A stretch of 64,000 nucleotides of DNA from Winogradskyella alexanderae. Its GTDB lineage: Bacteria; Bacteroidota; Bacteroidia; Flavobacteriales; Flavobacteriaceae. A program made the translations under genes and the position numbers. The notes under the pieces were generated by a model. It saw nothing but the letters and a program-made list of their open reading frames with translations. It ran no database searches and was not told the DNA's origin. Below are positions 1 to 64,000 of this stretch, piece after piece; position 1 is the first letter of the stretch; each line of letters opens with the position of its first letter. Where the stretch lies: contig NZ_JAIUJR010000007.1 of NCBI RefSeq assembly GCF_020166335.1, positions 124,001-188,000 on the forward strand, in the 5' to 3' direction.

Positions 1-546
1 GCTTTCACCTAATTCTGGTTTTGTGTTTGCAGTTGCCTCAAGCTTGTCAGCAAAGTCATTTTTTGCATTTTTAGTCCAAGCATTGGCGGCAAAGTCTTCT
101 CTCCAGGCACTCATTCCCCATTTCATGCTATATACATTATCGTATCCAGCTAAATTGAGTAAGCTCGAGTAGTAAGCAGCGGATTGACCAGAATAACAAA
201 TAAGAACTATCTTTTCGAAATCTTCTGGGTTAATGGTCTCTTTAAAATAAGTTGGCAATTCTGTAGCGGGAACATTGGCTGCATTTTTAATATGACCATA
301 TTCATACCAGCTATCTGTTCTTAAATCAACAATGTGATATTTAGGATTCTTAAAGTTTTTCTTAACCTCATCTGCCATAATTATTGGCAATTCGCCTTTA
401 AGAAAGCTTGTATTTGGTTCTAGATAATTTACCAGAGTTGTAAATTCATCTACCGTGTTTGCGGCATTAACTTTTTCTTGAGCATAACTATTAAAAGCAG
501 CAAAAGAAATGGATAATGCAATTAAAATTAAAACTGATTTTTTCAT
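1..546 (-). CDS. Rhodanese-like sulfurtransferase, periplasmic, 3' end outside window
   Basis: An ATG at 546 opens a frame that stays open to base 1, giving 182 residues without a stop, so the C-terminus lies outside the window. The first 22 residues form a Sec signal peptide ending SYA-QE. A single rhodanese domain follows: HIVDLRTDSWYEYGHI is the substrate-side motif and LICYSGQSA carries the predicted active-site cysteine that receives sulfane sulfur as a persulfide. Unlike the two rhodanese-like proteins upstream in the same direction, this one has kept that cysteine. It lies 379 bases past the Crp/Fnr gene, behind two putative Crp/Fnr sites, so it probably has its own promoter. Role in sulfur relay is inferred from context. 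Confidence 0.85.
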   Translation of the reverse strand, partial: MKKSVLILIALSISFAAFNSYAQEKVNAANTVDEFTTLVNYLEPNTSFLKGELPIIMADEVKKNFKNPKYHIVDLRTDSWYEYGHIKNAANVPATELPTYFKETINPEDFEKIVLICYSGQSAAYYSSLLNLAGYDNVYSMKWGMSAWREDFAANAWTKNAKNDFADKLEATANTKPELGES

Positions 547-688
547 GTCATAATTATTTAAAATTCAAAAAAATTAATTGTTTAAACTCGAGTATAAATT
601 TATTGCTGAAGACCTGTGTTTTTTATGACTTTTATCAGAAATAGATAATGTATATTGGGTAAATACAGTATCATTTGTTACATTCTTT

Positions 689-704
689 AGTGACTAATGT
701 TACA
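689..704. promoter_or_regulatory. Putative Crp/Fnr-family binding site 1
   Basis: AGTGAC-TAAT-GTTACA is an imperfect inverted repeat with the same half-site spacing as three other copies in this island. It lies about 143 bases before the rhodanese start at 546. Assignment to the Crp/Fnr protein at 926-1576 is inference. Confidence 0.45.
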
Positions 705-861
705 AAGCAATTCAATTAGGAATGGTTTCAATGTTGTATCGTAAATAATTGATTTACAATATTTTATAATAAAAAAATAAAATTGTGAATATTTGCAAGA
801 ATAGCTATTTGGCACTAAATTTTAAATCCCATTCTATTGAATGGGATTGAAGACCTTTTTA

Positions 862-877
862 TGTGACTTGAGTTACA
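862..877. promoter_or_regulatory. Putative Crp/Fnr-family binding site 2
   Basis: TGTGAC-TTGA-GTTACA, extended symmetrically to TATGTGAC...GTTACATA at 860-879. It is the better of the two repeats in the gap between the regulator gene and the rhodanese gene. The half-site resembles Crp (TGTGA) and the GTAAC-N4-GTTAC pattern described for HcpR-type Crp/Fnr proteins. Confidence 0.55.
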
Positions 878-925
878 TAAACTCACCTTATAAAGAAGAA
901 TATTTTTAGTATTGATGCTTGAAAG

Positions 926-1576
926 TTAAATCAATACATCAATCTTATTTCTGCCTAATTTAATCTTACCATCATGCTCTAAAGTTTTTAGAAGTCTCGA
1001 TATAACTACTCTGGATGTATGTAGGTCGTTAGCTATTTCTTGGTGTGTGATGGATAGCTTTTCTGAATGCTTCAGTTCCACTTGTTTTTTAAGATAATCT
1101 ATGAGTCGATCATCTAAATTTAAGAAGGCTAAACTCCGTATTGCTTCGCCAAGCTCAAGCAGTCTATTGTGGTAACTATCTATGATAAATATGCGCCATG
1201 ATTTATATTTAATCAGCCAATCTTCAATTAAATTCACAGGAAGCATTAGGCATTCTGTTTCTTCTTCTACTGAAGCTCTAAAAATACTTTTGCTCAAGTT
1301 GATACAGTTAATAAATGAAATAGCGCAAGTATCACCTTTTTCTAAGAAATACAACAACATTTCATCTTCGTTTTGATCTTCTCTTAATACTTTAACCAGT
1401 CCTTTAATAATTAAAGGAATATGTGTCATATTGTCTCCAATATCCAATAAGATCTCTCCTTTTCCGTATCTCTTAAGCACACCTTTTTCAACAATTTCCT
1501 GAATCAGTTTTGGCTCAAAAATTTTATGGAATTGCCTAACAAATCTTGATTTGTTGAGACTTTTATTAGTTGCCAT
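926..1576 (-). CDS. Crp/Fnr-family transcriptional regulator
   Basis: 216 residues. A cyclic-nucleotide-binding-like beta-roll occupies about residues 20-125 (GEILLDIGDN, IIKGLVKVLRED), then a long dimerisation helix, then a winged helix-turn-helix at about 165-213 with ITHQEIANDLHTSRVVISRL. The recognition helix keeps the S-R pair of Fnr-like proteins (ISRLL) but has Val where Crp and Fnr have the base-reading Glu. There is no N-terminal Fnr iron-sulfur cysteine cluster; the three cysteines (about residues 84, 91 and 108) are inside the beta-roll. It is the last gene of the sulfur operon, 42 bases after the previous gene, so it is probably co-transcribed and may regulate the whole island. 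The signal sensed is unknown. Confidence 0.9.
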   Translation of the reverse strand: MATNKSLNKSRFVRQFHKIFEPKLIQEIVEKGVLKRYGKGEILLDIGDNMTHIPLIIKGLVKVLREDQNEDEMLLYFLEKGDTCAISFINCINLSKSIFRASVEEETECLMLPVNLIEDWLIKYKSWRIFIIDSYHNRLLELGEAIRSLAFLNLDDRLIDYLKKQVELKHSEKLSITHQEIANDLHTSRVVISRLLKTLEHDGKIKLGRNKIDVLI

Positions 1577-1618
1577 TTTGTTGGTTTTAAAGGTTAGTAA
1601 AAAAACTAAATTTTAAGA

Positions 1619-2266
1619 CTAACAACCTCCTTCTACAGGCATTTTTTTCTTCTTTTTTGGGACTACTATCTTAGGGGCTATAATTGGTTTTGAAGCAACA
1701 TATTTAGTTTTGGCAGCTGCATCTTTTGCCTTTTTCATGGCTTCTTCTTTCTTTTTTATTGATTCTTGAATAAAAGCATTCACATCTGCTAGCGCATTTT
1801 CGACCGTTACGTCTTTTGTAATCAACTTGTTCTGATAATAGCTGTTTACAACTGATAGTATTTTTATATTATCAAAACCTAATTGATACAAAACCATATA
1901 GGGTGCAATGGCTTCATTTGGGTTGTTACTATACAAGACCAAGGTTTTACCTTGTTCTTTTAAATCTGTTAATACATCTGAATTCTCATCATTCAAAATT
2001 TCAGGAGCATACATATTAATTGCATTTTCAAGATGCCCTTTATCAAAATCAAACTGGCTTCTTAGATCAATCAAAGCTTGGTTTGTCAAATTAATGTCCT
2101 TTTGCGATAATAGATAATCTGTGTTCAATATTTGAGCCAATGCATCAGTTGGCTGTGTTGTATATAAATGCTTGGGACGTTTATATGACAATAACGCAAT
2201 TATGACTACTAAAATTGTCATTACAGCTGCTATGGAAATTCGTTTGGTTTTTTCTAATTCTTTCAT
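1619..2266 (-). CDS. Membrane-anchored degenerate rhodanese with C-terminal GGC tail (copy 2)
   Basis: 215 residues. A signal anchor covers about residues 9-28 (ISIAAVMTILVVIIALLSY), putting the rest in the periplasm. Residues 50-145 have rhodanese outlines (ALIDLRSQFDFDKGHLENA), but the active-site loop reads LVLYSNNPNEA with no cysteine. A charged helix (KKKEEAMKKAKDAAAK) and a Pro/Lys linker lead to the end, PKKKKKMPVEGGC. The final residue is the only cysteine in the whole protein. The neighbour at 2288-2965 has the same plan and tail, so the two look like diverged tandem duplicates. A sulfur-carrying role for the terminal thiol is my inference; I know of no described function. Confidence 0.75.
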   Translation of the reverse strand: MKELEKTKRISIAAVMTILVVIIALLSYKRPKHLYTTQPTDALAQILNTDYLLSQKDINLTNQALIDLRSQFDFDKGHLENAINMYAPEILNDENSDVLTDLKEQGKTLVLYSNNPNEAIAPYMVLYQLGFDNIKILSVVNSYYQNKLITKDVTVENALADVNAFIQESIKKKEEAMKKAKDAAAKTKYVASKPIIAPKIVVPKKKKKMPVEGGC

Positions 2267-2287
2267 AAGAAATATATTTTTAGCTGG

Positions 2288-2965
2288 TTAACAACCTCCT
2301 TCTAAAGGCATTTTTTTCTTTTTCTTCTTTGGTACTACTTTTTTTGGAGCCTCAGGTTGTTTAGGAACATACTTTTTAACTTCAGCTTTTTGAACCACCT
2401 TTTCTGGATAAGCCACACCAAAATACATGCTGGCCGCTTTACGAAAATTGTATTTTTCAAACTCGATAGAAGCCATATTCTCTGTTGGTTTTTTTGGATT
2501 TATAATCGTGTTGTACCATTCATTCAAACCGCCTTTTAGAACATGCAAATTCTTATATCCCAATCGGTTGCATAAAATCCAGGCCTGGTCTGAATGAAAG
2601 TTGTCATTGGAGAAAAGAATCACATCAAAGGCATTTTGATTAAGATAAGGTTGTGAGTCTTCTTCTAGTACCTTACTTAATGGGATGTTGATGGCATTTG
2701 GTAAGGTGTATGTCTTAAAGCTACTTTCGTCACGAACATCAAGCAATAATAAAGAAGGATCCTGGTTTATGATTCTATCTGCAAGCTCATCCGTTGTAAT
2801 ATATCGCTCTGGACTAAAGGCATTGGCTAATAAATTCTCAGGACTGATGCCTTCTTGTTTTTCATGTTTAGGAAGCAATAACAAACCTCCGGCAAGAATC
2901 ACAAATACAACCGCCAGAATGACGTATCTGAAGGATAAAACCTTAACTAATTTTCGATTTAACAT
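2288..2965 (-). CDS. Membrane-anchored degenerate rhodanese with C-terminal GGC tail (copy 1)
   Basis: 225 residues. A signal anchor spans about residues 13-31 (YVILAVVFVILAGGLLLL). A rhodanese domain follows at about 52-155, with LLLLDVRDESSFKTYTLPNA and the closing motif LHVLKGGLNEW well conserved. The catalytic loop reads ILFSNDNFHSD, so the active-site Cys is missing. The linker is rich in Lys and Pro and ends PKKKKKKMPLEGGC. Only two cysteines exist: one buried-looking (WILCNRLGY) and the last residue. It lies 19 bases after the YeeE-like gene and 21 bases before its paralogue. The intact fold, lost catalytic residue and new terminal thiol suggest a binding or carrier protein rather than an enzyme; this is inference. 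Confidence 0.8.
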   Translation of the reverse strand: MLNRKLVKVLSFRYVILAVVFVILAGGLLLLPKHEKQEGISPENLLANAFSPERYITTDELADRIINQDPSLLLLDVRDESSFKTYTLPNAINIPLSKVLEEDSQPYLNQNAFDVILFSNDNFHSDQAWILCNRLGYKNLHVLKGGLNEWYNTIINPKKPTENMASIEFEKYNFRKAASMYFGVAYPEKVVQKAEVKKYVPKQPEAPKKVVPKKKKKKMPLEGGC

Positions 2966-2984
2966 TATCCAATATTTAAATAAT

Positions 2985-3575
2985 TTAGTAAAACACTTTT
3001 TTAACCCGTTTGCGAATCAAATCAGAAAAGGCAAAAATAATAACTGCGGCAATAGTAAATAAGAAAATAAACCAATAAGGATCAAAATCTAACGAATCCA
3101 TTAAGGTAACGTATCCTTGAAAATATCCATTGTGAATAGGATCTAAAAGGCCATAGAGCTGTGAAAAAATAAAAATTCCAATCATAATACCAAAAACATA
3201 TACTATGGCGTCAATTTTACCTATTGCTACAGCACATAAACTTGTGCCAGGACAAAATCCAGCGGCTACAAATCCTATACCCATAATAGCTCCACCTATT
3301 ATAGCGCCCCATAGGTAGGTAGGATGTATATATAGCATACTCATATCTAAGTATCCCAGATAATCTAAGTATAGAATGCCTATTGCAGATACCAAAGCTG
3401 CTGTAAAGAACACTTTCAATACTGCAAAGTCATAACCATAAAATACACCAGCCAATTTTCTGGACGATGAGAATCCTGAGGCTTCTAATATAAACCCGAA
3501 GAAAATACCAATTACTATCGCGATGATACTATTCCACTCAAAAGGTATGATGTCGTTTGGAATTAGTGGTCCCAT
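2985..3575 (-). CDS. YeeE/YedE-family sulfur transporter, C-terminal-type half
   Basis: 196 residues with about five or six hydrophobic segments and little else. It carries GFVAAGFCPGTSLCAVAIG, the GxCPGT signature of YeeE/YedE (TsuA-like) proteins, whose conserved cysteines pass thiosulfate or a related sulfur species through the membrane. Family members such as YeeE are single chains of about 350 residues with two pseudo-symmetric halves; here the halves are separate genes, this one following the other by 15 bases. The N-terminus FGFILEASGFSSSRKLAGVFYG also fits the family. Its place between a molybdoenzyme and rhodaneses supports sulfur transport. The exact substrate is not known. Confidence 0.85.
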   Translation of the reverse strand: MGPLIPNDIIPFEWNSIIAIVIGIFFGFILEASGFSSSRKLAGVFYGYDFAVLKVFFTAALVSAIGILYLDYLGYLDMSMLYIHPTYLWGAIIGGAIMGIGFVAAGFCPGTSLCAVAIGKIDAIVYVFGIMIGIFIFSQLYGLLDPIHNGYFQGYVTLMDSLDFDPYWFIFLFTIAAVIIFAFSDLIRKRVKKVFY

Positions 3576-3590
3576 AATCTTATTCTGTTT

Positions 3591-4115
3591 TTAAATCCAA
3601 TTTTTTCTAAAAAAGTAAGCCACCAGGAACCCTGTTCCGAATATAGCCAACATTGTTATAAATCCTCCTGTAGACAGCACAGCAATACCGCTTAAAGCAG
3701 CTCCACTTGTACATCCTCTGGCTATTTGTGAACCCACACCAAATAAAACACCTCCCAAAAGGGCAAATATTAAACGTCTTCTTTTAGTAATTTTTGGTGA
3801 ATGTTGCGTACGCCAACCAATTCGTCCGGCTAATCCACCCGAAATGAAGGCGCCGATTAAAATACCAATAGTTTCAAAAACAATCCAGTTATTCATTGGA
3901 TTTTTGTCACCTTCGACAAATTTGCTGTAAAAGGCACTTTTTTTGGCGTATTCATGTGATGTTGCATCAACCATGGTAACAACGCTACTTTTCATAGCTC
4001 CACTTGCACCAAGGCCTCTACCGGTTATATAGAATGTTAATATGATTAACAATCCCAGCAGGAAACCTCCAAAATAGGGGTTCCAATAAACGTGTCTGTT
4101 TTGTTCTTTATCCAT
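3591..4115 (-). CDS. YeeE/YedE-family sulfur transporter, half with RGCTSG motif
   Basis: 174 residues with four or five membrane segments. The signature IARGCTSGAALSGIAVLSTG matches the second conserved cysteine motif of YeeE/YedE proteins. A soluble-looking loop of about 45 residues (from KSSVVTMVDATSHEY to NPMNNW) separates the first segment from the rest. Together with the gene 15 bases downstream it should form one sulfur-conducting unit, a split version of the usual fused protein. The gene starts 10 bases after the NrfD-like subunit, so translation of enzyme and channel is probably coordinated. Confidence 0.85.
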   Translation of the reverse strand: MDKEQNRHVYWNPYFGGFLLGLLIILTFYITGRGLGASGAMKSSVVTMVDATSHEYAKKSAFYSKFVEGDKNPMNNWIVFETIGILIGAFISGGLAGRIGWRTQHSPKITKRRRLIFALLGGVLFGVGSQIARGCTSGAALSGIAVLSTGGFITMLAIFGTGFLVAYFFRKNWI

Positions 4116-4125
4116 TGCTTAATCT

Positions 4126-5067
4126 TTAATAGAGATAACGTGTTATTTGACCTGCTTCAACCATGACAAATCTAAAAATCAATCCACCAATTAATACCAG
4201 TAATGCAGGAATTGCTACGGGAACTTTATAGCCTTTTATTTCAAGAGCTTCCAGAATTCCAGGAATTATCAAACCTAGAATAACCACAAACCCAAAGAAT
4301 AATACTGTGAACTCACCACCAACCAACAGGCGCATGGCTTCCAGTTGTACTTCAGACCCAGCATACATTCCCATAAGCATGTGAATGATCAATCCAAGTT
4401 CAATGATAATCAAGGCTAAGTCTACTTTTCCAAACAAATGACGTTCCTGGGCAGTCTTGGCAAGTAGAATGATGGCCGCTGCTCCTGTTGATAATCCAGA
4501 AGTCAAGAATAAAGGTCCCAAAATAGCATTATTCCAGAGAGGTCTGGCATTGAATGCTGATAACAGAATTCCGGTATACACCCCTAAAATTATCGATAAT
4601 GGAACCAATAGGTACGCCATATTCTTTCGATTCTTTTTAACGAATTGTTCGAATTTTTTCAACCATTCAAACTTTAAATCCCAAGTGGGGAACAATTCTG
4701 AGAAATAGCTGAACACCCATAAGAAAGATAACGGTGTTACGATAAGTAATACCCATGCTCCCCAAGACATAGGCGATTCTATTCTAATAGTAGTATATAA
4801 TTGCCATGAATAAAGGGGATTCTTTAAATCATAAATCAGGGCTATCAATCCAATTACCAGAGCAATAGGTGGAATTATGGATGCATATTTTACAGTTGTA
4901 GGATACTCATCTTCTTTGTTGAGAATAACGACTATCGAAGCAAACAATATAATACCTGCTGCCAAACCACCTAAAAACAAATACAATCCAATTGGCCAAT
5001 GCCAAATTTCCAATGAAGGGTCTATATTCGGAATGTCTCTTCCGCTTACGAAAATTTCTTCTTGCAT
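4126..5067 (-). CDS. NrfD/PsrC-type membrane quinone-interacting subunit
   Basis: 313 residues with about eight transmembrane helices, starting with the soluble N-terminal stretch PNIDPSLEIWHWPIGLYLFL typical of this family. NrfD/PsrC proteins exchange electrons between the menaquinone pool and a periplasmic iron-sulfur subunit. No haem-binding motif is seen, as expected for the family. It lies 10 bases after the four-cluster ferredoxin gene and completes the classical three-subunit PsrABC-type set (molybdoenzyme, ferredoxin, membrane anchor). The substrate of the complex cannot be told from this subunit. Confidence 0.9.
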   Translation of the reverse strand: MQEEIFVSGRDIPNIDPSLEIWHWPIGLYLFLGGLAAGIILFASIVVILNKEDEYPTTVKYASIIPPIALVIGLIALIYDLKNPLYSWQLYTTIRIESPMSWGAWVLLIVTPLSFLWVFSYFSELFPTWDLKFEWLKKFEQFVKKNRKNMAYLLVPLSIILGVYTGILLSAFNARPLWNNAILGPLFLTSGLSTGAAAIILLAKTAQERHLFGKVDLALIIIELGLIIHMLMGMYAGSEVQLEAMRLLVGGEFTVLFFGFVVILGLIIPGILEALEIKGYKVPVAIPALLVLIGGLIFRFVMVEAGQITRYLY

Positions 5068-5077
5068 AACTTTAATC

Positions 5078-5614
5078 TTATATTAAATAATATACTTGTG
5101 GTTTGGTTCCAGCTTCGGGAGCCAAAGTTTTATATTTTCTATTCTTCAATAATCTGGAAACTTTACTGTTTGGATTATCCAGATCGCCAAAATACATGCA
5201 GTTGGTTGGACAGACAGATACACATGCAGGTAACTGTCCTTTTTCCAATCTATGATTACAGAACGTACATTTATCTACATAGCCACCTTCAGGATGAGAA
5301 TAACGTGCATCGTAAGGACAAGACTCGATACATGCACCACAGCCAATACATTCATTTGGCGTAACCAATACGATTCCACCATCAATTATATGACTTGCGC
5401 CAGTTGGACAACATCGTACACAAGGTGCATTTTCGCAATGGTTACAGCGTTCTGATTTTAGTTCCAATACTACGTTTGGATACGAACCATCAACAGTTTC
5501 TGTTATCCAATCTCTACAATATCCAACAGGCACATCGTTTTCTGTTTGGCAAGCCACGACACAGTCGCTACAACCAACACATTTTAAGGTGTCTATAACC
5601 ATTGCATATCTCAT
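5078..5614 (-). CDS. PsrB/PhsB-like 4x[4Fe-4S] electron-transfer subunit
   Basis: 178 residues carrying 16 cysteines in the four-cluster arrangement of the DMSO-reductase family beta subunits: CVGCSDCVVACQ near the N-terminus, CNHCENAPCVRCCPTGA around residue 57, CIGCGACIESCP around residue 90, and CTFCNHRLEKGQLPACVSVC around residue 116. It has no signal peptide and would be exported together with the Tat-bearing catalytic subunit. It passes electrons between the molybdenum subunit and the NrfD-like protein. Its ATG overlaps the stop of the catalytic gene by four bases (ATGA), a sign of translational coupling. Confidence 0.93.
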   Translation of the reverse strand: MRYAMVIDTLKCVGCSDCVVACQTENDVPVGYCRDWITETVDGSYPNVVLELKSERCNHCENAPCVRCCPTGASHIIDGGIVLVTPNECIGCGACIESCPYDARYSHPEGGYVDKCTFCNHRLEKGQLPACVSVCPTNCMYFGDLDNPNSKVSRLLKNRKYKTLAPEAGTKPQVYYLI

Positions 5615-7893
5615 ATCGTTACAGTTTTATGTGGGTTTTCAGTTAAAATTTCAACAAAGTTGCCTCGCATTCCTGTTCCTCCCATAATTGGGTCTACAGC
5701 AACTTTTGTTATCATTTGTGTGTCGTTGATTCCTTTACCAAAGGCTTTGGTCAGTTTTTTATTGTCATGACCAAAACCATGAACCATATACACAGAATCC
5801 CAACGAATTCTTTCGGTAATTCGAACTTTTATAGGAAATGTTGAAGTCACCTTATCCTGATTACGCAACCAAACTTTCTGACCTGTTTTTAAATCAAGAA
5901 TTCTGGCAACTTTAGGGTTAACCCAAAGTTTGTTCTCATTCATTAGATCATTTAGATTAGGATTATTGGCAGTTCTGCTAAATGTATGCATAGGTGCTCT
6001 TCCATAATTTAATCTATAGAATCCTTGAGGTGGTTCCGGATGTTTGGTGAAGACAGGGATTGGGTCGAATCCAAGTGATTTCAATTGATTGGAATACAAT
6101 TCAATTTTTCCGCTTTCGGTAGCAAACTCATGGGTTTTACCTTCTTCAAGATATAACGAACCAGATTTACGAGGGAATTGTTTTACGCCAATCTTTTTCA
6201 TTTCTTCCAGAGATGTGCCTAGTTTATTCAATTGCCATTCAATGACTTCTTCATAATCATCAAATTTGAAATATTCACTTAAACCAAGACGTTCACCTAT
6301 TTGTTTTGCAACCCACCAACCTGGTTTGGAATCATATTTTGGTTTCACTGCTGGAATTCTGACTGCAATGGATGGTTCTCTGTTAGGTGAAGAGCGAATG
6401 TCATCGTAACGTTCTAAATATGTACATTCCGGAAGCACAATATCAGCGTAACCAGTAACGTCCATTGGCATCGTATCTAATACAACTATGAATTCGAGAT
6501 TTTCAATGGCATCCTCTAGTAATTTTTTATTAGGAATAGATTTCGTGATGTTAGTTCCAGCAATCATCATCGCCTTTACTGGATATTTTTCGTGGTTTTC
6601 TTCAGTTGGAATTGCACATTTCATTACTTCTGTAGTGATTCCCATTTGAGCCAATGGAAATTTTTTACCAATATCTTGCCAACCCCATTTTGGTTCTGGA
6701 TATTTAGGATGAGGGAATTTTGGCACTTTCAAACTCTCCTTAAAGTAGAATCCGCCTCGTCGTCCCCAGGAACCTAATAAAGCGTTCAATATTGCCATTG
6801 CTCTAGCACGTTGTGAGTCGTCTCCATACCAAGTTACATGGCGACCAGGGTGTATAATGACAGATGGAGCAGCATTTGCCATTGCTCTTGCAGTTTTTCT
6901 AATTTCTGCGGGTTTGATGGTTGTAATACCATAAGCCCATTCTGGCGTGAAGTTCAATACATGGTCTCTAAGCTGGTTAAATCCAGTACAATATTTATCT
7001 ACATATTCTTTATCATATAACTCCTCTTCAATCAACACATTCATCCAAGCCAACATTAAGGCTATATCTGTAGCTGGCTTAATTGCTAACCAATGCTGTG
7101 ATTTACTTGCTGCTGTTGAGAATCTCGGGTCAACTGTAATGATTGTTGCACCATTATCTATAGCGTCAGACATTTCCTGTACTTGTGTATTATGCATGTT
7201 CTCGCCAATATGAGAACCAATTAACACCAAACATTTTGTGTCTCTTATATCCGTAGGTTCAGGAGAACCAACCCAAGAACCATAGGTTAATGCAAAACCT
7301 GTCTCCCTTGGTCCACGACATTGTGCGTAAGCTGGTTCTGCAATGGTATCCGATCCATAAGCTTTAAAGAGATGCTCTAAATGCTTGCCAGGTGAACCAT
7401 GTTTTAATAAAGCAATAGACTCGGCACCATGAGTATCTTTAACTTGCTTAAACTTGGATGCAATTAAATCTAACGCTTCATCCCAAGATGCTTCCCTAAA
7501 GGTTTGCTCTCCATCAATAGTTGTTCTAATTAAAGGTGTTTTTAATCGGTCTTCATCGGAATACATACCAATTCCGCCTGTGCCTCTTGGACATAGTCTT
7601 CCGTTACAATGCGGATCGATATCATTACCAATGATTTTTTTGATATTTCCTTGTTCGTCTGAATGCGCCCAAGCTGCACATTTCCAAAAACATACTTCAC
7701 AGTATGTAGCCGTCTTTTTTAATTTTTTCGCGATGTTTTCAGCAACTAATTCATTTAAAATTGAATTGCCGCCAAATGCACTAATTACAGAAGATGATGC
7801 AACAGCACCGCAAAAACCAAGGGCAGATATTTTAATAAATTTTCTTCTAGATGTGACCATGTCCAATAATTTCTTCGGAAACAAATCTATCAA
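5611..7893 (-). CDS. Tat-exported molybdopterin oxidoreductase, polysulfide/thiosulfate reductase type
   Basis: 760 residues. A twin-arginine signal (SRRKFIKISALGF, residues 15-27) directs folded export; Met12 at 7860 is an equally good start. A [4Fe-4S] site follows with Cys65, Cys68, Cys72 (CEVCFWKC) and Cys101. Molybdopterin domains and a C-terminal dinucleotide-binding domain (from about 640) complete a DMSO-reductase-family alpha subunit. Cys192 in AYAQCRGPRE sits where PsrA/PhsA-type enzymes place the cysteine ligand of molybdenum. The neighbours (YeeE halves and rhodaneses) point to a sulfur substrate such as polysulfide, thiosulfate or tetrathionate, but arsenic-type relatives (ArrA/ArxA) cannot be excluded by eye. 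The reaction could run in either direction. Confidence 0.88.
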   Translation of the reverse strand: MIDLFPKKLLDMVTSRRKFIKISALGFCGAVASSSVISAFGGNSILNELVAENIAKKLKKTATYCEVCFWKCAAWAHSDEQGNIKKIIGNDIDPHCNGRLCPRGTGGIGMYSDEDRLKTPLIRTTIDGEQTFREASWDEALDLIASKFKQVKDTHGAESIALLKHGSPGKHLEHLFKAYGSDTIAEPAYAQCRGPRETGFALTYGSWVGSPEPTDIRDTKCLVLIGSHIGENMHNTQVQEMSDAIDNGATIITVDPRFSTAASKSQHWLAIKPATDIALMLAWMNVLIEEELYDKEYVDKYCTGFNQLRDHVLNFTPEWAYGITTIKPAEIRKTARAMANAAPSVIIHPGRHVTWYGDDSQRARAMAILNALLGSWGRRGGFYFKESLKVPKFPHPKYPEPKWGWQDIGKKFPLAQMGITTEVMKCAIPTEENHEKYPVKAMMIAGTNITKSIPNKKLLEDAIENLEFIVVLDTMPMDVTGYADIVLPECTYLERYDDIRSSPNREPSIAVRIPAVKPKYDSKPGWWVAKQIGERLGLSEYFKFDDYEEVIEWQLNKLGTSLEEMKKIGVKQFPRKSGSLYLEEGKTHEFATESGKIELYSNQLKSLGFDPIPVFTKHPEPPQGFYRLNYGRAPMHTFSRTANNPNLNDLMNENKLWVNPKVARILDLKTGQKVWLRNQDKVTSTFPIKVRITERIRWDSVYMVHGFGHDNKKLTKAFGKGINDTQMITKVAVDPIMGGTGMRGNFVEILTENPHKTVTI

Positions 7894-7910
7894 CTATTAG
7901 GCATTGAAAT

Positions 7911-7926
7911 TGTGACATATGTCATA
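7911..7926. promoter_or_regulatory. Putative Crp/Fnr-family binding site 3
   Basis: TGTGAC-ATAT-GTCATA; its core TGACATATGTCA is a perfect 12-base palindrome. The centre is 25 bases upstream of the molybdoenzyme start codon at 7893, in the shared control region of the molybdoenzyme operon and the divergent cytochrome. Confidence 0.6.
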
Positions 7927-7942
7927 ATAGACAGATTTTTAA

Positions 7943-7958
7943 TGCAACCTAGGTTACA
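7943..7958. promoter_or_regulatory. Putative Crp/Fnr-family binding site 4
   Basis: TGCAAC-CTAG-GTTACA, a near-perfect inverted repeat, 32 bases (three helical turns) from site 3, so dimers bound to both would face the same side of the DNA. It lies about 78 bases upstream of the expected start of cytochrome transcription. Confidence 0.6.
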
Positions 7959-7989
7959 TAAATTAGAATGTTTTTTTCGGATTCTTTAC

Positions 7990-8022
7990 TTTGGAGATAA
8001 TTTCCAAATTATTGTACATTTG
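7990..8022 (+). promoter_or_regulatory. Bacteroidota-type promoter of the cytochrome gene
   Basis: TTTG at 7990-7993 and TACATTTG at 8015-8022, separated by 21 bases, fit the Bacteroidota TTTG / TAnnTTTG promoter. The start codon is 17 bases further on. Confidence 0.65.
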
Positions 8023-8039
8023 ATCAACTCGCATTTTTA

Positions 8040-9935
8040 ATGAAAAAAAAAGAATATTCTATAGCCTTTTTTATCTTGATTTTTTTCGTATTTGCAGCGC
8101 TTTTTTTTGCAAGAAATGGGGCTTATTTTTTTTCTGAACCTGCATATCAAAGTACTACTGAATTCAGTCAAATAGCAGAAAAGGAATCATGCTTTCAATG
8201 TCATCAGGATACCAAGGGTTATTCAAAATATCATAATCCAGAATTTATAGGTTGCGCAGGTTGTCACTTAGGAAATATAGCTTCTAATGACAAAAATGAG
8301 GCTCATAAAGGAATGGTTTTGATTCCCGGAAACTTGTCCGACGCAAAAGAGACTTGTGGTAAATGTCATCCTAGTGAATTGTACAAAATAGAACAGTCTT
8401 TAATGACAACAAATAGTGGAATTGTCGCAGTTGACAAATTTGTTTTTGGTGAAGCGGATAGTTTAGATTATCATTATCATATTAAAGATTTGGGGTATTC
8501 GGCTTCAGATAAGCATTTAAGAGATTTATGCGCTAACTGTCATTTAGGTGCAGAAAAAATGGAATATGGTCAGATTACGCAATTAAGTCGCGGAGGTGGT
8601 TGTAATGCTTGTCACTTAAATTATTCTAACGAAGCTAAATACGATTTAGAAAGTTATTTAGCTTCCAATAAAAAGGAATTACCTCAATATCATCCTTCAA
8701 CTGATATTTTTGTGAATGACACCCATTGTTTTGGATGCCATAGTCGTTCAAGCAGAATTTCTACTAATTATATGGGCTTGCAAGAGACCTTGTTAGAAGA
8801 AAGCGACATTATTAATAAAACTGATTATAAAGTTTTACAAGATAAAAGAGTTTATAAAATCCTTGAACAAGACATACACCATACCAAAGGGATGTTGTGT
8901 ATTGATTGCCATTCGTCTCATGAAGTGATGGGTGATGGTAACACGTATGCACACGCAGAACAAGCCGTGAAATTGCAATGCTCTGATTGTCACTTCAAGG
9001 AAAAGCCTAATACGATTCCATACGATTCTTTAGATCGAGAGAGTTTGCTAGTCTTTTTGCATAGAGATTACAAGCATCATGACAAACAAATTATAGTCGC
9101 AGAAAAAGATGGTCATCCATTAGTAAATACTTTTGTGGATTCTCTTGGTAATGCCTTTTTAATTGGCAAAAAAGATGATACTCTATATAGTTTAAAACCG
9201 CAATCTGAATTTTGTTCTCGAGATAATGCGCATCAGGATGTGAGTTGTGCAACTTGCCATTCGTCTTGGACGCCAAGATGTATTGGTTGCCATAATGAAT
9301 ATGACAAAGAAGAACCGAGGGGATTTGATTTACTTGATAAAAAATATATTCGAGGACAATGGAAGGAATATGTTGCTGAGTTTTCATCGTCTTTGCCAGC
9401 CATGGGAGTTCGTGAAACTGAAGAAGGAAAACATATAGAGCCTGCAATTCCCGGAATGATAATGACCATTGATTTAAATAGTTATTCTCATAATGACGAG
9501 AACGAGAGTTTGTTATTTCACAGATTATACGCTCCAAATTCACCTCATACCACAACAACAGCAGTACGCGATTGTAAATCTTGTCACTCTAACTCAGCTA
9601 GTTTAGGCTATGGTAATGGTATCTTGGAATACAAAATAAAGAATAAAAAAGGGACTTGGATTTTCACTCCTGAATACGCATTAAACGAAAACGATAGCTT
9701 ACCAGAGGATGCATGGATTCCATTTCTAAAAGAAGTAGATAAAGCAACTGTAAGATCTACACGGCATGACTTTAGACCATTTTCAGTTAATGAACAAAAG
9801 AGACTTCTATTAGTTGGTGCTTGTTTGCAATGTCATAAAGGAAATTCTGAGGTTATGCAGAAGACTTTAAATATTGGAATAGATTCTATACTGCCAATTA
9901 TTAATAAAGCATGTATATTGCCTGAAAATTTTTAA
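8040..9935 (+). CDS. Dodecahaem c-type cytochrome, membrane-anchored
   Basis: 631 residues. A hydrophobic segment (about residues 7-24) serves as signal anchor or signal peptide. I count twelve CXXCH haem-binding motifs: CFQCH, CAGCH, CGKCH, CANCH, CNACH, CFGCH, CIDCH, CSDCH, CATCH, CIGCH, CKSCH and CLQCH, with no CXXCK, so it is not an NrfA-type nitrite reductase. A haem-free stretch of about 85 residues separates motifs 8 and 9 and another of about 90 separates 10 and 11. The gene is divergent from the molybdoenzyme operon over a control region with two putative Crp/Fnr sites, so it probably carries electrons for, or is a second enzyme of, the same pathway. I do not recognise a specific named family. 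Confidence 0.85.
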   Translation: MKKKEYSIAFFILIFFVFAALFFARNGAYFFSEPAYQSTTEFSQIAEKESCFQCHQDTKGYSKYHNPEFIGCAGCHLGNIASNDKNEAHKGMVLIPGNLSDAKETCGKCHPSELYKIEQSLMTTNSGIVAVDKFVFGEADSLDYHYHIKDLGYSASDKHLRDLCANCHLGAEKMEYGQITQLSRGGGCNACHLNYSNEAKYDLESYLASNKKELPQYHPSTDIFVNDTHCFGCHSRSSRISTNYMGLQETLLEESDIINKTDYKVLQDKRVYKILEQDIHHTKGMLCIDCHSSHEVMGDGNTYAHAEQAVKLQCSDCHFKEKPNTIPYDSLDRESLLVFLHRDYKHHDKQIIVAEKDGHPLVNTFVDSLGNAFLIGKKDDTLYSLKPQSEFCSRDNAHQDVSCATCHSSWTPRCIGCHNEYDKEEPRGFDLLDKKYIRGQWKEYVAEFSSSLPAMGVRETEEGKHIEPAIPGMIMTIDLNSYSHNDENESLLFHRLYAPNSPHTTTTAVRDCKSCHSNSASLGYGNGILEYKIKNKKGTWIFTPEYALNENDSLPEDAWIPFLKEVDKATVRSTRHDFRPFSVNEQKRLLLVGACLQCHKGNSEVMQKTLNIGIDSILPIINKACILPENF

Positions 9936-9940
9936 CCACA

Positions 9941-10948
9941 TTAGCCTCCAATAGTAATCATACTTCTGTTATTGGAATGCAATTTAGGTTCTTTTAGCTT
10001 TTCAAGCGTATCCATGCCACCACGGACTTTAAGTTTTGCTTCAACAGCTTTCTGAATTACGGATTCAATCGATTTTCCAGAACGCAATACCGATAATAAA
10101 TCACTTTCTTTGGAGGAAAACAAACAATTTTTTAATTGACCATTAGCTGTTAGGCGCAATCTATTGCACGAATCACAGAAGGGATTTGTAACCGTGCTAA
10201 TAATGGCAAAAGATCCTTTATGGCCTTTTATTTTATAGTTTTTTGAAGTGTCATTTGGGGCGTCTTGCAGACGTTCGACATTATCATCTGTGAAGACTTC
10301 ATTAACCTTATCCATTATTTCTTTGTAAGAAACCATTTTGCTAATATCCCATTTGTTACCATCAAAAGGCATAAACTCAATAAAACGAACTGAAATGGGC
10401 AGGTCTTTCGTGAAATTTATGAAGTCAATAATTTCATTATCATTGAAACCCTTCATTAAAACAGCATTTACTTTTACAGTAAAGCCTTCTTTAACCAATA
10501 GTAAAATATTATCATGGACTTTTTGAAATTCATCACGACGTGTAATCTGTTTAAATTTTTCACGGTCTAGAGAATCTAAACTCACATTAATTTTTTGAAC
10601 TCCGTTTAATTTCAGTATCTGAATAAATTTATCAATAATTACAGCATTCGAGGTAATTGACAATTCTACAGGAAGCGTTGCTAACTTTTCTAAAATAATA
10701 GGAATATCCTTTCTTATTAAGGGTTCTCCTCCTGTTAATCTAATTTTAGTAACACCGTGTTTTACAAAAGTTTTTGCAATGTCATAAATTTCCTCATAAC
10801 TCATTAAATGACTTTTTGGTGACAACTGAACACCTTCTTCTGGCATACAATAAGAACAGCGCAGATTACAACGTTCAATTAATGAAATGCGCAGGTAGGT
10901 ATGTTGTCTACCGTGTGAATCTTGTAATATATTTTTATTGTCTTGCAT
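9941..10948 (-). CDS. moaA: GTP 3',8-cyclase MoaA
   Basis: 335 residues, a radical SAM enzyme for the first step of molybdenum cofactor synthesis (GTP to 3',8-cyclo-GTP). The SAM cluster motif is CNLRCSYC near residue 28. The C-terminal cluster motif CDSCNRLRLTANGQLKNC (about 258-275) binds GTP. The protein ends in Gly-Gly, which is conserved and needed in MoaA. It is the last gene of the cofactor operon, overlaps moaCB by one base, and faces the cytochrome gene with only five bases between their stops. Confidence 0.95.
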   Translation of the reverse strand: MQDNKNILQDSHGRQHTYLRISLIERCNLRCSYCMPEEGVQLSPKSHLMSYEEIYDIAKTFVKHGVTKIRLTGGEPLIRKDIPIILEKLATLPVELSITSNAVIIDKFIQILKLNGVQKINVSLDSLDREKFKQITRRDEFQKVHDNILLLVKEGFTVKVNAVLMKGFNDNEIIDFINFTKDLPISVRFIEFMPFDGNKWDISKMVSYKEIMDKVNEVFTDDNVERLQDAPNDTSKNYKIKGHKGSFAIISTVTNPFCDSCNRLRLTANGQLKNCLFSSKESDLLSVLRSGKSIESVIQKAVEAKLKVRGGMDTLEKLKEPKLHSNNRSMITIGG

Positions 10949-11859
10949 TAATCGTGTCTTGCACCTTTTAAAATTCTAAAACTATGTAATACAGCAGGAA
11001 ATATGGCATCCATAGATTCTTTTGCTCCGTTTGTAGAGCCTGGTAAAGCTAAGACTAGAGTATCTTTTATGGTCCCAGCTACACTTCGGGACAGCATTGA
11101 AAATGGTGTGCGTTCTTGACCATAATTTCTAATAGCTTCTTCAATGCCTGGGATTCTTCTATCAAGCAAGGGTAGTAATGCTTCTGGAGTTACATCACGA
11201 CCAGAAAGTCCCGTGCCTCCCGTATAAATAATCATATCTACACCTTGTTCTTGGTAGGTTGTTACTTTTTCCTGAATAATATTAATTTCATCAGGTATTA
11301 CGATATAATCTGCAATTTTTACTTGGTAAAATTCTAGTTTATTCATTATTGCCTTACCTGCTTTATCGTCTTTGTGACCTGCAGAAATAGTATCTGAACA
11401 CACAATAACTGTTGCTGTTAGATCTTTCCTAAAGCGGTCTCTGAAGTCGGATTTCCCACCTTTTTTGTTTAAAAGTTTTATAGCCAGTATTTCAACACCT
11501 TTATCAATAGGCTTAAGCATATCATACATGTTCAATGCGACTACACTAGCGCCATGCATGGCTTCGACTTCAACACCAGTTTTATAAATGGTTTTTACTG
11601 TGAAAATGATGGTTATTTCTAATCCATTGATATCGTATTCTACACTTGTAAACTCAATAGGTAAAGGATGGCAATCTGGTAAAATATCTGGCGTACGTTT
11701 TACGCCCAATAGTCCTGCTGCCTTGCTCATAGCAAATACATTTCCCTTGGGAACCGTATCGTTTTGAATGGCAGTAATGGTTTCTAGCTTGCTAACTTTA
11801 ACAATAGCTTGAGCTACTGCAATTCGTAATGTTGTGCTTTTTTCGGTGATATCTACCAT
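10948..11859 (-). CDS. moaCB: MoaC-MoaB/MogA fusion protein
   Basis: 303 residues. The N-terminal half (about 1-155) is MoaC, cyclic pyranopterin monophosphate synthase, with KGNVFAMSKAAGLLGVKRT and LPDCHPLPI. The second half (about 160-303) is a MoaB/MogA-type molybdopterin adenylyltransferase-like domain with TGGTGLSGRDVTPEALLPLL. Fusion joins an early and a late step of cofactor synthesis in one chain; such fusions are known in Bacteroidota. The ATG at 11859 lies at the end of a tandem 15-base duplication in the short gap after moaE. Confidence 0.92.
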   Translation of the reverse strand: MVDITEKSTTLRIAVAQAIVKVSKLETITAIQNDTVPKGNVFAMSKAAGLLGVKRTPDILPDCHPLPIEFTSVEYDINGLEITIIFTVKTIYKTGVEVEAMHGASVVALNMYDMLKPIDKGVEILAIKLLNKKGGKSDFRDRFRKDLTATVIVCSDTISAGHKDDKAGKAIMNKLEFYQVKIADYIVIPDEINIIQEKVTTYQEQGVDMIIYTGGTGLSGRDVTPEALLPLLDRRIPGIEEAIRNYGQERTPFSMLSRSVAGTIKDTLVLALPGSTNGAKESMDAIFPAVLHSFRILKGARHD

Positions 11860-11888
11860 ATAAGTTCAATCATTATAAGTTCAATCAT
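11859..11888. repeat. Perfect tandem duplication of a 15-base unit
   Basis: TATAAGTTCAATCAT occurs twice, head to tail, at 11859-11873 and 11874-11888, covering the moaE-moaCB spacer and the first base of the moaCB start codon. On the minus strand each unit begins with ATG, so the pair makes an 11-codon frame whose TAG stop lies just inside moaCB. Confidence 0.9.
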
Positions 11889-11891
11889 TTT

Positions 11892-12335
11892 TTAATTGTT
11901 TTGTTTCCATTGGTGTGTGCTGTCCTCAAAAATTTCCTTACCAAAAATGGGAACATCGGCTTTAATAGCTTCAACAATGAATTCTAAAGCTTCAAAAACC
12001 ACTTTCCGTCGCGGTGAAGATACAAATACAAATAAACAGATTTCACCAACGTTTACTTTCCCTAAACTATGGTATATATGCATGCAAGTGAGTTCAAATT
12101 TTTCGAAAGCGGCTTCCCTGATTTCGTGAAATTTAGCATTAGACATTTCTTCATATGCAGTATACTCAATAGCAGAAACTGTTTTGTTGTCAATAACGTC
12201 AGCACGTACTTGACCTAAGAAAATATTGTGAGCACCAATACTTGTTTTAGTTTGATGTTTGTAAATAGAATTCCCAATGAATTCTGAGGATATAGCACCT
12301 TCTTTAAAAACGCTTTTAGGCTTTTTATCTTTCAT
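11892..12335 (-). CDS. moaE: Molybdopterin synthase catalytic subunit MoaE
   Basis: 147 residues. MoaE pairs with thiocarboxylated MoaD to insert two sulfurs into cyclic pyranopterin monophosphate. The C-terminal active-site region KADVPIFGKEIFEDSTHQW and the MoaD-docking core FLGQVRAD are both present, and FVFVSSPRRKVVFEAL matches the family. The start overlaps the end of moeB by 11 bases. Its length is normal for the family. Confidence 0.94.
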   Translation of the reverse strand: MKDKKPKSVFKEGAISSEFIGNSIYKHQTKTSIGAHNIFLGQVRADVIDNKTVSAIEYTAYEEMSNAKFHEIREAAFEKFELTCMHIYHSLGKVNVGEICLFVFVSSPRRKVVFEALEFIVEAIKADVPIFGKEIFEDSTHQWKQNN

Positions 12336-13413
12336 TTAATGAAGTTTTTTGTATGTAATTATTGATTTCTACAGCACCTTCCGTTATACTAAAGCAATTA
12401 GTAATATTATAATCAAGTAAAAGTTTGAAAGCAATTTTACTTCTTATTCCAGATTGGCAAAACAGTGCTTTTATTTTTGAATCTTCGATTTTATCCAAGT
12501 TATTCTTAATGTCACTTAATGGTATATTGGTAACTTCCAAACGTTTTACTCTTGGTTTTTCATTTAGTTCCCTAACATCAATATATTGTATGTTTTCATC
12601 ATCAATAAGGTCTTTGATAGAAATTTCTACGGGTTCTACGCCAAAATTAGACTTAGACGATTCATTTTCAAAATCCGCTACGTTATTTAAAACCGACTCA
12701 ATATTGGCTTCATTTCTGTTTATTTTTAGAGTAACGGTTTTAGATGTTAATGCGTTATAGCATAACAGGATTCCTGAAAGAACATTTCCGATATTTAGAA
12801 TAATCTTTAGGACTTCATTTGCTTGTATGCTGCCAATAATGCCTGGAAGGACACCTAAAACACCTATTTCTGAGCAGTTAGGATACGCACCTTTTTTTGG
12901 TGCTTTAGGAAATAAACACCGGTAACTAGGTCCGTTTTTATAATTGAAAACAGACACCTGACCTTCAAATTTATAAATACCACCAAAAACAAGAGGTTTA
13001 TTTAAAATGACACAGGCGTCATTGACTAAATATCGTGTTTCAAAATTATCTGTACCATCAATAATGATGTCGTAAGTGCTAAACAAGTTCAGCGCATTCT
13101 TGTACGTTAATTTTTGAGGGTAGGCATTGATTGTGATTTCATCGTTTAAATCTTGCAGACGTTGTTTCGCAGCCATGGCTTTATTAACTCCTAACGAAGT
13201 TGTTCCATATAACACTTGACGCTGAAGATTAGAAATATCTACAGTATCAAAATCAATAATACCAATCGTTCCGACTCCTGCAGCTGCTAAATATTGTAGA
13301 ACAGGGCAACCTAATCCACCAGCTCCAACAACTAAAACCTTAGCTTTAGCAAGCTTATTTTGACCTACTTGTCCAATTTCTGAAAGTACGATATGTCTAC
13401 TGTATCTGCTCAT
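12325..13413 (-). CDS. moeB: MoeB/ThiF-type adenylyltransferase fused to rhodanese
   Basis: 362 residues. Residues 1-240 are a ThiF/MoeB E1-like domain with the nucleotide motif VVGAGGLGCPVLQYLAAAG and the Arg-rich RYSRHIVLSEIGQVGQ start. It activates the C-terminal Gly-Gly of MoaD by adenylation. Residues 265-360 form a rhodanese domain with an intact loop ALFCQSGIRSK, so this protein can also deliver the sulfur, as in eukaryotic MOCS3. Many MoeB proteins carry paired CxxC zinc motifs; only part of that pattern (CLFPKAPKKGAYPNC) is seen here. It sits between moaD and moaE, its two functional partners. Confidence 0.9.
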   Translation of the reverse strand: MSRYSRHIVLSEIGQVGQNKLAKAKVLVVGAGGLGCPVLQYLAAAGVGTIGIIDFDTVDISNLQRQVLYGTTSLGVNKAMAAKQRLQDLNDEITINAYPQKLTYKNALNLFSTYDIIIDGTDNFETRYLVNDACVILNKPLVFGGIYKFEGQVSVFNYKNGPSYRCLFPKAPKKGAYPNCSEIGVLGVLPGIIGSIQANEVLKIILNIGNVLSGILLCYNALTSKTVTLKINRNEANIESVLNNVADFENESSKSNFGVEPVEISIKDLIDDENIQYIDVRELNEKPRVKRLEVTNIPLSDIKNNLDKIEDSKIKALFCQSGIRSKIAFKLLLDYNITNCFSITEGAVEINNYIQKTSLNER

Positions 13414-13418
13414 ATTAT

Positions 13419-13652
13419 TTAACCACCTGCAAAAGGTGGCAATAGTGCGATTTCTTGTCCTGTTAATTCTGTTTTAAGTGCTACCAACTCTTGATTTTGA
13501 GCTACTTGAAAATCTTTAGTTTTTAGCAAAGTATATTTTGAATATAGCGATTCCATTAGTTCCGAAATCGTATGACCTGAAAACTCTAACACCTCTTTTT
13601 CCTTGTTGGTGATTTCAGCTATTTGGCCAAAATATCTAACTGTTATACGCAT
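13419..13652 (-). CDS. moaD: Molybdopterin synthase sulfur-carrier subunit MoaD
   Basis: 77 residues with a ubiquitin-like fold signature, MRITVRYFGQIAEIT at the start and the C-terminal tail PPFAGG. The final glycine is adenylated by MoeB and converted to the thiocarboxylate used by MoaE. The gene overlaps the end of mobA by 17 bases and ends six bases before moeB starts, in line with tight operon organisation. Confidence 0.94.
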   Translation of the reverse strand: MRITVRYFGQIAEITNKEKEVLEFSGHTISELMESLYSKYTLLKTKDFQVAQNQELVALKTELTGQEIALLPPFAGG

Positions 13653-14220
13653 TTTCTATGGCTTTAAGGTCCTTTATTGTATTTACATTAGTTGTGCAGA
13701 GTTCCTGCTCTTTTTTTAATTCTATATTTTTATAATTACAGCTTTCAATAGCAACGCGAAGGCGTCTTTCGTTTGCGATTAAGAGTTTGTTGAAACAATC
13801 TTTTACTTGTCTTTTGTAAAATGCGATTAGGGGCATAGACTTACCCTTGCTTTCAACTTGAATAATTTCTGAAGTATCATCAATGGCATAAATTAGCATT
13901 TCTAATATCTCGGGAGTAATTAAAGGTATATCACAACTTAAAACCAAATTATTGTCATTGGATGAAGCTTCTAATCCTGAACATATACCAGCTACTGGGC
14001 CAGAATTTTTTGTAATGTCATTGATGCGCCTTAAGCTAAATACATCATAATTTGGATTGTCTGAAACAATAATTATTTCAGAGACAAAAGGTTTTAGAGC
14101 ATCAATACTATATTGTATCATTGGTTTTCCATTTAGTAAGAGAAGGCCTTTGTCTTCTCCCACACGCGAACTTTTACCACCTGCTAAAATAATACCTGTT
14201 ATGGTCGTTTTGTTTATCAT
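13636..14220 (-). CDS. mobA: Molybdenum cofactor guanylyltransferase MobA
   Basis: 194 residues. The GTP-binding signature ILAGGKSSRVGEDKGLLLL opens the protein, followed by VLSCDIPLITPEI, the metal-binding aspartate motif of the NTP-transferase fold. MobA attaches GMP to Mo-molybdopterin to form the bis-MGD cofactor that DMSO-reductase-family enzymes such as the one at 5611-7893 require. Its presence therefore ties this operon to that enzyme class. It begins directly next to the stop of the transporter gene. Confidence 0.93.
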   Translation of the reverse strand: MINKTTITGIILAGGKSSRVGEDKGLLLLNGKPMIQYSIDALKPFVSEIIIVSDNPNYDVFSLRRINDITKNSGPVAGICSGLEASSNDNNLVLSCDIPLITPEILEMLIYAIDDTSEIIQVESKGKSMPLIAFYKRQVKDCFNKLLIANERRLRVAIESCNYKNIELKKEQELCTTNVNTIKDLKAIENAYNS

Positions 14221-14961
14221 TTATGTGAAAAATAATTTAAAAGAAGCAATAGTCAATACAAAAGCTAAAATGTACCGAAGTCTTCGGTTGTTTATTTTTC
14301 TACTTCCGTAGAAACCGCCTAAAACACCTCCAAATAGTGCAATAGCAACTAATAAAAAGGATTCTTTTTCAAGTGTTACACCCACACTGAGTTGGCCGAT
14401 TAAACCTGAGGCTGAATTTACCCAAATAAATAGGGCAGAAACTGCAGCGGCTTCTTTCATCTTGCCCCAATGAAACAACAAAATAACAGGCGTTAATATT
14501 ATGCCGCCACCAATACCTATAAGTCCTGAGAAAAATCCGATAATAGCACCAATAATAAATCCTTGCCATATTTTTACACGTTTTATAGTGTCACTTTCTT
14601 TTCCAAGAAGATTTAAAATTTTCAAAATGGCAAATACGAGCAAAATCGCTAGTGTTTTTTTGTAAAGTGATGCGTCAAGTTCAATTCTGCCTCCAAGCAT
14701 TGAAAATGGGATAGAGGTAATGGCAAATACAAAAAATAGTTTTTTATTAAAGTAACCAGCTTTAAAGTAGTAGTAGAATGAAATTCCTGCTACGAATAAG
14801 TTAAGCAGTAGGGCAGTAGGTTTCATAGTTTCTGGAGCAAAGGAAAATAATGCCATTAGTGCTAAATAACCACTCGCACCACCATGACCAACACTAGAGT
14901 ATAAGAATGATACTATAGGTAGTAAGCACAAAAAAATAAGTATGTTTTCGTTTTGTAACAT
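14221..14961 (-). CDS. TauE/SafE (TSUP) family membrane transporter
   Basis: About 246 residues with seven or eight membrane segments. LYSSVGHGGASGYLALMAL and GFFSGLIGIGGGIILTPVIL are the two Gly-rich repeats of the TauE/SafE family, which moves sulfite, sulfonates or related anions. I chose ATG 14961, two bases after the modE-like stop, over an upstream ATG at 14985 that would overlap that gene. Its place inside a cofactor operon is of interest: molybdate is an oxyanion and no ModABC system is visible, so it could move molybdate, or it could handle sulfite from the sulfur island. Neither is shown. Confidence 0.85.
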   Translation of the reverse strand: MLQNENILIFLCLLPIVSFLYSSVGHGGASGYLALMALFSFAPETMKPTALLLNLFVAGISFYYYFKAGYFNKKLFFVFAITSIPFSMLGGRIELDASLYKKTLAILLVFAILKILNLLGKESDTIKRVKIWQGFIIGAIIGFFSGLIGIGGGIILTPVILLFHWGKMKEAAAVSALFIWVNSASGLIGQLSVGVTLEKESFLLVAIALFGGVLGGFYGSRKINNRRLRYILAFVLTIASFKLFFT

Positions 14962-14962
14962 A

Positions 14963-15307
14963 CTATAACAGCTTAAATTTTTCAATTTGTTGGTCTAAAA
15001 ACGCCCAACAATTTTTATTAATTTCATCAAAAGTAAAAATCAGAGATTTGCCATAATCGGTAAGTTCTGTACCGCCACCTCCTTTACCTCCTATATGATT
15101 AGTTGTAACAGGTCTTTTAGCAGATTTGTTTACGGCATCTAACAGTGACCAAGCTTTTTTGTAGGAAAGATTTAAGGATTTAGCCGCTTTTGATAGAGAA
15201 CCTGTTTCGCCAATAGCCTTTAATAGCTTAACGCGACCCTCTCCTAAAAAAACACTTTTATCGGATTCTATCCAAATTCTACTTTTAATTTTGTAGCTCA
15301 TAATCAA
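14963..15307 (-). CDS. ModE-like winged-helix regulator without molybdate-binding domain
   Basis: 114 residues, corresponding to the N-terminal DNA-binding half of ModE: LGEGRVKLLKAIGETGSLSK and AAKSLNLSYKKAWSLLDAVN, then the Gly-rich wing HIGGKGGGGTELTDYGKSL. ModE of E. coli is about 260 residues with two C-terminal Mop domains for molybdate; these are absent, so it cannot sense molybdate by that domain. It lies five bases after moeA and probably controls the operon it belongs to. Stand-alone domains of this kind are common beside molybdenum genes. Confidence 0.88.
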   Translation of the reverse strand: MIMSYKIKSRIWIESDKSVFLGEGRVKLLKAIGETGSLSKAAKSLNLSYKKAWSLLDAVNKSAKRPVTTNHIGGKGGGGTELTDYGKSLIFTFDEINKNCWAFLDQQIEKFKLL

Positions 15308-15311
15308 TAGT

Positions 15312-16490
15312 TTAGGACGGCAATAAAATAACTTCTACCATATCATTGACAGAAATATTGGAAACGGTTTCTGGTAAAAAAACTAATGCATTTGAAAGCG
15401 CAAATGTTTGAAGCATTGATGAATTCTGACCTTCTAAAATTTGTACTTCATTATCCTTATATATTGCTTTCAAGAACTGAGGGCGGTCACCACTTTTTTT
15501 AAAGTTTGATTGCGACTTTGCGAATATCTTTGGTAATTCTAATGCATTCCGATTCATCATTTTCTGTAAGGCGATGTATACATAGCAATAGAAACAACTA
15601 AGCGTAGCTGCAGGATTTCCTGGTAATGCAAAAATGATGGTATCGTCTTTCTTTCCAAAGAATAATGGTTTTCCTGGCTTTTGTTTAACCTTATAAAAGA
15701 TTACTTCTGTCTTAAGTTCTTCGAGCGATTTTCCAACAAAATCATAATCTCCAACTGAAATCCCTCCAGTTATGATAACTAAGTCGTTGAGGTTTATAAC
15801 GCTTTGAAGTTTAGAAGTTGTATTCTCAAAATTATCATCAATGGTATGCAGAGTCACATCGTAAAAATCTAAATTACCTAAAGCGCTTTGAAGCATTACA
15901 GAATTACTTTCATATATCTTTCCGAAAGGCAATGGTTTACCTGCTTTTATCAACTCGTTGCCAGTGGTTACAATTGCAATAGAGGGCTGTTTATAAACTA
16001 AAACGTCTGTAATACCTAAGGATGTTAAATAGCCAATAGCTGCAGGTGTGAGTTTTGTCCCTTGTTTTAATGCAATCTCACCTTTTTTAACTTGTTCTCC
16101 TAGAGGTCTAATATTGTGTTCAGAAGGAATATTAGACTCAATGACAATTTTGTTACCGCTGACTTTAACTTTCTCTTGCATTACCACTGCATTTGCACTA
16201 TCAGGAACAGGTGCTCCCGTGAATATTCTCACAGCCTCTCCTTCTTTCAAATACAATTTATGATTATCACCTGCCTTCATTTCTCCTTGAAGATAATATT
16301 CGAGCTTTTCATGCACGTTTAAAGCATAACCATCCATAGCAGATTGCCTAAATGGTGGCATATTAATAGGCGAGTGAATATCTTGAGACAATATAAAACC
16401 ACTGGATTTCTCGACTTTTAAAACAGCTTCCTTCATTAAAGGTTTGCAAGTAGTTTTTATAGCTGATATGGCTTGGTGTATGGAAATCAT
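15312..16490 (-). CDS. moeA: Molybdopterin molybdenumtransferase MoeA
   Basis: 392 residues. MoeA inserts molybdenum into adenylated molybdopterin. Family motifs are in order: MPPFRQSAMDGYAL (about 44-57), IFTGAPVPDSANAVVMQE (about 88), TGGISVGDYDFVGKSL (about 245), KPGKPLFFGKK and FALPGNPAATLSCFYCYV (about 290). It is the first gene of a nine-gene operon. A TAnnTTTG element 16 bases upstream suggests a very short leader, which leaves no room for a molybdenum cofactor riboswitch. Confidence 0.95.
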   Translation of the reverse strand: MISIHQAISAIKTTCKPLMKEAVLKVEKSSGFILSQDIHSPINMPPFRQSAMDGYALNVHEKLEYYLQGEMKAGDNHKLYLKEGEAVRIFTGAPVPDSANAVVMQEKVKVSGNKIVIESNIPSEHNIRPLGEQVKKGEIALKQGTKLTPAAIGYLTSLGITDVLVYKQPSIAIVTTGNELIKAGKPLPFGKIYESNSVMLQSALGNLDFYDVTLHTIDDNFENTTSKLQSVINLNDLVIITGGISVGDYDFVGKSLEELKTEVIFYKVKQKPGKPLFFGKKDDTIIFALPGNPAATLSCFYCYVYIALQKMMNRNALELPKIFAKSQSNFKKSGDRPQFLKAIYKDNEVQILEGQNSSMLQTFALSNALVFLPETVSNISVNDMVEVILLPS

Positions 16491-16502
16491 TTACGTTGTA
16501 TA

Positions 16503-16664
16503 CTAACAAACATAACGAATTTTTCTATATTCATTAGGAGAGTCTAATAAGAAATTTTTTGAATGATCCTCTTCTGTTAGTCTTATATAAATAGTGGTAT
16601 TATCTTTTAATAGATTCTTTTTATTCACTTCAATTGTTCTAGTATTAGGAAACAAACTTATCAT
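16503..16664 (-). other. Short open frame of 53 codons, possible gene remnant
   Basis: ATG at 16664 to TAG at 16503 gives 53 residues including KDNTTIYIRLTEEDHSK. The segment resembles in a loose way the N-terminal arm of Bacteroidota tyrosine recombinases, but this is a weak impression. There is no visible ribosome-binding site, and the frame overlaps the putative moeA promoter. It may be chance or a relic. Confidence 0.2.
16507..16514 (-). promoter_or_regulatory. -7 element of the molybdenum cofactor operon
   Basis: On the minus strand this reads TATGTTTG, matching TAnnTTTG, 16 bases before the moeA ATG at 16490. No clear TTG at the -33 position was found. Confidence 0.45.
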
Positions 16665-16666
16665 TC

Positions 16667-16750
16667 ATTCTAAAAAAATATTTGGAAGCGCTGTATTTGG
16701 CGTTAGGGCTTCCTCAATTACTTTTAAGGTCAATGCTGAAAAAACAATTT
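16667..16750 (+). pseudogene. Decayed 5' fragment of a comM/yifB-like gene
   Basis: Translated from 16681 this reads [15 protein letters not shown], aligned with [15 protein letters not shown] at the start of the intact comM 1.6 kb downstream (18264). By hand I count 51 of 69 identical bases over the stretch beginning TTTGGAAG. The ATG is now ATT and one base is lost in the first A-run, and a TGA follows soon after. It is therefore a non-coding relic: either the stub of an older copy or a duplication made when the carrier gene at 16788 was inserted. Confidence 0.7.
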
Positions 16751-16787
16751 ATTTTCTATCTTGTTGAAGCTATCTAATCAACACTTT

Positions 16788-18221
16788 ATGAAACTTAGGT
16801 TTAAGTTACCCCACGTATTTATTTTTCTTTTTTTAATTATTGTTGCCTGTTCTGTATTGAGTTATCTTATTCCATCTGGTTCTTATGAACGTCAAAAGAA
16901 GGTGATTAATAAGGTAGAGCAGAGTATTGTTGTTTCCGGTAGTTATAAACAAATTCCAAAACACATTTCAATAAAAGGTGTTTTGTTAGAAGAGAAAGTA
17001 GATAGTCATGCATCTCCCACGTCCTTACTTAGCCTATTAACTTCAGTCCCCAAAGGACTTCAGCAGTCGGCCTCACTTATTTTTTTCATTTTTATGATTG
17101 GTGCGGTTTTCAATATCATCGTAGAGACTAAAACCATACATGCTTTTTTATCTGCACTAATAAGTCGATTTAAGCGAAAACCTATTGTTTTGTTTTTCCT
17201 TATTTATGTTTTAATTTCTACAGGTAGTGCTTTTATGGGTATATATATTGAATTAATCCCATTGATTCCCATTATAATTCTTCTGGCAAAACAAAACGGA
17301 TATGATCATATGTTTGGCTTTGCTTTAGGCGTTTTGCCTGTATATGTCGGTTGGTCCACAGCAACAACCAATCCCTTTACGGTTCAAATTGCCCAGCAAA
17401 TTGCAGAATTGCCCATTGGGAGTGGTATCGGATTACGCCTTATTGTTTTTTTAGCGGCTATTATCATTGGATTCGCCTATTTGCTTAACTATGGGAGAAA
17501 AGTAAAAAGTGGAAAACGAATATCATTAACACAATCAATAAATGGAGACGCAACAGAACAAATTGAACATGTTCCTTTAACTAAGATACATTTACGCATA
17601 TTGGTTGTGCTCATTTTTGGTTATGCGGGAATACTATCTGCAGTTCAATTTATGGGTTGGGGACTTATAGAAATGAGTGCTGGTTTTTTAGCCATAGGGA
17701 TTGCAACCATATTTATAAGCGGCTATTCAGGTGATAGAGCAATGGGGATTTTCGTAAAAGGGTTAGAATCTATGATTATCCCTGCACTGATAGTTGGTGT
17801 AGCAAGAGGCATTAGCATAGTGATGCAAGAAAGCCAAATAATGGATACCATTTTACATTCTTTTGCATCAACCTTAGGTGCATTACCCACCTCTCTGGCG
17901 GCGATTGGGATGCTTATTTTTCAAACATTTTTAAATTTCTTTATCCCTTCTGCTTCTGGACAGGCTTTGGTGTCTATGCCCTTAATGACACCACTTTCGG
18001 ATTTGATAGGCGTTTCAAGGCAAACGGCAGTTTTAGCTTATGTTTTTGGAGATGGATTTTCAAACTTAATAATACCTACCAATGGCATTCTATTGGCTAT
18101 GCTCGGTGTTGGAAATGTGCCTTTTAATAAATGGATAAAATTTGCTTTTCCTATATTTCTCATTTTAATGGTTTTAGCTATAATAACCATGATTATATCT
18201 ATTTGGATAGGGTACAGCTGA
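16788..18221 (+). CDS. YfcC/DcuC-family carrier (C4-dicarboxylate or amino acid type)
   Basis: 477 residues from ATG 16788; a TTG 27 bases upstream could extend it but lies in the comM relic. About eleven membrane segments. The N-terminus KLPHVFIFLFLIIVACSVLS then YLIPSGSY is the PxxxxI-PxGxY signature of the YfcC branch of the DcuC family, and VGWSTATTNPFTVQIAQ and PSASGQALVSMPLMTPLSD are the two conserved pore loops. Relatives include arginine/ornithine exchangers and dicarboxylate carriers; the substrate here is not predictable. It separates a comM relic from intact comM, so it may be a later insertion. Confidence 0.85.
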   Translation: MKLRFKLPHVFIFLFLIIVACSVLSYLIPSGSYERQKKVINKVEQSIVVSGSYKQIPKHISIKGVLLEEKVDSHASPTSLLSLLTSVPKGLQQSASLIFFIFMIGAVFNIIVETKTIHAFLSALISRFKRKPIVLFFLIYVLISTGSAFMGIYIELIPLIPIIILLAKQNGYDHMFGFALGVLPVYVGWSTATTNPFTVQIAQQIAELPIGSGIGLRLIVFLAAIIIGFAYLLNYGRKVKSGKRISLTQSINGDATEQIEHVPLTKIHLRILVVLIFGYAGILSAVQFMGWGLIEMSAGFLAIGIATIFISGYSGDRAMGIFVKGLESMIIPALIVGVARGISIVMQESQIMDTILHSFASTLGALPTSLAAIGMLIFQTFLNFFIPSASGQALVSMPLMTPLSDLIGVSRQTAVLAYVFGDGFSNLIIPTNGILLAMLGVGNVPFNKWIKFAFPIFLILMVLAIITMIISIWIGYS

Positions 18222-18263
18222 TTTAGAAATGTTGAATATTTTTTGAAATAATTCGTATAATAT

Positions 18264-19802
18264 ATGCTTAAAAAGGTTTTTGGAAGTGCTGTCTTTGGCG
18301 TTGAGGCAACAACGATAACCGTTGAGGTCAATGTTGACAAAGGAATCGGGTATCATCTAGTAGGGCTTCCAGATAATGCGATAAAAGAGAGTAATTATAG
18401 AATCGCTGCGGCTCTTCAAAATAATGGTTATAGAATTCCAGGAAAGAAGATTACCATTAATATGGCACCAGCTGATTTACGCAAAGAAGGATCGGCTTAC
18501 GACTTAACATTAGCCGTTGGCATTCTGGCTGCTTCAGACCAAATAAAAGCAGATAACCTTGAGGATTACTTAATTATGGGCGAATTGTCCTTAGATGGTA
18601 GTTTGCAACCCATTAAAGGGGCTTTGCCAATTGCAGTTAAGGCTAGGGAAGAGGGTTTCAAGGGATTTATACTACCTAATCAAAATGCTAAAGAGGCAGC
18701 CATAGTGAATGACTTAAAAGTCTATGGTGTTGACAATATCACTGAGGTGATAAATCACTTTGATAAAGGTGAATTGATTGAAGAGGTTGTTGTTAACACA
18801 AGAGAAGAGTTTTATAAGAATCTAGATTTTCCAGAATTTGATTTTGCCGATGTCAAGGGACAGGAAAGCATAAAGCGTTGTATGGAAATTGCGGCAGCAG
18901 GAGGTCATAATATTATCCTTATTGGACCACCAGGTTCTGGTAAAACAATGTTGGCCAAACGTTTACCAAGTATTTTGCCACCAATGACTTTGCATGAAGC
19001 TCTAGAAACAACTAAAATTCATTCTGTTGTTGGTGGATTAAGCGCAAACACTGGGCTTATGTCGCAACGACCATTTCGGAGTCCACATCATACCATAAGT
19101 GATGTCGCCTTAGTTGGAGGTGGAGCCTATCCGCAACCGGGAGAAATATCCTTGTCCCATAACGGCGTTTTATTTCTGGATGAATTGCCTGAGTTTAAAC
19201 GAAGCGTATTAGAAGTGATGCGGCAACCTTTAGAAGATAGGGAAGTCACTATATCAAGAGCTAAGTTCACCGTTACATATCCCTCATCATTTATGCTAGT
19301 AGCAAGTATGAATCCAAGTCCAGGAGGCTATTTTAACGATCCTGATGCTCCTGTGACGTCTAGCCCAGCTGAAATGCAACGTTACTTGAGCAAGATTTCT
19401 GGTCCGCTTTTAGATCGGATAGATATTCATATAGAAGTGACTCCAGTACCGTTTGAGAAACTATCAGATGACAGAAAAGGTGAATCGTCCGTGCAGATAA
19501 GAGAACGTGTTACCAAGGCTAGAGATATTCAAACCAAACGCTTTAAAGAACTGGAGAATATTCATTACAATGCACAAATGAATACCAAGCAAATAAGAAC
19601 CTATTGTAAGTTAGATGATGCATCCTTACAATTACTTAAATCTGCCATGGAGCGTTTAAATCTCTCTGCGAGAGCTTATGATAGAATTCTTAAAGTTGCC
19701 AGAACTATTGCGGATCTAGAAAATTCTGAAAATGTTGCAGGAACTTATATAAGCGAGGCTATACAATACCGTAGTTTGGACAGAGAAGGCTGGTTGGGGT
19801 AA
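18264..19802 (+). CDS. ComM/YifB-family AAA+ ATPase (Mg chelatase-like)
   Basis: 512 residues. An N-terminal ChlI-type domain (about 20-140) precedes a AAA+ core with Walker [17 protein letters not shown] (about 219) and Walker [12 protein letters not shown] (about 300), and a C-terminal ChlI domain ending [14 protein letters not shown]. ComM in naturally transformable bacteria is a hexameric helicase that promotes branch migration during DNA integration; the name YifB is used in species where this is untested. The start codon follows an AT-rich leader 42 bases after the carrier gene. Confidence 0.92.
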
Positions 19803-19841
19803 AATGAATTACCTAATACAATAAATATTAATATATCTAAA

Positions 19842-21236
19842 ATGGTAAACTTCTTTATAATATTTTATTTGTCCATTACCCTCGCCATTGGATTTTGGGC
19901 TTCCAAAAAAATAAAATCCGCGGGTGATTTCGCACTTGCTGGTAAAAGTTTGTCTACCCTTTTAGTCGCAGTTACGCTGTTTGCTACATGGTTTGGGAGC
20001 ACTCAAATTATGGGAAATCCTGGATATTTTATTACTGACGGTTTCTCATCTTATATAACACTTGTAGTATCAGGAGGTTTCTGTTTAATTATTGTTGGTC
20101 AATTCTATGCTAGAAAGTTGTATCGAATGAATATCGTTACCATAAACGATTTCTTTAGGGTACGTTATAACAAAACCCTCGAAACAGTTTCTTCACTCTT
20201 AATGGTATTGTCTTATCCGCATTGGATAGCGGCTCAATATGTTGCTTTAGCGTACTTGTTTAATACGGTTATGGATATTCCCTTTCAATATGGGATTATA
20301 TTAGGTGCTTCTATTGTAGTTTTCTATACCTATATTGGTGGTATGTGGGCTGTAGCTTACACGGATATGGTGCAGAGTGTCATGATTCTCTTGGGTTTAT
20401 TTATATTGTTATTTCAGGTTCTTGATGAAACTGGTGGAATTGCTGCAATTTTTGAGAAACAACCCAGTAAATTTTACCATTTAACGCCAGATGGTGGTTT
20501 GGATGAGTGGTCTGATTATATCGCACTGCTATTGGCATTTACAGCGGGTGCAATTCCTGTTCAGGAAATTTATCAAAGAGTATTTTCTGCGAAGGATGAA
20601 AAAACGGCCCGACATGGTCTTTTCTTAGGTGCTTTTTTAATGGTTTTAATACCTAGTATTCCCTTAATTATTGGATTGGGAGGTGTACAATTATATCCGG
20701 AACTTCTAGAGAATGGCAATAGTCAAGATATTATCCCAACACTAGTTAAAACTATGACTACTATACCAGTTCAGATACTATTTTATGGTGCTATGATTTC
20801 AGCAATACTAAGCACATCAAGTGGCGCCATGTTGGCACCTGCCACAGTCATTGCAGAGAATTTGATTAAACCAAATGTGAAGACGCTTTCCGATAAAAAA
20901 TTACTACTATTTACAAGATTAAGTGTTGTTTTGGTAGCGATTGTTTCTTGTTATTTTGCTTTTGACAATTCTGATATCGTTGGTTTAGTAGAAGCATCTT
21001 TAAGTTTAATTTTAGTGTGTCTATTTGCACCATTTACTTTAGGTTTATTCTGGAGCAAAGCATCGGTAAAAGGGGCGTGGGCAGCTATAATTTTTGGAGG
21101 TTTAACGTGGTTTTGTTGTTTTATTTTTGAAACCAGAATTGACGCCACAATTTACGGAACCATAGTAAGTTGTTTTTCTATGGTCATTGGAAGCATTATA
21201 TATCCCGATAAAAAACAAAACACCGATGTTTTATAG
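19842..21236 (+). CDS. Sodium:solute symporter family protein
   Basis: 464 residues with about thirteen membrane segments. The family motif of SSF proteins is seen in FALAGKSLSTLLVAVTLFAT and FGSTQIMGNPGYF near the N-terminus and in YTYIGGMWAVAYTDMVQSVM around residue 165. Such proteins use the sodium gradient to import sugars, amino acids, carboxylates or other solutes. The substrate is not predictable from sequence. The gene stands alone between comM and the DUF2891 gene. Confidence 0.88.
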   Translation: MVNFFIIFYLSITLAIGFWASKKIKSAGDFALAGKSLSTLLVAVTLFATWFGSTQIMGNPGYFITDGFSSYITLVVSGGFCLIIVGQFYARKLYRMNIVTINDFFRVRYNKTLETVSSLLMVLSYPHWIAAQYVALAYLFNTVMDIPFQYGIILGASIVVFYTYIGGMWAVAYTDMVQSVMILLGLFILLFQVLDETGGIAAIFEKQPSKFYHLTPDGGLDEWSDYIALLLAFTAGAIPVQEIYQRVFSAKDEKTARHGLFLGAFLMVLIPSIPLIIGLGGVQLYPELLENGNSQDIIPTLVKTMTTIPVQILFYGAMISAILSTSSGAMLAPATVIAENLIKPNVKTLSDKKLLLFTRLSVVLVAIVSCYFAFDNSDIVGLVEASLSLILVCLFAPFTLGLFWSKASVKGAWAAIIFGGLTWFCCFIFETRIDATIYGTIVSCFSMVIGSIIYPDKKQNTDVL

Positions 21237-21424
21237 TTAGATGTAAGAGCTGGTTGTGTTAATTGTCTTTTGGCGTCAGGAATAAATATACTTATAATCT
21301 TTTTACAACAAATTATCGTTTAGCTTTTTTTAAATTGGCTATTTGATATGTCTTTGTATTATTTACAAAAGTTACATCATAGCACAATTAAATTGTATTT
21401 TTACTAGACTTGTAAACTTCCATT

Positions 21425-22537
21425 ATGACCAAATATCATCTAAGTATTATTTTGCTCTTAACTATATTAAGTTGTAATACGGTAGAAGAAAAAAAGGATA
21501 CATCTCTCGCAACTACTTCCATTGAAATTGCTGACACACCAACTTTAAACCTAGAACAAGCCAATACCTTGGCAGAATTGCCTTTAGCATGCGTATCTGT
21601 TGAATATCCCAACAAACTAGGTCAGACCCTTGGTGGTTCTGAGGACTTAAAGTCGCCAAATGAATTACATCCAACATTTTATGGTTGCTTTGATTGGCAC
21701 TCAGCTGTACATGGACATTGGAGTATGGTGAGTTTGTTACGGCAATTTCCGGATTTGGAAAAAAAGGATGAAATAAAATCATGGCTTCAAACAAGCATTA
21801 CCAATGAAAATGTAGGGCAAGAGGTAGCCTATTTTCATGGAATACACAACAAATCCTACGAACGTACTTATGGTTGGGCTTGGCTTCTTAAACTGGTTGA
21901 AGAACTTCATATTTGGGAAGATCCTTTAGCAAGAGAGCTCGAATCTAATTTAGAACCTCTAACGGATTTAATTGTTTCGCGTTATATAGAGTTTCTTCCT
22001 AAACTTAACTATCCGATTAGAGTGGGTGAGCACCCAAATACCGCATTTGGATTAAGTTTTGCTTATGATTATGCTATTTCACTAAAGCATGATGAATTAA
22101 AGACAGTGATAGAATCGAGAGCTAGGGATTTTTATAGTGATGATAAGAACTGTCCTTTAACATGGGAACCAAGTGGTTTCGATTTTTTATCACCTTGTTT
22201 GGAAGAAGCGGCCCTTATGAAACGCGTGTTGACTCAAGACGAATTTAAAGCTTGGATTAATGATTTCTTACCACAATTGATGGACAAATCATTCAATATT
22301 GATACGGGAAAGGTGTCAGACCGAAACGATGGCAAGCTTGTGCATTTAGATGGCGTCAACTTTTCTCGGGCTTGGAGTTTAAACTATATAGCCAAAGGCC
22401 TACCAGAGTTTCAGCATTTAAAAAACATCGCCAATGCGCATATCAATTATTCCTTGCCAAGTATTGTTGGTGACAGTTATGAAGGTGGGCATTGGTTGGG
22501 AAGCTTTGCTATTTATGCATTGAATTCTATCGAATAA
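21425..22537 (+). CDS. DUF2891 lipoprotein
   Basis: 370 residues. The lipobox LLTILSCN predicts lipid attachment at Cys18. The rest matches DUF2891: HPTFYGCFDWHSAVHGHWSM, AWLLKLVEELHIWEDP and the C-terminal GGHWLGSFAIYAL. The alpha-helical, Trp/His-rich pattern suggests a glycoside hydrolase-like toroid, but the family has no settled activity. Its stop overlaps the start of the Nramp-like gene (TAATG), and pxpABC follows, so it probably belongs to 5-oxoproline (pyroglutamate) use, perhaps releasing it from a peptide outside the inner membrane. That role is inference. Confidence 0.88.
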   Translation: MTKYHLSIILLLTILSCNTVEEKKDTSLATTSIEIADTPTLNLEQANTLAELPLACVSVEYPNKLGQTLGGSEDLKSPNELHPTFYGCFDWHSAVHGHWSMVSLLRQFPDLEKKDEIKSWLQTSITNENVGQEVAYFHGIHNKSYERTYGWAWLLKLVEELHIWEDPLARELESNLEPLTDLIVSRYIEFLPKLNYPIRVGEHPNTAFGLSFAYDYAISLKHDELKTVIESRARDFYSDDKNCPLTWEPSGFDFLSPCLEEAALMKRVLTQDEFKAWINDFLPQLMDKSFNIDTGKVSDRNDGKLVHLDGVNFSRAWSLNYIAKGLPEFQHLKNIANAHINYSLPSIVGDSYEGGHWLGSFAIYALNSIE

Positions 22538-23763
22538 TGATAAAAAAATTCTTTAAAAACATTGGTCCAGGACCCTTGGTTGCAGCGGCATTTATTGGTC
22601 CAGGAACAGTAACGGTTTGCACCTTAGCAGGTGCGAATTTTGGTTTTGCACTATTGTGGGCCATGGTTTTATCCATTATTGCAACGGTAGTACTTCAGGA
22701 AATGGCGGCAAGATTGGGTATTATCTCGCAAAAAGGATTGTCGCAGGTAATAAGAGAGGAAATTAAAAATCCATTTTTTGAACGAATGGCCATTTTATTG
22801 ATTCTTTCGGCAATTGTAATTGGTAATGCTGCTTACGAAGCGGGAAACATTAGTGGAGGTATGTTAGGCTTGCAAACCATATTAGGTGAGCATATAGTTA
22901 CATTTGGAGGACTAAGCATCAATTTCATTGCTGTTGTAATAGGGATTTGCGCCTTTATACTGCTCTATATTGGTAGTTATAAGGTCTTGGAAAGAGTCCT
23001 TATTACATTGGTTATTCTAATGAGTTTGGCTTTTTTGGCAACAGCGATAATTACCAAGCCAGACCTAATTGAAGTAGCTAAGGGTGTTTTCACGCCTAGA
23101 ACACCTAGTGGAAGCATTCTAACTATAATTGCCCTAATTGGTACTACAGTAGTACCCTATAATTTATTTCTCCATACCTCTTTGGTTAAATCCAAATGGA
23201 AATCAAAATCAGATCTCACTTATGCTCGAAAAGACACCTTTATAGCAATTGTATTAGGTGGTATTGTGTCTATGTGTATTATAATTTCTGCAAGTGCGAT
23301 TCAAGATCAAAGTATAACAAATGCGATCGATTTGGCTAAAGGCTTAGAACCACTATTTGGAAGCTTTGCAAAATATTTTTTATCCATTGGGCTTTTTGCT
23401 GCGGGTATTACCAGTGCCATCACAGCACCACTTGCTGCTGCTTTTGTAACAAGTGGATGTTTAGGTTGGGAAAGTAATTTAAAATCGCTGAAGTTCAGAT
23501 TAGTATGGATTTTTATTCTGATTCTAGGAGTTTTGTTCTCATCCATAGGGTTTAAATCCATAGAAGTTATAAAGTTTGCTCAAGTAGCGAATGGTTTGTT
23601 GTTGCCAGTCATTGCAATTTTTTTAATTTGGATTATGAACAAATCCAGTGTTTTAGATAGCTATGTGAATTCCAAATTACAAAATGGTTTGGGTATTATA
23701 GTTGTTCTAATTGCTACCTTTCTAGGAATTAAGGGGATTTTATCGGTTTTCAATTTAATCTAA
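22537..23763 (+). CDS. Nramp-fold transporter lacking the metal-binding residues
   Basis: 408 residues from the ATG at 22537; an upstream frame start at 22492 would overlap the DUF2891 gene by 46 bases. Eleven membrane segments of the Nramp family. In true Nramp metal transporters helix 1 carries DPGN and helix 6 carries MPH; here the equivalents are GPGT (residues 21-24) and VPYN (206-209). All four usual metal ligands are therefore replaced. With pxpA seven bases downstream, an organic substrate such as 5-oxoproline is more likely than manganese. Annotation pipelines will probably call it a divalent metal transporter, which I think is misleading. Confidence 0.88.
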   Translation: MIKKFFKNIGPGPLVAAAFIGPGTVTVCTLAGANFGFALLWAMVLSIIATVVLQEMAARLGIISQKGLSQVIREEIKNPFFERMAILLILSAIVIGNAAYEAGNISGGMLGLQTILGEHIVTFGGLSINFIAVVIGICAFILLYIGSYKVLERVLITLVILMSLAFLATAIITKPDLIEVAKGVFTPRTPSGSILTIIALIGTTVVPYNLFLHTSLVKSKWKSKSDLTYARKDTFIAIVLGGIVSMCIIISASAIQDQSITNAIDLAKGLEPLFGSFAKYFLSIGLFAAGITSAITAPLAAAFVTSGCLGWESNLKSLKFRLVWIFILILGVLFSSIGFKSIEVIKFAQVANGLLLPVIAIFLIWIMNKSSVLDSYVNSKLQNGLGIIVVLIATFLGIKGILSVFNLI

Positions 23764-23769
23764 TGTGAA

Positions 23770-24510
23770 GTGAGTGCTTTCAAAATAGATATTAATGCAG
23801 ATTTAGGCGAGGGGATTGGCAATGATGAATTATTAATGCCATTACTATCCTCTTGCAATATAGCCTGTGGAGGACATGCTGGGAATGAAATCAGTATGCG
23901 CATGGTGCTAGGATTAGCAAAGAAGCACAAAGTTAATATAGGAGCACACCCTTCTTTCCCAGATCCTGAAAATTTTGGCAGAAAAGTCATGGAGATGGAA
24001 GCAGAAGCTTTGATTAACTCACTTACAGATCAAATTTTAGCCTTGAAGGATATTGCGGACGAATTGGATTTACAAATAAACCACATTAAACCACATGGCG
24101 CACTGTATAATCTCATTGCTGTTGATAAAAACGCAGCCATAACCGTAATCCAAGCTATTGAAAAACTCGATTTTAAGACCAAACTTTATGCACCTTATAA
24201 TTCGGTTATCGCTCGATTAGCCACAGAAAACAATATTGAAGTAGTTTTTGAAGCTTTTGCCGATAGAAATTATAATGATGATTTGACTCTAGTTTCTCGG
24301 AAAAAAGACAATGCTATAATTCATAAAGAAGAGGAAGTTTTGAGTCATATTTTGGAGATGGTTAAGAAGCAAAAAGTCACCTCAGTAAATGGTCGTAAAT
24401 TAGACATAAAAGCATCTACTTTTTGTGTTCATGGCGATACAAAAAATGCAGTCGAAATCCTAAAATATTTGAATGAAGAATTACCCAAAAGGCGAGTTGA
24501 AATAGAGTAA
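23770..24510 (+). CDS. pxpA: 5-oxoprolinase subunit PxpA (LamB/YcsF)
   Basis: 246 residues. INADLGEGIGNDELLMPLLS is the N-terminal signature and HIKPHGALYNL the conserved core of the LamB/YcsF family. PxpA with PxpBC hydrolyses 5-oxo-L-proline to glutamate using ATP. The best start is GTG at 23770, since the nearby ATG at 23763 reads straight into a stop. It is followed by pxpB after seven bases. Confidence 0.93.
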   Translation: MSAFKIDINADLGEGIGNDELLMPLLSSCNIACGGHAGNEISMRMVLGLAKKHKVNIGAHPSFPDPENFGRKVMEMEAEALINSLTDQILALKDIADELDLQINHIKPHGALYNLIAVDKNAAITVIQAIEKLDFKTKLYAPYNSVIARLATENNIEVVFEAFADRNYNDDLTLVSRKKDNAIIHKEEEVLSHILEMVKKQKVTSVNGRKLDIKASTFCVHGDTKNAVEILKYLNEELPKRRVEIE

Positions 24511-24517
24511 TTAGAAT

Positions 24518-25249
24518 ATGGCATTTAATCTTAAATATTCTCAGTATAATAATGCTTCAATTTTGGTGGAATGGCCACAGAAAATTGATGAATTAATATT
24601 GGATGACATCATTATATTTAAAAGTAAGATTGAAAATTACTATTCTAAACAAAAAGTTGAAGTAATCAATGCATATACCTCAATATTAATAATATATAGT
24701 TTTACTATAGATAAATTCAATGATGAATTATCTGTATTAAAAAACCTATATTCCAAAAAAAATTCACAATCTGAAGTCAATAAACAACTATGGGAAATTC
24801 CTGTTTGTTATGATCCTTATTTTGGCGAAGATTTAGTTCAATTTTCACGAACAAAAGAGTTATCAATTTCAGAAATTATTGAGCTTCATACCAACAAAAT
24901 TTATACGGTTTACTTCATTGGATTTCTACCTGGTTTTTTATACTTAGGAGGACTCGATCCGAAACTTAAATTAGCTCGAAAAAGAACACCATCTTTAACT
25001 GTTAAAAAGGGTGCAGTTGGTATTGGCGGAAATCAAACCGGAATTTACCCTCAAGATAGTCCAGGTGGCTGGCACATTATTGGTAATTCTCCAGTTGAAA
25101 TATTTAATCCAAATGAAAGTCTACCTTGTATTATATCTCCCGGAGATAAAGTACGATTTGTTCCAGTTAGTAAGTCAGAGCATTCTGAAATACTAAAATT
25201 GATTGAAGTTGATCAATATAACCTAAAATCAAAGCCAATTTATGCTTAA
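24518..25249 (+). CDS. pxpB: 5-oxoprolinase subunit PxpB (KipI-like)
   Basis: 243 residues. The C-terminal KipI domain shows FIGFLPGFLYLGGLD (about 130), the basic patch RKRTPSLTVKKGAVGIGGN and the PGGWHIIG motif. In Bacillus the related KipI inhibits a sporulation kinase, but in this gene context it is the B subunit of 5-oxoprolinase. The N-terminal 80 residues are more divergent. The stop overlaps the start of pxpC by eight bases. Confidence 0.93.
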   Translation: MAFNLKYSQYNNASILVEWPQKIDELILDDIIIFKSKIENYYSKQKVEVINAYTSILIIYSFTIDKFNDELSVLKNLYSKKNSQSEVNKQLWEIPVCYDPYFGEDLVQFSRTKELSISEIIELHTNKIYTVYFIGFLPGFLYLGGLDPKLKLARKRTPSLTVKKGAVGIGGNQTGIYPQDSPGGWHIIGNSPVEIFNPNESLPCIISPGDKVRFVPVSKSEHSEILKLIEVDQYNLKSKPIYA

Positions 25250-26090
25250 GGTCCTTAAATCTGGTCTTTACACTTCAATTCAGGATACTGGTCGATTCGG
25301 TTATAGATCTTTAGGTGTACCTGTTTCTGGTGCAATGGATGCTTATTCAAGTACTTATGCCAATACAATTTTAGGCAATTCAATTGATGATGCCGTTTTA
25401 GAGATTACCATGTCTGGTCCTCAATTGCAATTTTTAAAACCTACACAAATCGCAATTGCTGGTGCAGATCTGCAACCTAGATTAAATGGAAGAGCGGTAC
25501 AGAACAATAGAGCTATTATGGTTACGGAAGAAGATGTTTTGACATTTTCTGGCCTAAATTCAGGTTTACGTACCTATTTGGCTGTTAAAGGAGGATTTAT
25601 TACTAAAACAGTTTTAGAAAGTAAAAGTATGTATAGGGCTATCACGGATTCAGAACGTATCCAAGCTGGTGAAATCATAGAGTACACAGAATTCGCTAAA
25701 GCATCACAAACGACAAATGCACATATTAAATATGATTCAACAATACTTTCTTCAAAGGTATTAGAAGTCTCTAAAGGTCCAGAATTCGAGAGATTAAATG
25801 AAGTACAAGTAAAGAGATTGGAAAAACAACGTTTTGAGGTTTCCAAATTCAATAATCGTATGGCTTACCAGTTATTACCAATACTGCCTAACGATTTAAA
25901 CCCAATCATTACGACACCTATTTTACCAGGAACGGTGCAACTAACACCATCAGGTCATCTCATTGTATTAATGCGTGATTGTCAGACTACAGGTGGTTAT
26001 CCTAGAATCTTACAATTAACGGAAAGATCAATAAATATACTATGTCAGAAGCGTCAAGGGGAGGAGATTATCCTAAGAATTAAGGATTAA
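25242..26090 (+). CDS. pxpC: 5-oxoprolinase subunit PxpC (KipA-like)
   Basis: 282 residues. The family opening SIQDTGRFGYRSLGVPVSGA, the middle motif IAIAGADLQPRLNG and the closing CQTTGGYPRILQLT are all present. PxpC completes the ATP-dependent 5-oxoprolinase. It is also related to the carboxyltransferase parts of urea carboxylase, but the presence of pxpA and pxpB next door makes 5-oxoprolinase the best reading. It ends the operon. Confidence 0.93.
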   Translation: MLKVLKSGLYTSIQDTGRFGYRSLGVPVSGAMDAYSSTYANTILGNSIDDAVLEITMSGPQLQFLKPTQIAIAGADLQPRLNGRAVQNNRAIMVTEEDVLTFSGLNSGLRTYLAVKGGFITKTVLESKSMYRAITDSERIQAGEIIEYTEFAKASQTTNAHIKYDSTILSSKVLEVSKGPEFERLNEVQVKRLEKQRFEVSKFNNRMAYQLLPILPNDLNPIITTPILPGTVQLTPSGHLIVLMRDCQTTGGYPRILQLTERSINILCQKRQGEEIILRIKD

Positions 26091-26175
26091 TTGTGTAAGA
26101 AAAATTTGATGCTTTATTTTTTTCTGTTGAATTATTTCGATAATTTGGTAATAACTATTAATTAAAATTCTCATT

Positions 26176-26694
26176 ATGAAAAAAATTGGACCTCTTGTTC
26201 TAGGAGTTATCATTGGTGCATTAGCAATGTACTTTTATTGCAATCAGACTCAATCTGAAATGGCTAAAGCTCAAGACATCGTAAAACCTAAAGGGGTTAT
26301 TACGCCTAAAGAAGCAAAAACGTTAGATCAGGCTTATAATTTAAAGCATAGTATAATAAACGATTCATTATTTAAAAAGTCTGCTGATGGTGGTGACAAT
26401 CGTTCGTCTTGGTGGTCTATAGAAGATATTAAAGATTACATCAAATATGCTGATAAACAGGCTGGTGAACTGGGATATACCATGGATGGCCTAAGAGTTT
26501 ATTTAGGGTCTTATCCCGCAACCCCAGGAGAAATGGCAGGCTTAACAACCATGTTCATTGTACCAACTGGTAAAAAGAACACCTCACAAGGTGCTGTATT
26601 TGCACTACAACCAATGAGTGGTGATATACCAGGTGGTGATCCTTTGAATATTGGACAAAGCGGTCAACCACCAGGAGCAAACTACCCGCAATAA
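26176..26694 (+). CDS. Hypothetical single-span membrane protein
   Basis: 172 residues. Residues 4-22 (IGPLVLGVIIGALAMYFY) form a membrane anchor or uncleaved signal. The remainder is soluble with DIKDYIKYADKQAGELGYTM, which looks helical, and a GLTTMFIVPTGKK strand region; the end is rich in Gly and Pro (PGGDPLNIGQSGQPPG). I do not recognise a domain. It lies nine bases before a seven-helix membrane protein and a histidine kinase, so it may belong to one signalling unit. Confidence 0.65.
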   Translation: MKKIGPLVLGVIIGALAMYFYCNQTQSEMAKAQDIVKPKGVITPKEAKTLDQAYNLKHSIINDSLFKKSADGGDNRSSWWSIEDIKDYIKYADKQAGELGYTMDGLRVYLGSYPATPGEMAGLTTMFIVPTGKKNTSQGAVFALQPMSGDIPGGDPLNIGQSGQPPGANYPQ

Positions 26695-26703
26695 TAATTT
26701 AAA

Positions 26704-27414
26704 GTGCCTACTCAGTTAGTAATTATTCACATAATTGAATTAATCGCTGCAATTGCAGGGTCGATTTATTATCTAAAAACAAAGGATAAGATATTAAAGC
26801 CATTTGTTTGGTATCTATGGTTCGTAGTTTTTGTTGAGACTGTAGGCATGTATGGTTATATCATGCAATGGAATTTTGATAATGAACTTTTCATCAAATT
26901 AAAAAATAGTGCATTTTGTGAAAACAGATGGCTGTATAATACTTTTGCTTTTGTATCTCTATTATTTTACTGGTTTTTTTATAACAGCATTATTTCAGAT
27001 AAGAAATCAAAAGGGTTATTGGACGTTTTAGGTATCCTGTATGTGGTTTTTACTTTAGGATTTTTTATTGTAACTGATGGGTTTTTTGTGAAACAGATTC
27101 CCTATGATGCATTTTTAGAAACACTTTTCATATTTGTTGCAGTAATATTATATTATAGGCAATTGTTGATTGGCGAGAATGTTTTGTACTTTTATAGAGA
27201 ACCATTATTCTATGTGAGTACCAGCCTCTTATTATGGCATTTAATTATTACGCCATTGGTAATTTTTGATGGTTATTTTAACTTAATCAATAAACGGTTT
27301 ATTGGCTTCAGAATGAATTACCTATTATTTACAAATATTATACTGTATTCATGCTATACATTTGGTTTCTTATATACTTTACAATTCAGAAAACAATTTC
27401 GAATGAAGAAATAG
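26704..27414 (+). CDS. Multispan membrane protein, probable sensor module
   Basis: 236 residues with about seven membrane helices and short loops, starting at GTG 26704. Aromatic residues are frequent. It shows no transporter signature that I recognise. Its last 64 bases overlap the open frame of the histidine kinase in another frame, and 7TM sensor proteins are often joined to such kinases, so it is likely to supply the membrane sensing part. A single protein split by a frameshift is possible but the two-gene layout looks functional. Confidence 0.65.
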   Translation: MPTQLVIIHIIELIAAIAGSIYYLKTKDKILKPFVWYLWFVVFVETVGMYGYIMQWNFDNELFIKLKNSAFCENRWLYNTFAFVSLLFYWFFYNSIISDKKSKGLLDVLGILYVVFTLGFFIVTDGFFVKQIPYDAFLETLFIFVAVILYYRQLLIGENVLYFYREPLFYVSTSLLLWHLIITPLVIFDGYFNLINKRFIGFRMNYLLFTNIILYSCYTFGFLYTLQFRKQFRMKK

Positions 27415-28175
27415 CATTAGTTTCCTATGCAATCTTCATAATTTTTACTATTTCCGTAGTATTTATAATCTTTTTCGTGACCTTTCAGCGTCGTAAAAAC
27501 CAACTTTTGATGGATAAGATTAATCAGCAAAAGGCCTTTGACGAAGAATTGGCTAAAACTCAACAAGAAATCCAGGAAGAAACCTTAAAACATGTTGGTA
27601 GAGAGTTGCATGACAATGTTGGGCAACTACTGGCCTTTGCGACCATGCAGTTAAATGCTGTAGAAAAGGTTTCAGATCAAACTATTCTGCCTAAAGTATC
27701 AAATGCTCAAGAGGCTTTGGCATCATCGTTAACAGAGGTTAGAGCACTATCGAAGTCTTTAAATAATGATGTAATCCTTAATTCTGGTTTTGACACTGCT
27801 GTAAGTAATGAGATTAATAGGCTTAACAATTCAGGTTTAATTGAAGCATCTATAAAAATAACAGGTAAGAAGGTGGATTTTGAAAACAACCAGGATGAAA
27901 TAATGCTGTTTAGGATCTTACAAGAGTTCTTTTCAAATACACTAAAATATGCCAGTGCGGAAAGGCTTGACGTTGAAATTAACTATTTAGATAACGTTCT
28001 TGTGATTAGCGCTGTTGATGATGGTGATGGATTTGAATTAAACAATGGACATAATGGGTCAGGGCTGATTAATATGAAGAAGCGTGCAGAATTGATTAAC
28101 GCTGAACTTGAATTAACTTCAGAGCTTGATAATTTCACAAGACTAATGTTAAAATACCCTTATAGAATTAATTAG
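27351..28175 (+). CDS. Sensor histidine kinase (HisKA_3/LiaS-NarX type)
   Basis: 274 residues from ATG 27351, though the start is uncertain because this region overlaps the previous gene by 64 bases and no other in-frame ATG precedes the membrane helix. One membrane helix (about 26-46) leads to a coiled coil and the phosphoacceptor box HVGRELHDNVGQLLAFATMQ. The ATPase part has N-box FSNTLKYASAERLDVEI and G-box DDGDGFELNNGHNGSGL. No response regulator gene is adjacent, so its partner is elsewhere. The tail overlaps the convergent pseudouridine synthase gene by eight bases. Confidence 0.85.
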   Translation: MLYIWFLIYFTIQKTISNEEIALVSYAIFIIFTISVVFIIFFVTFQRRKNQLLMDKINQQKAFDEELAKTQQEIQEETLKHVGRELHDNVGQLLAFATMQLNAVEKVSDQTILPKVSNAQEALASSLTEVRALSKSLNNDVILNSGFDTAVSNEINRLNNSGLIEASIKITGKKVDFENNQDEIMLFRILQEFFSNTLKYASAERLDVEINYLDNVLVISAVDDGDGFELNNGHNGSGLINMKKRAELINAELELTSELDNFTRLMLKYPYRIN

Positions 28176-28872
28176 AATCAGAGGCATTCCAAAGATTATC
28201 ATCTGGTGTTGGAGCAACAATATTTATATGCTCCTTTTTTACTGGATGGATAAATTGCAATCTTCTTGCATGTAAGCTGATACTAGCATCTTTGTTGCTT
28301 CTGTCATAACCATATTTTAAATCACCTTTTATCGGACAACCAATTGTTCCTAATTGCGTTCTTATTTGGTGATGTCGTCCTGTTTCAAGATCTATTTCAA
28401 GCAAGAAAAAATTATCCAATGTCTTGATCACTTTGTAATGTAGAATCGCCTTTTTACTATCCCTAACTTCTTTCTTAAAGGCCGTTGACTTATTGTTTTT
28501 AGGATTTTTTCGTAACCAATGAATAAGAGTTCCCTCTGATTTTGGTGGTTTATTTTTTACAAGGGCCCAATAGGTTTTTTTAGCCTTTTTCTCGGCAAAT
28601 AGCTTGTTGAGTCTTGGAAGAGCTTTACTGGTCCTGGCAAATAGAACAATACCTGTAGTTGGTCTATCTAAGCGGTGTACAACACCAAGATAAACATTAC
28701 CAGGTTTGTTGTATTTTTCCTTTAAGTATTCTTTTACAACTTCAGAAAGCGGTTTATCACCAGTTCTGTCACCTTGTACTATGTCTCCCGGTCTTTTGTT
28801 TACAACAACGACGTGATTGTCTTCATATAAAACCTGAAGATTATCTTTATTAGAAAGTACCTTTGTATTCAA
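28168..28872 (-). CDS. RluA-family pseudouridine synthase
   Basis: 234 residues. The catalytic aspartate is in GVVHRLDRPTTGIVLFART. Other family motifs are ILYEDNHVVVVNKRPGD (written here VLYEDNHVVVVNKRPGD) and LETGRHHQIRTQL. These enzymes convert uridines in rRNA or tRNA to pseudouridine. There is no N-terminal S4 domain, so it is the short RluA/RluC-like form, target unknown. It starts six bases after panB and is probably co-transcribed with it. Confidence 0.9.
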   Translation of the reverse strand: MNTKVLSNKDNLQVLYEDNHVVVVNKRPGDIVQGDRTGDKPLSEVVKEYLKEKYNKPGNVYLGVVHRLDRPTTGIVLFARTSKALPRLNKLFAEKKAKKTYWALVKNKPPKSEGTLIHWLRKNPKNNKSTAFKKEVRDSKKAILHYKVIKTLDNFFLLEIDLETGRHHQIRTQLGTIGCPIKGDLKYGYDRSNKDASISLHARRLQFIHPVKKEHINIVAPTPDDNLWNASDSN

Positions 28873-28878
28873 CTATCT

Positions 28879-29697
28879 CTAATACTGTTCCTTTTCGTTA
28901 GGGAAGTCTTGAGATTTAACATCAGAGACGTATTGCCCAATGGCGCTCGTCATCTCCTCATATAAATTCATATATCGTCTTAGGAACCTTGGGTTGAACT
29001 CATGCGTCATACCTAACATGTCGTGTAATACTAAGACCTGACCATCAACACCATCACCAGCTCCAATACCAATAACTGGAATGGAAATGCTCTCTGCTAC
29101 TGCTCTAGCAAGTTTTGCTGGAATTTTTTCTAGAACTATAGCGAAACAGCCTGCTTTTTCGAGCATTAATGCATCTTCCTTGAGTTTTTGTGCTTCTTGT
29201 TCTTCCTTGGCCCTTACCGTATAAGTTCCAAACTTATAAATAGATTGTGGTGTAAGCCCAAGGTGTCCCATTACAGGAATGCCAGCATTTAAAATTCGTT
29301 TGATAGATTCTTTAATCTCTTTACCACCTTCGAGTTTAACAGCGTGTCCACCACTTTCCTTCATAATACGAATAGCAGATCTCAAAGCTTCCTTTGGGTC
29401 ACTTTGGTAGGTTCCAAAAGGTAAATCTACCACCACTAGTGCTCTGTCAATAGCTCTTATGACTGAAGAGGCATGGTAGATCATTTGGTCTAGAGTAATT
29501 GGTAAAGTTGTCTCGTGACCAGCCATAACATTACTTGCAGAATCACCCACTAAAATCACATCAACTCCGGCGCCATCAACTATCTTCGCCATTGTGTAAT
29601 CATATGCAGTTAGCATTGATATTTTTTCACCCTTAGATTTCATGTCTACCAAGGTCTTAACTGTAACTCGTTTATATTCTTTTTTAGCTATGGACAT
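28879..29697 (-). CDS. panB: 3-methyl-2-oxobutanoate hydroxymethyltransferase
   Basis: 272 residues. PanB adds a hydroxymethyl group from methylene-tetrahydrofolate to ketoisovalerate, the first committed step of pantothenate and coenzyme A synthesis. Clear motifs are [38 protein letters not shown], the Mg-binding DLPFGTY and [20 protein letters not shown]. Length is normal for the family. No panC or panD lies nearby. Confidence 0.95.
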
Positions 29698-29798
29698 AAT
29701 GTTTAAATTAGCAGTTGTAAAAATAAGGGTTTTGATAAACTTATTGGTAATAGTAAGTTAATTAACCTTATTTCCTTCTAACAAAAAAATCATTAAAA

Positions 29799-30257
29799 AT
29801 GAAAAAGCTAATCCTGGTCATTACTATTTGTTTTGGCATGAGCATAAATGCACAAGACGTTGAAATAGAAAATGTAAAATCTACAATCGATACATTTTTT
29901 GATGCCTTTCATAAACAAGATACAACTGCAATGAGAGCAATGGCCAAAGGTGATATTTTGATGCAATCCGTTTCCGTAAATAAGGAAGGTAAGACCGTCC
30001 TTAACGAGAATAGTTATAACGATTTTCTTAGAAATATTGCTAGCATCCCTGAGGACAGGTCTTTTGAAGAAAAAATTCTTGATTATTCTATACAAATAGA
30101 CGGTAAAATGGCAAATGCTTGGACGCCTTATGAGTTTTGGTATATGGAAAAATTAAGTCACTGCGGCGTAAATTCATTTCAGCTTATTAAGGAGGAAGAC
30201 AACTGGAAAATTATTTACCTAGTAGACACAAGACGCAGAGAGGGATGTAGTGAATAA
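29799..30257 (+). CDS. Secreted NTF2-like (SnoaL-type) protein
   Basis: 152 residues. A signal peptide (about 1-18, ILVITICFGMSINAQ) precedes a small alpha+beta domain with VKSTIDTFFDAFHKQDTTAM at its start and a C-terminal strand set ANAWTPYEFWYM and FQLIKEEDNWKIIYLVDTRR, typical of NTF2-like folds. No catalytic set can be named, so function is unknown. The gene is isolated and ends at a strong hairpin shared with the convergent gene. Confidence 0.75.
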   Translation: MKKLILVITICFGMSINAQDVEIENVKSTIDTFFDAFHKQDTTAMRAMAKGDILMQSVSVNKEGKTVLNENSYNDFLRNIASIPEDRSFEEKILDYSIQIDGKMANAWTPYEFWYMEKLSHCGVNSFQLIKEEDNWKIIYLVDTRRREGCSE

Positions 30258-30259
30258 AA

Positions 30260-30292
30260 AACAGTTTTGAATTATTTCAATTCAAAACTGTT
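30260..30292. terminator. Hairpin terminator between convergent genes
   Basis: A perfect 14-base-pair stem (AACAGTTTTGAATT with its complement) and a five-base loop. On the minus strand the stem runs into six T, so it best terminates the gene at 30314-30826; on the plus strand it closes the gene ending at 30257. Confidence 0.85.
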
Positions 30293-30313
30293 AATAGAAA
30301 ATATGTCTTCGTG

Positions 30314-30826
30314 TTAGCGTCTTGAAAACTCGGTAATACCAAATGCTTCCTGTACAGCTTCTAAATTAGATATGTCTATCCTACCAACATTATCTGCTGG
30401 TACGACAACCACTCTAAAAACCTGAGCGTCAGTGTAGGAAGGATCTAACAGTGAAAAGTCCGTTGTTCCGTCAAGAAAAAAGCGAACATCAGTTTGTGTA
30501 AAATCATAATTATAAACCAGAACGCCATCATTAAAATATTCTGTCTGCGGTAAAAGGCGCCATACATCTTGACCATTGTCAACTTCCCATGAAATGTAAA
30601 CTAAAGTTACATCGGTAGGTAATACGTTAAACCCATAAGGCTCAATGAACTCATAATTATTTGCTGGCGTAAAATCCAAAACAATTTCAAAAGCAGATGA
30701 TGCTATTACTTCACCATCCAAACCATTTAATCCGTCCCTTCCATCAAATCCTGGAGGACCTTGTGGCCCTTCACAAGCCAAAAATAATAATGTAAATACT
30801 GTAAAAAAGGATACTAATTTTCTCAT
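30314..30826 (-). CDS. Lipoprotein with short collagen-like repeat
   Basis: 170 residues from ATG 30826; the open frame extends to 30868 but the signal peptide MRKLVSFFTVFTLLFLACEG sets the start. Cys18 is the predicted lipid site. Directly after it come about six Gly-X-Y triplets (GPQGPPGFDGRDGLNGLDG), then a beta-rich domain of about 130 residues that I do not recognise. Collagen-like stalks of this kind are common in flavobacterial surface lipoproteins. Function unknown. Confidence 0.75.
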   Translation of the reverse strand: MRKLVSFFTVFTLLFLACEGPQGPPGFDGRDGLNGLDGEVIASSAFEIVLDFTPANNYEFIEPYGFNVLPTDVTLVYISWEVDNGQDVWRLLPQTEYFNDGVLVYNYDFTQTDVRFFLDGTTDFSLLDPSYTDAQVFRVVVVPADNVGRIDISNLEAVQEAFGITEFSRR

Positions 30827-30905
30827 AATAACTAATGTTTTTAAGTTGTATAACAAAGCCTGTACCAAAGTAAAGCATTATTGATTTTATTTTTTAAACT
30901 TTGGT

Positions 30906-30940
30906 ATGACATCATGTCATATTTTTTGACATGGCATAAT
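30906..30940. promoter_or_regulatory. Inverted repeats upstream of dnaK
   Basis: ATGACAT-C-ATGTCAT at 30906-30920 is a perfect seven-base inverted repeat. A second, looser copy, TGACAT-GG-CATAAT, begins at 30927, exactly 20 bases (two turns) after the first TGACAT. It is not the CIRCE element. A role as a heat-shock operator for dnaK is inference. Confidence 0.45.
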
Positions 30941-30998
30941 CCTTGACTTATTGAAAGCGAGTTTAAAATATAAAATCAACAAAACACAAATAAATATT

Positions 30999-32903
30999 AT
31001 GAGTAAGATTATTGGAATAGATTTAGGAACAACCAACTCTTGCGTTTCAGTAATGGAGGGTAATGAGCCTGTGGTAATACCTAATGCAGAGGGTAAACGC
31101 ACCACACCTTCAGTAATCGCTTTCGTTGAAGGTGGTGAAATTAAAGTTGGTGATCCGGCAAAAAGACAAGCTGTTACCAATCCCCAAAAAACGGTTTATT
31201 CGATAAAACGTTTTATGGGTAATAAATATTCGGAATCTAAAAACGAAGCAGAACGCGTACCATATAAAGTAGTAAAAGGAGATAACGATACACCTCGAGT
31301 AGATATTGATGGTCGTTTATACACACCACAAGAATTATCTGCAATGATTCTTCAGAAAATGAAGAAAACAGCCGAGGATTATTTAGGTGCAGATGTTACA
31401 AGAGCGGTAATTACAGTACCAGCTTATTTTAACGATGCACAACGTCAAGCTACAAAAGAAGCAGGTGAAATTGCTGGTTTAAAAGTAGAACGAATTATCA
31501 ATGAGCCTACTGCAGCTGCACTAGCCTATGGTTTGGATAAGAAAGGTCAGGATCAAAAAATAGTTGTATTTGACTTTGGTGGTGGCACACATGATGTATC
31601 TATCCTTGAATTAGGAGACGGTGTATTTGAAGTACTATCCACAGATGGTGACACACATTTAGGTGGTGATGATGTAGACGAAAGAATTATCGATTGGTTG
31701 GCTGAAGAGTTTATTAAAGACGAAGACATGGATTTGCGTAAAGATCCTATGGCGTTACAACGTCTTAAAGAAGCTGCCGAAAAGGCGAAGATAGAATTAT
31801 CATCTTCATCTCAAACTGAGATTAATTTACCATACGTCACTGCAACTGCGAGCGGACCTAAGCATTTGGTACGTACATTATCTCGTAGCAAATTTGAACA
31901 ATTAATTGACGATTTAGTAAAACGTACTATAGAGCCATGTGCTTCTGCTCTAAAAGCGGCAGGTTTATCTAAGAGTGATATTGACGAAATTATTTTAGTT
32001 GGTGGTTCTACACGTATCCCAGCAGTACAGGCTGCAGTGGAAAAATTCTTTGGAAAAACGCCAAGTAAAGGTGTAAATCCAGATGAGGTTGTTTCTTTAG
32101 GAGCAGGTATCCAAGGTGGTGTATTAACGGGTGATGTAAAAGACGTTCTCTTATTAGATGTTACACCATTGTCACTAGGAATCGAAACTATGGGTAATGT
32201 AATGACTAAGTTGATTGAGGCAAACACTACAATTCCGACTAAAAAATCCCAAGTGTTCTCAACGGCAGCAGACAACCAGCCTTCAGTAGAAATTCATGTA
32301 CTGCAAGGTGAGCGTCCAATGGCTGCAGATAACAAAACAATTGGTCGTTTCCATTTAGATGGAATTCCGCCAGCAAAAAGAGGTGTACCTCAAATTGAAG
32401 TTACTTTTGATATTGATGCCAACGGTATTATTAAAGTATCGGCAACAGATAAGGCAACAGGAAAATCTCAAGATATAAGAATTGAAGCTTCTTCTGGTTT
32501 AACTGAGGAAGAAATAGCAAAAATGAAGGCTGAAGCAGAAGCTAATGCTGAAGCAGACGCAAAGGCTAAGGAAACTGCCGAAAAATTAAATCAGGCAGAT
32601 GCTATGATTTTCCAAACAGAAAGCCAGTTATCTGAATTTGGAGATAAGCTGTCAGATGATAAGAAAAAGCCAATTGAAGATGCTTTAGAAGAGCTGAAGA
32701 AAGCTTATGAGACAAAGGATATCGCTGTTATAGAACCGGCTTTAGAGAAAATCAATGAAGCCTGGAAAGTAGCTAGTGAGGAAATGTATAAGGCACAAGC
32801 TGAAGCGCAACAAGGTGGTGCTCAACCAGGTCCTGATGCAAGTCAAAGTGACGCAGGTGAGACTAACGATGTTGAAGATGTAGACTTTGAAGAAGTGAAG
32901 TAA
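30999..32903 (+). CDS. dnaK: Molecular chaperone DnaK (Hsp70)
   Basis: 634 residues. The start is ATG 30999; the frame stays open 48 bases upstream but the protein proper begins [17 protein letters not shown]. ATPase motifs are [14 protein letters not shown] and [13 protein letters not shown]; the substrate domain includes [13 protein letters not shown]; the C-terminus ends in the conserved acidic [10 protein letters not shown]. DnaK folds and protects proteins with DnaJ and GrpE, neither of which is encoded nearby. Inverted repeats lie about 80 bases upstream and a strong terminator follows 22 bases after the stop. Confidence 0.97.
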
Positions 32904-32924
32904 AACTTCATAATTAAAAATTTT

Positions 32925-32955
32925 AAAAAACCCAGCTAAAGTGCTGGGTTTTTTT
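32925..32955 (+). terminator. Rho-independent terminator of dnaK
   Basis: Stem AAAAAACCCAGC / GCTGGGTTTTTT with a six-base loop, followed by further T. It begins 22 bases after the dnaK stop. Confidence 0.92.
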
Positions 32956-32993
32956 GTTGTAAAGGGACCTTTCTGTTTATCTTAGAAAATTAT

Positions 32994-34220
32994 ATGACGA
33001 TAGAAAGACGGTACATATCTGAAGCACCAAAAAATCTGGCGGTTAAACTAAATGCGAAAGGCGAACAATCTGTAGTCAAGGGGCATCCTTGGGTTTTTTC
33101 AAACAGTATCGTAAAAATATCAGACAATCCAAAAACAGGTGATTTAGCTATAATTTTTAGTAAGAACAAGAATAAAGTTATAGGGATAGGACTTTATGAT
33201 GCAGATTCTCCAATTCGTATTAAACTTATACATAGCTCAAATATTAAAGCAGAAATCAATGCAGAATTCTTTGATGATAAGATTAAAAGTGCTTTTAAGC
33301 AAAGAAATAGACTACTTCAAACACCAACCAATAGCTACCGTCTGCTATTTGGTGAAAATGATGGATTCCCTGGTTTAATTGTAGATGTTTACAATAAGGT
33401 CATTGTTGTTAAACTTTATTCTAGGATATGGTTACCTTATTTAAACAATATTTTTAGGAGTCTTTTAGAAACTTCAAAAGCGAAAACTATTGTTTTAAGA
33501 TTAAGCAGAAGTCTTCAGGATAATGATAATTTAAAGCTCGTGGATGGCGAAGTGATTTACGGCGATCTAGAAAATGAAGTTGTATATTTCATAGAGCATG
33601 GTGTAAATTTTTCGGCAAATGTTATAAAAGGTCATAAAACGGGATACTTTTTAGATCACCGAGAAAATAGAAGGAGGGTAGGCAAGTTAAGCAAAGGGAA
33701 AGTGGTATTAGATGTATTCTCCTATGCTGGTGGTTTTTCTGTACATGCACTCGCAAATGAGGCTAGGGAAGTAACAAGTGTAGATATTAGTAAACAAGCT
33801 CTGAATCTCGCTAGAGAAAATGCCAGGCTCAATGACTTTACAGGAGTTCACAAGACCATTTCGGGCGATGCATTTAAAGTGTTAGAGAATTTGCTAGAAC
33901 AAGGAAAAAGTTATGACCTTGTTGTTATTGACCCTCCGAGTTTTGCGAAGCAAAAGTCTGAAATAGAACTAGCTAAGAAAAAGTATCTGCAACTAGCGCT
34001 ACTAGGTGAGAGGCTTACGGATAAGAATGGTATATTAGTTTTGGCTTCGTGTTCATCAAGAATTACGGCCCAAGCGTTTTTCGATATTAACCATCAAGCT
34101 TTAAAGTCTATTAATCGAAAGTTTAAACGTATTGATAAAACCTTACATGATATAGACCATCCAGTTACATTCCCTGAGGGTGCTTATTTAAAATGTGGCT
34201 ACTACAAATTCGACACATAA
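32994..34220 (+). CDS. Class I SAM-dependent rRNA methyltransferase, RlmI-like
   Basis: 408 residues. An N-terminal PUA-type RNA-binding domain (about 15-95, with VKGHPWVFSNSIVKI) is followed by an EEHEE linker and a Rossmann methyltransferase with VVLDVFSYAGGFSVHAL (about 230) for SAM and VVIDPPSFAKQ (about 308) for the cytosine target. RlmI makes m5C1962 in 23S rRNA in E. coli; the exact target here is inferred. It sits between a dnaK terminator and a shared hairpin, so it is a single-gene unit. Confidence 0.9.
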   Translation: MTIERRYISEAPKNLAVKLNAKGEQSVVKGHPWVFSNSIVKISDNPKTGDLAIIFSKNKNKVIGIGLYDADSPIRIKLIHSSNIKAEINAEFFDDKIKSAFKQRNRLLQTPTNSYRLLFGENDGFPGLIVDVYNKVIVVKLYSRIWLPYLNNIFRSLLETSKAKTIVLRLSRSLQDNDNLKLVDGEVIYGDLENEVVYFIEHGVNFSANVIKGHKTGYFLDHRENRRRVGKLSKGKVVLDVFSYAGGFSVHALANEAREVTSVDISKQALNLARENARLNDFTGVHKTISGDAFKVLENLLEQGKSYDLVVIDPPSFAKQKSEIELAKKKYLQLALLGERLTDKNGILVLASCSSRITAQAFFDINHQALKSINRKFKRIDKTLHDIDHPVTFPEGAYLKCGYYKFDT

Positions 34221-34221
34221 A

Positions 34222-34249
34222 AAAGGCCCACTATTTTAACTGGGCCTTT
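34222..34249. terminator. Bidirectional hairpin terminator
   Basis: AAAGGCCCA, a ten-base loop, and TGGGCCTTT form a nine-base-pair stem between the convergent genes ending at 34220 and 34263. On the minus strand it continues into a T run. Confidence 0.88.
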
Positions 34250-34262
34250 GAAGTTTTACATA

Positions 34263-34763
34263 CTACATAAAATCACCTTTTTCAGTTATCTTAACTTTCA
34301 TTTTTTTGTTGCCATTTTCAAGTCTTACCTTGTAAAATTTATCAGTGATTTCGTTCATGTAGTGAAAATTAACTCTGTAAACATCACCTACAGCGATCCA
34401 ATTTGGGAATCGCTCAGCAATTGCTTCTCTAACAGCAATTGGTAGTTTAATGTCTTTATACTTTTCAATAGTTCTAATGAGCTTTCCATTTTTATCGTAA
34501 GCCGCCAATATTTTACCATCTGGAATGTAGAAAGAAATATTATATGTGGCATACTCATCGTTGTAAAACTCTGAACTCTTAAGATCAAACATTGCAACTT
34601 TTTCTTGCAACATTTTTACTGAAATCGGCGTGTCATCAGAATCGACAGAACTCAAATATTTGTAGTTCACGGCCGTAATTTCAATTTCAGGTAATTCAAT
34701 AACCTGTGCAAATACTTGACCACTAAATGCTAGTAGAAGTAAATAAATAGATAGCTTTTTCAT
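34263..34763 (-). CDS. Secreted PepSY-like hypothetical protein
   Basis: 166 residues. A signal peptide (LLLLAFSGQVFAQ) precedes a domain with two similar units: ISFYIPDGKILAAYDKNGKL with LPIAVREAIAERFPNW, and FYKVRLENGNKKMKVKI. The pattern of an amphipathic helix after a conserved Lys-Leu-Pro and then strands ending in a ligand-facing Lys-rich edge is like PepSY-like proteins of Bacteroidota. No enzymatic motif. It is sometimes misannotated in relatives; function unknown. Confidence 0.65.
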   Translation of the reverse strand: MKKLSIYLLLLAFSGQVFAQVIELPEIEITAVNYKYLSSVDSDDTPISVKMLQEKVAMFDLKSSEFYNDEYATYNISFYIPDGKILAAYDKNGKLIRTIEKYKDIKLPIAVREAIAERFPNWIAVGDVYRVNFHYMNEITDKFYKVRLENGNKKMKVKITEKGDFM

Positions 34764-34861
34764 GTTTGTGCTTTTTATGGTTAATAGCCTAAATATAAGA
34801 TGGTTAATTAAATCTCAAAATGATGTAGGTCAGTATTTGATAAATATTCAAAAGTTAGTAA

Positions 34862-34881
34862 TTATTATGCATGCATAATAA
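34862..34881. promoter_or_regulatory. Perfect 20-base palindrome, candidate operator
   Basis: TTATTATGCATGCATAATAA is fully self-complementary. It ends seven bases before a TATATTTG element and overlaps the expected -33 region of the promoter for the gene at 34913, an ideal place for a dimeric repressor. The protein that binds is unknown. Confidence 0.5.
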
Positions 34882-34888
34882 AATTTTC

Positions 34889-34896
34889 TATATTTG
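34889..34896 (+). promoter_or_regulatory. -7 promoter element of the nitronate monooxygenase-like gene
   Basis: TATATTTG matches TAnnTTTG and is 16 bases before the ATG at 34913. Confidence 0.55.
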
Positions 34897-34912
34897 ACAA
34901 AGCTATTTTTTT

Positions 34913-35863
34913 ATGAAAACCAAGCTCACCGAATTACTTAACATAAAATATCCAATCATTCAGGCTCCAATGTTTTTAGTGTCTAATGTTGCAATGGTTT
35001 CAGAAGCGATGAGCTCGGGAATCGCAGGTTGTATTCCGGCATTAAATTATAGAACACTTGATGAATTGCGAAATGCCATAAGATCATTAAAAGATAATAA
35101 GGTAGAAGGAGGGTCCTATGGTTTTAATTTAATTGTGAACAAGTCCAATGTAAAGTATAAAGGACAACTGGAAGTACTATGTGAAGAAGGGTGTGATTTT
35201 ATTATTACTTCACTTGGAAGTCCTGAAGAAACAATTAGACAAGCTCATAAAGCAGGTATAAAAGTCTTTTGTGATGTTACAGACTTGAAGTTTGCAAGAA
35301 AAGTTGAGGATTTGGGAGCCGATGCACTTATTGCCGTGAATAATGAAGCTGGAGGGCATAGAGGCAATTTATCACCAGAAGAATTAATAAGGCAATTAAA
35401 AGATAATTGTAGTATACCCGTTATTTCTGCAGGGGGAGTAGGCTGCAAAGCAGATATTGACGAAATGATAAGTTATGGAGCAGAAGGTGTATCTGTTGGA
35501 AGTCCTTTCATTGCATCTGTAGAAGCCAATGTAACAGAAGAATATAAACAAGCCTGTGTTAATTATGGCGCTAATGATATTGTTGTGACAGAACGTATAT
35601 CTGGTACGCCTTGTACGGTAATTAACACACCTTATGTTCAAAAAATAGGAACAAAGGCCACCTGGATAGAGAATTTATTTAATAAAAACAGAAAGCTTAA
35701 AAAATGGGTTAAGATGATTCGCTTTTCAATAGGAATGAAGGCAACAGAAAAAGCCGCCAAGAAGGCTACCTACAAAACAGTTTGGGTTGCAGGTCCAAGT
35801 ATAGAGCACACTAATGCTATTCTACCCACTAAGAAAATAATTGAGCGCTTAATCACCAATTGA
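34913..35863 (+). CDS. Nitronate monooxygenase-like FMN protein
   Basis: 316 residues, a TIM-barrel FMN protein of the 2-nitropropane dioxygenase/nitronate monooxygenase family. Motifs: YPIIQAPMFLVSNVAMVSEA at the N-terminus, VNNEAGGHRGNLSPEEL around residue 144, PVISAGGVGCKADI and GAEGVSVGSPFIASVEA for phosphate binding. The family includes nitronate oxidases, enoyl-ACP reductase FabK and quinone reductases, so the activity is only approximate. Its 3' end overlaps the convergent gene by 15 bases. A palindrome sits over its promoter. Confidence 0.85.
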   Translation: MKTKLTELLNIKYPIIQAPMFLVSNVAMVSEAMSSGIAGCIPALNYRTLDELRNAIRSLKDNKVEGGSYGFNLIVNKSNVKYKGQLEVLCEEGCDFIITSLGSPEETIRQAHKAGIKVFCDVTDLKFARKVEDLGADALIAVNNEAGGHRGNLSPEELIRQLKDNCSIPVISAGGVGCKADIDEMISYGAEGVSVGSPFIASVEANVTEEYKQACVNYGANDIVVTERISGTPCTVINTPYVQKIGTKATWIENLFNKNRKLKKWVKMIRFSIGMKATEKAAKKATYKTVWVAGPSIEHTNAILPTKKIIERLITN

Positions 35864-36208
35864 TTTTGCAAGAGCTCGTTTTTTCTTTTTTCTTTTACCT
35901 GTAAAAATATTAATCGTATAGCTTGCCACTAGGCCACCAGAAAAAGTTGCTACAGCCTCACCAGTGTCAAACCTTCCATCTATAATATAACCATCATATA
36001 CTTCTTTGGCCAAACCAACAAAACCAGCTGTTGCCAAGCTAAACCAAAATGCTTTTTTCTTATTTTGAGTTTTGTTATATACGATTGTATAAGTAGCTCC
36101 TGAAATAACTGCACCAACTCCAAAATGGGCCATATCATCCGATGAAATAAATTGCGCATGTATTGTATTAATAAAAGCAAGAGAAATAATTGAGACAAAG
36201 ATTTTCAT
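35849..36208 (-). CDS. YfiM-like small secreted or outer-membrane protein
   Basis: 119 residues. A signal peptide (about 1-18, ending INTIHAQ) is followed by DDMAHFGVGAVISGATYTIV and GLAKEVYDGYI with an acidic pair and a Gly-rich helix GEAVATFSGGLVASY. The D-x-x-H-F and K-E-x-Y-D motifs are those of the YfiM/DUF2279 type of small envelope proteins. Function is not known. The C-terminus is very basic. Confidence 0.65.
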   Translation of the reverse strand: MKIFVSIISLAFINTIHAQFISSDDMAHFGVGAVISGATYTIVYNKTQNKKKAFWFSLATAGFVGLAKEVYDGYIIDGRFDTGEAVATFSGGLVASYTINIFTGKRKKKKRALAKSIGD

Positions 36209-36292
36209 TGATTGAATGTTAGGTTTTCAATGTATAAGAAATATGATTGTTTCAAGAGTTTTATCGCTAATTCGCAGGATATATCGGTGGAA

Positions 36293-36313
36293 TTAAAATT
36301 GTAACAATTTTAA
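36293..36313. promoter_or_regulatory. AT-rich inverted repeat upstream of YtxH gene
   Basis: TTAAAATTG-TAA-CAATTTTAA is a perfect nine-base inverted repeat about 50 bases before the ATG at 36364. Its base composition makes chance more likely than for the other palindromes. Confidence 0.3.
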
Positions 36314-36363
36314 GTAATGTTCTACCAATAAGTAAAATAAGGTTTAATTTAACGAGAGAAATT

Positions 36364-36687
36364 ATGATTCAGGTAAAAGGAGCATTAGTATTAGGCACAA
36401 TAATTGGCGCAGTTGCTGGTGTTTTATTAGCACCGGATAAGGGAAGTGTTACGAGAGATTATCTTAAAAAAGAGGGTAAGGAAATTAAAGATAAACTGGT
36501 AGTCGACTTCAATGAGGTTAAGGACGATTTGTCTAAAGCAACAAAATCTGGTAAAAATAAGTTTAAAGAAGATGTTAGAGACTTTGCGTCTAAAGCTAGT
36601 TATAAAACAGAAGAAGCTATTACCTATTTAGAAAAGCAGTTGGCCTTATTAAAGGAAAAAAATAAAAGTTATCAAAACCCAATTTAA
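36364..36687 (+). CDS. YtxH-domain small membrane protein
   Basis: 107 residues. A Gly/Ala-rich membrane segment (GALVLGTIIGAVAGVLLAP) is followed by a Lys/Asp-rich helical tail of about 80 residues, the standard plan of YtxH (gas-vesicle-like) proteins, which are general-stress proteins in several bacteria. The gene is isolated and its stop overlaps the convergent acetyltransferase gene by four bases. Confidence 0.85.
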   Translation: MIQVKGALVLGTIIGAVAGVLLAPDKGSVTRDYLKKEGKEIKDKLVVDFNEVKDDLSKATKSGKNKFKEDVRDFASKASYKTEEAITYLEKQLALLKEKNKSYQNPI

Positions 36688-37256
36688 AGACTTTGAACAA
36701 GCCTCTTTTTTATTGTTGGCCATTCACTTTTTAGTATTCCATAGCAACAGGTATTACGTCTATATCCATCAACCATGAGGATGTTTTTGCGTAAAGTTCC
36801 TTCAAGTTTTGCACCGATTTTTTCAACGGCGCGTCTCGATTTTGAATTTCGTTCGTCAATTCTAAACTCAACTTTTTCAAAACCCATAGTTTCAAAAGCG
36901 TGTTGAAGCATCAGAAACTTCATATTTGTGTTTAAACCAGTACCTTGAAATTTTTTGCCAATCCAGGTCCATCCTATATGTAAAACCCTGTTCTTGTGAT
37001 CAATATTTCCGAATCTAGTGGAACCAGCATAAGATTTCATTTTTTTATCATAGATAATGAACGGAATAATCGTTTTATGGTAATAACCGTTAACCGCAAG
37101 TTCAACATAAGATCTTAATTTTTCTGTAGTTAATATGTCTGATGGCGAATAATATATTAGCTTCTTTTCCTTCGCTATGTTTTTTAAATTTAAGTAGTTG
37201 CTCAAATCTAATAAACTCAGTTTAACACGTTCATTTTCTAATAAAGGCATACTCAT
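36684..37256 (-). CDS. GNAT-family N-acetyltransferase (RimJ/RimL type)
   Basis: 190 residues with the RimJ/RimL plan: LLENERVKLSLLDLSNYLNL at the start, the acetyl-CoA region GWTWIGKKFQGTGLNTNMK (about 102) and the closing VEFRIDERNSKSRRAVEKIG and GAKLEGTLRKN. Substrate unknown; relatives acetylate ribosomal or other proteins, or small molecules. A second ATG two codons in is an equally possible start. The gene overlaps the upstream hydrolase by four bases. Confidence 0.88.
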   Translation of the reverse strand: MSMPLLENERVKLSLLDLSNYLNLKNIAKEKKLIYYSPSDILTTEKLRSYVELAVNGYYHKTIIPFIIYDKKMKSYAGSTRFGNIDHKNRVLHIGWTWIGKKFQGTGLNTNMKFLMLQHAFETMGFEKVEFRIDERNSKSRRAVEKIGAKLEGTLRKNILMVDGYRRNTCCYGILKSEWPTIKKRLVQSL

Positions 37257-37891
37257 CCTATTGCATTTATAAGGTCAATATTTACAATGTGTTTGCCCTT
37301 AAAAGGTTTTACATGCAATTTGTCATGGAATAATTTCTTTGCCTTTGCTGTTTCTTCTTTTATCCTATCGTCATTTAAATACTCATCCATTGTACCATAA
37401 ACCAACAATACATTCGTGTTTTTATTTAAATAACTATAGTCTTCAGGATTCAATTCTTTAGGTATGCCACCTGAGTGTATAATCAATGTGTCACATTGTA
37501 TCTTTCGTTTTGCGAGATAGCGTAAAGCAACACTGACTCCCTGGGAATATCCTAAAACGATCAATTTATGATTTGAAGGCAGTTTTTCATTGTCAAGAAT
37601 TGCATCGAAATAATTTATGATGTTTTTCATACCGGATTTGGTATTGTCTCGAGTTAACCAATTGGCTCCTACATGCATTTTTGGTTGTTGATAATACTTG
37701 CTCGGAGCCTGTGGTGCTATAATGTAATTTTCTTCTGGATTGAGATCTTTAAAATACTTTAAAAAATATCTGCTCAAATAACCCATACCATGACAAACAA
37801 ACCAGATATTTTTTGTCGTTTCGCTCAAGGTGTTTAATGTGGAATAAGAATTATTGGCTTGGTAGCTTATTTCTTTTTCGTAAGAATTCAT
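37253..37891 (-). CDS. Alpha/beta hydrolase, phospholipase/carboxylesterase type
   Basis: 212 residues from ATG 37891; the frame is open to 37942, but that would run into the promoter of the divergent gene. The nucleophile elbow is LGYSQGVSVAL, the oxyanion motif FVCHGMGYLSRY, the acid LVYGTMDEYL, and the final histidine GKHIVNI. The fold matches YpfH-like and other serine esterases. Despite lying beside menaquinone genes it lacks typical MenH motifs, so I do not call it that. Confidence 0.8.
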   Translation of the reverse strand: MNSYEKEISYQANNSYSTLNTLSETTKNIWFVCHGMGYLSRYFLKYFKDLNPEENYIIAPQAPSKYYQQPKMHVGANWLTRDNTKSGMKNIINYFDAILDNEKLPSNHKLIVLGYSQGVSVALRYLAKRKIQCDTLIIHSGGIPKELNPEDYSYLNKNTNVLLVYGTMDEYLNDDRIKEETAKAKKLFHDKLHVKPFKGKHIVNIDLINAIG

Positions 37892-37900
37892 TATTCTAAG

Positions 37901-37908
37901 TATCTTTG
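37901..37908 (+). promoter_or_regulatory. -7 promoter element of the thioesterase-men operon
   Basis: TATCTTTG fits TAnnTTTG and is 28 bases before the ATG at 37937. It lies in the 45-base gap between the divergent genes. Confidence 0.6.
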
Positions 37909-37936
37909 CAATCGACTTTAAAAATAACCATTTTCT

Positions 37937-38362
37937 ATGCAACTTTCTAAAGAAGACTTTCTGAAAAAAGCTAACACAATTTGCAAAAACACCTTGATGG
38001 AAACCTTAGAAATCGAGATGATTGACTATGGAAGAGATTACCTTGTTGCTAGAATGCCTGTTACACCGAAGGTACATCAACCAGATGGCGTATTACATGG
38101 TGGCGCAACCGCTGCACTTGCTGAAAGTGTTGGTAGCTTTGCTTCTCATGTATTTATTGATGTAGAGAAATATTTTGTAAGAGGATTAGAAATAACTGCT
38201 AATCATTTAAAAAGTGTCAAATCTGGATTTGTTTATGCAAAGGCAACTTTTATTCATAAAGGGAGGACTACCCAATTGTTAGATATAAGGATAACAGATG
38301 AAAAAGACAATTTAATTTCCGTCTGTAGATTATCTACTATATCGCTACCCAAAACAAGCTAG
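37937..38362 (+). CDS. PaaI-type hotdog thioesterase, candidate DHNA-CoA thioesterase
   Basis: 141 residues. The hotdog active-site motif HQPDGVLHGGATAALAESVG contains the HGG and acidic residue of PaaI/MenI-like thioesterases. As it begins the run that carries menF one base downstream and menD beyond, it is a good candidate for hydrolysis of 1,4-dihydroxy-2-naphthoyl-CoA, the step between MenB and MenA. This is inference from context; substrate specificity is not readable. Confidence 0.82.
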   Translation: MQLSKEDFLKKANTICKNTLMETLEIEMIDYGRDYLVARMPVTPKVHQPDGVLHGGATAALAESVGSFASHVFIDVEKYFVRGLEITANHLKSVKSGFVYAKATFIHKGRTTQLLDIRITDEKDNLISVCRLSTISLPKTS

Positions 38363-38363
38363 A

Positions 38364-39488
38364 ATGAATAGAAATTCATTTTTTTCTGTATTAGAGGATC
38401 ATTATCACAAAAAATTACCCTTTGTAGTTTATAGCAGGCCAATAAATACTATCATAAAATGTTGGCTGCAACAAAATGATGAATTGTATACGACAGATTC
38501 TTATGAAGAATCTGGGTTTGTCTTCGCACCTTTTGATTCTAGTATGGATAGCATCCTAATTCCAGTTGAAAAATCTGCTCACTCAATTCTAAATATCAAA
38601 CCTAACGAACAACTACAAGTTCGATTTTCTACAAAAAGGAGTGAACCATTAAACGTAGAAAAAGAAATCCATATTAATCTATTAGCCAAAGGTATATCTG
38701 AAATTAAAAAAGGTAATTTAAATAAAGTAGTTCTATCAAGATTTGAAAAACGTAATATCGAAACAGTAAGACCATTAGAGTTATTTAAACAGCTTTATAA
38801 TACCTATAAAAATGCAATGGTGTATTGCTGGTATCATCCAAAAGTAGGATTATGGCTCGGTGCAACACCTGAATTACTTTTTAAAGTTGTCGGTAATCAC
38901 TTAACAACTATTTCCTTAGCTGGTACCCAACCTTATATTAAAGATGAAGTGCCCAAATGGAAAGCAAAGGAAATTGAAGAACAAAAAATCGTAACGGATT
39001 TCATAGTTGAACAGATTAAAGACTATACATCACATATCAATATATTAGATACCGAAACCGTGAGGGCTGGAAATCTAATTCATATAAAGACACGAATTAA
39101 AAGTAGAATTAATAGTTCATCAAGCCTAAAAAATATTATACAAAATTTGCATCCCACACCAGCGGTATGTGGCAATCCAAAAGAGGCTTCAAAAGCGTTT
39201 ATTTTGGCAAATGAGAACTATAATAGAGAATACTACACAGGATTTTTAGGCGAGCTAAATTTAAAAGATACGCTCAATAGGAACACAAACAAGCAAAATG
39301 TAGAGAACAGCGCATATTCGAGTGTGAAGACCATTTCAAATTTCTATGTCAATTTAAGATGCATGCAGATAAAAGGAGGTGTTGCAAAGATTTATGTCGG
39401 AGGAGGCATAACTAAAGATTCAGTACCTGAAAATGAGTGGCAAGAAACTGTAAATAAAACTAAAACTATCGTTAACGTATTAAGGTAA
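38364..39488 (+). CDS. menF: Isochorismate synthase MenF
   Basis: 374 residues, chorismate-utilising fold. Key motifs: LNKVVLSRFEKR, MVYCWYHPKVGLWLGATPEL, LAGTQPY, LHPTPAVCGNPKEASKAFI and the final GGVAKIYVGGGITKDSVPEN with the Mg-binding glutamate. It converts chorismate to isochorismate, the first step of menaquinone synthesis. The N-terminal third is poorly conserved as usual in Bacteroidota. It starts two bases after the thioesterase gene. Confidence 0.92.
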   Translation: MNRNSFFSVLEDHYHKKLPFVVYSRPINTIIKCWLQQNDELYTTDSYEESGFVFAPFDSSMDSILIPVEKSAHSILNIKPNEQLQVRFSTKRSEPLNVEKEIHINLLAKGISEIKKGNLNKVVLSRFEKRNIETVRPLELFKQLYNTYKNAMVYCWYHPKVGLWLGATPELLFKVVGNHLTTISLAGTQPYIKDEVPKWKAKEIEEQKIVTDFIVEQIKDYTSHINILDTETVRAGNLIHIKTRIKSRINSSSSLKNIIQNLHPTPAVCGNPKEASKAFILANENYNREYYTGFLGELNLKDTLNRNTNKQNVENSAYSSVKTISNFYVNLRCMQIKGGVAKIYVGGGITKDSVPENEWQETVNKTKTIVNVLR

Positions 39489-39503
39489 AACAGCTATAAT
39501 CCT

Positions 39504-39511
39504 TATCTTTG
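39504..39511 (+). promoter_or_regulatory. -7 promoter element of menD
   Basis: TATCTTTG lies seven bases before the menD ATG at 39519. Transcripts from it would have an almost absent leader. Confidence 0.55.
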
Positions 39512-39518
39512 CACGCTG

Positions 39519-41279
39519 ATGAAATATTCCAAGATTCCTTTATCTCAGACCGTTGTTGCATTGTGCCAAATGTATAAAATTGAGCACGTTGTAATTTCGC
39601 CAGGAAGTAGAAACGCACCATTAACCATAGGTTTTTCTTATAATAATAATTTTAAGTGCTATAGTGTAGTTGATGAGCGTTGTGCTGCATTTTTTGCATT
39701 AGGAATTGCACAACAAACTAAAAATCCCGTTGCCCTAGTTTGTACCTCTGGCAGTGCTTTACTTAACTACTTCCCCGCTGTTTCAGAAGCATTTTATAGC
39801 AATATTCCATTAATAGTACTTTCAGCAGACAGACCAAAGCACTTAATTGATATTGGTGATGGACAAACGATAAATCAGCAAAATATTTACGGTGTACATG
39901 TGCATTACAGTACTAATTTAAAATTAGATACAAAAGATGAACTCAATACGCCAAAGGATGGAGAGTTGCCAATTATTAAAAACATTGAAAATAAATTAGA
40001 GCGTTTCCTCGGAATTCAAAAAGATATTCAAACTTATAATGAAACTGAAATTGCAACAGCCTTATCAATTGCAAGGTTAAAATCTGGTCCAGTTCACATA
40101 AACGTTCCTTTCGATGAGCCCTTATATGATACCCTTGATAGCCCAACCATAACTGTAAACCCAGTAGTACTCAAACAAAGGAAAGAAAAAGTTGATGATT
40201 TTGAAATTAAGAGTTGTTTGGATATCTGGCAAAGTTGTAAGCGTAAAATGATTTTAGTTGGTGTATTGTTACCAAATACGGTGGAGGAGAAATTACTCAA
40301 CGAAATTGCAGATGAAGACAGTGTTATTGTATTTACAGAAACAACATCAAATCTAAATCACCCAGATTTTTTTCCAGGTATAGATAAGATTATTGCACCA
40401 TTGGATGATGAAGATTTCAAAAAACTTCAACCCGATTTACTATTGACATTTGGTGGATTAATTGTTTCAAAGAAAATCAAGGCGTTTTTACGAAAGTATA
40501 AACCTGAACATCATTGGCATGTAGGTTTGAACAAAGCCAATGATACATTCTTTTGTCTTAGTAGGCATATTCAACTTTCTCCAAATACATTTTTTGAAGC
40601 CTTTTTGCCAAAGATAACGCACCATCCTAAGAGTGATTATAAACAGTTTTGGTTAGAGATAAGGCAAAGAAGACGAAAGTTGCATAAGGCATATATTAAT
40701 GAAATTGAATTTTCGGACTTTCTGGTTTTTGAAAAATTGCTAAGTACCCTGCCAAAGCAGAGCCAATTGCAGGTTGGAAATAGTTCTGCTATTAGATATA
40801 CACAATTGTTTCAATTAAGAAAAGACATATCTGTTTTTTGTAATCGTGGCACAAGTGGAATTGATGGAAGTACTAGTACTGCTATAGGAGCATCAATTGT
40901 ATCTAAGAACCGAACGACCTTTATAACTGGCGATTTAAGCTTTTTCTATGATAGTAATGCACTTTGGAACGGTTATATACCATCTTCGTTTAGAATTGTG
41001 ATTATAAACAATGAGGGTGGAGGTATCTTCAGGATTCTTCCGGGCCACAAGGATAGCGAAAATTTTGACACTTACTTTGAAACCAAGCACAATTTAAAAG
41101 CTCAGCACTTATGCGAAATGTATGGTTTTGAATATTCTACGGCAAACGATAATGCTTCATTAGACAATGTACTAGATACATTTTATAACAAATCAAATAA
41201 ACCAAAATTGCTAGAGATATTCACTCCTGCTAGATTAAACGACCGGATACTACTCAACTATTTTAAGTTTATTAAATAA
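39519..41279 (+). CDS. menD: SEPHCHC synthase MenD
   Basis: 586 residues, thiamine-diphosphate enzyme. MenD joins isochorismate and 2-oxoglutarate. Motifs: VISPGSRNAPLTIGFSYN at the N-terminus, VCTSGSALLNYFPAVSEA, LSADRPKHLIDIGDGQT and the ThDP region GTSGIDGSTSTAIGAS with TGDLSFFYDSNALW. Length is normal. A near-leaderless promoter lies directly ahead, so it may be made independently of menF. Confidence 0.95.
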   Translation: MKYSKIPLSQTVVALCQMYKIEHVVISPGSRNAPLTIGFSYNNNFKCYSVVDERCAAFFALGIAQQTKNPVALVCTSGSALLNYFPAVSEAFYSNIPLIVLSADRPKHLIDIGDGQTINQQNIYGVHVHYSTNLKLDTKDELNTPKDGELPIIKNIENKLERFLGIQKDIQTYNETEIATALSIARLKSGPVHINVPFDEPLYDTLDSPTITVNPVVLKQRKEKVDDFEIKSCLDIWQSCKRKMILVGVLLPNTVEEKLLNEIADEDSVIVFTETTSNLNHPDFFPGIDKIIAPLDDEDFKKLQPDLLLTFGGLIVSKKIKAFLRKYKPEHHWHVGLNKANDTFFCLSRHIQLSPNTFFEAFLPKITHHPKSDYKQFWLEIRQRRRKLHKAYINEIEFSDFLVFEKLLSTLPKQSQLQVGNSSAIRYTQLFQLRKDISVFCNRGTSGIDGSTSTAIGASIVSKNRTTFITGDLSFFYDSNALWNGYIPSSFRIVIINNEGGGIFRILPGHKDSENFDTYFETKHNLKAQHLCEMYGFEYSTANDNASLDNVLDTFYNKSNKPKLLEIFTPARLNDRILLNYFKFIK

Positions 41280-41315
41280 GATAAATTAAACTTTATAATT
41301 AAAGTGACTTTTAGG

Positions 41316-41335
41316 TTTTTTAGGTGTCTAAAAAA
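41316..41335. other. A/T-rich hairpin after menD
   Basis: TTTTTTAG-GTGT-CTAAAAAA forms a perfect eight-base-pair stem in the menD to DUF2853 gap. The U-rich arm is on the wrong side for a plus-strand terminator, so its role is unclear. Confidence 0.35.
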
Positions 41336-41379
41336 TAGTTAACTTTAAAGAGTAAAAATTTTAATCTAAAACAACAAAA

Positions 41380-41721
41380 ATGAGTAAAAGAGATGACTTA
41401 ATCGCAAAATATGCGGCGGACCTCAAAGACAAGTGTGGAGTAAATCCTGATATGGACTTATTAACTAAGGTGACTGTGGGTTTAGGACCATCAATTTATA
41501 ATGCAGATGCGGCTACAGTTTCTGGTTCTGATGAAAAGGAATTAGCAACTGTAAAAAATAATTTTTTAGTTAAGAAATTAGGTTTAAAAGATAGTGCTGA
41601 TCTGGATAAAGCTATAGATTCTGTAATTGAAACATATGGTCGTTCAAATAGAAATAAATACAGAGCTGTTATTTATTATTTATTAACTAAGCATTTTAAG
41701 AAAGAATCTGTATATAAATAA
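41380..41721 (+). CDS. DUF2853 family protein
   Basis: 113 residues, cytoplasmic, mostly helical, matching the DUF2853 family: RDDLIAKYAADLKDKCGVNP, LLTKVTVGLGPSIYNADAAT and YRAVIYYLLTKHF. Members are short stand-alone proteins without a known activity, widespread in Bacteroidota and Proteobacteria. It has its own 5' gap and its own terminator, so it appears to be a single-gene unit inside the menaquinone region. Confidence 0.88.
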   Translation: MSKRDDLIAKYAADLKDKCGVNPDMDLLTKVTVGLGPSIYNADAATVSGSDEKELATVKNNFLVKKLGLKDSADLDKAIDSVIETYGRSNRNKYRAVIYYLLTKHFKKESVYK

Positions 41722-41741
41722 TTCAGAAATTAAATAAAACT

Positions 41742-41774
41742 AAAAGCGTCATAATTACCATTGTGGCGCTTTTT
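41742..41774 (+). terminator. Rho-independent terminator of the DUF2853 gene
   Basis: AAAAGCGTC and GGCGCTTTT pair over nine positions (one G-T) around a 14-base loop and end in a T run, 20 bases after the stop. Confidence 0.75.
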
Positions 41775-41790
41775 GTTGTCTTTTAATATA

Positions 41791-41798
41791 TACCTTTG
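41791..41798 (+). promoter_or_regulatory. -7 promoter element of the S1-domain gene
   Basis: TACCTTTG lies only four bases before the ATG at 41803, so the transcript is expected to be leaderless. It also shows that the frame extension to 41761 is not used. Confidence 0.6.
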
Positions 41799-41802
41799 TG
41801 GA

Positions 41803-42633
41803 ATGATTGTACTTGGCCAATATAATACCTTAGAAATACTTAGAGACACCAATCCTGGTCTGTTTTTAGGAGATGAGGAAGGCAATGAGGTATTGTTGCC
41901 TAATAGATATGTTCCAAAAGAATTTGAAATTGGAGAAAAGATTAAAGTATTTGTTTATTTAGATAATGAAGAAAGGCCCGTTGCTACAACAGATAAACCA
42001 TATATAACTAAAGGCGATTTTGCTTTGTTAAGATGTAATCAGGTGACTAAATTCGGTGCATTTTTAGATTGGGGTTTGGTCAAGGAATTATTTTGTCCAT
42101 TTAAAGAACAAGCCTTCAAGATGAAAGTAGGAGGCTGGTACTTAGTTCATTGTTATTTGGATGAAGAAACGGGGCGCCTTGTGGCCTCTAGCAAAACAAA
42201 CAGATTTTTAGACAATAAAGAACTCACAGTATCCAGATTTGATGAGGTAAATTTAATTGTATCTCATCCTTCTGAAATAGGTATGAATGTAATTGTCAAT
42301 AAAAAACACTTGGGGCTTGTATTTAAGGATGATATTTTTAAGGATATTAGTGTTGGAGATAAACTCAAGGGAATTGTAAAAAAAATACGAACAGACAATA
42401 AAATTGATATTTCACTGAGTCAAATAGGTTATAGAAATATAGAGCCAAATGCTCAGTTGATTCTAAATGAACTTAATGATAATAGTGGCTTTTTACCTCT
42501 GCATGATAAATCCAGTCCTAACGCTATTAAAGCACAGCTTCAAATGAGTAAAAAAAGTTTTAAAAAGGCCATTGGGAGTTTGTACAAAGAGCGAAAAATA
42601 GACATTAAATCAGACGGTATTTATTTAAAGTAG
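41803..42633 (+). CDS. CvfB-like S1 RNA-binding protein
   Basis: 276 residues from ATG 41803 (MIVLGQYNTLEILRDTNPG). Three or four OB/S1-like modules: GLFLGDEEGNEVLLPNRYVP, then FGAFLDWGLVKELFCPFKEQ (about 85), then VGDKLKGIVKKIRTDNKIDI (about 185), with a C-terminal winged-helix part (SKKSFKKAIGSLYKERKI). This is the architecture of CvfB/YitL, which affects RNA stability and virulence in Gram-positive bacteria. The target in this organism is unknown. Confidence 0.9.
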   Translation: MIVLGQYNTLEILRDTNPGLFLGDEEGNEVLLPNRYVPKEFEIGEKIKVFVYLDNEERPVATTDKPYITKGDFALLRCNQVTKFGAFLDWGLVKELFCPFKEQAFKMKVGGWYLVHCYLDEETGRLVASSKTNRFLDNKELTVSRFDEVNLIVSHPSEIGMNVIVNKKHLGLVFKDDIFKDISVGDKLKGIVKKIRTDNKIDISLSQIGYRNIEPNAQLILNELNDNSGFLPLHDKSSPNAIKAQLQMSKKSFKKAIGSLYKERKIDIKSDGIYLK

Positions 42634-42680
42634 TCTATTTAAAAACTCAGACTCCAAGACATTGAATCCTTAAACAGATG

Positions 42681-42714
42681 TTGCTACAGCATTGTGATTT
42701 ATTCATTATTTTTG
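42681..42714 (+). promoter_or_regulatory. Promoter of menB-menA
   Basis: TTG at 42681 and TATTTTTG at 42707-42714 with a 23-base spacer match the flavobacterial promoter. The menB ATG is 20 bases further on. Confidence 0.6.
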
Positions 42715-42734
42715 CAAACAAATTGTGAGAAAAG

Positions 42735-43574
42735 ATGAGCCATATCAATTGGAAGATTGCAAAAGAGTATGAGGATATTACCTATAAAAAGTTTAATGGT
42801 GTAGCTAGAATTGCCTTTAACAGACCCAATGTTAGAAATGCCTTCAGACCAAAAACAACATCTGAATTATATGATGCATTTTACGATGCTAACGAAGATA
42901 CCAGCATTGGAGCCGTCCTATTAAGTGCTGAAGGGCCTTCTACAAAAGACGGTGTTTGGAGTTTTTGTTCTGGTGGAGACCAAAAAGCGCGTGGACACCA
43001 AGGTTATGTGGGTGAAGACGGGTACCACAGATTAAATATTCTAGAAGTACAACGGTTAATAAGATTTATGCCAAAAGCTGTAATTGCAGTGGTACCAGGT
43101 TGGGCAGTTGGTGGAGGACATAGTTTACATGTCGTATGTGACTTAACTTTGGCTAGCAAGGAACACGCTATTTTTAAGCAAACAGATGCAGATGTAACAA
43201 GTTTTGATGGAGGTTATGGTTCTGCGTATTTAGCCAAAATGGTGGGGCAAAAGAAAGCTCGAGAAATCTTTTTCTTAGGCAGAAACTATTCTGCTCAAGA
43301 AGCATTTGAGATGGGTATGGTCAATGCTGTAGTTCCTCATGAAAAGCTTGAGAAAACTGCTTATGAGTGGGCACAAGAAATATTGGCAAAGTCACCAACG
43401 TCGATTAAGATGCTAAAATTTGCTATGAATTTAACCGATGATGGCATGGTAGGTCAACAAGTTTTTGCGGGAGAGGCAACGCGTCTAGCCTACATGACCG
43501 ATGAGGCAAAAGAGGGGAGAGATGCATTTTTAGAAAAAAGGAAACCTAACTTTCCTAAAAAATGGATTCCGTAA
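42735..43574 (+). CDS. menB: 1,4-dihydroxy-2-naphthoyl-CoA synthase MenB
   Basis: 279 residues, crotonase fold. It closes the second ring of the naphthoquinone from o-succinylbenzoyl-CoA. Motifs: ARIAFNRPNVRNAFRPKTTS, WSFCSGGDQKARGHQGYVG, PGWAVGGGHSLHVVCDLTLA and TDADVTSFDGGYGSAYLAK, all typical of MenB rather than other crotonases. It has its own promoter and is followed by menA after 16 bases. Confidence 0.96.
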   Translation: MSHINWKIAKEYEDITYKKFNGVARIAFNRPNVRNAFRPKTTSELYDAFYDANEDTSIGAVLLSAEGPSTKDGVWSFCSGGDQKARGHQGYVGEDGYHRLNILEVQRLIRFMPKAVIAVVPGWAVGGGHSLHVVCDLTLASKEHAIFKQTDADVTSFDGGYGSAYLAKMVGQKKAREIFFLGRNYSAQEAFEMGMVNAVVPHEKLEKTAYEWAQEILAKSPTSIKMLKFAMNLTDDGMVGQQVFAGEATRLAYMTDEAKEGRDAFLEKRKPNFPKKWIP

Positions 43575-43590
43575 TTCTAACAATATTTAA

Positions 43591-44496
43591 ATGAAGAACA
43601 TTAAACCGTGGCTTTCTGCCATGCGCTTAAGAACGTTGCCCTTGTCTGTATCGGGTATTATTTTAGGAACGTGTTTTGCTATTTATAATGGATTTTTTAG
43701 TTGGTGGGTTTTGGTTCTTGCTATTCTTACAACGATTAGCTTACAAATTCTATCCAATTTGGCAAACGATTATGGAGACGGTATTAAAGGAACGGACAAT
43801 AAAGATAGGGTTGGTCCAGAAAGAGCCATTCAAAGTGGGGCAATAACACCGGATCAAATGCTCGATGCAATAAAATTCAATATCATTGTTGTTATCATAC
43901 TTACTTTCGCTTTAATCTGGGCGGCCTACGGACCAAATGAATTCTTATTGCTATTGTTATTTGTTGTATTGGGAGGACTTTCTGTTTACGCTGCATTGAA
44001 CTATACAATGGGAGACTCACCGTATGGTTATAGAGCGTTAGGAGATGTCTTTGTATTTATTTTTTTTGGGTTAATTAGTACTTTAGGAAGTTATTTATTG
44101 TACACTAAAACTATAGACCATGTGGCATTATTGCCAGCAATTTCACTCGGTTTGTTTAGTGTTGGGGTTTTAAACCTAAATAATATGAGGGATATTGAAT
44201 CCGATATAAAATCAGGGAAAATTACGCTTGCTGTAAAACTTGGATTAAAAAAAGCTAAACTTTATCATTACTGTCTTATAGTCGGGGCAATGCTCATCAC
44301 TATAGTGTTTTCTTTATTATATTATGTTCAGATATATAATTTTTTATATCTCTTGTCCTTCTTTCCTTTCATAATTCATTTGGTTAAAATTAAAAATGCT
44401 GTTAAGCCCAATGATTTTGACAGTCAATTAAAAGTTTTGGCACTGTCAACATTTCTCTTTTCAATATTATTAGGGATTGGATATATTTTATATTAA
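43591..44496 (+). CDS. menA: 1,4-dihydroxy-2-naphthoate polyprenyltransferase MenA
   Basis: 301 residues with about eight to nine membrane helices, UbiA family. The two Asp-rich motifs are NLANDYGDGIKGTDNKDRVG (about 55) and NNMRDIESDIKSGKITLAV (about 200). It attaches the polyprenyl side chain to dihydroxynaphthoate. It follows menB in the same transcript. Confidence 0.95.
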   Translation: MKNIKPWLSAMRLRTLPLSVSGIILGTCFAIYNGFFSWWVLVLAILTTISLQILSNLANDYGDGIKGTDNKDRVGPERAIQSGAITPDQMLDAIKFNIIVVIILTFALIWAAYGPNEFLLLLLFVVLGGLSVYAALNYTMGDSPYGYRALGDVFVFIFFGLISTLGSYLLYTKTIDHVALLPAISLGLFSVGVLNLNNMRDIESDIKSGKITLAVKLGLKKAKLYHYCLIVGAMLITIVFSLLYYVQIYNFLYLLSFFPFIIHLVKIKNAVKPNDFDSQLKVLALSTFLFSILLGIGYILY

Positions 44497-44531
44497 TTTT
44501 AATCATATAATTGAAGATTAAATAATTTAAA

Positions 44532-45206
44532 ATGAAAGTAACATTTTATGGTCATGCCTGTTTAGGTATTGAAATAAAAGGAATTAACATTCTTGTAGAT
44601 CCTTTTATTACAGGAAACGAAAAAGCTTCTCATATTGATATTGATGCAATAAAAGCAGATTACATATTATTAACACATGCGCATCAAGATCATACTTTGG
44701 ATGTGGAGTCCATTGCTAGTCGCACTGGAGCAACAATTGTTTCTAACTATGAAATTGTTGTTCATTATCAAAATTTGGGTTTTAAAGGTCATCCAATGAA
44801 CCATGGTGGTTCTTGGCAATTTGATTTCGGAAAAGTAAAGTATGTTAATGCGATACATACATCGTCATTTCCAGATGGTAAATATGGCGGTCAACCGGGA
44901 GGCTTTGTTATTCAATCAGATAAAACAATCTATATAGCTGGTGATACCGCTTTAACTTATGATATGCGATTAATAGGAAAAGGATTTGACCTTGATCTTG
45001 CAGTACTGCCTATTGGTGATAATTTTACAATGGGAGTGGATGACGCTATTCAGGCTGCGCGGTATGTTGACTGCGACCTGGTTTTAGGTTATCACTATGA
45101 TACCTTTGGGTATATTGAAATTGATAAACCTAGAGCAAAGGCAAAATTTGATTCTAAATTAAAGCGCCTAGTTTTATTGGATATTGGGCAAAGTATGGAT
45201 TTATAA
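44532..45206 (+). CDS. UPF0173 metal-dependent hydrolase
   Basis: 224 residues of the metallo-beta-lactamase superfamily. The zinc motif HAHQDHTLD lies at about residue 54; HGGSWQFDFG, AGDTALTYDMRLIG and LGYHYDTFGYIEID supply the other ligands. UPF0173 proteins (YtkL-like) have no agreed substrate. It lies 35 bases after menA and could be part of that transcript, but a role in quinone synthesis is not established. Confidence 0.9.
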   Translation: MKVTFYGHACLGIEIKGINILVDPFITGNEKASHIDIDAIKADYILLTHAHQDHTLDVESIASRTGATIVSNYEIVVHYQNLGFKGHPMNHGGSWQFDFGKVKYVNAIHTSSFPDGKYGGQPGGFVIQSDKTIYIAGDTALTYDMRLIGKGFDLDLAVLPIGDNFTMGVDDAIQAARYVDCDLVLGYHYDTFGYIEIDKPRAKAKFDSKLKRLVLLDIGQSMDL

Positions 45207-45209
45207 AAT

Positions 45210-45998
45210 CTATCTTACAGCACTTTTCAAAATTACTCTATGCAGTAGTTTAGGGAAAAATCGCTTTAGATAAATACCTTTAGTTTCACCCTTACCAATG
45301 TAAGCTTCAAACTTTTGCTTCTTTATAGCTTTTAGCATTCGTTCTACAAAAATTTCCGGTTCAAGGCCATTTTGGGTTGCATTATCTTGTTTGTTAAGTT
45401 TGGTGCCATCTCCAATTAGAGCATTTCTTGAAATATTTGTATTTACAAATCCTGGACAAATCATTGTAACTTTGATGTTGTCTTGGACATGTTCTAATCG
45501 TAGCGCATCAAAAAAGCCATGTAGGGCATGTTTAGCACCACAATAAGAAGACCTATATGGAGAGCTAAACTTACCCATTAAGCTGGTTACGGTAACAAAA
45601 TGCCCAGATTTATTTTCAATAAAATGAGGTAATAATGCTTTACTCAGGGCTACAGTGCCTAAATAATCAATTTCCATTAGTTTTTTATCTACAGAAATAG
45701 CAGTTTCTATAATTAGCGAGCGTTGGCTAATACCTCCATTATTAATTAACATATCAATTTTACCAAAAAAGGATATAGCTTTGCTAACTATTTCGTCCAT
45801 TGATTGGTAATTTGCAAGATCAAAAGGTAAAACGCGGATATTTCCACTATTATCACATTCGTCTTTTACTCTTTTCAATTCGTTCTCGCGTCGGGCTGAT
45901 AAAATGAGATTGCAATGCTCTTTAGACAAAGCCTTTGAAAGTGCTTCACCTATACCACTTGATGCGCCGGTAATCCAAATAACCTTACCTCTAAACAT
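45210..45998 (-). CDS. Short-chain dehydrogenase/reductase
   Basis: 262 residues. Cofactor motif WITGASSGIGEALSKAL, NNGGIS after strand 4, catalytic Ser in TVTSLMGKF and Tyr/Lys in SYCGAKHALHG. Classical SDR of the DHRS7-like kind, oxidising or reducing an alcohol/carbonyl with NAD(P). The last 30 residues are basic (KRFFPKLLHRVILKSAVR). It overlaps the upstream hydroxylase-type gene by one base, so both may act on the same lipid. Substrate unknown. Confidence 0.88.
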   Translation of the reverse strand: MFRGKVIWITGASSGIGEALSKALSKEHCNLILSARRENELKRVKDECDNSGNIRVLPFDLANYQSMDEIVSKAISFFGKIDMLINNGGISQRSLIIETAISVDKKLMEIDYLGTVALSKALLPHFIENKSGHFVTVTSLMGKFSSPYRSSYCGAKHALHGFFDALRLEHVQDNIKVTMICPGFVNTNISRNALIGDGTKLNKQDNATQNGLEPEIFVERMLKAIKKQKFEAYIGKGETKGIYLKRFFPKLLHRVILKSAVR

Positions 45999-46894
45999 TA
46001 AATATTCTTATTTGATTTAAGCCACTCTTTACGCAGGTCGGTACTTATTTTACCGGTTCCATCATGTTTCCAACCGGGTGGTTTTATAAGATATAACCAT
46101 CTATTCTTTAATGATTTTTTACCGCTGAAGGCATCTCTAAACATATAAAACCATTCAATAAATGCAATTTTTATTGGATTAAAGGTGTTTATGTTCTTTA
46201 CCAAACCATAGGTTACTTTTTCATTTTCAAGTTCAGGTTGGAAAGTACCGAATAATTTATCCCAAATGATTAAAATACCTGCATGATTACGGTCTAAATA
46301 TATTGGATTACTACCATGGTGAACACGGTGATGGGAAGGAGTGTTGAAAATTGCTTCAAACCATTTTGGCATTTTATGTATTATCTCGGTATGTATCCAA
46401 AATTGATACAATAAGCTTATAGACATTTGCAACATAATCATAGCCGGATGAAATCCTAAAAGTGGAAGCCACAGCCAGAAAATAAAGGTGTAAAAACCAC
46501 CGCTCCATGTTTGTCGCAAAGCTGTACTTAGGTTATAGTGTTGTGAGGAGTGATGCACCACGTGAGAGGCCCAAAATAGACGACACTCGTGCGAGATTCT
46601 ATGAAACCAATAATAGGAAAAATCATCTGCAAAAAATAATAGAACGAAAGACCACCAAGCTATTGGTATTTCAAAAAATTTGAAGCTGTCGTAAATCAAG
46701 AAAAAGGCAAAAAGCACTAATGCCTTGCTTGCAAACCCTAAAAACACATTTCCGAGACCCATGGCAATAGAGGAAAAGGCATCCTTCGGTTCATAGGTTT
46801 TTAATCCCATTTTCACGGTAACATAAAGTTCCAACAACATAGCAAATATGAAGAATGGAATAGCATATAAAATAATATTTGGAAAATCTGGCAT
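45998..46894 (-). CDS. Fatty acid hydroxylase/sterol desaturase family membrane protein
   Basis: 298 residues from ATG 46894; the open frame to 46936 would overlap the promoter. Four or more membrane helices and the eight-histidine di-iron set: HRISHECRLFWASHVVHHSS, then HTEIIHKMP and TPSHHRVHHGSNP. Family members hydroxylate or desaturate lipids (sterols, ceramides, carotenoids, fatty acids). It is in one transcript with the SDR. Possible roles are lipid hydroxylation or ether-lipid-type reactions; the sequence does not settle this. Confidence 0.88.
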   Translation of the reverse strand: MPDFPNIILYAIPFFIFAMLLELYVTVKMGLKTYEPKDAFSSIAMGLGNVFLGFASKALVLFAFFLIYDSFKFFEIPIAWWSFVLLFFADDFSYYWFHRISHECRLFWASHVVHHSSQHYNLSTALRQTWSGGFYTFIFWLWLPLLGFHPAMIMLQMSISLLYQFWIHTEIIHKMPKWFEAIFNTPSHHRVHHGSNPIYLDRNHAGILIIWDKLFGTFQPELENEKVTYGLVKNINTFNPIKIAFIEWFYMFRDAFSGKKSLKNRWLYLIKPPGWKHDGTGKISTDLRKEWLKSNKNI

Positions 46895-46933
46895 TACTTC
46901 ATTTAAAAATGTGAGTTGCGTATTTTTGCAATT

Positions 46934-46941
46934 CAAAAATA
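46934..46941 (-). promoter_or_regulatory. -7 element of the hydroxylase-SDR operon
   Basis: On the minus strand this reads TATTTTTG. It lies 39 bases before the chosen ATG at 46894. Confidence 0.5.
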
Positions 46942-47082
46942 ATGGATTTTACACGAAGTAAAAATTACTCTTGTTCAATTTGTCATCAACCTCTGATGTA
47001 AAAATCATAAGATGGCCAAAAGTGAAAATTGTAAATGGAGGTAACTACCAAAATCTTTGGGCTTGCAACAAGGTATTAATTT

Positions 47083-48117
47083 ATGAACGCAAAATATCAG
47101 AAATATATATTAGATTTTAAAAGACCTAGTGGTACATCGAGAGGCGTTTTAACTACTAAAGAAACTTGGTTTATCCAAATAAATGATAGTGGTAAAACAG
47201 GTATTGGCGAGTGTGGTATTTTGCGTGGATTGTCTATTGACGATCGTCCAGATTATGAAGAAAAATTAAACTGGGCCTGTAAAAATATTGATATCGGATT
47301 AGATAAGCTGTTAAACGCGTTGATTGAGTTTCCTAGCATTCAGTTTGGGCTAGAACAAGCATTTAAATCTTTAAATGCGGTGTCACCTTTTGAATTGTTT
47401 GAATCCCCTTTTACTAATGGCGAAGATAGCATACCTATAAACGGTTTGGTATGGATGGGTACAGAGGACTTTATGCGAGAACAGATTGAAGAAAAAATTG
47501 CATTAGGTTTCACCTGTATAAAAATGAAAATTGGAGCTATAGATTTTGATACTGAGTTAAATATATTAAAGTCAATACGCAAGGAATTTTCAGTTTCCGA
47601 TATAGAGTTACGCGTGGATGCAAACGGCGCATTTTCTTCAAATGAAGCACTTGAAAAATTAAAGCGATTATCTGAGTTTAGCCTTCACTCAATTGAACAA
47701 CCCATAAAACAAGGCCAATTGGAGGAAATGGCCGAATTATGCGATGTTACACCACTTCCTATAGCACTTGATGAAGAGTTAATTGGCGTTTTTGATTCAA
47801 TATCAAGAAACGAACTTCTAACAACTATTAAGCCACAATACATAATACTCAAACCAAGTTTAGTTGGTGGTTACAAGGGTAGTGAGCAATGGATAAATTT
47901 TGCTGAAGAAAATAACATTAAATGGTGGATTACGAGTGCTTTAGAAAGTAACGTTGGATTAAACGCAATTGCCCAATGGACCTACACCTTGGATAATCCT
48001 ATGCCACAAGGATTGGGTACGGGAAGTTTATTCACTAATAATTTTGTTTCGCCATTAATTGTAAAAAATGGTACTTTGCAATACGATAAAACACACAAGT
48101 GGGATTTTAATTTATGA
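47083..48117 (+). CDS. menC: o-Succinylbenzoate synthase MenC
   Basis: 344 residues, enolase superfamily. It dehydrates SHCHC to o-succinylbenzoate. Active-site motifs: CIKMKIGAI (lysine pair, about 147), LRVDANGAFSSNEALEKL (about 180), SIEQPIKQG, LDEELIG and ILKPSLVGGY with the second catalytic lysine. The next gene starts within the last codon of menC. Confidence 0.93.
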   Translation: MNAKYQKYILDFKRPSGTSRGVLTTKETWFIQINDSGKTGIGECGILRGLSIDDRPDYEEKLNWACKNIDIGLDKLLNALIEFPSIQFGLEQAFKSLNAVSPFELFESPFTNGEDSIPINGLVWMGTEDFMREQIEEKIALGFTCIKMKIGAIDFDTELNILKSIRKEFSVSDIELRVDANGAFSSNEALEKLKRLSEFSLHSIEQPIKQGQLEEMAELCDVTPLPIALDEELIGVFDSISRNELLTTIKPQYIILKPSLVGGYKGSEQWINFAEENNIKWWITSALESNVGLNAIAQWTYTLDNPMPQGLGTGSLFTNNFVSPLIVKNGTLQYDKTHKWDFNL

Positions 48118-49079
48118 GTATGGTTTATATACAACAAGCATTTAAAGGGTTAAGCGATGGTTGGCGATATTTCGTTGGTACTGTCGTGGTAATTGCCTTT
48201 GTAATATTAGGTCAAATTCCTTTCACAGTTGCAACTTTTATTGAAGCTTCCAATCAAGGCTTAAGTCTGTTTGAGTTAGATGAAAATAAATTAATGACCA
48301 TTTTAGAGCCAAACCTAAACCTATTCTTGATGTTATTATCCTTTGCCGTAGGTCTATTAGGAATACTTTTGGTTAACAAGTTTTTGCATAAAATGACTTT
48401 AACTCAATTGACAACTGCAAGGCAAAGAATCGATTGGAAACGGTTTTGGACTGTTTTCTTTGGATGGGGAATTTTATCTTCTGGGTTTGTACTATTGGAT
48501 TATTTTTTAGCTCCAGAGGATTATGTTTTAAACTTTGATTTTAATAAGTTTTTAATACTATGTGTTATTGCAATTGTAATGGTACCCTTGCAGACAAGTT
48601 GTGAAGAGTACTTGTTTAGAGGATATCTCATGCAGGGACTTGGGGTTATTACTAAAAACAGATGGTTTCCACTTTTGTTTACTTCCATTGTTTTTGGCTT
48701 ATTGCATATAGCCAACCCAGAGGTTGAAAAATTAGGTTATATTATTATGGTTTATTACATAGGCACAGGTTTGTTTTTAGGTATTATAACATTAATGGAT
48801 GAGGGTTTGGAACTGGCCTTAGGATTTCATGCGGCTAATAATCTGTTCACAGCACTCTTGGTTACAGCAGATTGGACCGCTTTTAAAACCTATTCTATTT
48901 TAAAAGACATGTCAGATCCTACAGAAGCAACATTAACTGATATTATAGTGCCAGTTTTTGTAATTTTTCCAATACTTTTAATAATTCTTTCTAAGATGTA
49001 TGGATGGAGTAATTGGAAAGAGCGATTACTTGGAAGAGTTACAGAACCGCCTAAAGACGACTATAAAATAATTGAGTAA
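48114..49079 (+). CDS. CPBP family intramembrane glutamic protease
   Basis: 321 residues, about eight membrane helices. The three CPBP motifs are present: CEEYLFRGYLMQGLG (EExxxR), FGLLHIANPE (FxxxH) and GFHAANNLF (HxxxN). Such proteins (Rce1-like) cleave or protect small peptides or membrane-bound proteins. It lies between menC and menE with overlapping or touching ends (ATGA with menC, one base to menE), a conserved flavobacterial order, but no link to quinone synthesis is known. Confidence 0.92.
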   Translation: MSMVYIQQAFKGLSDGWRYFVGTVVVIAFVILGQIPFTVATFIEASNQGLSLFELDENKLMTILEPNLNLFLMLLSFAVGLLGILLVNKFLHKMTLTQLTTARQRIDWKRFWTVFFGWGILSSGFVLLDYFLAPEDYVLNFDFNKFLILCVIAIVMVPLQTSCEEYLFRGYLMQGLGVITKNRWFPLLFTSIVFGLLHIANPEVEKLGYIIMVYYIGTGLFLGIITLMDEGLELALGFHAANNLFTALLVTADWTAFKTYSILKDMSDPTEATLTDIIVPVFVIFPILLIILSKMYGWSNWKERLLGRVTEPPKDDYKIIE

Positions 49080-49080
49080 A

Positions 49081-50163
49081 ATGACTCCTAGTTACACAAA
49101 AATACATAATAGGTTTAAGCTAAACGGTCTTCATTTTAATCGTGAAGAACTTAAGGAAGTAGCCTACAGTTTTATAAAGGAAGGTGAAGACTATGAGAAG
49201 GCTTCCGGAAACTTCTTAATTGATTGGCTCAATGATAATGACTACCTATATGTAAATACATCTGGCTCAACCGGTAAACCAAAAGCAATAAAACTACTAA
49301 AACAGACCATGGTAAACTCTGCGATTGCAACGGGTGACTATTTTGGTCTTGAACCTGGAGACACTGCATTAGATTGCTTACCAAGTCATTATATAGCAGG
49401 TAAAATGATGTTGGTAAGGGCAATGATACTTGGTTTGGAAATTGATCATGTAGAACCTAGTGCACATCCAATTTTTGATTATGAAAAGAACTATGATTTT
49501 TGTGCTATGATTCCTTTGCAATTGAAGCATACTATTAACTATACGCACAATATCAAAACCATCATAGTTGGAGGTTCAATTATTACCAAGCCTTTATTAG
49601 AACAAATCTCACACAGCACCTCAAAGTTTTATGAAACGTATGGTATGACCGAGACAGTCACTCACGTGGCTGTGAGGCAACTTAAATCCAAAAATGGCAA
49701 AGGGGAACAGTTCTTTAAAGCCTTGCCAAATATTTCATTTGATAAAGATGAACGAAACTGCCTTATAATTAATGCTTCAAATTTAGTTGAAGAAGCCTTA
49801 GTAACCAATGATATTGTTGACTTAAAATCAGATACCAGTTTTAGGCTATTAGGGAGGTATGATAATGTTATTAATTCTGGAGGGATTAAATTATTTCCTG
49901 AACAAATTGAAAATAAATTGCAACCTGTTATTGATGAGCGTTTCATTTTAGCAGGTGAGGAAGACGGTACACTAGGAGAAAAGCTTATCTTAATTATAGA
50001 GAGTCCGAGGGATACCAAGGAGTCCATTTTTAATAGAATTAAGCAACTTAAGGGCTTAACAAAATACGAGGTACCGAAGGAAATATATGTTGTAGATAGA
50101 TTTGTTGAAACGGTAAACGGAAAAGTCCAAAGAAGCAAGACAATTGCTAAGGCCATAGGCTAG
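49081..50163 (+). CDS. menE: o-Succinylbenzoate-CoA ligase MenE
   Basis: 360 residues from ATG 49081; a TTG at 49072 would overlap the preceding stop. An AMP-binding enzyme with the phosphate loop VNTSGSTGKPKAIKLLKQT (about 61), the YETYGMTETVTHVAV motif (about 183) and the C-terminal GGIKLFPEQIENKL and TVNGKVQRSKTIAKAI with the adenylation lysine. It is shorter than classical MenE (about 450-490), with a reduced N-terminal domain, as in other Bacteroidota. Confidence 0.92.
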   Translation: MTPSYTKIHNRFKLNGLHFNREELKEVAYSFIKEGEDYEKASGNFLIDWLNDNDYLYVNTSGSTGKPKAIKLLKQTMVNSAIATGDYFGLEPGDTALDCLPSHYIAGKMMLVRAMILGLEIDHVEPSAHPIFDYEKNYDFCAMIPLQLKHTINYTHNIKTIIVGGSIITKPLLEQISHSTSKFYETYGMTETVTHVAVRQLKSKNGKGEQFFKALPNISFDKDERNCLIINASNLVEEALVTNDIVDLKSDTSFRLLGRYDNVINSGGIKLFPEQIENKLQPVIDERFILAGEEDGTLGEKLILIIESPRDTKESIFNRIKQLKGLTKYEVPKEIYVVDRFVETVNGKVQRSKTIAKAIG

Positions 50164-50203
50164 TTAGCTCATTTAAACTGCCATTTTACTCAATAGCTCT
50201 TTC

Positions 50204-50249
50204 ATACCAACGATTTGGTATTTAGTTTTATGTAAACGCTAAATACCAA
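50204..50249. promoter_or_regulatory. Three half-sites forming alternative hairpins
   Basis: ATACCAA (50204-50210), TTGGTATTTAG (50215-50225) and CTAAATACCAA (50239-50249). The middle copy can pair with the first (seven pairs, four-base loop) or with the third (eleven pairs, 13-base loop), but not both. The third ends four bases before the ATG at 50254. It may be a menE terminator plus an operator or translation switch. Confidence 0.5.
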
Positions 50250-50253
50250 CCTT

Positions 50254-50865
50254 ATGAAAACACTATTTCAATTTGTAATCGTACTAGGGCTGTATTGTTC
50301 TAGTTATTCTCAGGAAAAGAATATTGAAACCGAATCTATAGCGATAGAGCATTTAATTAGCTTTATGGTAGAGCAATTTTCTGTAAATTCAGATACTATA
50401 CCACAGCGTAATATTACATTTTTACTAGAGACTTACGCACCTAGTTTTAACACGCAAGATAGAGTAATTTTAAGACAAGCTTTTAAATTGCTGTCTGAAC
50501 GCCTTACTCAAAATGACTCAGTAAGCATAGTGGCCTATTCAAAATATAACGGGATTATACTCGAAAGAACTGATACCAAAAATGTAAAGAAACTTTTATA
50601 TGCTGTAGAAAACCCAATTTCAAGTATTAGCTTTTTAGAAAAGGACGGGATAGGTTTAGCCTATAATATGGCTAAGAAAAACTTTTCCAAAAATACCGAA
50701 AATTCCGTAGTGATGATTAGAATTCCAAATAATGAATTCTCTGTAAACGATAGTAAAAGGAAGAACGTCTCAGAATCTCAAAATTTGAACCGGAGAAATA
50801 AAAATACAGTTTTACTTACTGCAATAGCATTACTTCCAGAACTCATAAAAGTTATAAAAGACTAA
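50254..50865 (+). CDS. Secreted protein with degenerate von Willebrand A-like domain
   Basis: 203 residues. A signal peptide (about 1-19, VLGLYCSSYSQE) precedes a stretch like the vWA domains of YfbK-type proteins: ITFLLETYAPSFNTQD, then LRQAFKLLSERLTQNDSVSI, VAYSKYNGIILERT and GIGLAYNMAKKNF. The metal site DxSxS at the end of the first strand is replaced (ETYAPS), so metal-dependent ligand binding is unlikely. The C-terminus ends in a possible membrane helix (TVLLTAIALLPELIKVI). Function unknown. Confidence 0.6.
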   Translation: MKTLFQFVIVLGLYCSSYSQEKNIETESIAIEHLISFMVEQFSVNSDTIPQRNITFLLETYAPSFNTQDRVILRQAFKLLSERLTQNDSVSIVAYSKYNGIILERTDTKNVKKLLYAVENPISSISFLEKDGIGLAYNMAKKNFSKNTENSVVMIRIPNNEFSVNDSKRKNVSESQNLNRRNKNTVLLTAIALLPELIKVIKD

Positions 50866-50876
50866 GCTATAATTAA

Positions 50877-50904
50877 AAACCCAATGCTAAAAGGCATTGG
50901 GTTT
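50877..50904. terminator. Bidirectional hairpin terminator
   Basis: AAACCCAATGC / GCATTGGGTTT, an 11-base-pair stem with a six-base loop between convergent genes ending at 50865 and 50926. On the minus strand it runs into five T. Confidence 0.88.
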
Positions 50905-50925
50905 ATACTTCTTATGCATTTAAAA

Positions 50926-51783
50926 TTAGTTACCTGCAGATAGATTCTTCATTTCCTCTTCTATCATTTCATAGAATTCATCAATTTTTGGTAATACAAT
51001 AATTCTGGTTCTTCTATTTTTTGCTCGGTTAGTCGCAGTGTCATTTTCTACAAGAGGCACGTGGTAACTACGGCCTGCGGCGATAAGTTGTTGTGGATTT
51101 ACTTTTAGTTCCTCTAAGACTCTAACAACTGAAGTGGCACGTTTTACACTTAAATCCCAGTTATCTAATAATGGTGGTTTACTGTAAGGCACGTTATCTG
51201 TGTGAGATTCTACCATAGCTTCGAAGTTTGGTTTACTGTTAATTACTTTAGCAACCTTACCTAATATTTCTTTTGCTCGGTCAGTTACATTATAACTTCC
51301 ACTCTTAAACAAAAGTTTATCTGCAATGGAGATGAATACAACACCTTTTTCTACATTAATTTCAATATCAGGGTCGTCAATACCAACTTCCTTCTTTAAA
51401 CTAGTTACAATTGCAAGAGTTACACTGTCCTTTTTAGTAAGTGCATCTTGTAGTCGAGAAATTTTCAGATCTTTTTCTTTTAAACTCTCTAAGGAGCGCT
51501 CTAAATTTTCGGCACCTTTTTGTGTCAAGGTTGTTAAGTTGCCTTTTGTATCAATTAAATCTTGATTCGCTTTTCGTAAATCGGCTAACTGATCTTTCAT
51601 TGTTTCGACTCTCGCATTTGCTGCGGCAGCATCAGAAAGACATTTGTTTAATTTTACCGTGGCAGAATTAAGTAAATCTTGTGTTTCTTTTTGCTTTTCC
51701 TCTAGTGCCAGATATTCTTTTTTGGACACACAGGATGTTAAAACCATCATTGAGCAAATACTTAATATCATTAATTTTTTCAT
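50926..51783 (-). CDS. OmpA-family peptidoglycan-binding lipoprotein
   Basis: 285 residues. Lipobox MVLTSCVSKKEY, then a coiled coil of about 110 residues rich in Leu, Lys and Glu, then an OmpA C-terminal domain (about 140-265) with MVESHTDNVPY, NWDLSVKRATSVVRVLEEL and NRAKNRRTRIIVLPK, which binds diaminopimelate of peptidoglycan. It therefore links the outer membrane to the cell wall. It lacks a beta-barrel, so it resembles Pal-like or MotB-like proteins with a spacer. Confidence 0.9.
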   Translation of the reverse strand: MKKLMILSICSMMVLTSCVSKKEYLALEEKQKETQDLLNSATVKLNKCLSDAAAANARVETMKDQLADLRKANQDLIDTKGNLTTLTQKGAENLERSLESLKEKDLKISRLQDALTKKDSVTLAIVTSLKKEVGIDDPDIEINVEKGVVFISIADKLLFKSGSYNVTDRAKEILGKVAKVINSKPNFEAMVESHTDNVPYSKPPLLDNWDLSVKRATSVVRVLEELKVNPQQLIAAGRSYHVPLVENDTATNRAKNRRTRIIVLPKIDEFYEMIEEEMKNLSAGN

Positions 51784-51820
51784 AATCAGTTTACTATTTT
51801 AATTTATAATTAAATCAGCT

Positions 51821-51828
51821 CAAAATTA
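51821..51828 (-). promoter_or_regulatory. -7 element of the OmpA-family gene
   Basis: On the minus strand TAATTTTG, matching TAnnTTTG, 37 bases before the ATG at 51783. Confidence 0.45.
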
Positions 51829-51887
51829 TAGAAAAGTAGTGTTGAAAAAGAATAGATTAACAATTTTTTTAACAGTTTTATAAACAA

Positions 51888-52883
51888 TTAAAAAGTCTTC
51901 TTACCTAAGAAAAAATAAGACCAAACAATGGATTTTATCTGAAAATAATTTGAACGCTTTTTTAATAGCTGTCTCTGTTTGAGTATGTAACTTAAATTTG
52001 CGTAAAATGACGCATGTGCCTTCAATACTGAAAGGAAAAATAAAGGTTTCAAAATAAATAAAAACCTAAGGCCTGCAAGGCCATCTAATAGCATTCTTGT
52101 CAGAATTCTACCAACTAAATTTTTGTCAGTATTTTTCGCAAGTGTAAAAAGACTATTTCTAAAGTTGAGGTATGTTTTTTTTGGATTAGTATTTTTAAGT
52201 GTCGCACCACCAACATGATAAACTACCGAATTGCCAGTAAATCTCGTGGTATAACCCAAATTAAAAGCACGCCAGCAAAGATCAATTTCTTCCATATGGG
52301 CAAAGTAGGCTTCATCAAACCCTCCAAGAGATTTAAATATTTTATTTTTTATAAAAAAGCATGCGCCTGACGCCCAGAAAATATCTGTATTATCATCATA
52401 TTGACCAATATCTTTTTCTATATGCTTAAATAATCGTCCTCGGCAATAGGGATAACCGTATTTATCTATAAATCCACCGGCTGCGCCAGCATATTCAAAA
52501 TACTGCCTGTTGTTAAAGTCTAAAAGTTTTGGTTGTACAATAGCAAGAGTTTTGTCTTTGTTAAATTCAAATAAAATGGCTTCTAGCCAATTATCGGTTA
52601 CTTCAACATCGCTATTTAACAAGCATAGTAGTGGTTCAGACACGTCCTTTAAGGCTTCATTATAACCTTTTGCGTAACCTCCATTAATTGGATTTTGAAT
52701 AATCTGAATGTTGGGATAAACAGTTTGAAGAAAAGCAACAGAATTATCTGTTGACGCGTTGTCTGCAACATAGATATTTGCATCTTCTGAAAAATTAATT
52801 ATTGAGGGTAAAAATTTTTCTAATAATAGTTTGCCATTCCAGTTAAGAATTACAATTGCTATGTCCGTTGTGTTATACTTCAA
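51888..52883 (-). CDS. Family 2 glycosyltransferase
   Basis: 331 residues. GT-A fold: AIVILNWNGKLLLEKFLPSI at the N-terminus, NPINGGYAKGYNEALKDV, the metal motif LLNSDVEV (about 88) and GGFDEAYFAHMEEIDLCWRA (about 195) with the acceptor-site acidic residues. A hydrophobic stretch near the C-terminus may sit on the membrane. It is like rhamnosyltransferase-type GT2 enzymes for surface polysaccharides, but no other polysaccharide gene is nearby. It overlaps the upstream gene by four bases (ATGA). Confidence 0.9.
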   Translation of the reverse strand: MKYNTTDIAIVILNWNGKLLLEKFLPSIINFSEDANIYVADNASTDNSVAFLQTVYPNIQIIQNPINGGYAKGYNEALKDVSEPLLCLLNSDVEVTDNWLEAILFEFNKDKTLAIVQPKLLDFNNRQYFEYAGAAGGFIDKYGYPYCRGRLFKHIEKDIGQYDDNTDIFWASGACFFIKNKIFKSLGGFDEAYFAHMEEIDLCWRAFNLGYTTRFTGNSVVYHVGGATLKNTNPKKTYLNFRNSLFTLAKNTDKNLVGRILTRMLLDGLAGLRFLFILKPLFFLSVLKAHASFYANLSYILKQRQLLKKRSNYFQIKSIVWSYFFLGKKTF

Positions 52884-53329
52884 AACGACTTATAATTTGG
52901 GATATCCTTTAAAAATGCATATCGGTTCGCCTTATAATTTATTAGACAATAATAATGATTAAAACCATTTGTAACCATAAGGTATGTAGCGTTTAACTTC
53001 ATGTTATAACGTGCAATTTGATCAAACGTTGTCTGGTTGATAGCAATATTGGGAGCTTTACATTCAACAATCAAATAAATGCTTCCGTCGGAATTAAAAA
53101 CCACAATGTCATATCGTTTTTTAAGATCATTTATTACCAGCTCTTTTTCAACATTTATTAAAGATTTGGGAAATTTTTTCACGTTAATAAGATAATGAAC
53201 ACAATGCTGTCTGACCCATTCTTCAGGCTGAAGTATGACGAATTTTTTCCTAATCACATCAAAAATAGAAACTTTATTTTCTTTACTTTTGAGACGGTAT
53301 TTAAACGGTGGAAAGTTCAGCTCTTGCAC
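52880..53329 (-). CDS. HsdR N-terminal-domain protein (PD-(D/E)XK fold), stand-alone
   Basis: 149 residues, starting at GTG 53329. The nuclease-fold core shows EKELVINDLKKRYDIVVFNS and IYLIVECKAPNIAINQTTFD, where the Asp and the E-x-K are the PD-(D/E)XK catalytic set of type I restriction HsdR N-terminal domains. No helicase, HsdM or HsdS is present, so it is not a restriction system. Such short proteins are common single genes in Bacteroidota next to holA. Its role is unknown. Confidence 0.85.
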   Translation of the reverse strand: MQELNFPPFKYRLKSKENKVSIFDVIRKKFVILQPEEWVRQHCVHYLINVKKFPKSLINVEKELVINDLKKRYDIVVFNSDGSIYLIVECKAPNIAINQTTFDQIARYNMKLNATYLMVTNGFNHYYCLINYKANRYAFLKDIPNYKSF

Positions 53330-53333
53330 AGAG

Positions 53334-53341
53334 CAAAATTA
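53334..53341 (-). promoter_or_regulatory. -7 element of the HsdR-like/glycosyltransferase operon
   Basis: Minus-strand TAATTTTG, four bases before the GTG start, so a leaderless transcript is likely. Confidence 0.5.
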
Positions 53342-53395
53342 TCACTTTATAAGTATTTCGTTTTACATTTTAAGCGAAAATTTTACCCTAAAAAT

Positions 53396-53403
53396 TAAAT
53401 TTG
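53396..53403 (+). promoter_or_regulatory. -7 element of holA
   Basis: TAAATTTG, seven bases before the TTG start codon at 53411; again a near-leaderless arrangement. Confidence 0.5.
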
Positions 53404-53410
53404 TTTTCAA

Positions 53411-54415
53411 TTGGAGGACGTAAAGAAAATCGTGTCAGATATAAATAAGCGTAACCTCAAGCCCATTTATTTTTTAATGGGAGAGGAACCCTATTACATT
53501 GACAAGATTTCCGACTATATTGAAGATAACATTTTGGATGAAGCAGAAAAAGGCTTTAATCAAATGGTACTCTATGGTCGTGATATTTCGATAGAAGACA
53601 TAGTGAGTAACGCAAAGCGATTTCCAATGATGGCCGACTATCAGGTTGTTATTGTAAAAGAGGCTCAGGATTTAAGTAGAACGATTGAAAAGCTCGCCAA
53701 TTATGCAGAAAATCCGCAACCCACTACCGTTTTAGTCTTAAACTACAAGTATAAAAAATTAGATAAGCGAAAGGCTCTTTACAAGGCTTTAAATAAAACA
53801 GGTGTAGTTTTCGAAAGTAAAAAACTATATGAAAATCAGGTTTCTGACTGGATAAGAGGTGTTTTAGCAAGACAGAATTATAAAATTTCTCCGAAGGCAT
53901 CGCAAATGTTGGTTGAATTTCTAGGCAACGATCTTAGCAAGATAGATAACGAGCTTAATAAACTAAAAATAGTACTTCCCGAAGGAACGCAAATTACACC
54001 AGAGCATATCGAAGAAAATATTGGTATTAGTAAGGACTTCAATAATTTTGAATTGCGAAAAGCAGTTGGTGATAAAGATATTAGTAAAGCCCAACGAATA
54101 GCTAAATATTTTGCTGATAATCCTAAGGATAATCCTTTGGTTGTAACCATAGCATTACTTTTTAGTTTTTTTTCCCAACTATTGCTGTTGCACGGCTTAC
54201 GAGATAAATCTCCACGCAGTGTAGCTTCTGCTTTACGAATAAATCCCTATTTTGTTAATGAGTATTTGATAGCTTCAAGAAATTACCCAATGAAAAAGGT
54301 AAGTGCAGTGATAGCCTTATTGCGCGAATTTGATGTGAAGGGTAAAGGTGTAGGAGCTAATGCAGTACCTCAGGGTGATCTATTAAAAGAACTATTGGTT
54401 AAGATATTCAATTAA
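53411..54415 (+). CDS. holA: DNA polymerase III subunit delta
   Basis: 334 residues. HolA opens the sliding clamp within the clamp loader. KPIYFLMGEEPYYIDKISDY marks the N-terminal Rossmann-like domain, then FPMMADYQVVIVKEAQDL and the C-terminal YLIASRNYPMKKVSAVIAL. The start appears to be TTG 53411, since there is no ATG or GTG in frame nearer to the promoter. The stop overlaps the convergent gene by four bases. Confidence 0.92.
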   Translation: MEDVKKIVSDINKRNLKPIYFLMGEEPYYIDKISDYIEDNILDEAEKGFNQMVLYGRDISIEDIVSNAKRFPMMADYQVVIVKEAQDLSRTIEKLANYAENPQPTTVLVLNYKYKKLDKRKALYKALNKTGVVFESKKLYENQVSDWIRGVLARQNYKISPKASQMLVEFLGNDLSKIDNELNKLKIVLPEGTQITPEHIEENIGISKDFNNFELRKAVGDKDISKAQRIAKYFADNPKDNPLVVTIALLFSFFSQLLLLHGLRDKSPRSVASALRINPYFVNEYLIASRNYPMKKVSAVIALLREFDVKGKGVGANAVPQGDLLKELLVKIFN

Positions 54416-55494
54416 TCAATTAATAACCGTTTAATTAGAAAATTACCTTCGGCATCCCTTATGTTCACCATGTAAATACCATTTGATAATTTTGAAATAT
54501 CAATTTTAGAATTTGTAGAACTAAGCACTAGTTCTCCTTTCATAGAAAAAATTTGGGTTGAGCAATATTCTCTATTGAGTACTATTTCGGTATTTGCTGG
54601 GTTGGGATAGAAGCATAATATATCCTTAATAGTTTCAGAATCAGAAAGGGTAGAGGTATTAAAGCTGTATAAACCTTGGGAATCTCCGGATAATTCCTCC
54701 GCACTAATCAGATAAGTTGTAGAATTAATGAATGCTATACCCTCGGTTTGACTCGAATAATTTAAAGGTGTGTTTAAGGATGTTTTTAATATTGAACCGT
54801 TTGAAAATATACCATTGCTATATCCATTAAGTTGAATTAAAAAAGAACCTATGCCATCATAGCCAACCAAAACTACTTCGCCGTTTGATGAGTTATAAGC
54901 AGCACCGGTAATTAATCCTTCTGAGTTAAATGAATCTATTAAAGTAGCGGTATGATTTCCTGGACTATCCGGCAGTTCATAGATATTTGTGGTGGCATCA
55001 ATCCAGTTTTTTGTGAAGATATAAAGTTTATTGTTGAAATGTATCAGTGCTTCGGCATCAAAATTCGTTGAAAACGCAGAAGGTGTAAAATCAGTTTGAT
55101 CACCATAATTAAAATTAATCAATTCTGCTACTACCGTTGTATTATTAAAATAGTCATTACGAGAGATTCTGTAAATCTTCAAATCTGTACGATTACCCTG
55201 ATTGTTTCCAATATCAGCAACATAAATATAGTTAGAATCATAGGCAATATCTTCCCAATCTACATTGGTTGCATTAGCAATGGTAACTGTTCGGTTAATT
55301 GTTCCATCACCATCATTTATTTCAAATAATTGATTTGTGTTACCTGAATCATTGTGTGTAATCAAGGTATTGCTTAGATGTAATAAGCCCGATGTCTCCG
55401 ATAAGTTGCTGTCTAAAGGCGTTACCAAAATATAGTCTTGAGCGACTAAATACATAGGTAGTAGAAAAATCAAATTTTTGAAGATAGTTCTCAT
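54412..55494 (-). CDS. Secreted beta-propeller-like protein with T9SS type A sorting domain
   Basis: 360 residues from ATG 55494 (the frame extends to 55548 but the signal peptide MRTIFKNLIFLLPMYLVAQD sets the start). Residues 25-285 show repeated strand motifs such as VDWEDIAYDSNYIYVADIGN, suggesting a beta-propeller of the SdiA-regulated/PQQ-like kind. The last 70 residues (FYPNPANTEIVLNR, then MVNIRDAEGNFLIKRLLI) form the type A C-terminal domain recognised by type IX secretion, which exports to the surface or medium. No catalytic residues recognised. Confidence 0.85.
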   Translation of the reverse strand: MRTIFKNLIFLLPMYLVAQDYILVTPLDSNLSETSGLLHLSNTLITHNDSGNTNQLFEINDGDGTINRTVTIANATNVDWEDIAYDSNYIYVADIGNNQGNRTDLKIYRISRNDYFNNTTVVAELINFNYGDQTDFTPSAFSTNFDAEALIHFNNKLYIFTKNWIDATTNIYELPDSPGNHTATLIDSFNSEGLITGAAYNSSNGEVVLVGYDGIGSFLIQLNGYSNGIFSNGSILKTSLNTPLNYSSQTEGIAFINSTTYLISAEELSGDSQGLYSFNTSTLSDSETIKDILCFYPNPANTEIVLNREYCSTQIFSMKGELVLSSTNSKIDISKLSNGIYMVNIRDAEGNFLIKRLLID

Positions 55495-55625
55495 CTTAGA
55501 TTGAATTATTGATAAATGTAATAAATCTATCAACTCAAGGGTAATCAATTTTTAAAGTGATTATTATTTACATTTTTTTGACGAAATATTTTTTTTAATT
55601 CGTCTAGGTTTTGCTTTAATACAAA

Positions 55626-56927
55626 CTATCTATTTTCTTTTAACAGAAATTTCTTTAGTTCACTGTAAGACTTAATACGAAGTGAATTCTTTTTCCTACC
55701 CATAACAGACTGAATTTGAGGAGGCAATAGAACTTTTTTGTTTATGACTGTTTCAACCACATCCAAAAATTTTGTCGGGTGTGCGGTTTCAAGAAAGACT
55801 ACATGAACGTTTTGGTTCTTGGCAATAAAATCTTTTGCACCTAGATAGCCTACGGCTCCGTGTGGATCTGCAACATAATTGAAATTCTTATAAATTTCCA
55901 ATAAGGCATCCTTTGTTTGCCTGTCATTATAGCTAAACGAGGAAAGGTTATTTTTTAATGAATTAAAATCAAAATCGTGTAATTCTTGAATCCTTACAAA
56001 ATTACTTGGATTACCTACATCCATAGCATTGCTTATCGTCGGTATTGAAGGTTTAGGATCGTATGAGTTTGTTTTAAGATAATTAACAATGGTATCATTA
56101 GCATTTGTAGCTGCAATGAAGTGTTTTACTGGCATTCCCAATTTTTGTGCAACCATACCTGCACAAATATTTCCAAAATTACCACTAGGTACAGAAAATG
56201 TTATGTCTTTATATTTTGACTTTAATTGCTTGTAAGCGAACAAATAATAGAATAATTGGGGAAGCCATCGTGCAATATTTATGGAATTAGCCGAAGTTAG
56301 TTGCATTTGGCTAATCAAGTCTTCATCTATGAATGCTTGTTTGACCATGTCCTGGCAGTCGTCAAAAACACCATCAACTTCTAAGGCAGTAATATTTTGG
56401 CCAAGTGTTGTTAATTGCTTTTCTTGAATCTCGCTTACTTTACCAGAAGGGTAGAGGATAACCACCTTAACACCTTTAACTCCTAAAAAACCATGAGCAA
56501 CCGCTCCGCCTGTATCACCAGAAGTAGCTACTAGAACAGTAACGTCATTGGTATTAGATTTATTAAAATACCCTAAACAACGTGCCATAAATCGTGCTCC
56601 AACGTCCTTAAAAGCCATGGTAGGTCCATGGAATAGCTCTAATGCTGAAATCTTGTTATTAAATTCAACGATTGGAAAATCAAAACTCAGAGTTTCTTCT
56701 ACAATAGTTTTTAGGACTTCTTCTGGAATTTCAGGAAGTATAAATTGTTTAATAGCTTCGAATGCAATATCCGTATTTGAAGTCTTTTCAATATGTTCAA
56801 AAAACGATTTTGGTAAGGGGGTAATGTTTTCAGGGAAATATAAGCCTTTATCAGGTGCTAGACCTCTAACAACAGCCTCCTGAAATGTTGTTGTGGGTGC
56901 TTTTCTATTTAAAGAATAGTATATCAT
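55626..56927 (-). CDS. thrC: Threonine synthase
   Basis: 433 residues, PLP-dependent, converting O-phosphohomoserine to threonine. The PLP lysine is in HGPTMAFKDVGARFMARCL; TSGDTGGAVAHGFLG, SGNFGNICAGMVAQKLG and the closing FLETAHPTKFLDVVE complete the family set. It is the last gene of thrABC and overlaps thrB by four bases. Confidence 0.96.
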   Translation of the reverse strand: MIYYSLNRKAPTTTFQEAVVRGLAPDKGLYFPENITPLPKSFFEHIEKTSNTDIAFEAIKQFILPEIPEEVLKTIVEETLSFDFPIVEFNNKISALELFHGPTMAFKDVGARFMARCLGYFNKSNTNDVTVLVATSGDTGGAVAHGFLGVKGVKVVILYPSGKVSEIQEKQLTTLGQNITALEVDGVFDDCQDMVKQAFIDEDLISQMQLTSANSINIARWLPQLFYYLFAYKQLKSKYKDITFSVPSGNFGNICAGMVAQKLGMPVKHFIAATNANDTIVNYLKTNSYDPKPSIPTISNAMDVGNPSNFVRIQELHDFDFNSLKNNLSSFSYNDRQTKDALLEIYKNFNYVADPHGAVGYLGAKDFIAKNQNVHVVFLETAHPTKFLDVVETVINKKVLLPPQIQSVMGRKKNSLRIKSYSELKKFLLKENR

Positions 56928-57850
56928 TCTACGATTTTTATTCCTTCAACATTAATTTTAGACACGTAGGTTTCGAAGTCAATACCTGAGTTAGCATAAG
57001 TTGTTTGCATGGCTTCCTGTGCTAATTTTGCCGTGTTTTCTCCTTTGCTCAAGGCAAAGACAGATGGACCTGAGCCTGAAATGGCGCAAGTTAACGCACC
57101 AGTTTTAAGGACATTACTTTTAAGGGCATCAAAATGCGGAATTAATTGTTTTCTATGAGGTTCAATAATCACATCATTTAGAGAGCTTTGAAGTAAATTA
57201 TAATCTGAACTGTGCAGTGCATGAACTAAACTGCCAACATTTGCCCATTGGATAATAGCGTCGCTTAAGGGTATATTTTTAGGTAATACTGCCCTCGAAT
57301 CTGCTGTTTTAATTTCAATTTGTGGATGAATTATTGTTGCAAATAAATCTTTTGGAGTTGGTAAGGATAAAATTTGCAATGGGTTTATTGATTTAACCAA
57401 AGTGAACCCGCCATAAATTGCTGGTGCTAGATTATCAGCATGCAAACTTTTACTTGCAAGTGCCTCACCTTGCATTGCATGATGTATTAATTGTGTTTTA
57501 TCTAGAGGTTCTCCAAGTAGCTTATTAATTGCATAAACAGCACCAGAAGCACTCGCGCCACTACTGCCAATACCACTTCCGGGTTTTATACGTTTATCAA
57601 TTTCAATATCAAAACCACAATTAGGAGCTAACTGTCTATAAATTGATAAGGCGGCAACGCCTGCAACATTTTTCTCAGGCGCAAAGGGTAGGTCAAATCC
57701 TTTAATATTTGTGATACGTATGCCCTTATCATCCACTTTTCTTACTGTCATGTAATCACCAATAGTGTCTAGACAAAAACCTAATACGTCAAAGCCACAG
57801 GCTACATTGGCTACTGTCGCAGGAGAAAATATTTTAATTTCTGAGTTCAT
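56924..57850 (-). CDS. thrB: Homoserine kinase
   Basis: 308 residues, GHMP kinase. The ATP-binding motif PGSGIGSSGASASGAVYAIN is clear, with PATVANVACGFDVLGFCLDT at the N-terminus and AISGSGPSVFAL at the C-terminus. It phosphorylates homoserine. Start and stop both overlap the neighbours (one base with thrA). Confidence 0.95.
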   Translation of the reverse strand: MNSEIKIFSPATVANVACGFDVLGFCLDTIGDYMTVRKVDDKGIRITNIKGFDLPFAPEKNVAGVAALSIYRQLAPNCGFDIEIDKRIKPGSGIGSSGASASGAVYAINKLLGEPLDKTQLIHHAMQGEALASKSLHADNLAPAIYGGFTLVKSINPLQILSLPTPKDLFATIIHPQIEIKTADSRAVLPKNIPLSDAIIQWANVGSLVHALHSSDYNLLQSSLNDVIIEPHRKQLIPHFDALKSNVLKTGALTCAISGSGPSVFALSKGENTAKLAQEAMQTTYANSGIDFETYVSKINVEGIKIVE

Positions 57851-60324
57851 TAATTATTAGCTATTCTAATGATATCTGCAAATAGACCTGAAGCGGTAAC
57901 ATCTGCTCCAGCGCCTGCACCTTTTACAATCAATGGTTGTTCGGGATAACGTTTTGTATAGAACATTACTATATTATCCTTTCCTTCTAAATTATAGAAG
58001 GGATGTCCTTCGGGAATTTGTCTCAAACCAACATTAGCTTTACCATTTGCAAATTCTGCGACAAATTTTAACTGATATTCTTTTGATTTTGCATCTTCAT
58101 ATAACTTTTGGTAATATCCTTCGTCTTGTTTTAGCGTCTCAAAAAAGGCTTCTACAGTGTTTGATTTCATTGCTTCTTCTGTTAAGAAATAATTGCTTTC
58201 AATGTCATCTAATTCCATTTGATATCCGCTTTCTCTGGCCAAAATTAGAATTTTTCGGGCTACATCAATACCACTTAAATCAATTCTTGGATCTGGCTCA
58301 GTGTAACCTTCAGCTTGTGCTTGTTTCACAATCTCAAAGAATGACGTATTATTATTAAAATTATTGAAAATGAAATTTAGACTACCAGATAAAACTGCTT
58401 GAATGGAATTAATCTCATCACCGGATGTAACCAGATGGTTTAAGGTATCAATTATTGGCAAACCTGCACCTACATTAGTTTCAAAAAGGAAGGATGCGTT
58501 ATAGCGTCTTGATAATTCTTTTAGCTGATTATAATAGTGTATATCACCAGAGCAGGCAATTTTATTACACGCAACCACAGATATACTTTCCTTTAAATAT
58601 TTTGGGTAGATATATGCCACCTCTGTGTTAGCGGTAATATCAATAAATACTGAATTTCTTAAATTAAGGTTTTTAGCATGGTTAAAGAATTCATTTAGGC
58701 TTGCCGTTTCTCCATTATTTAAGTGCGATTTCCAGTTTTTTAAATCAATACCGTCTTCATCAACTACCATTTTTCTGGAATTAGACAATCCCACAACTCG
58801 AAGATTAATCTTGAAATTTTTCTTTAAGTAAGCGTTTTGCTGATTTATTTGTTGAATTAAACGTTCACCAACATTGCCCACACCCGTTATAAATAGATTC
58901 AGTTGCTTTGTTTTTATTTCGAAAAACTGTTCGTGCAAACTGTTTAATGCTTTTTTGACATCGTTTTTATGAATTACTGCAGAAATGTTGCGTTCTGAAG
59001 CGCCCTGTGCAATAGCTCTAATATTGACGTTGTTTTTACCTAATGTGCTAAACATTTTACCACTAATACCTTGATGGCTTTTCATATTATCACCAACAAC
59101 AGCAATTATTGAAAGGTCCGTTTCTGAAAGAATGGGCTCTAATCTCTGAAGTGCAATTTCAAATTCAAAAACAGTGTCAATGGCTTCTTTTGCCCGAATA
59201 GCGTCACTTTCTGAAATACCAAAACAAATTGAATGTTCTGAAGAGGCTTGAGTTATAAGTATAATATTTATTTTTTCTTGCGCCAATGTCTCAAATAGAC
59301 GTTTGCTAAAACCTGGAATACCTACCATACCATTTCCTTGTAAGGTTAGCAAAGCAATCCCATCAATATTGCTAATTCCTGTAACAGGAGAAATGCCATT
59401 AGATTTTTTAGTCGATGTAATCTTTGTTCCAATCGCCTCTGGCTTCATTGTATTCTTTATGACAATTGGAATGTTTTTGCGTAATACTGGCATTACAGTT
59501 GGAGGATACAATACTTTTGCTCCAAAATGGGACAACTCTATAGCTTCTTGATAAGAGAGTTCACTTATAGGAGATGCTTGTTTTACCAATTTTGGGTTGG
59601 TTGTGAACATGCCACTCACATCAGTCCAAATTTGAACTTCCTTGGCGTTAATAGCTGCCGCTATTATTGAAGCGGTGTAATCAGAGCCTCCTCTTCCTAA
59701 TGTTGTAGTTTCACCATTTGTGGATTTGGAAACAAAGCCTGGCAATAGTGTTATAGTTTGTTTTTGATTTTTAAAATAGGATTTAATGTTTTTATTAGTC
59801 TGCTCAAAAATTACCCTTGCATTATTAAAAACAGAATCTGTTATTATCAATTCTTGTGTGTTTTTAAGTGCAGCATCAATGCGTAACGCTTTTAATATAT
59901 AACTTATAATCGTTGAAGAGCAGTATTCGCCATAACTTAGTAATTTATCCTTGGTTTTGGGTGATAATTCATTGATAAGATAAATACCATTTAAAAGACT
60001 TCTTAGCTCATTTAGTTTGGTTCCTATATTTTCAACCAACTCCGTTTGCAATTCTAGAACCGTTTCATCATCTTCAATGTTTTTAAATAATTCCTCAATA
60101 ATCTCATTATGAATAGACCAGATTTTGTTGTACTTCACTACATAATCTGGATTTTTATTACATGCCAATTCACCTGCTTCAATCAGCTTATCAGTAATAC
60201 CTCCAACTGCAGAAACTACTACAGCGATTTTGGATGTTTCTGATTGCTGTTGCAAAATCGCGATGACTTTCTTTATATTTTCAACGGATCCTACTGAAGT
60301 TCCGCCGAATTTTAAAACTTTCAT
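57850..60324 (-). CDS. thrA: Bifunctional aspartokinase/homoserine dehydrogenase
   Basis: 824 residues. Aspartokinase domain 1-290 (KFGGTSVGSVENIKKVI, TLGRGGSDYTASIIAAAI), two ACT regulatory domains at about 310-450 (GNGMVGIPGFSKRLFETLAQ, DNMKSHQGISGKMFSTLGK), homoserine dehydrogenase from about 470 (LFITGVGNVGERLIQQI, NKIACSGDIHYYNQL, GYTEPDPRIDLSGIDVARK). Two activities catalyse steps 1 and 3 of threonine synthesis and are probably inhibited by threonine through the ACT domains. It starts the thrABC operon behind a 170-base leader. Confidence 0.96.
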   Translation of the reverse strand: MKVLKFGGTSVGSVENIKKVIAILQQQSETSKIAVVVSAVGGITDKLIEAGELACNKNPDYVVKYNKIWSIHNEIIEELFKNIEDDETVLELQTELVENIGTKLNELRSLLNGIYLINELSPKTKDKLLSYGEYCSSTIISYILKALRIDAALKNTQELIITDSVFNNARVIFEQTNKNIKSYFKNQKQTITLLPGFVSKSTNGETTTLGRGGSDYTASIIAAAINAKEVQIWTDVSGMFTTNPKLVKQASPISELSYQEAIELSHFGAKVLYPPTVMPVLRKNIPIVIKNTMKPEAIGTKITSTKKSNGISPVTGISNIDGIALLTLQGNGMVGIPGFSKRLFETLAQEKINIILITQASSEHSICFGISESDAIRAKEAIDTVFEFEIALQRLEPILSETDLSIIAVVGDNMKSHQGISGKMFSTLGKNNVNIRAIAQGASERNISAVIHKNDVKKALNSLHEQFFEIKTKQLNLFITGVGNVGERLIQQINQQNAYLKKNFKINLRVVGLSNSRKMVVDEDGIDLKNWKSHLNNGETASLNEFFNHAKNLNLRNSVFIDITANTEVAYIYPKYLKESISVVACNKIACSGDIHYYNQLKELSRRYNASFLFETNVGAGLPIIDTLNHLVTSGDEINSIQAVLSGSLNFIFNNFNNNTSFFEIVKQAQAEGYTEPDPRIDLSGIDVARKILILARESGYQMELDDIESNYFLTEEAMKSNTVEAFFETLKQDEGYYQKLYEDAKSKEYQLKFVAEFANGKANVGLRQIPEGHPFYNLEGKDNIVMFYTKRYPEQPLIVKGAGAGADVTASGLFADIIRIANN

Positions 60325-60656
60325 AATTTATTTTTTATACAGGACACAATTGTCTTAATCGAAATTATAATTGAGATAATGAGCTAATCAGAAAAACCCC
60401 AAAGGGTAATTGTTGTAGATAAAAATAAAAGGAAAACGAAGTACAGTTAGATATAGCTAAACTGTTTTTTGTTATATGCTTTTTTTTCTTCATTACCTCT
60501 CAAATGTATTATTTTTACGACAATAAAAAAACAATTTCGAATTTTTTGATGTTCCAGAAAATAAGGTGTTTTATACAACGAAGTTTAAATTAATTAGACC
60601 AAATAAATGGAACTATAGAAAGGTGAAACAGTATTTTATTTAACTAGTTTTCATAG
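60325..60656. other. Leader and divergent control region of thrA and nnr
   Basis: 332 bases without an established gene. It holds the thr promoter (60501-60534), a leader with a possible 42-codon frame (60365-60493, minus strand), a hairpin at 60443-60465 and a short GC hairpin at 60392-60407. I see no clear promoter for the divergent nnr gene at 60657. Confidence 0.5.
60501..60534 (-). promoter_or_regulatory. Promoter of the thrABC operon
   Basis: On the minus strand TTG (60534-60532) and TACATTTG (60508-60501) are separated by 23 bases, matching the flavobacterial promoter. Transcription would begin near 60496, leaving about 170 bases of leader before thrA. Confidence 0.6.
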
Positions 60657-62213
60657 ATGAAATTATTTTCAAAAGAACAAATTTACGAGGGGGACAGGCT
60701 TACTACGGAACGTCAAAACATATCTTCAACCGATTTAATGGAGCGTGCAGGTACACAAATATTCAATTGGATGCATATGCGCATGCAAGGGGCTCAAGTG
60801 CCTGTTCATGTTTTTTGTGGTATAGGAAACAATGGAGGTGATGGGTTAGTATTGGCACGTCATTTAACCACCCATGGTTATAATGTTATAACTTACGTTG
60901 TTAATTATAGCGAAACCAGATCAAAAGACTTTTTAATTAACTATGATCGGATAAAAAATGTATCGAAAGATTGGCCAAAAATGATGACAAATTCTGCCAA
61001 TTTTCCAAAGATTCACAAAGATGATATTATAGTTGACGCCGTATTTGGAATAGGATTAAATAGACCGCCTGCGGAATGGGTTGCGGAGATATTCCAAAAA
61101 TTTAGAGCGTCTAGCGCGTTTACCTTATCTATAGATATCCCATCAGGATTATATACGGACAAAGCAATAGCAAACGAAAATGCGGTTGTTCACGCAAACT
61201 ATACTCTAAGTTTTCAGTCGCCAAAACTGGTATTCTTTTTGCCCGAAACAGCAAAATTTACCGTACAATGGGAGGTTTTAGATATTGGTATAGACCGCGA
61301 TTACTTGGTTAACACTGAAACCGAGGCCGAATTAATATCCAAATTTGAGATTTTACCTCTTTATAAACCTAGGGAAAAGTTTGCTCATAAGGGTAATTTT
61401 GGACACGCACTTATAATAGGAGGAAGTCACGGTAAAATTGGTGCAGTAAATCTGGCAAGTAGGTCATGCCTTAGTTCTGGTGCTGGTTTGGTAACAGCAT
61501 TTGTGCCAGAATGCGGATATCATAGTTTACAAGCATCTATACCAGAGGTCATGGTTTTAACCGATAAGGAAGAACGTTATATTTCTGATATTAAATTTAA
61601 TATTGAACCAAATGCGATTGGCATTGGAATAGGGCTTGACACACGAGAAGAAACCATGAAAGCGCTGGAGTCGTTTTTGGAAATAAATAAGAATAATCTG
61701 GTCGTAGACGCTGATGGTATAAATATTATTGCAAGAAAAAAATCGTTGTTAAAACTATTACCTCCACAAACTATACTAACACCTCATCCCAAAGAATTAG
61801 AAAGGTTAATTGGTAAATGGTCTGATGACTTTGATAAGTTGGATAAGGTGAAGTCATTATCATCCATGTACAATTTGATAATTGTTGTAAAAGGTGCTAA
61901 TACGGTAATTGTATACAAGGAAAAGATTTATATTAATACAACTGGTAATCCAGGTATGGCAACGGCAGGAACTGGAGATGTACTCACAGGTATTATTACA
62001 GGTTTAATAGCTCAAGGTTACGAGCCTCTTCCCGCCACACTATTTGCGGTTTATATACATGGTAGATCTGCAGATATAGCAGTTGAAGATTACGGCTACC
62101 AAAGTTTAATCGCCAGTCATATAATTGAAACTATTGGAGAAGCTTACATAGATCTATTTAAGCCACCCGAACAAACGACAGAACCAGCGCAAGAACAGGA
62201 AGAACAACAATAG
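60657..62213 (+). CDS. nnr: Bifunctional NAD(P)H-hydrate epimerase/dehydratase
   Basis: 518 residues. The N-terminal YjeF epimerase domain (about 1-215) has CGIGNNGGDGLVLARHL. The C-terminal ribokinase-like ADP-dependent NAD(P)HX dehydratase (about 230-500) has HKGNFGHALIIGGSHGKIGA, LTPHPKELERL and AGTGDVLTGIITGLIAQGYE. Together they repair damaged NADH and NADPH. The tail is Glu/Gln-rich (about 15 residues), an ordinary low-complexity end. Confidence 0.95.
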   Translation: MKLFSKEQIYEGDRLTTERQNISSTDLMERAGTQIFNWMHMRMQGAQVPVHVFCGIGNNGGDGLVLARHLTTHGYNVITYVVNYSETRSKDFLINYDRIKNVSKDWPKMMTNSANFPKIHKDDIIVDAVFGIGLNRPPAEWVAEIFQKFRASSAFTLSIDIPSGLYTDKAIANENAVVHANYTLSFQSPKLVFFLPETAKFTVQWEVLDIGIDRDYLVNTETEAELISKFEILPLYKPREKFAHKGNFGHALIIGGSHGKIGAVNLASRSCLSSGAGLVTAFVPECGYHSLQASIPEVMVLTDKEERYISDIKFNIEPNAIGIGIGLDTREETMKALESFLEINKNNLVVDADGINIIARKKSLLKLLPPQTILTPHPKELERLIGKWSDDFDKLDKVKSLSSMYNLIIVVKGANTVIVYKEKIYINTTGNPGMATAGTGDVLTGIITGLIAQGYEPLPATLFAVYIHGRSADIAVEDYGYQSLIASHIIETIGEAYIDLFKPPEQTTEPAQEQEEQQ

Positions 62214-62238
62214 ATTCTTGATAAATACTGGTTTATAC

Positions 62239-63276
62239 TTAAATATTTAAAGAATTTAATAGTTCTACAAGTTCTGGATTTGAAGGTCTAGGAGCATCTG
62301 CGTTTACAATTTTCCCTTGAGGGTCTAAAATTATAAATCTCGGGATGCTATTTACTCTGTAATCTTTCATGAATTGAGAATTAAATCCGTTATCTGCTAA
62401 AAGCTGAACTCCACCAAGGTTTTTATCCTTAATCATTTTCTTCCAACCTTTATATGCTGCACGGACATCACCTTTATACCCTCTACCATCGTCTATTGAG
62501 ATACTAACAAATTGTATGTTTTTATCTTTAAATCGCGCTTCCAGTTTTTTTAATGAAGGTATTTCGACCTTGCATGGCCCACACCAAGTGGCCCAAATAT
62601 CTATATACAAATACTTACCTTTTAAATCCTCCAAAGATGTGTTATTACCATTATAGTTTTCATAATTGGTAAAAACCGGAGATGTACTTCCTTTAGGGAA
62701 TTGAGTACGTTTCGCTAGCCTTGAATTCATGTAATTGATAATCTGTTGCTCAGTACGTTTTACATTCTCGTCTACAATGGCTAAATGCGTTGAGTCTACA
62801 CTTGGATACCTCTGTTTTAAGTCTTTATAAGCTTGATTATAACTATTAACTGCTGTTTCTAAATCTTCCTTCGTACCCATTGAAAATAACTTAGGCTGAA
62901 AATGTTCTGTGGATATTAAGAATGATTTAACGGTAAAGTTATTAATATCTGAGCCATCTCCTTTATAAATGATGGATTCAGCAAAAGCATCAAAGTCGGT
63001 AGTAAAGGAAGATTCAAAACCGTTTTCTAAATAAATCTGGCCATATTTATTACCGTGTTTAAAATTATAATCACCAGATTTAATCTTTAAGGTGTCAACG
63101 AACGTACCGTCATCATTTAAACTAATGGATTTGTTGTAATTTCTACCTTGAAAAATTGTAATGGTTTTGCTTTGGTCAAAGTTTTCAATTTTACCTGAAA
63201 TGGTTGCGTAGTCCTTTCGCTTTTCCTTACACGCAATTATCATTAACACAAGGCTAAGTACTATTAATCGTTTCAT
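62239..63276 (-). CDS. TlpA-like thiol-disulfide oxidoreductase lipoprotein (DUF4369-type N-terminus)
   Basis: 345 residues. Lipobox LVLMIIACKEK predicts a lipid anchor. Residues 25-110 form a strand-rich region (ATISGKIENFDQSKTITIF) like the DUF4369 domain, then a helical linker, then a thioredoxin fold (about 210-345) with the catalytic WATWCGPCKVEIPSLKKLEA and cis-Pro SIPRFIILDP. The CGPC motif suggests a reducing or isomerising role in the periplasm. Such proteins are abundant in Bacteroidota; the partner is unknown. Confidence 0.9.
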   Translation of the reverse strand: MKRLIVLSLVLMIIACKEKRKDYATISGKIENFDQSKTITIFQGRNYNKSISLNDDGTFVDTLKIKSGDYNFKHGNKYGQIYLENGFESSFTTDFDAFAESIIYKGDGSDINNFTVKSFLISTEHFQPKLFSMGTKEDLETAVNSYNQAYKDLKQRYPSVDSTHLAIVDENVKRTEQQIINYMNSRLAKRTQFPKGSTSPVFTNYENYNGNNTSLEDLKGKYLYIDIWATWCGPCKVEIPSLKKLEARFKDKNIQFVSISIDDGRGYKGDVRAAYKGWKKMIKDKNLGGVQLLADNGFNSQFMKDYRVNSIPRFIILDPQGKIVNADAPRPSNPELVELLNSLNI

Positions 63277-63296
63277 ATTTTGGGTTTAAATTCGGC

Positions 63297-63328
63297 CAAA
63301 TATAAAGATTTAAAAAAGGATTAACCAA
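63297..63328 (-). promoter_or_regulatory. Promoter of the TlpA-like gene
   Basis: Minus-strand TTG (63328-63326) and TATATTTG (63304-63297) with a 21-base spacer; the ATG is 20 bases on. Confidence 0.6.
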
Positions 63329-63402
63329 TCTTATGAATTATTAACAATTTGTCCAGTTCTCTGAAATTATTCCATATTTTGAACTTGAATTAAATCACTA
63401 AA

Positions 63403-64000
63403 ATGAATGCTTATCATATAATTTCATCCCAACCACTAGATATTGTAACAATCTATAACTTGTTTAAGGATAACAAAAAGTTGAAACTGTCCCATGAGTT
63501 AAAAGAAAGAATTGTTAAAAGTAAGACATATTTAGATAATAAGTTGGCCAAAAATAAAAAACCAATGTATGGAATCAATACAGGCTTTGGCTCACTTTAC
63601 AACGTAAAAATATCAGATGAAGATCTGTCTAAATTGCAGGAAAATTTGGTAATGTCTCACGCCTGTGGTACAGGTGATCGAGTTCCGGAATCAATTGTCA
63701 AGGTGATGTTGTTATTAAAAATTCAATCATTAAGTCACGGTCATAGTGGTGTGCAACTTAAAACCATTGAACGGCTTATAGACTTCTTTAATAATGATAT
63801 ATTTCCTTTTGTTTACACACAAGGATCTCTGGGTGCATCGGGCGATTTAGCACCATTAGCCCATCTTGCATTACCATTAATTGGAAAAGGCAAGGTGGTT
63901 CACAATAAGGACGAATATGAAGCACAAGACATTTTAAGCAAGTACAATTGGGAGGCCATCAAATTAGAAGCAAAAGAAGGATTGGCATTACTTAACGGGA
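63403..64000 (+). CDS. hutH: Histidine ammonia-lyase, 3' end outside window
   Basis: The first 199 codons lie in the window. GINTGFGSLYNVKISDEDL and QSLSHGHSGVQ are N-terminal motifs of the aromatic amino acid lyase family, and QGSLGASGDLAPLAHLAL contains the Ala-Ser-Gly that cyclises to the MIO cofactor. It releases ammonia from histidine to give urocanate. The alternatives are phenylalanine or tyrosine ammonia-lyase, but histidine is the usual activity in this group. Other hut genes would be beyond the edge. Confidence 0.9.
   Translation, partial: MNAYHIISSQPLDIVTIYNLFKDNKKLKLSHELKERIVKSKTYLDNKLAKNKKPMYGINTGFGSLYNVKISDEDLSKLQENLVMSHACGTGDRVPESIVKVMLLLKIQSLSHGHSGVQLKTIERLIDFFNNDIFPFVYTQGSLGASGDLAPLAHLALPLIGKGKVVHNKDEYEAQDILSKYNWEAIKLEAKEGLALLNG

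Follow-up and report, generated by a model that had tools for sequence, protein, structure and literature searches.

Membrane-Anchored Pseudo-Rhodaneses with a Cysteine-Terminated Basic Tail as Putative Sulfur Carriers beside the Split YeeE Transporter PmpAB

Gene Organization of the Locus

The window analysed here is a 64,000-nucleotide stretch of the Winogradskyella alexanderae genome (contig NZ_JAIUJR010000007.1, positions 124,001 to 188,000). It carries a minus-strand operon in the order PsrA, PsrB, NrfD, PmpA, PmpB, two rhodanese-like proteins designated R2 and R1, a Crp-type regulator and a secreted two-domain rhodanese; next come a lipoprotein with two rhodanese domains, a porin like ExtI and another Crp regulator. 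The last four genes, from the secreted rhodanese to the second Crp, are completed or situated beyond the window. The features are as follows.

1..546, minus strand: 5' part of the secreted two-domain rhodanese (complete protein, 327 aa), first domain with an intact CYSGQS loop
926..1576, minus strand: Crp/Fnr-type regulator (profile match), in the same neighbourhood in several relatives
1619..2266, minus strand: R1, membrane-anchored pseudo-rhodanese of 215 aa; its sole cysteine is the last residue, 215
1622..1657, minus strand: R1 tail, KKKKKMPVEGGC; the EGGC part occupies 1622-1633
2288..2965, minus strand: R2, membrane-anchored pseudo-rhodanese of 225 aa; two cysteines, C132 and C225
2291..2329, minus strand: R2 tail, KKKKKKMPLEGGC, ending in EGGC
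2985..3575, minus strand: PmpB-like half (N-terminal) of a split YeeE transporter; Pfam Sulf_transp 1.9e-15, profile positions 7-149
3591..4115, minus strand: PmpA-like half (C-terminal) of the split YeeE transporter; Pfam Sulf_transp 3.4e-24, profile positions 176-309
4126..5067, minus strand: NrfD/PsrC-type membrane subunit; Pfam NrfD 2.4e-48
5078..5614, minus strand: PsrB/NrfC-type 4Fe-4S subunit; Pfam Fer4_11, NCBIfam NrfC/TtrB-like under cut-offs
5611..7893, minus strand: PsrA/PhsA-like molybdopterin oxidoreductase; Pfam Molybdopterin 3.8e-41, Tat-type signal SRRKFIK
8040..9935, plus strand: ExtM-like multihaem cytochrome c, divergently transcribed; NCBIfam ExtM 240 bits, cut-off 800

The complex encoded next to the transporter has the Psr/Phs set, with molybdopterin A, 4Fe-4S B and NrfD-type C subunits and a Tat signal, and the best NCBIfam match of PsrA is PhsA (466 bits, under the cut-off of 694). 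According to PMC11582611, PmpB and PmpA are the N- and C-terminal halves of YeeE. The cysteine of GFCPGTS in PmpB was conserved in 110/110 sequences and that of RGCTSG in PmpA in 111/111. The reading frame at 1-546 had been taken for an intact rhodanese when only the sequence was read. Its first domain does have the cysteine; the frame, truncated where the window ends, in reality belongs to a 327-aa two-domain secreted protein in which only the first domain has a loop cysteine.

In nearly all flavobacterial loci of sufficient length, the multihaem cytochrome gene and PsrA point away from each other. To the left of the window (L158, 9417-11528) lie the ExtI-like porin and the rhodanese lipoprotein, which together with the ExtM-like cytochrome (8040-9935) flank the operon. 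MoaA-, MoaC-, MoaE-, MoeB-, MobA- and MoeA-like reading frames, as read from their translations, adjoin the molybdoenzyme operon at 9941-16490.

Sequence and Predicted Structure of R1 and R2

R1 and R2 matched the Pfam Rhodanese profile (PF00581) with 45.3 and 56.9 bits, respectively, against a curated cut-off of 22.2. When aligned with LICYSGQS, the loop of the active rhodanese encoded in the operon, both R1 (LYSNNPNEA) and R2 (LFSNDNFHSD) show a serine in place of the catalytic cysteine, and both C-termini follow the form K(5-6)MP(V/L)EGGC. Judged by their sequences, the two proteins are members of the rhodanese fold that do not qualify as catalytic rhodaneses. The sequence-only reading had described just this pair, tandem anchored rhodaneses without the catalytic cysteine and with a shared lysine-rich EGGC end, and had named the last residue of R1 as its only cysteine; both reading frames, the profile matches and the alignment confirm the description. 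It had not given the strand, which is minus for both genes. The second cysteine of R2, C132, is kept in 43 of 59 orthologues and is thus not conserved.

The AlphaFold models of both proteins consist of an N-terminal membrane helix and a confident rhodanese core, and their top Foldseek matches among solved folds were rhodaneses. The R1 model had a mean pLDDT of 85.5, with values above 90 in the domain and below 60 in the tail, which is predicted to be disordered over about 29 residues (187-215). For R2 the mean was 83.1, with a core above 90 and a disordered tail of about 42 residues (184-225). Charge-based prediction gave an N-in/C-out topology for R2 in 59/59 cases, which would place its rhodanese domain in the periplasm; by the same approach, the topology of R1 was ambiguous.

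Conservation of the C-Terminal Tail in Flavobacteriaceae

Scanning one Flavobacteriaceae genome per species yielded 57 loci. The EGGC terminus was present in 55/55 complete R1 and 59/59 R2 proteins (114 tails), so the terminal cysteine is invariant in the orthologues; L039 and L042 (frameshifted) and L058 (cut by a contig end) were left out of the complete R1 count. Across EGGC and the stop, two codons were used for Glu, four for each Gly, two for Cys and three for the stop, without a single amino-acid change. Such constancy of the residues under varying synonymous codons indicates purifying selection. Nor is the tail a product of chance, since none of 345 further ORFs (250 aa or longer) in the flavobacterial loci ends in cysteine and the EGGC tail is absent from the other 11 rhodanese proteins of the W. 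alexanderae genome. The order PsrA-PsrB-NrfD-PmpA-PmpB-R2-R1 was preserved at every flavobacterial locus where the contig reaches far enough. The tail thus recurs beside YeeE and Psr genes, as had been predicted.

Apparent variation of the terminal cysteine was rejected after inspection of L039, L042 and L151, the last from the phylum-wide set. All three are frameshifts, with (E)GGC or EGC (KKKKREGC in L151) encoded in another frame, and represent either sequencing errors or genuine slippage. The frameshift of L039 sits inside the A-rich lysine tract.

Tail Homogenization between R1 and R2

In the phylogenetic tree, R1 and R2 formed two separate groups, both fully supported. Their tails were nevertheless more alike in the same genome (93% over 12 residues) than in different genomes (75%), and 0 of 5000 permutations gave a value as high. 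Synonymous codon identity in the tail was 0.69 within genomes versus 0.56 between genomes, while the gene-body control gave 0.59 versus 0.61, which rules out shared codon bias as the source of the likeness. Exact DNA matches were as long as 44 nt. On this sequence evidence, the tail DNA is partly homogenized within genomes, a case of concerted evolution.

Consequently, the presence of two similar tails in one genome is not in itself an argument for function, and it is the between-species data that show selection. The earlier conclusion that the tail is under selection therefore stands on the invariance of EGGC across species with varying codons; the original argument, a shared tail on diverged domains, does not hold. 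It could be supposed that gene conversion is the whole reason for the likeness and that the cysteine is functionless. The homogenized tail DNA agrees with this, but the cysteine end stays invariant across species and families despite synonymous divergence, also in lineages with a single copy, and we assign the explanation next to no probability.

Tailed Rhodaneses across Bacteroidota and Beyond

With R2 as query, a search across 395 genomes of the phylum recovered relatives in many families; the query includes the tail and may favour tailed matches, and many distant alignments end before the tail. Two forms of these relatives occur beside PmpA/PmpB: anchored proteins with one domain, and fusions in which the rhodanese follows the C-terminus of PmpB. 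Cysteine was the last or second-last residue in all 57 complete distinct PmpB-linked or fused rhodaneses, whose endings include KKKKEGC, AAGGC, KRVLGGC, KKIQGGC, LVRMGC, GGCG and, once, RFQC. The protein with the RFQC end (L075) was considered as a loss of the terminal cysteine and rejected as such, the cysteine still being last. All complete PmpB-linked proteins except one end in (G)GC or GGCG. In 46 of the 57, the cysteine of the terminal region is the only one from the rhodanese domain onward, outside the membrane.

The active-loop cysteine was lost in 169 of 171 proteins and replaced by S, G, A, D or N. Among 22 diverse members, the only invariant positions were D76, R78 and the terminal G-C, and Rhodanese was the only Pfam match in all 22 scanned. 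In 26 distinct proteins, PmpB carries the module as a fusion, tail included. PmpB is followed in these fusions by a basic loop, one additional helix and then the rhodanese, an arrangement that would put the domain in the periplasm.

An unbiased DNA search for KK(x4)GGC-stop in the 395 genomes returned 28 places, and all 10 at real ORF ends belonged to PmpAB-linked rhodaneses. The idea of a general C-terminal motif shared by many proteins was rejected, as in real ORFs the pattern is confined to this group.

The mean net charge of the last 20 residues was +6 in Flavobacteriaceae and +4 elsewhere. Together with the membrane anchoring, this strongly positive charge could mean that the lysine-rich cysteine tail binds some other target, such as the membrane surface, a metal, haem or a non-sulfur ligand. 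However, the basic composition varies (KKKK, KRVLGGC, LVRMGC, VEVEEGGC) while (G)GC stays constant, the tail offers a single thiol and no histidine, and all contexts contain sulfur or chalcogen genes. Binding of this kind is very improbable.

A plasmid of Gemmatirosa (Gemmatimonadota) encodes PmpA, PmpB and a rhodanese ending in RLRRRGC, so the design crosses phyla. It was the single Gemmatimonadota case among the plasmid records, the rest being short, weak matches to other rhodaneses. The tail, which might have been a peculiarity of one genome, is thus common to Flavobacteriaceae and is found in the wider phylum and on one Gemmatimonadota plasmid. None of the conditions that the sequence-only reading had named for its own refutation turned out to hold.

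Partner Enzymes and Genomic Contexts

PmpAB together with a tailed rhodanese occurred in three contexts. The first is PsrABC-like (Flavobacteriaceae, genome G017, family f27 and others). The second, with the fused type of rhodanese, contains an octahaem cytochrome of the tetrathionate reductase family (TIGR04315, 580 bits versus a cut-off of 375) and a b561-type cytochrome. The third, in family f38, contains a two-domain sulfurtransferase and a SufS-like class-V aminotransferase, and Gemmatirosa is arranged alike.

At L159 (7139-11125), L160 and L162, the octahaem cytochrome, the b561-type cytochrome, PmpA and a PmpB-rhodanese fusion with a GGC end stand together, apparently as an undescribed respiratory unit. 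At L163 (5965-10026) and L124, the order is two-domain sulfurtransferase, PmpA, PmpB, rhodanese with an (M/R)GC end and SufS-like aminotransferase. Shared by f38 and Gemmatirosa, this setting is of another, perhaps assimilatory, kind.

PmpAB is the commonest constant neighbour of the tailed rhodaneses; their partner enzymes are of at least three kinds, the molybdoenzyme among them. In G017, a two-domain rhodanese whose loops, CHSGQS and CYTGQV, are catalytically intact (L153, 7031-8149) shares the tail KRKKKAVSGGCG with its two neighbours. Present in identical form on this third, intact rhodanese, the tail acts like a module that can be transferred. Genome G456, which is 99% complete, has no Sulf_transp protein and has kept PsrABC, R2 and R1. 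Its tails end in VKKVKVEVEEGGC, so that in this one genome the cysteine end persists with a reduced poly-Lys run. YeeE was therefore rejected as an obligatory partner, and hand-off to PmpAB cannot be the sole role of the tail. The sequence-only reading had imagined an arm linking the molybdoenzyme, the rhodanese and YeeE. The place of the transporter in that scheme agrees with PmpAB as the commonest neighbour; a fixed triad does not agree with the several partner enzymes or with G456.

These contexts also bear on the possibility that no sulfur is carried and that the terminal cysteine forms a structural or regulatory disulfide (between R1 and R2, or with PmpAB or PsrA), or that the tail gates or plugs PmpAB. 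The likeness beyond chance between the tails of R1 and R2 within a genome, the single exposed thiol per protein and the fusion to PmpB all fit such a role. However, most lineages have one tailed protein and the fusions have one tail per PmpB, so an R1-R2 heterodimer is not general; a Gly-flanked cysteine at the extreme terminus of a disordered arm of about 40 residues is atypical of structural disulfides; and G456 retains its tails without PmpAB. We consider a disulfide or gate unlikely.

The arm could instead carry selenium or tellurium species, with the operon serving oxyanion reduction and PmpAB transporting selenium. The ext cluster of Geobacter is a selenite/tellurite cluster (PMC5877670), and since parts of the operon resemble it, the chalcogen could be selenium. 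An ExtH rhodanese, an ExtI porin and Ext cytochromes with a Rieske protein and cytochrome b characterize that cluster; no Rieske protein or cytochrome b of its type was seen in the operon. Among NCBIfam profiles, ExtM comes closest to the divergent cytochrome (240 bits, cut-off 800) and ExtI to the distal porin (46 bits, cut-off 150), both under the cut-offs, and PmpB has a weak match to the putative selenium transporter profile TIGR04112. On the other hand, PsrA is closest to the thiosulfate reductase PhsA, the ext likeness is limited to two parts, and the other contexts are sulfur-related (octahaem tetrathionate-reductase family, two-domain sulfurtransferase, SufS-like desulfurase). A selenium or tellurium cargo is, in our judgement, distinctly unlikely.

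Proposed Function and Comparison with Known Systems

We regard R1, R2 and their kin as probable sulfur carriers built on a pseudo-rhodanese, in which the arm ferries sulfane sulfur between PmpAB and an enzyme of the periplasm. On the periplasmic side, a sulfur-converting enzyme would load the terminal thiol with sulfane sulfur, as a persulfide or thiosulfonate. The PsrABC-like complex, jointly with the secreted two-domain rhodanese, would do so in the window; elsewhere the task would fall to the octahaem cytochrome or the two-domain sulfurtransferase. The flexible arm would then swing the sulfur between the converting enzyme and PmpAB, and the cysteines within the membrane part of this channel would pass it across. 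The rhodanese domain may act as a scaffold for docking or for binding anions, with the lysines perhaps steering the arm toward anionic sulfur species, acidic partner surfaces or the membrane. We infer the sulfur on the arm, its loading, the sulfur species and the direction of transfer from the features described above.

The preference for a carrier draws on the conservation and gene linkage described above, on the SoxY-like anatomy of the tail and on the transfer proposed from SoxY to the SoxT channel. In SoxY, the cysteine of a C-terminal GGCGG arm binds the sulfur substrate (PMC6067878), and PMC11582611 proposes transfer from this cysteine along channel cysteines of SoxT. The tailed rhodaneses likewise bear a Gly-flanked cysteine at the very end of a flexible C-terminal arm, predicted to be periplasmic, and some lineages end in GGCG; SoxY systems, too, can include a YeeE-family channel (SoxT). 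These SoxY-like endings and the tailed fusions to a YeeE half strengthen the swinging-arm idea first raised for this locus. Unlike SoxY, the proteins described here have a rhodanese fold, one membrane anchor and a poly-basic arm, with no SoxZ partner or Sox context seen. The SoxY domain (PF13501) had no match in R1, R2 or the 22 scanned members, and a SoxY search of the W. alexanderae genome gave no match, as was also the case in the control genomes, so that this negative carries no weight.

LbpA, a lipoate-binding sulfur-oxidation protein of the sHdr pathway, shares a conserved, often Gly-neighboured cysteine near the C-terminus (PMC6067878). It differs in its GcvH-like fold with lipoate and in its cytoplasmic pathway. 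PspE and Wolinella Sud are periplasmic rhodaneses, and Sud binds polysulfide for Psr. The R1/R2-type proteins resemble them in fold, predicted location and the adjoining Psr-type reductase; however, PspE and Sud use the active-loop cysteine, whereas R1/R2-type proteins have lost it and have their sole conserved thiol on the tail. As in TsuA/TsuB (YeeE/YeeD) and SoxT/TusA, a YeeE-family channel is accompanied by an adjacently encoded, Cys-bearing putative sulfur carrier. TsuB and TusA are cytoplasmic proteins of the TusA fold, whereas R2 is a predicted periplasmic protein of the rhodanese fold and the channel is split into PmpA and PmpB; no TusA-type Pfam match was found in R1, R2 or the 22 members.

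A second PmpAB locus of W. alexanderae (contig C4; L187, 498-3684) served as a same-genome control. It has the order Crp, PmpA, PmpB and an MBL/double-rhodanese protein of the persulfide dioxygenase type, and so, like the operon, combines split YeeE halves with a protein containing rhodanese domains and a regulator of the Crp type. It differs in that the rhodaneses are part of an MBL-fold protein, which lacks the terminal GGC tail.

Whether these proteins form a widespread carrier class is, to us, evenly balanced. In such a class, the reactive cysteine would have left the active-site loop for the end of a basic swinging arm. Enzyme, arm and PmpAB, to which the carrier is tethered or fused, would relay sulfane sulfur across the membrane for respiration, in Bacteroidota and also outside this phylum, as a functional counterpart of SoxYZ-SoxT on an unrelated scaffold. 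We found no description of tailed pseudo-rhodaneses in the open-licence literature, although an earlier account is possible, and the accessible parts of papers on YeeE/SoxT, cable bacteria and disproportionation do not describe such a tail. The proposal bears on how YeeE/PmpAB-type channels get sulfur from the periplasmic side. With the putative carrier encoded beside PmpAB and often fused to it, the hand-off is directly testable with one or two proteins. If the proposal is true, a large group of seemingly inactive rhodaneses would gain a function, and the peptide swinging-arm carrier would have evolved on at least one further fold.

R1 has one additional conserved segment, a motif that R2 lacks. 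Its predicted N-terminus, MKELEKTK (window 2234-2266, minus strand), was invariant in 31/31 aligned orthologues that are themselves 33-60% identical to R1, and is possibly a docking or targeting signal.
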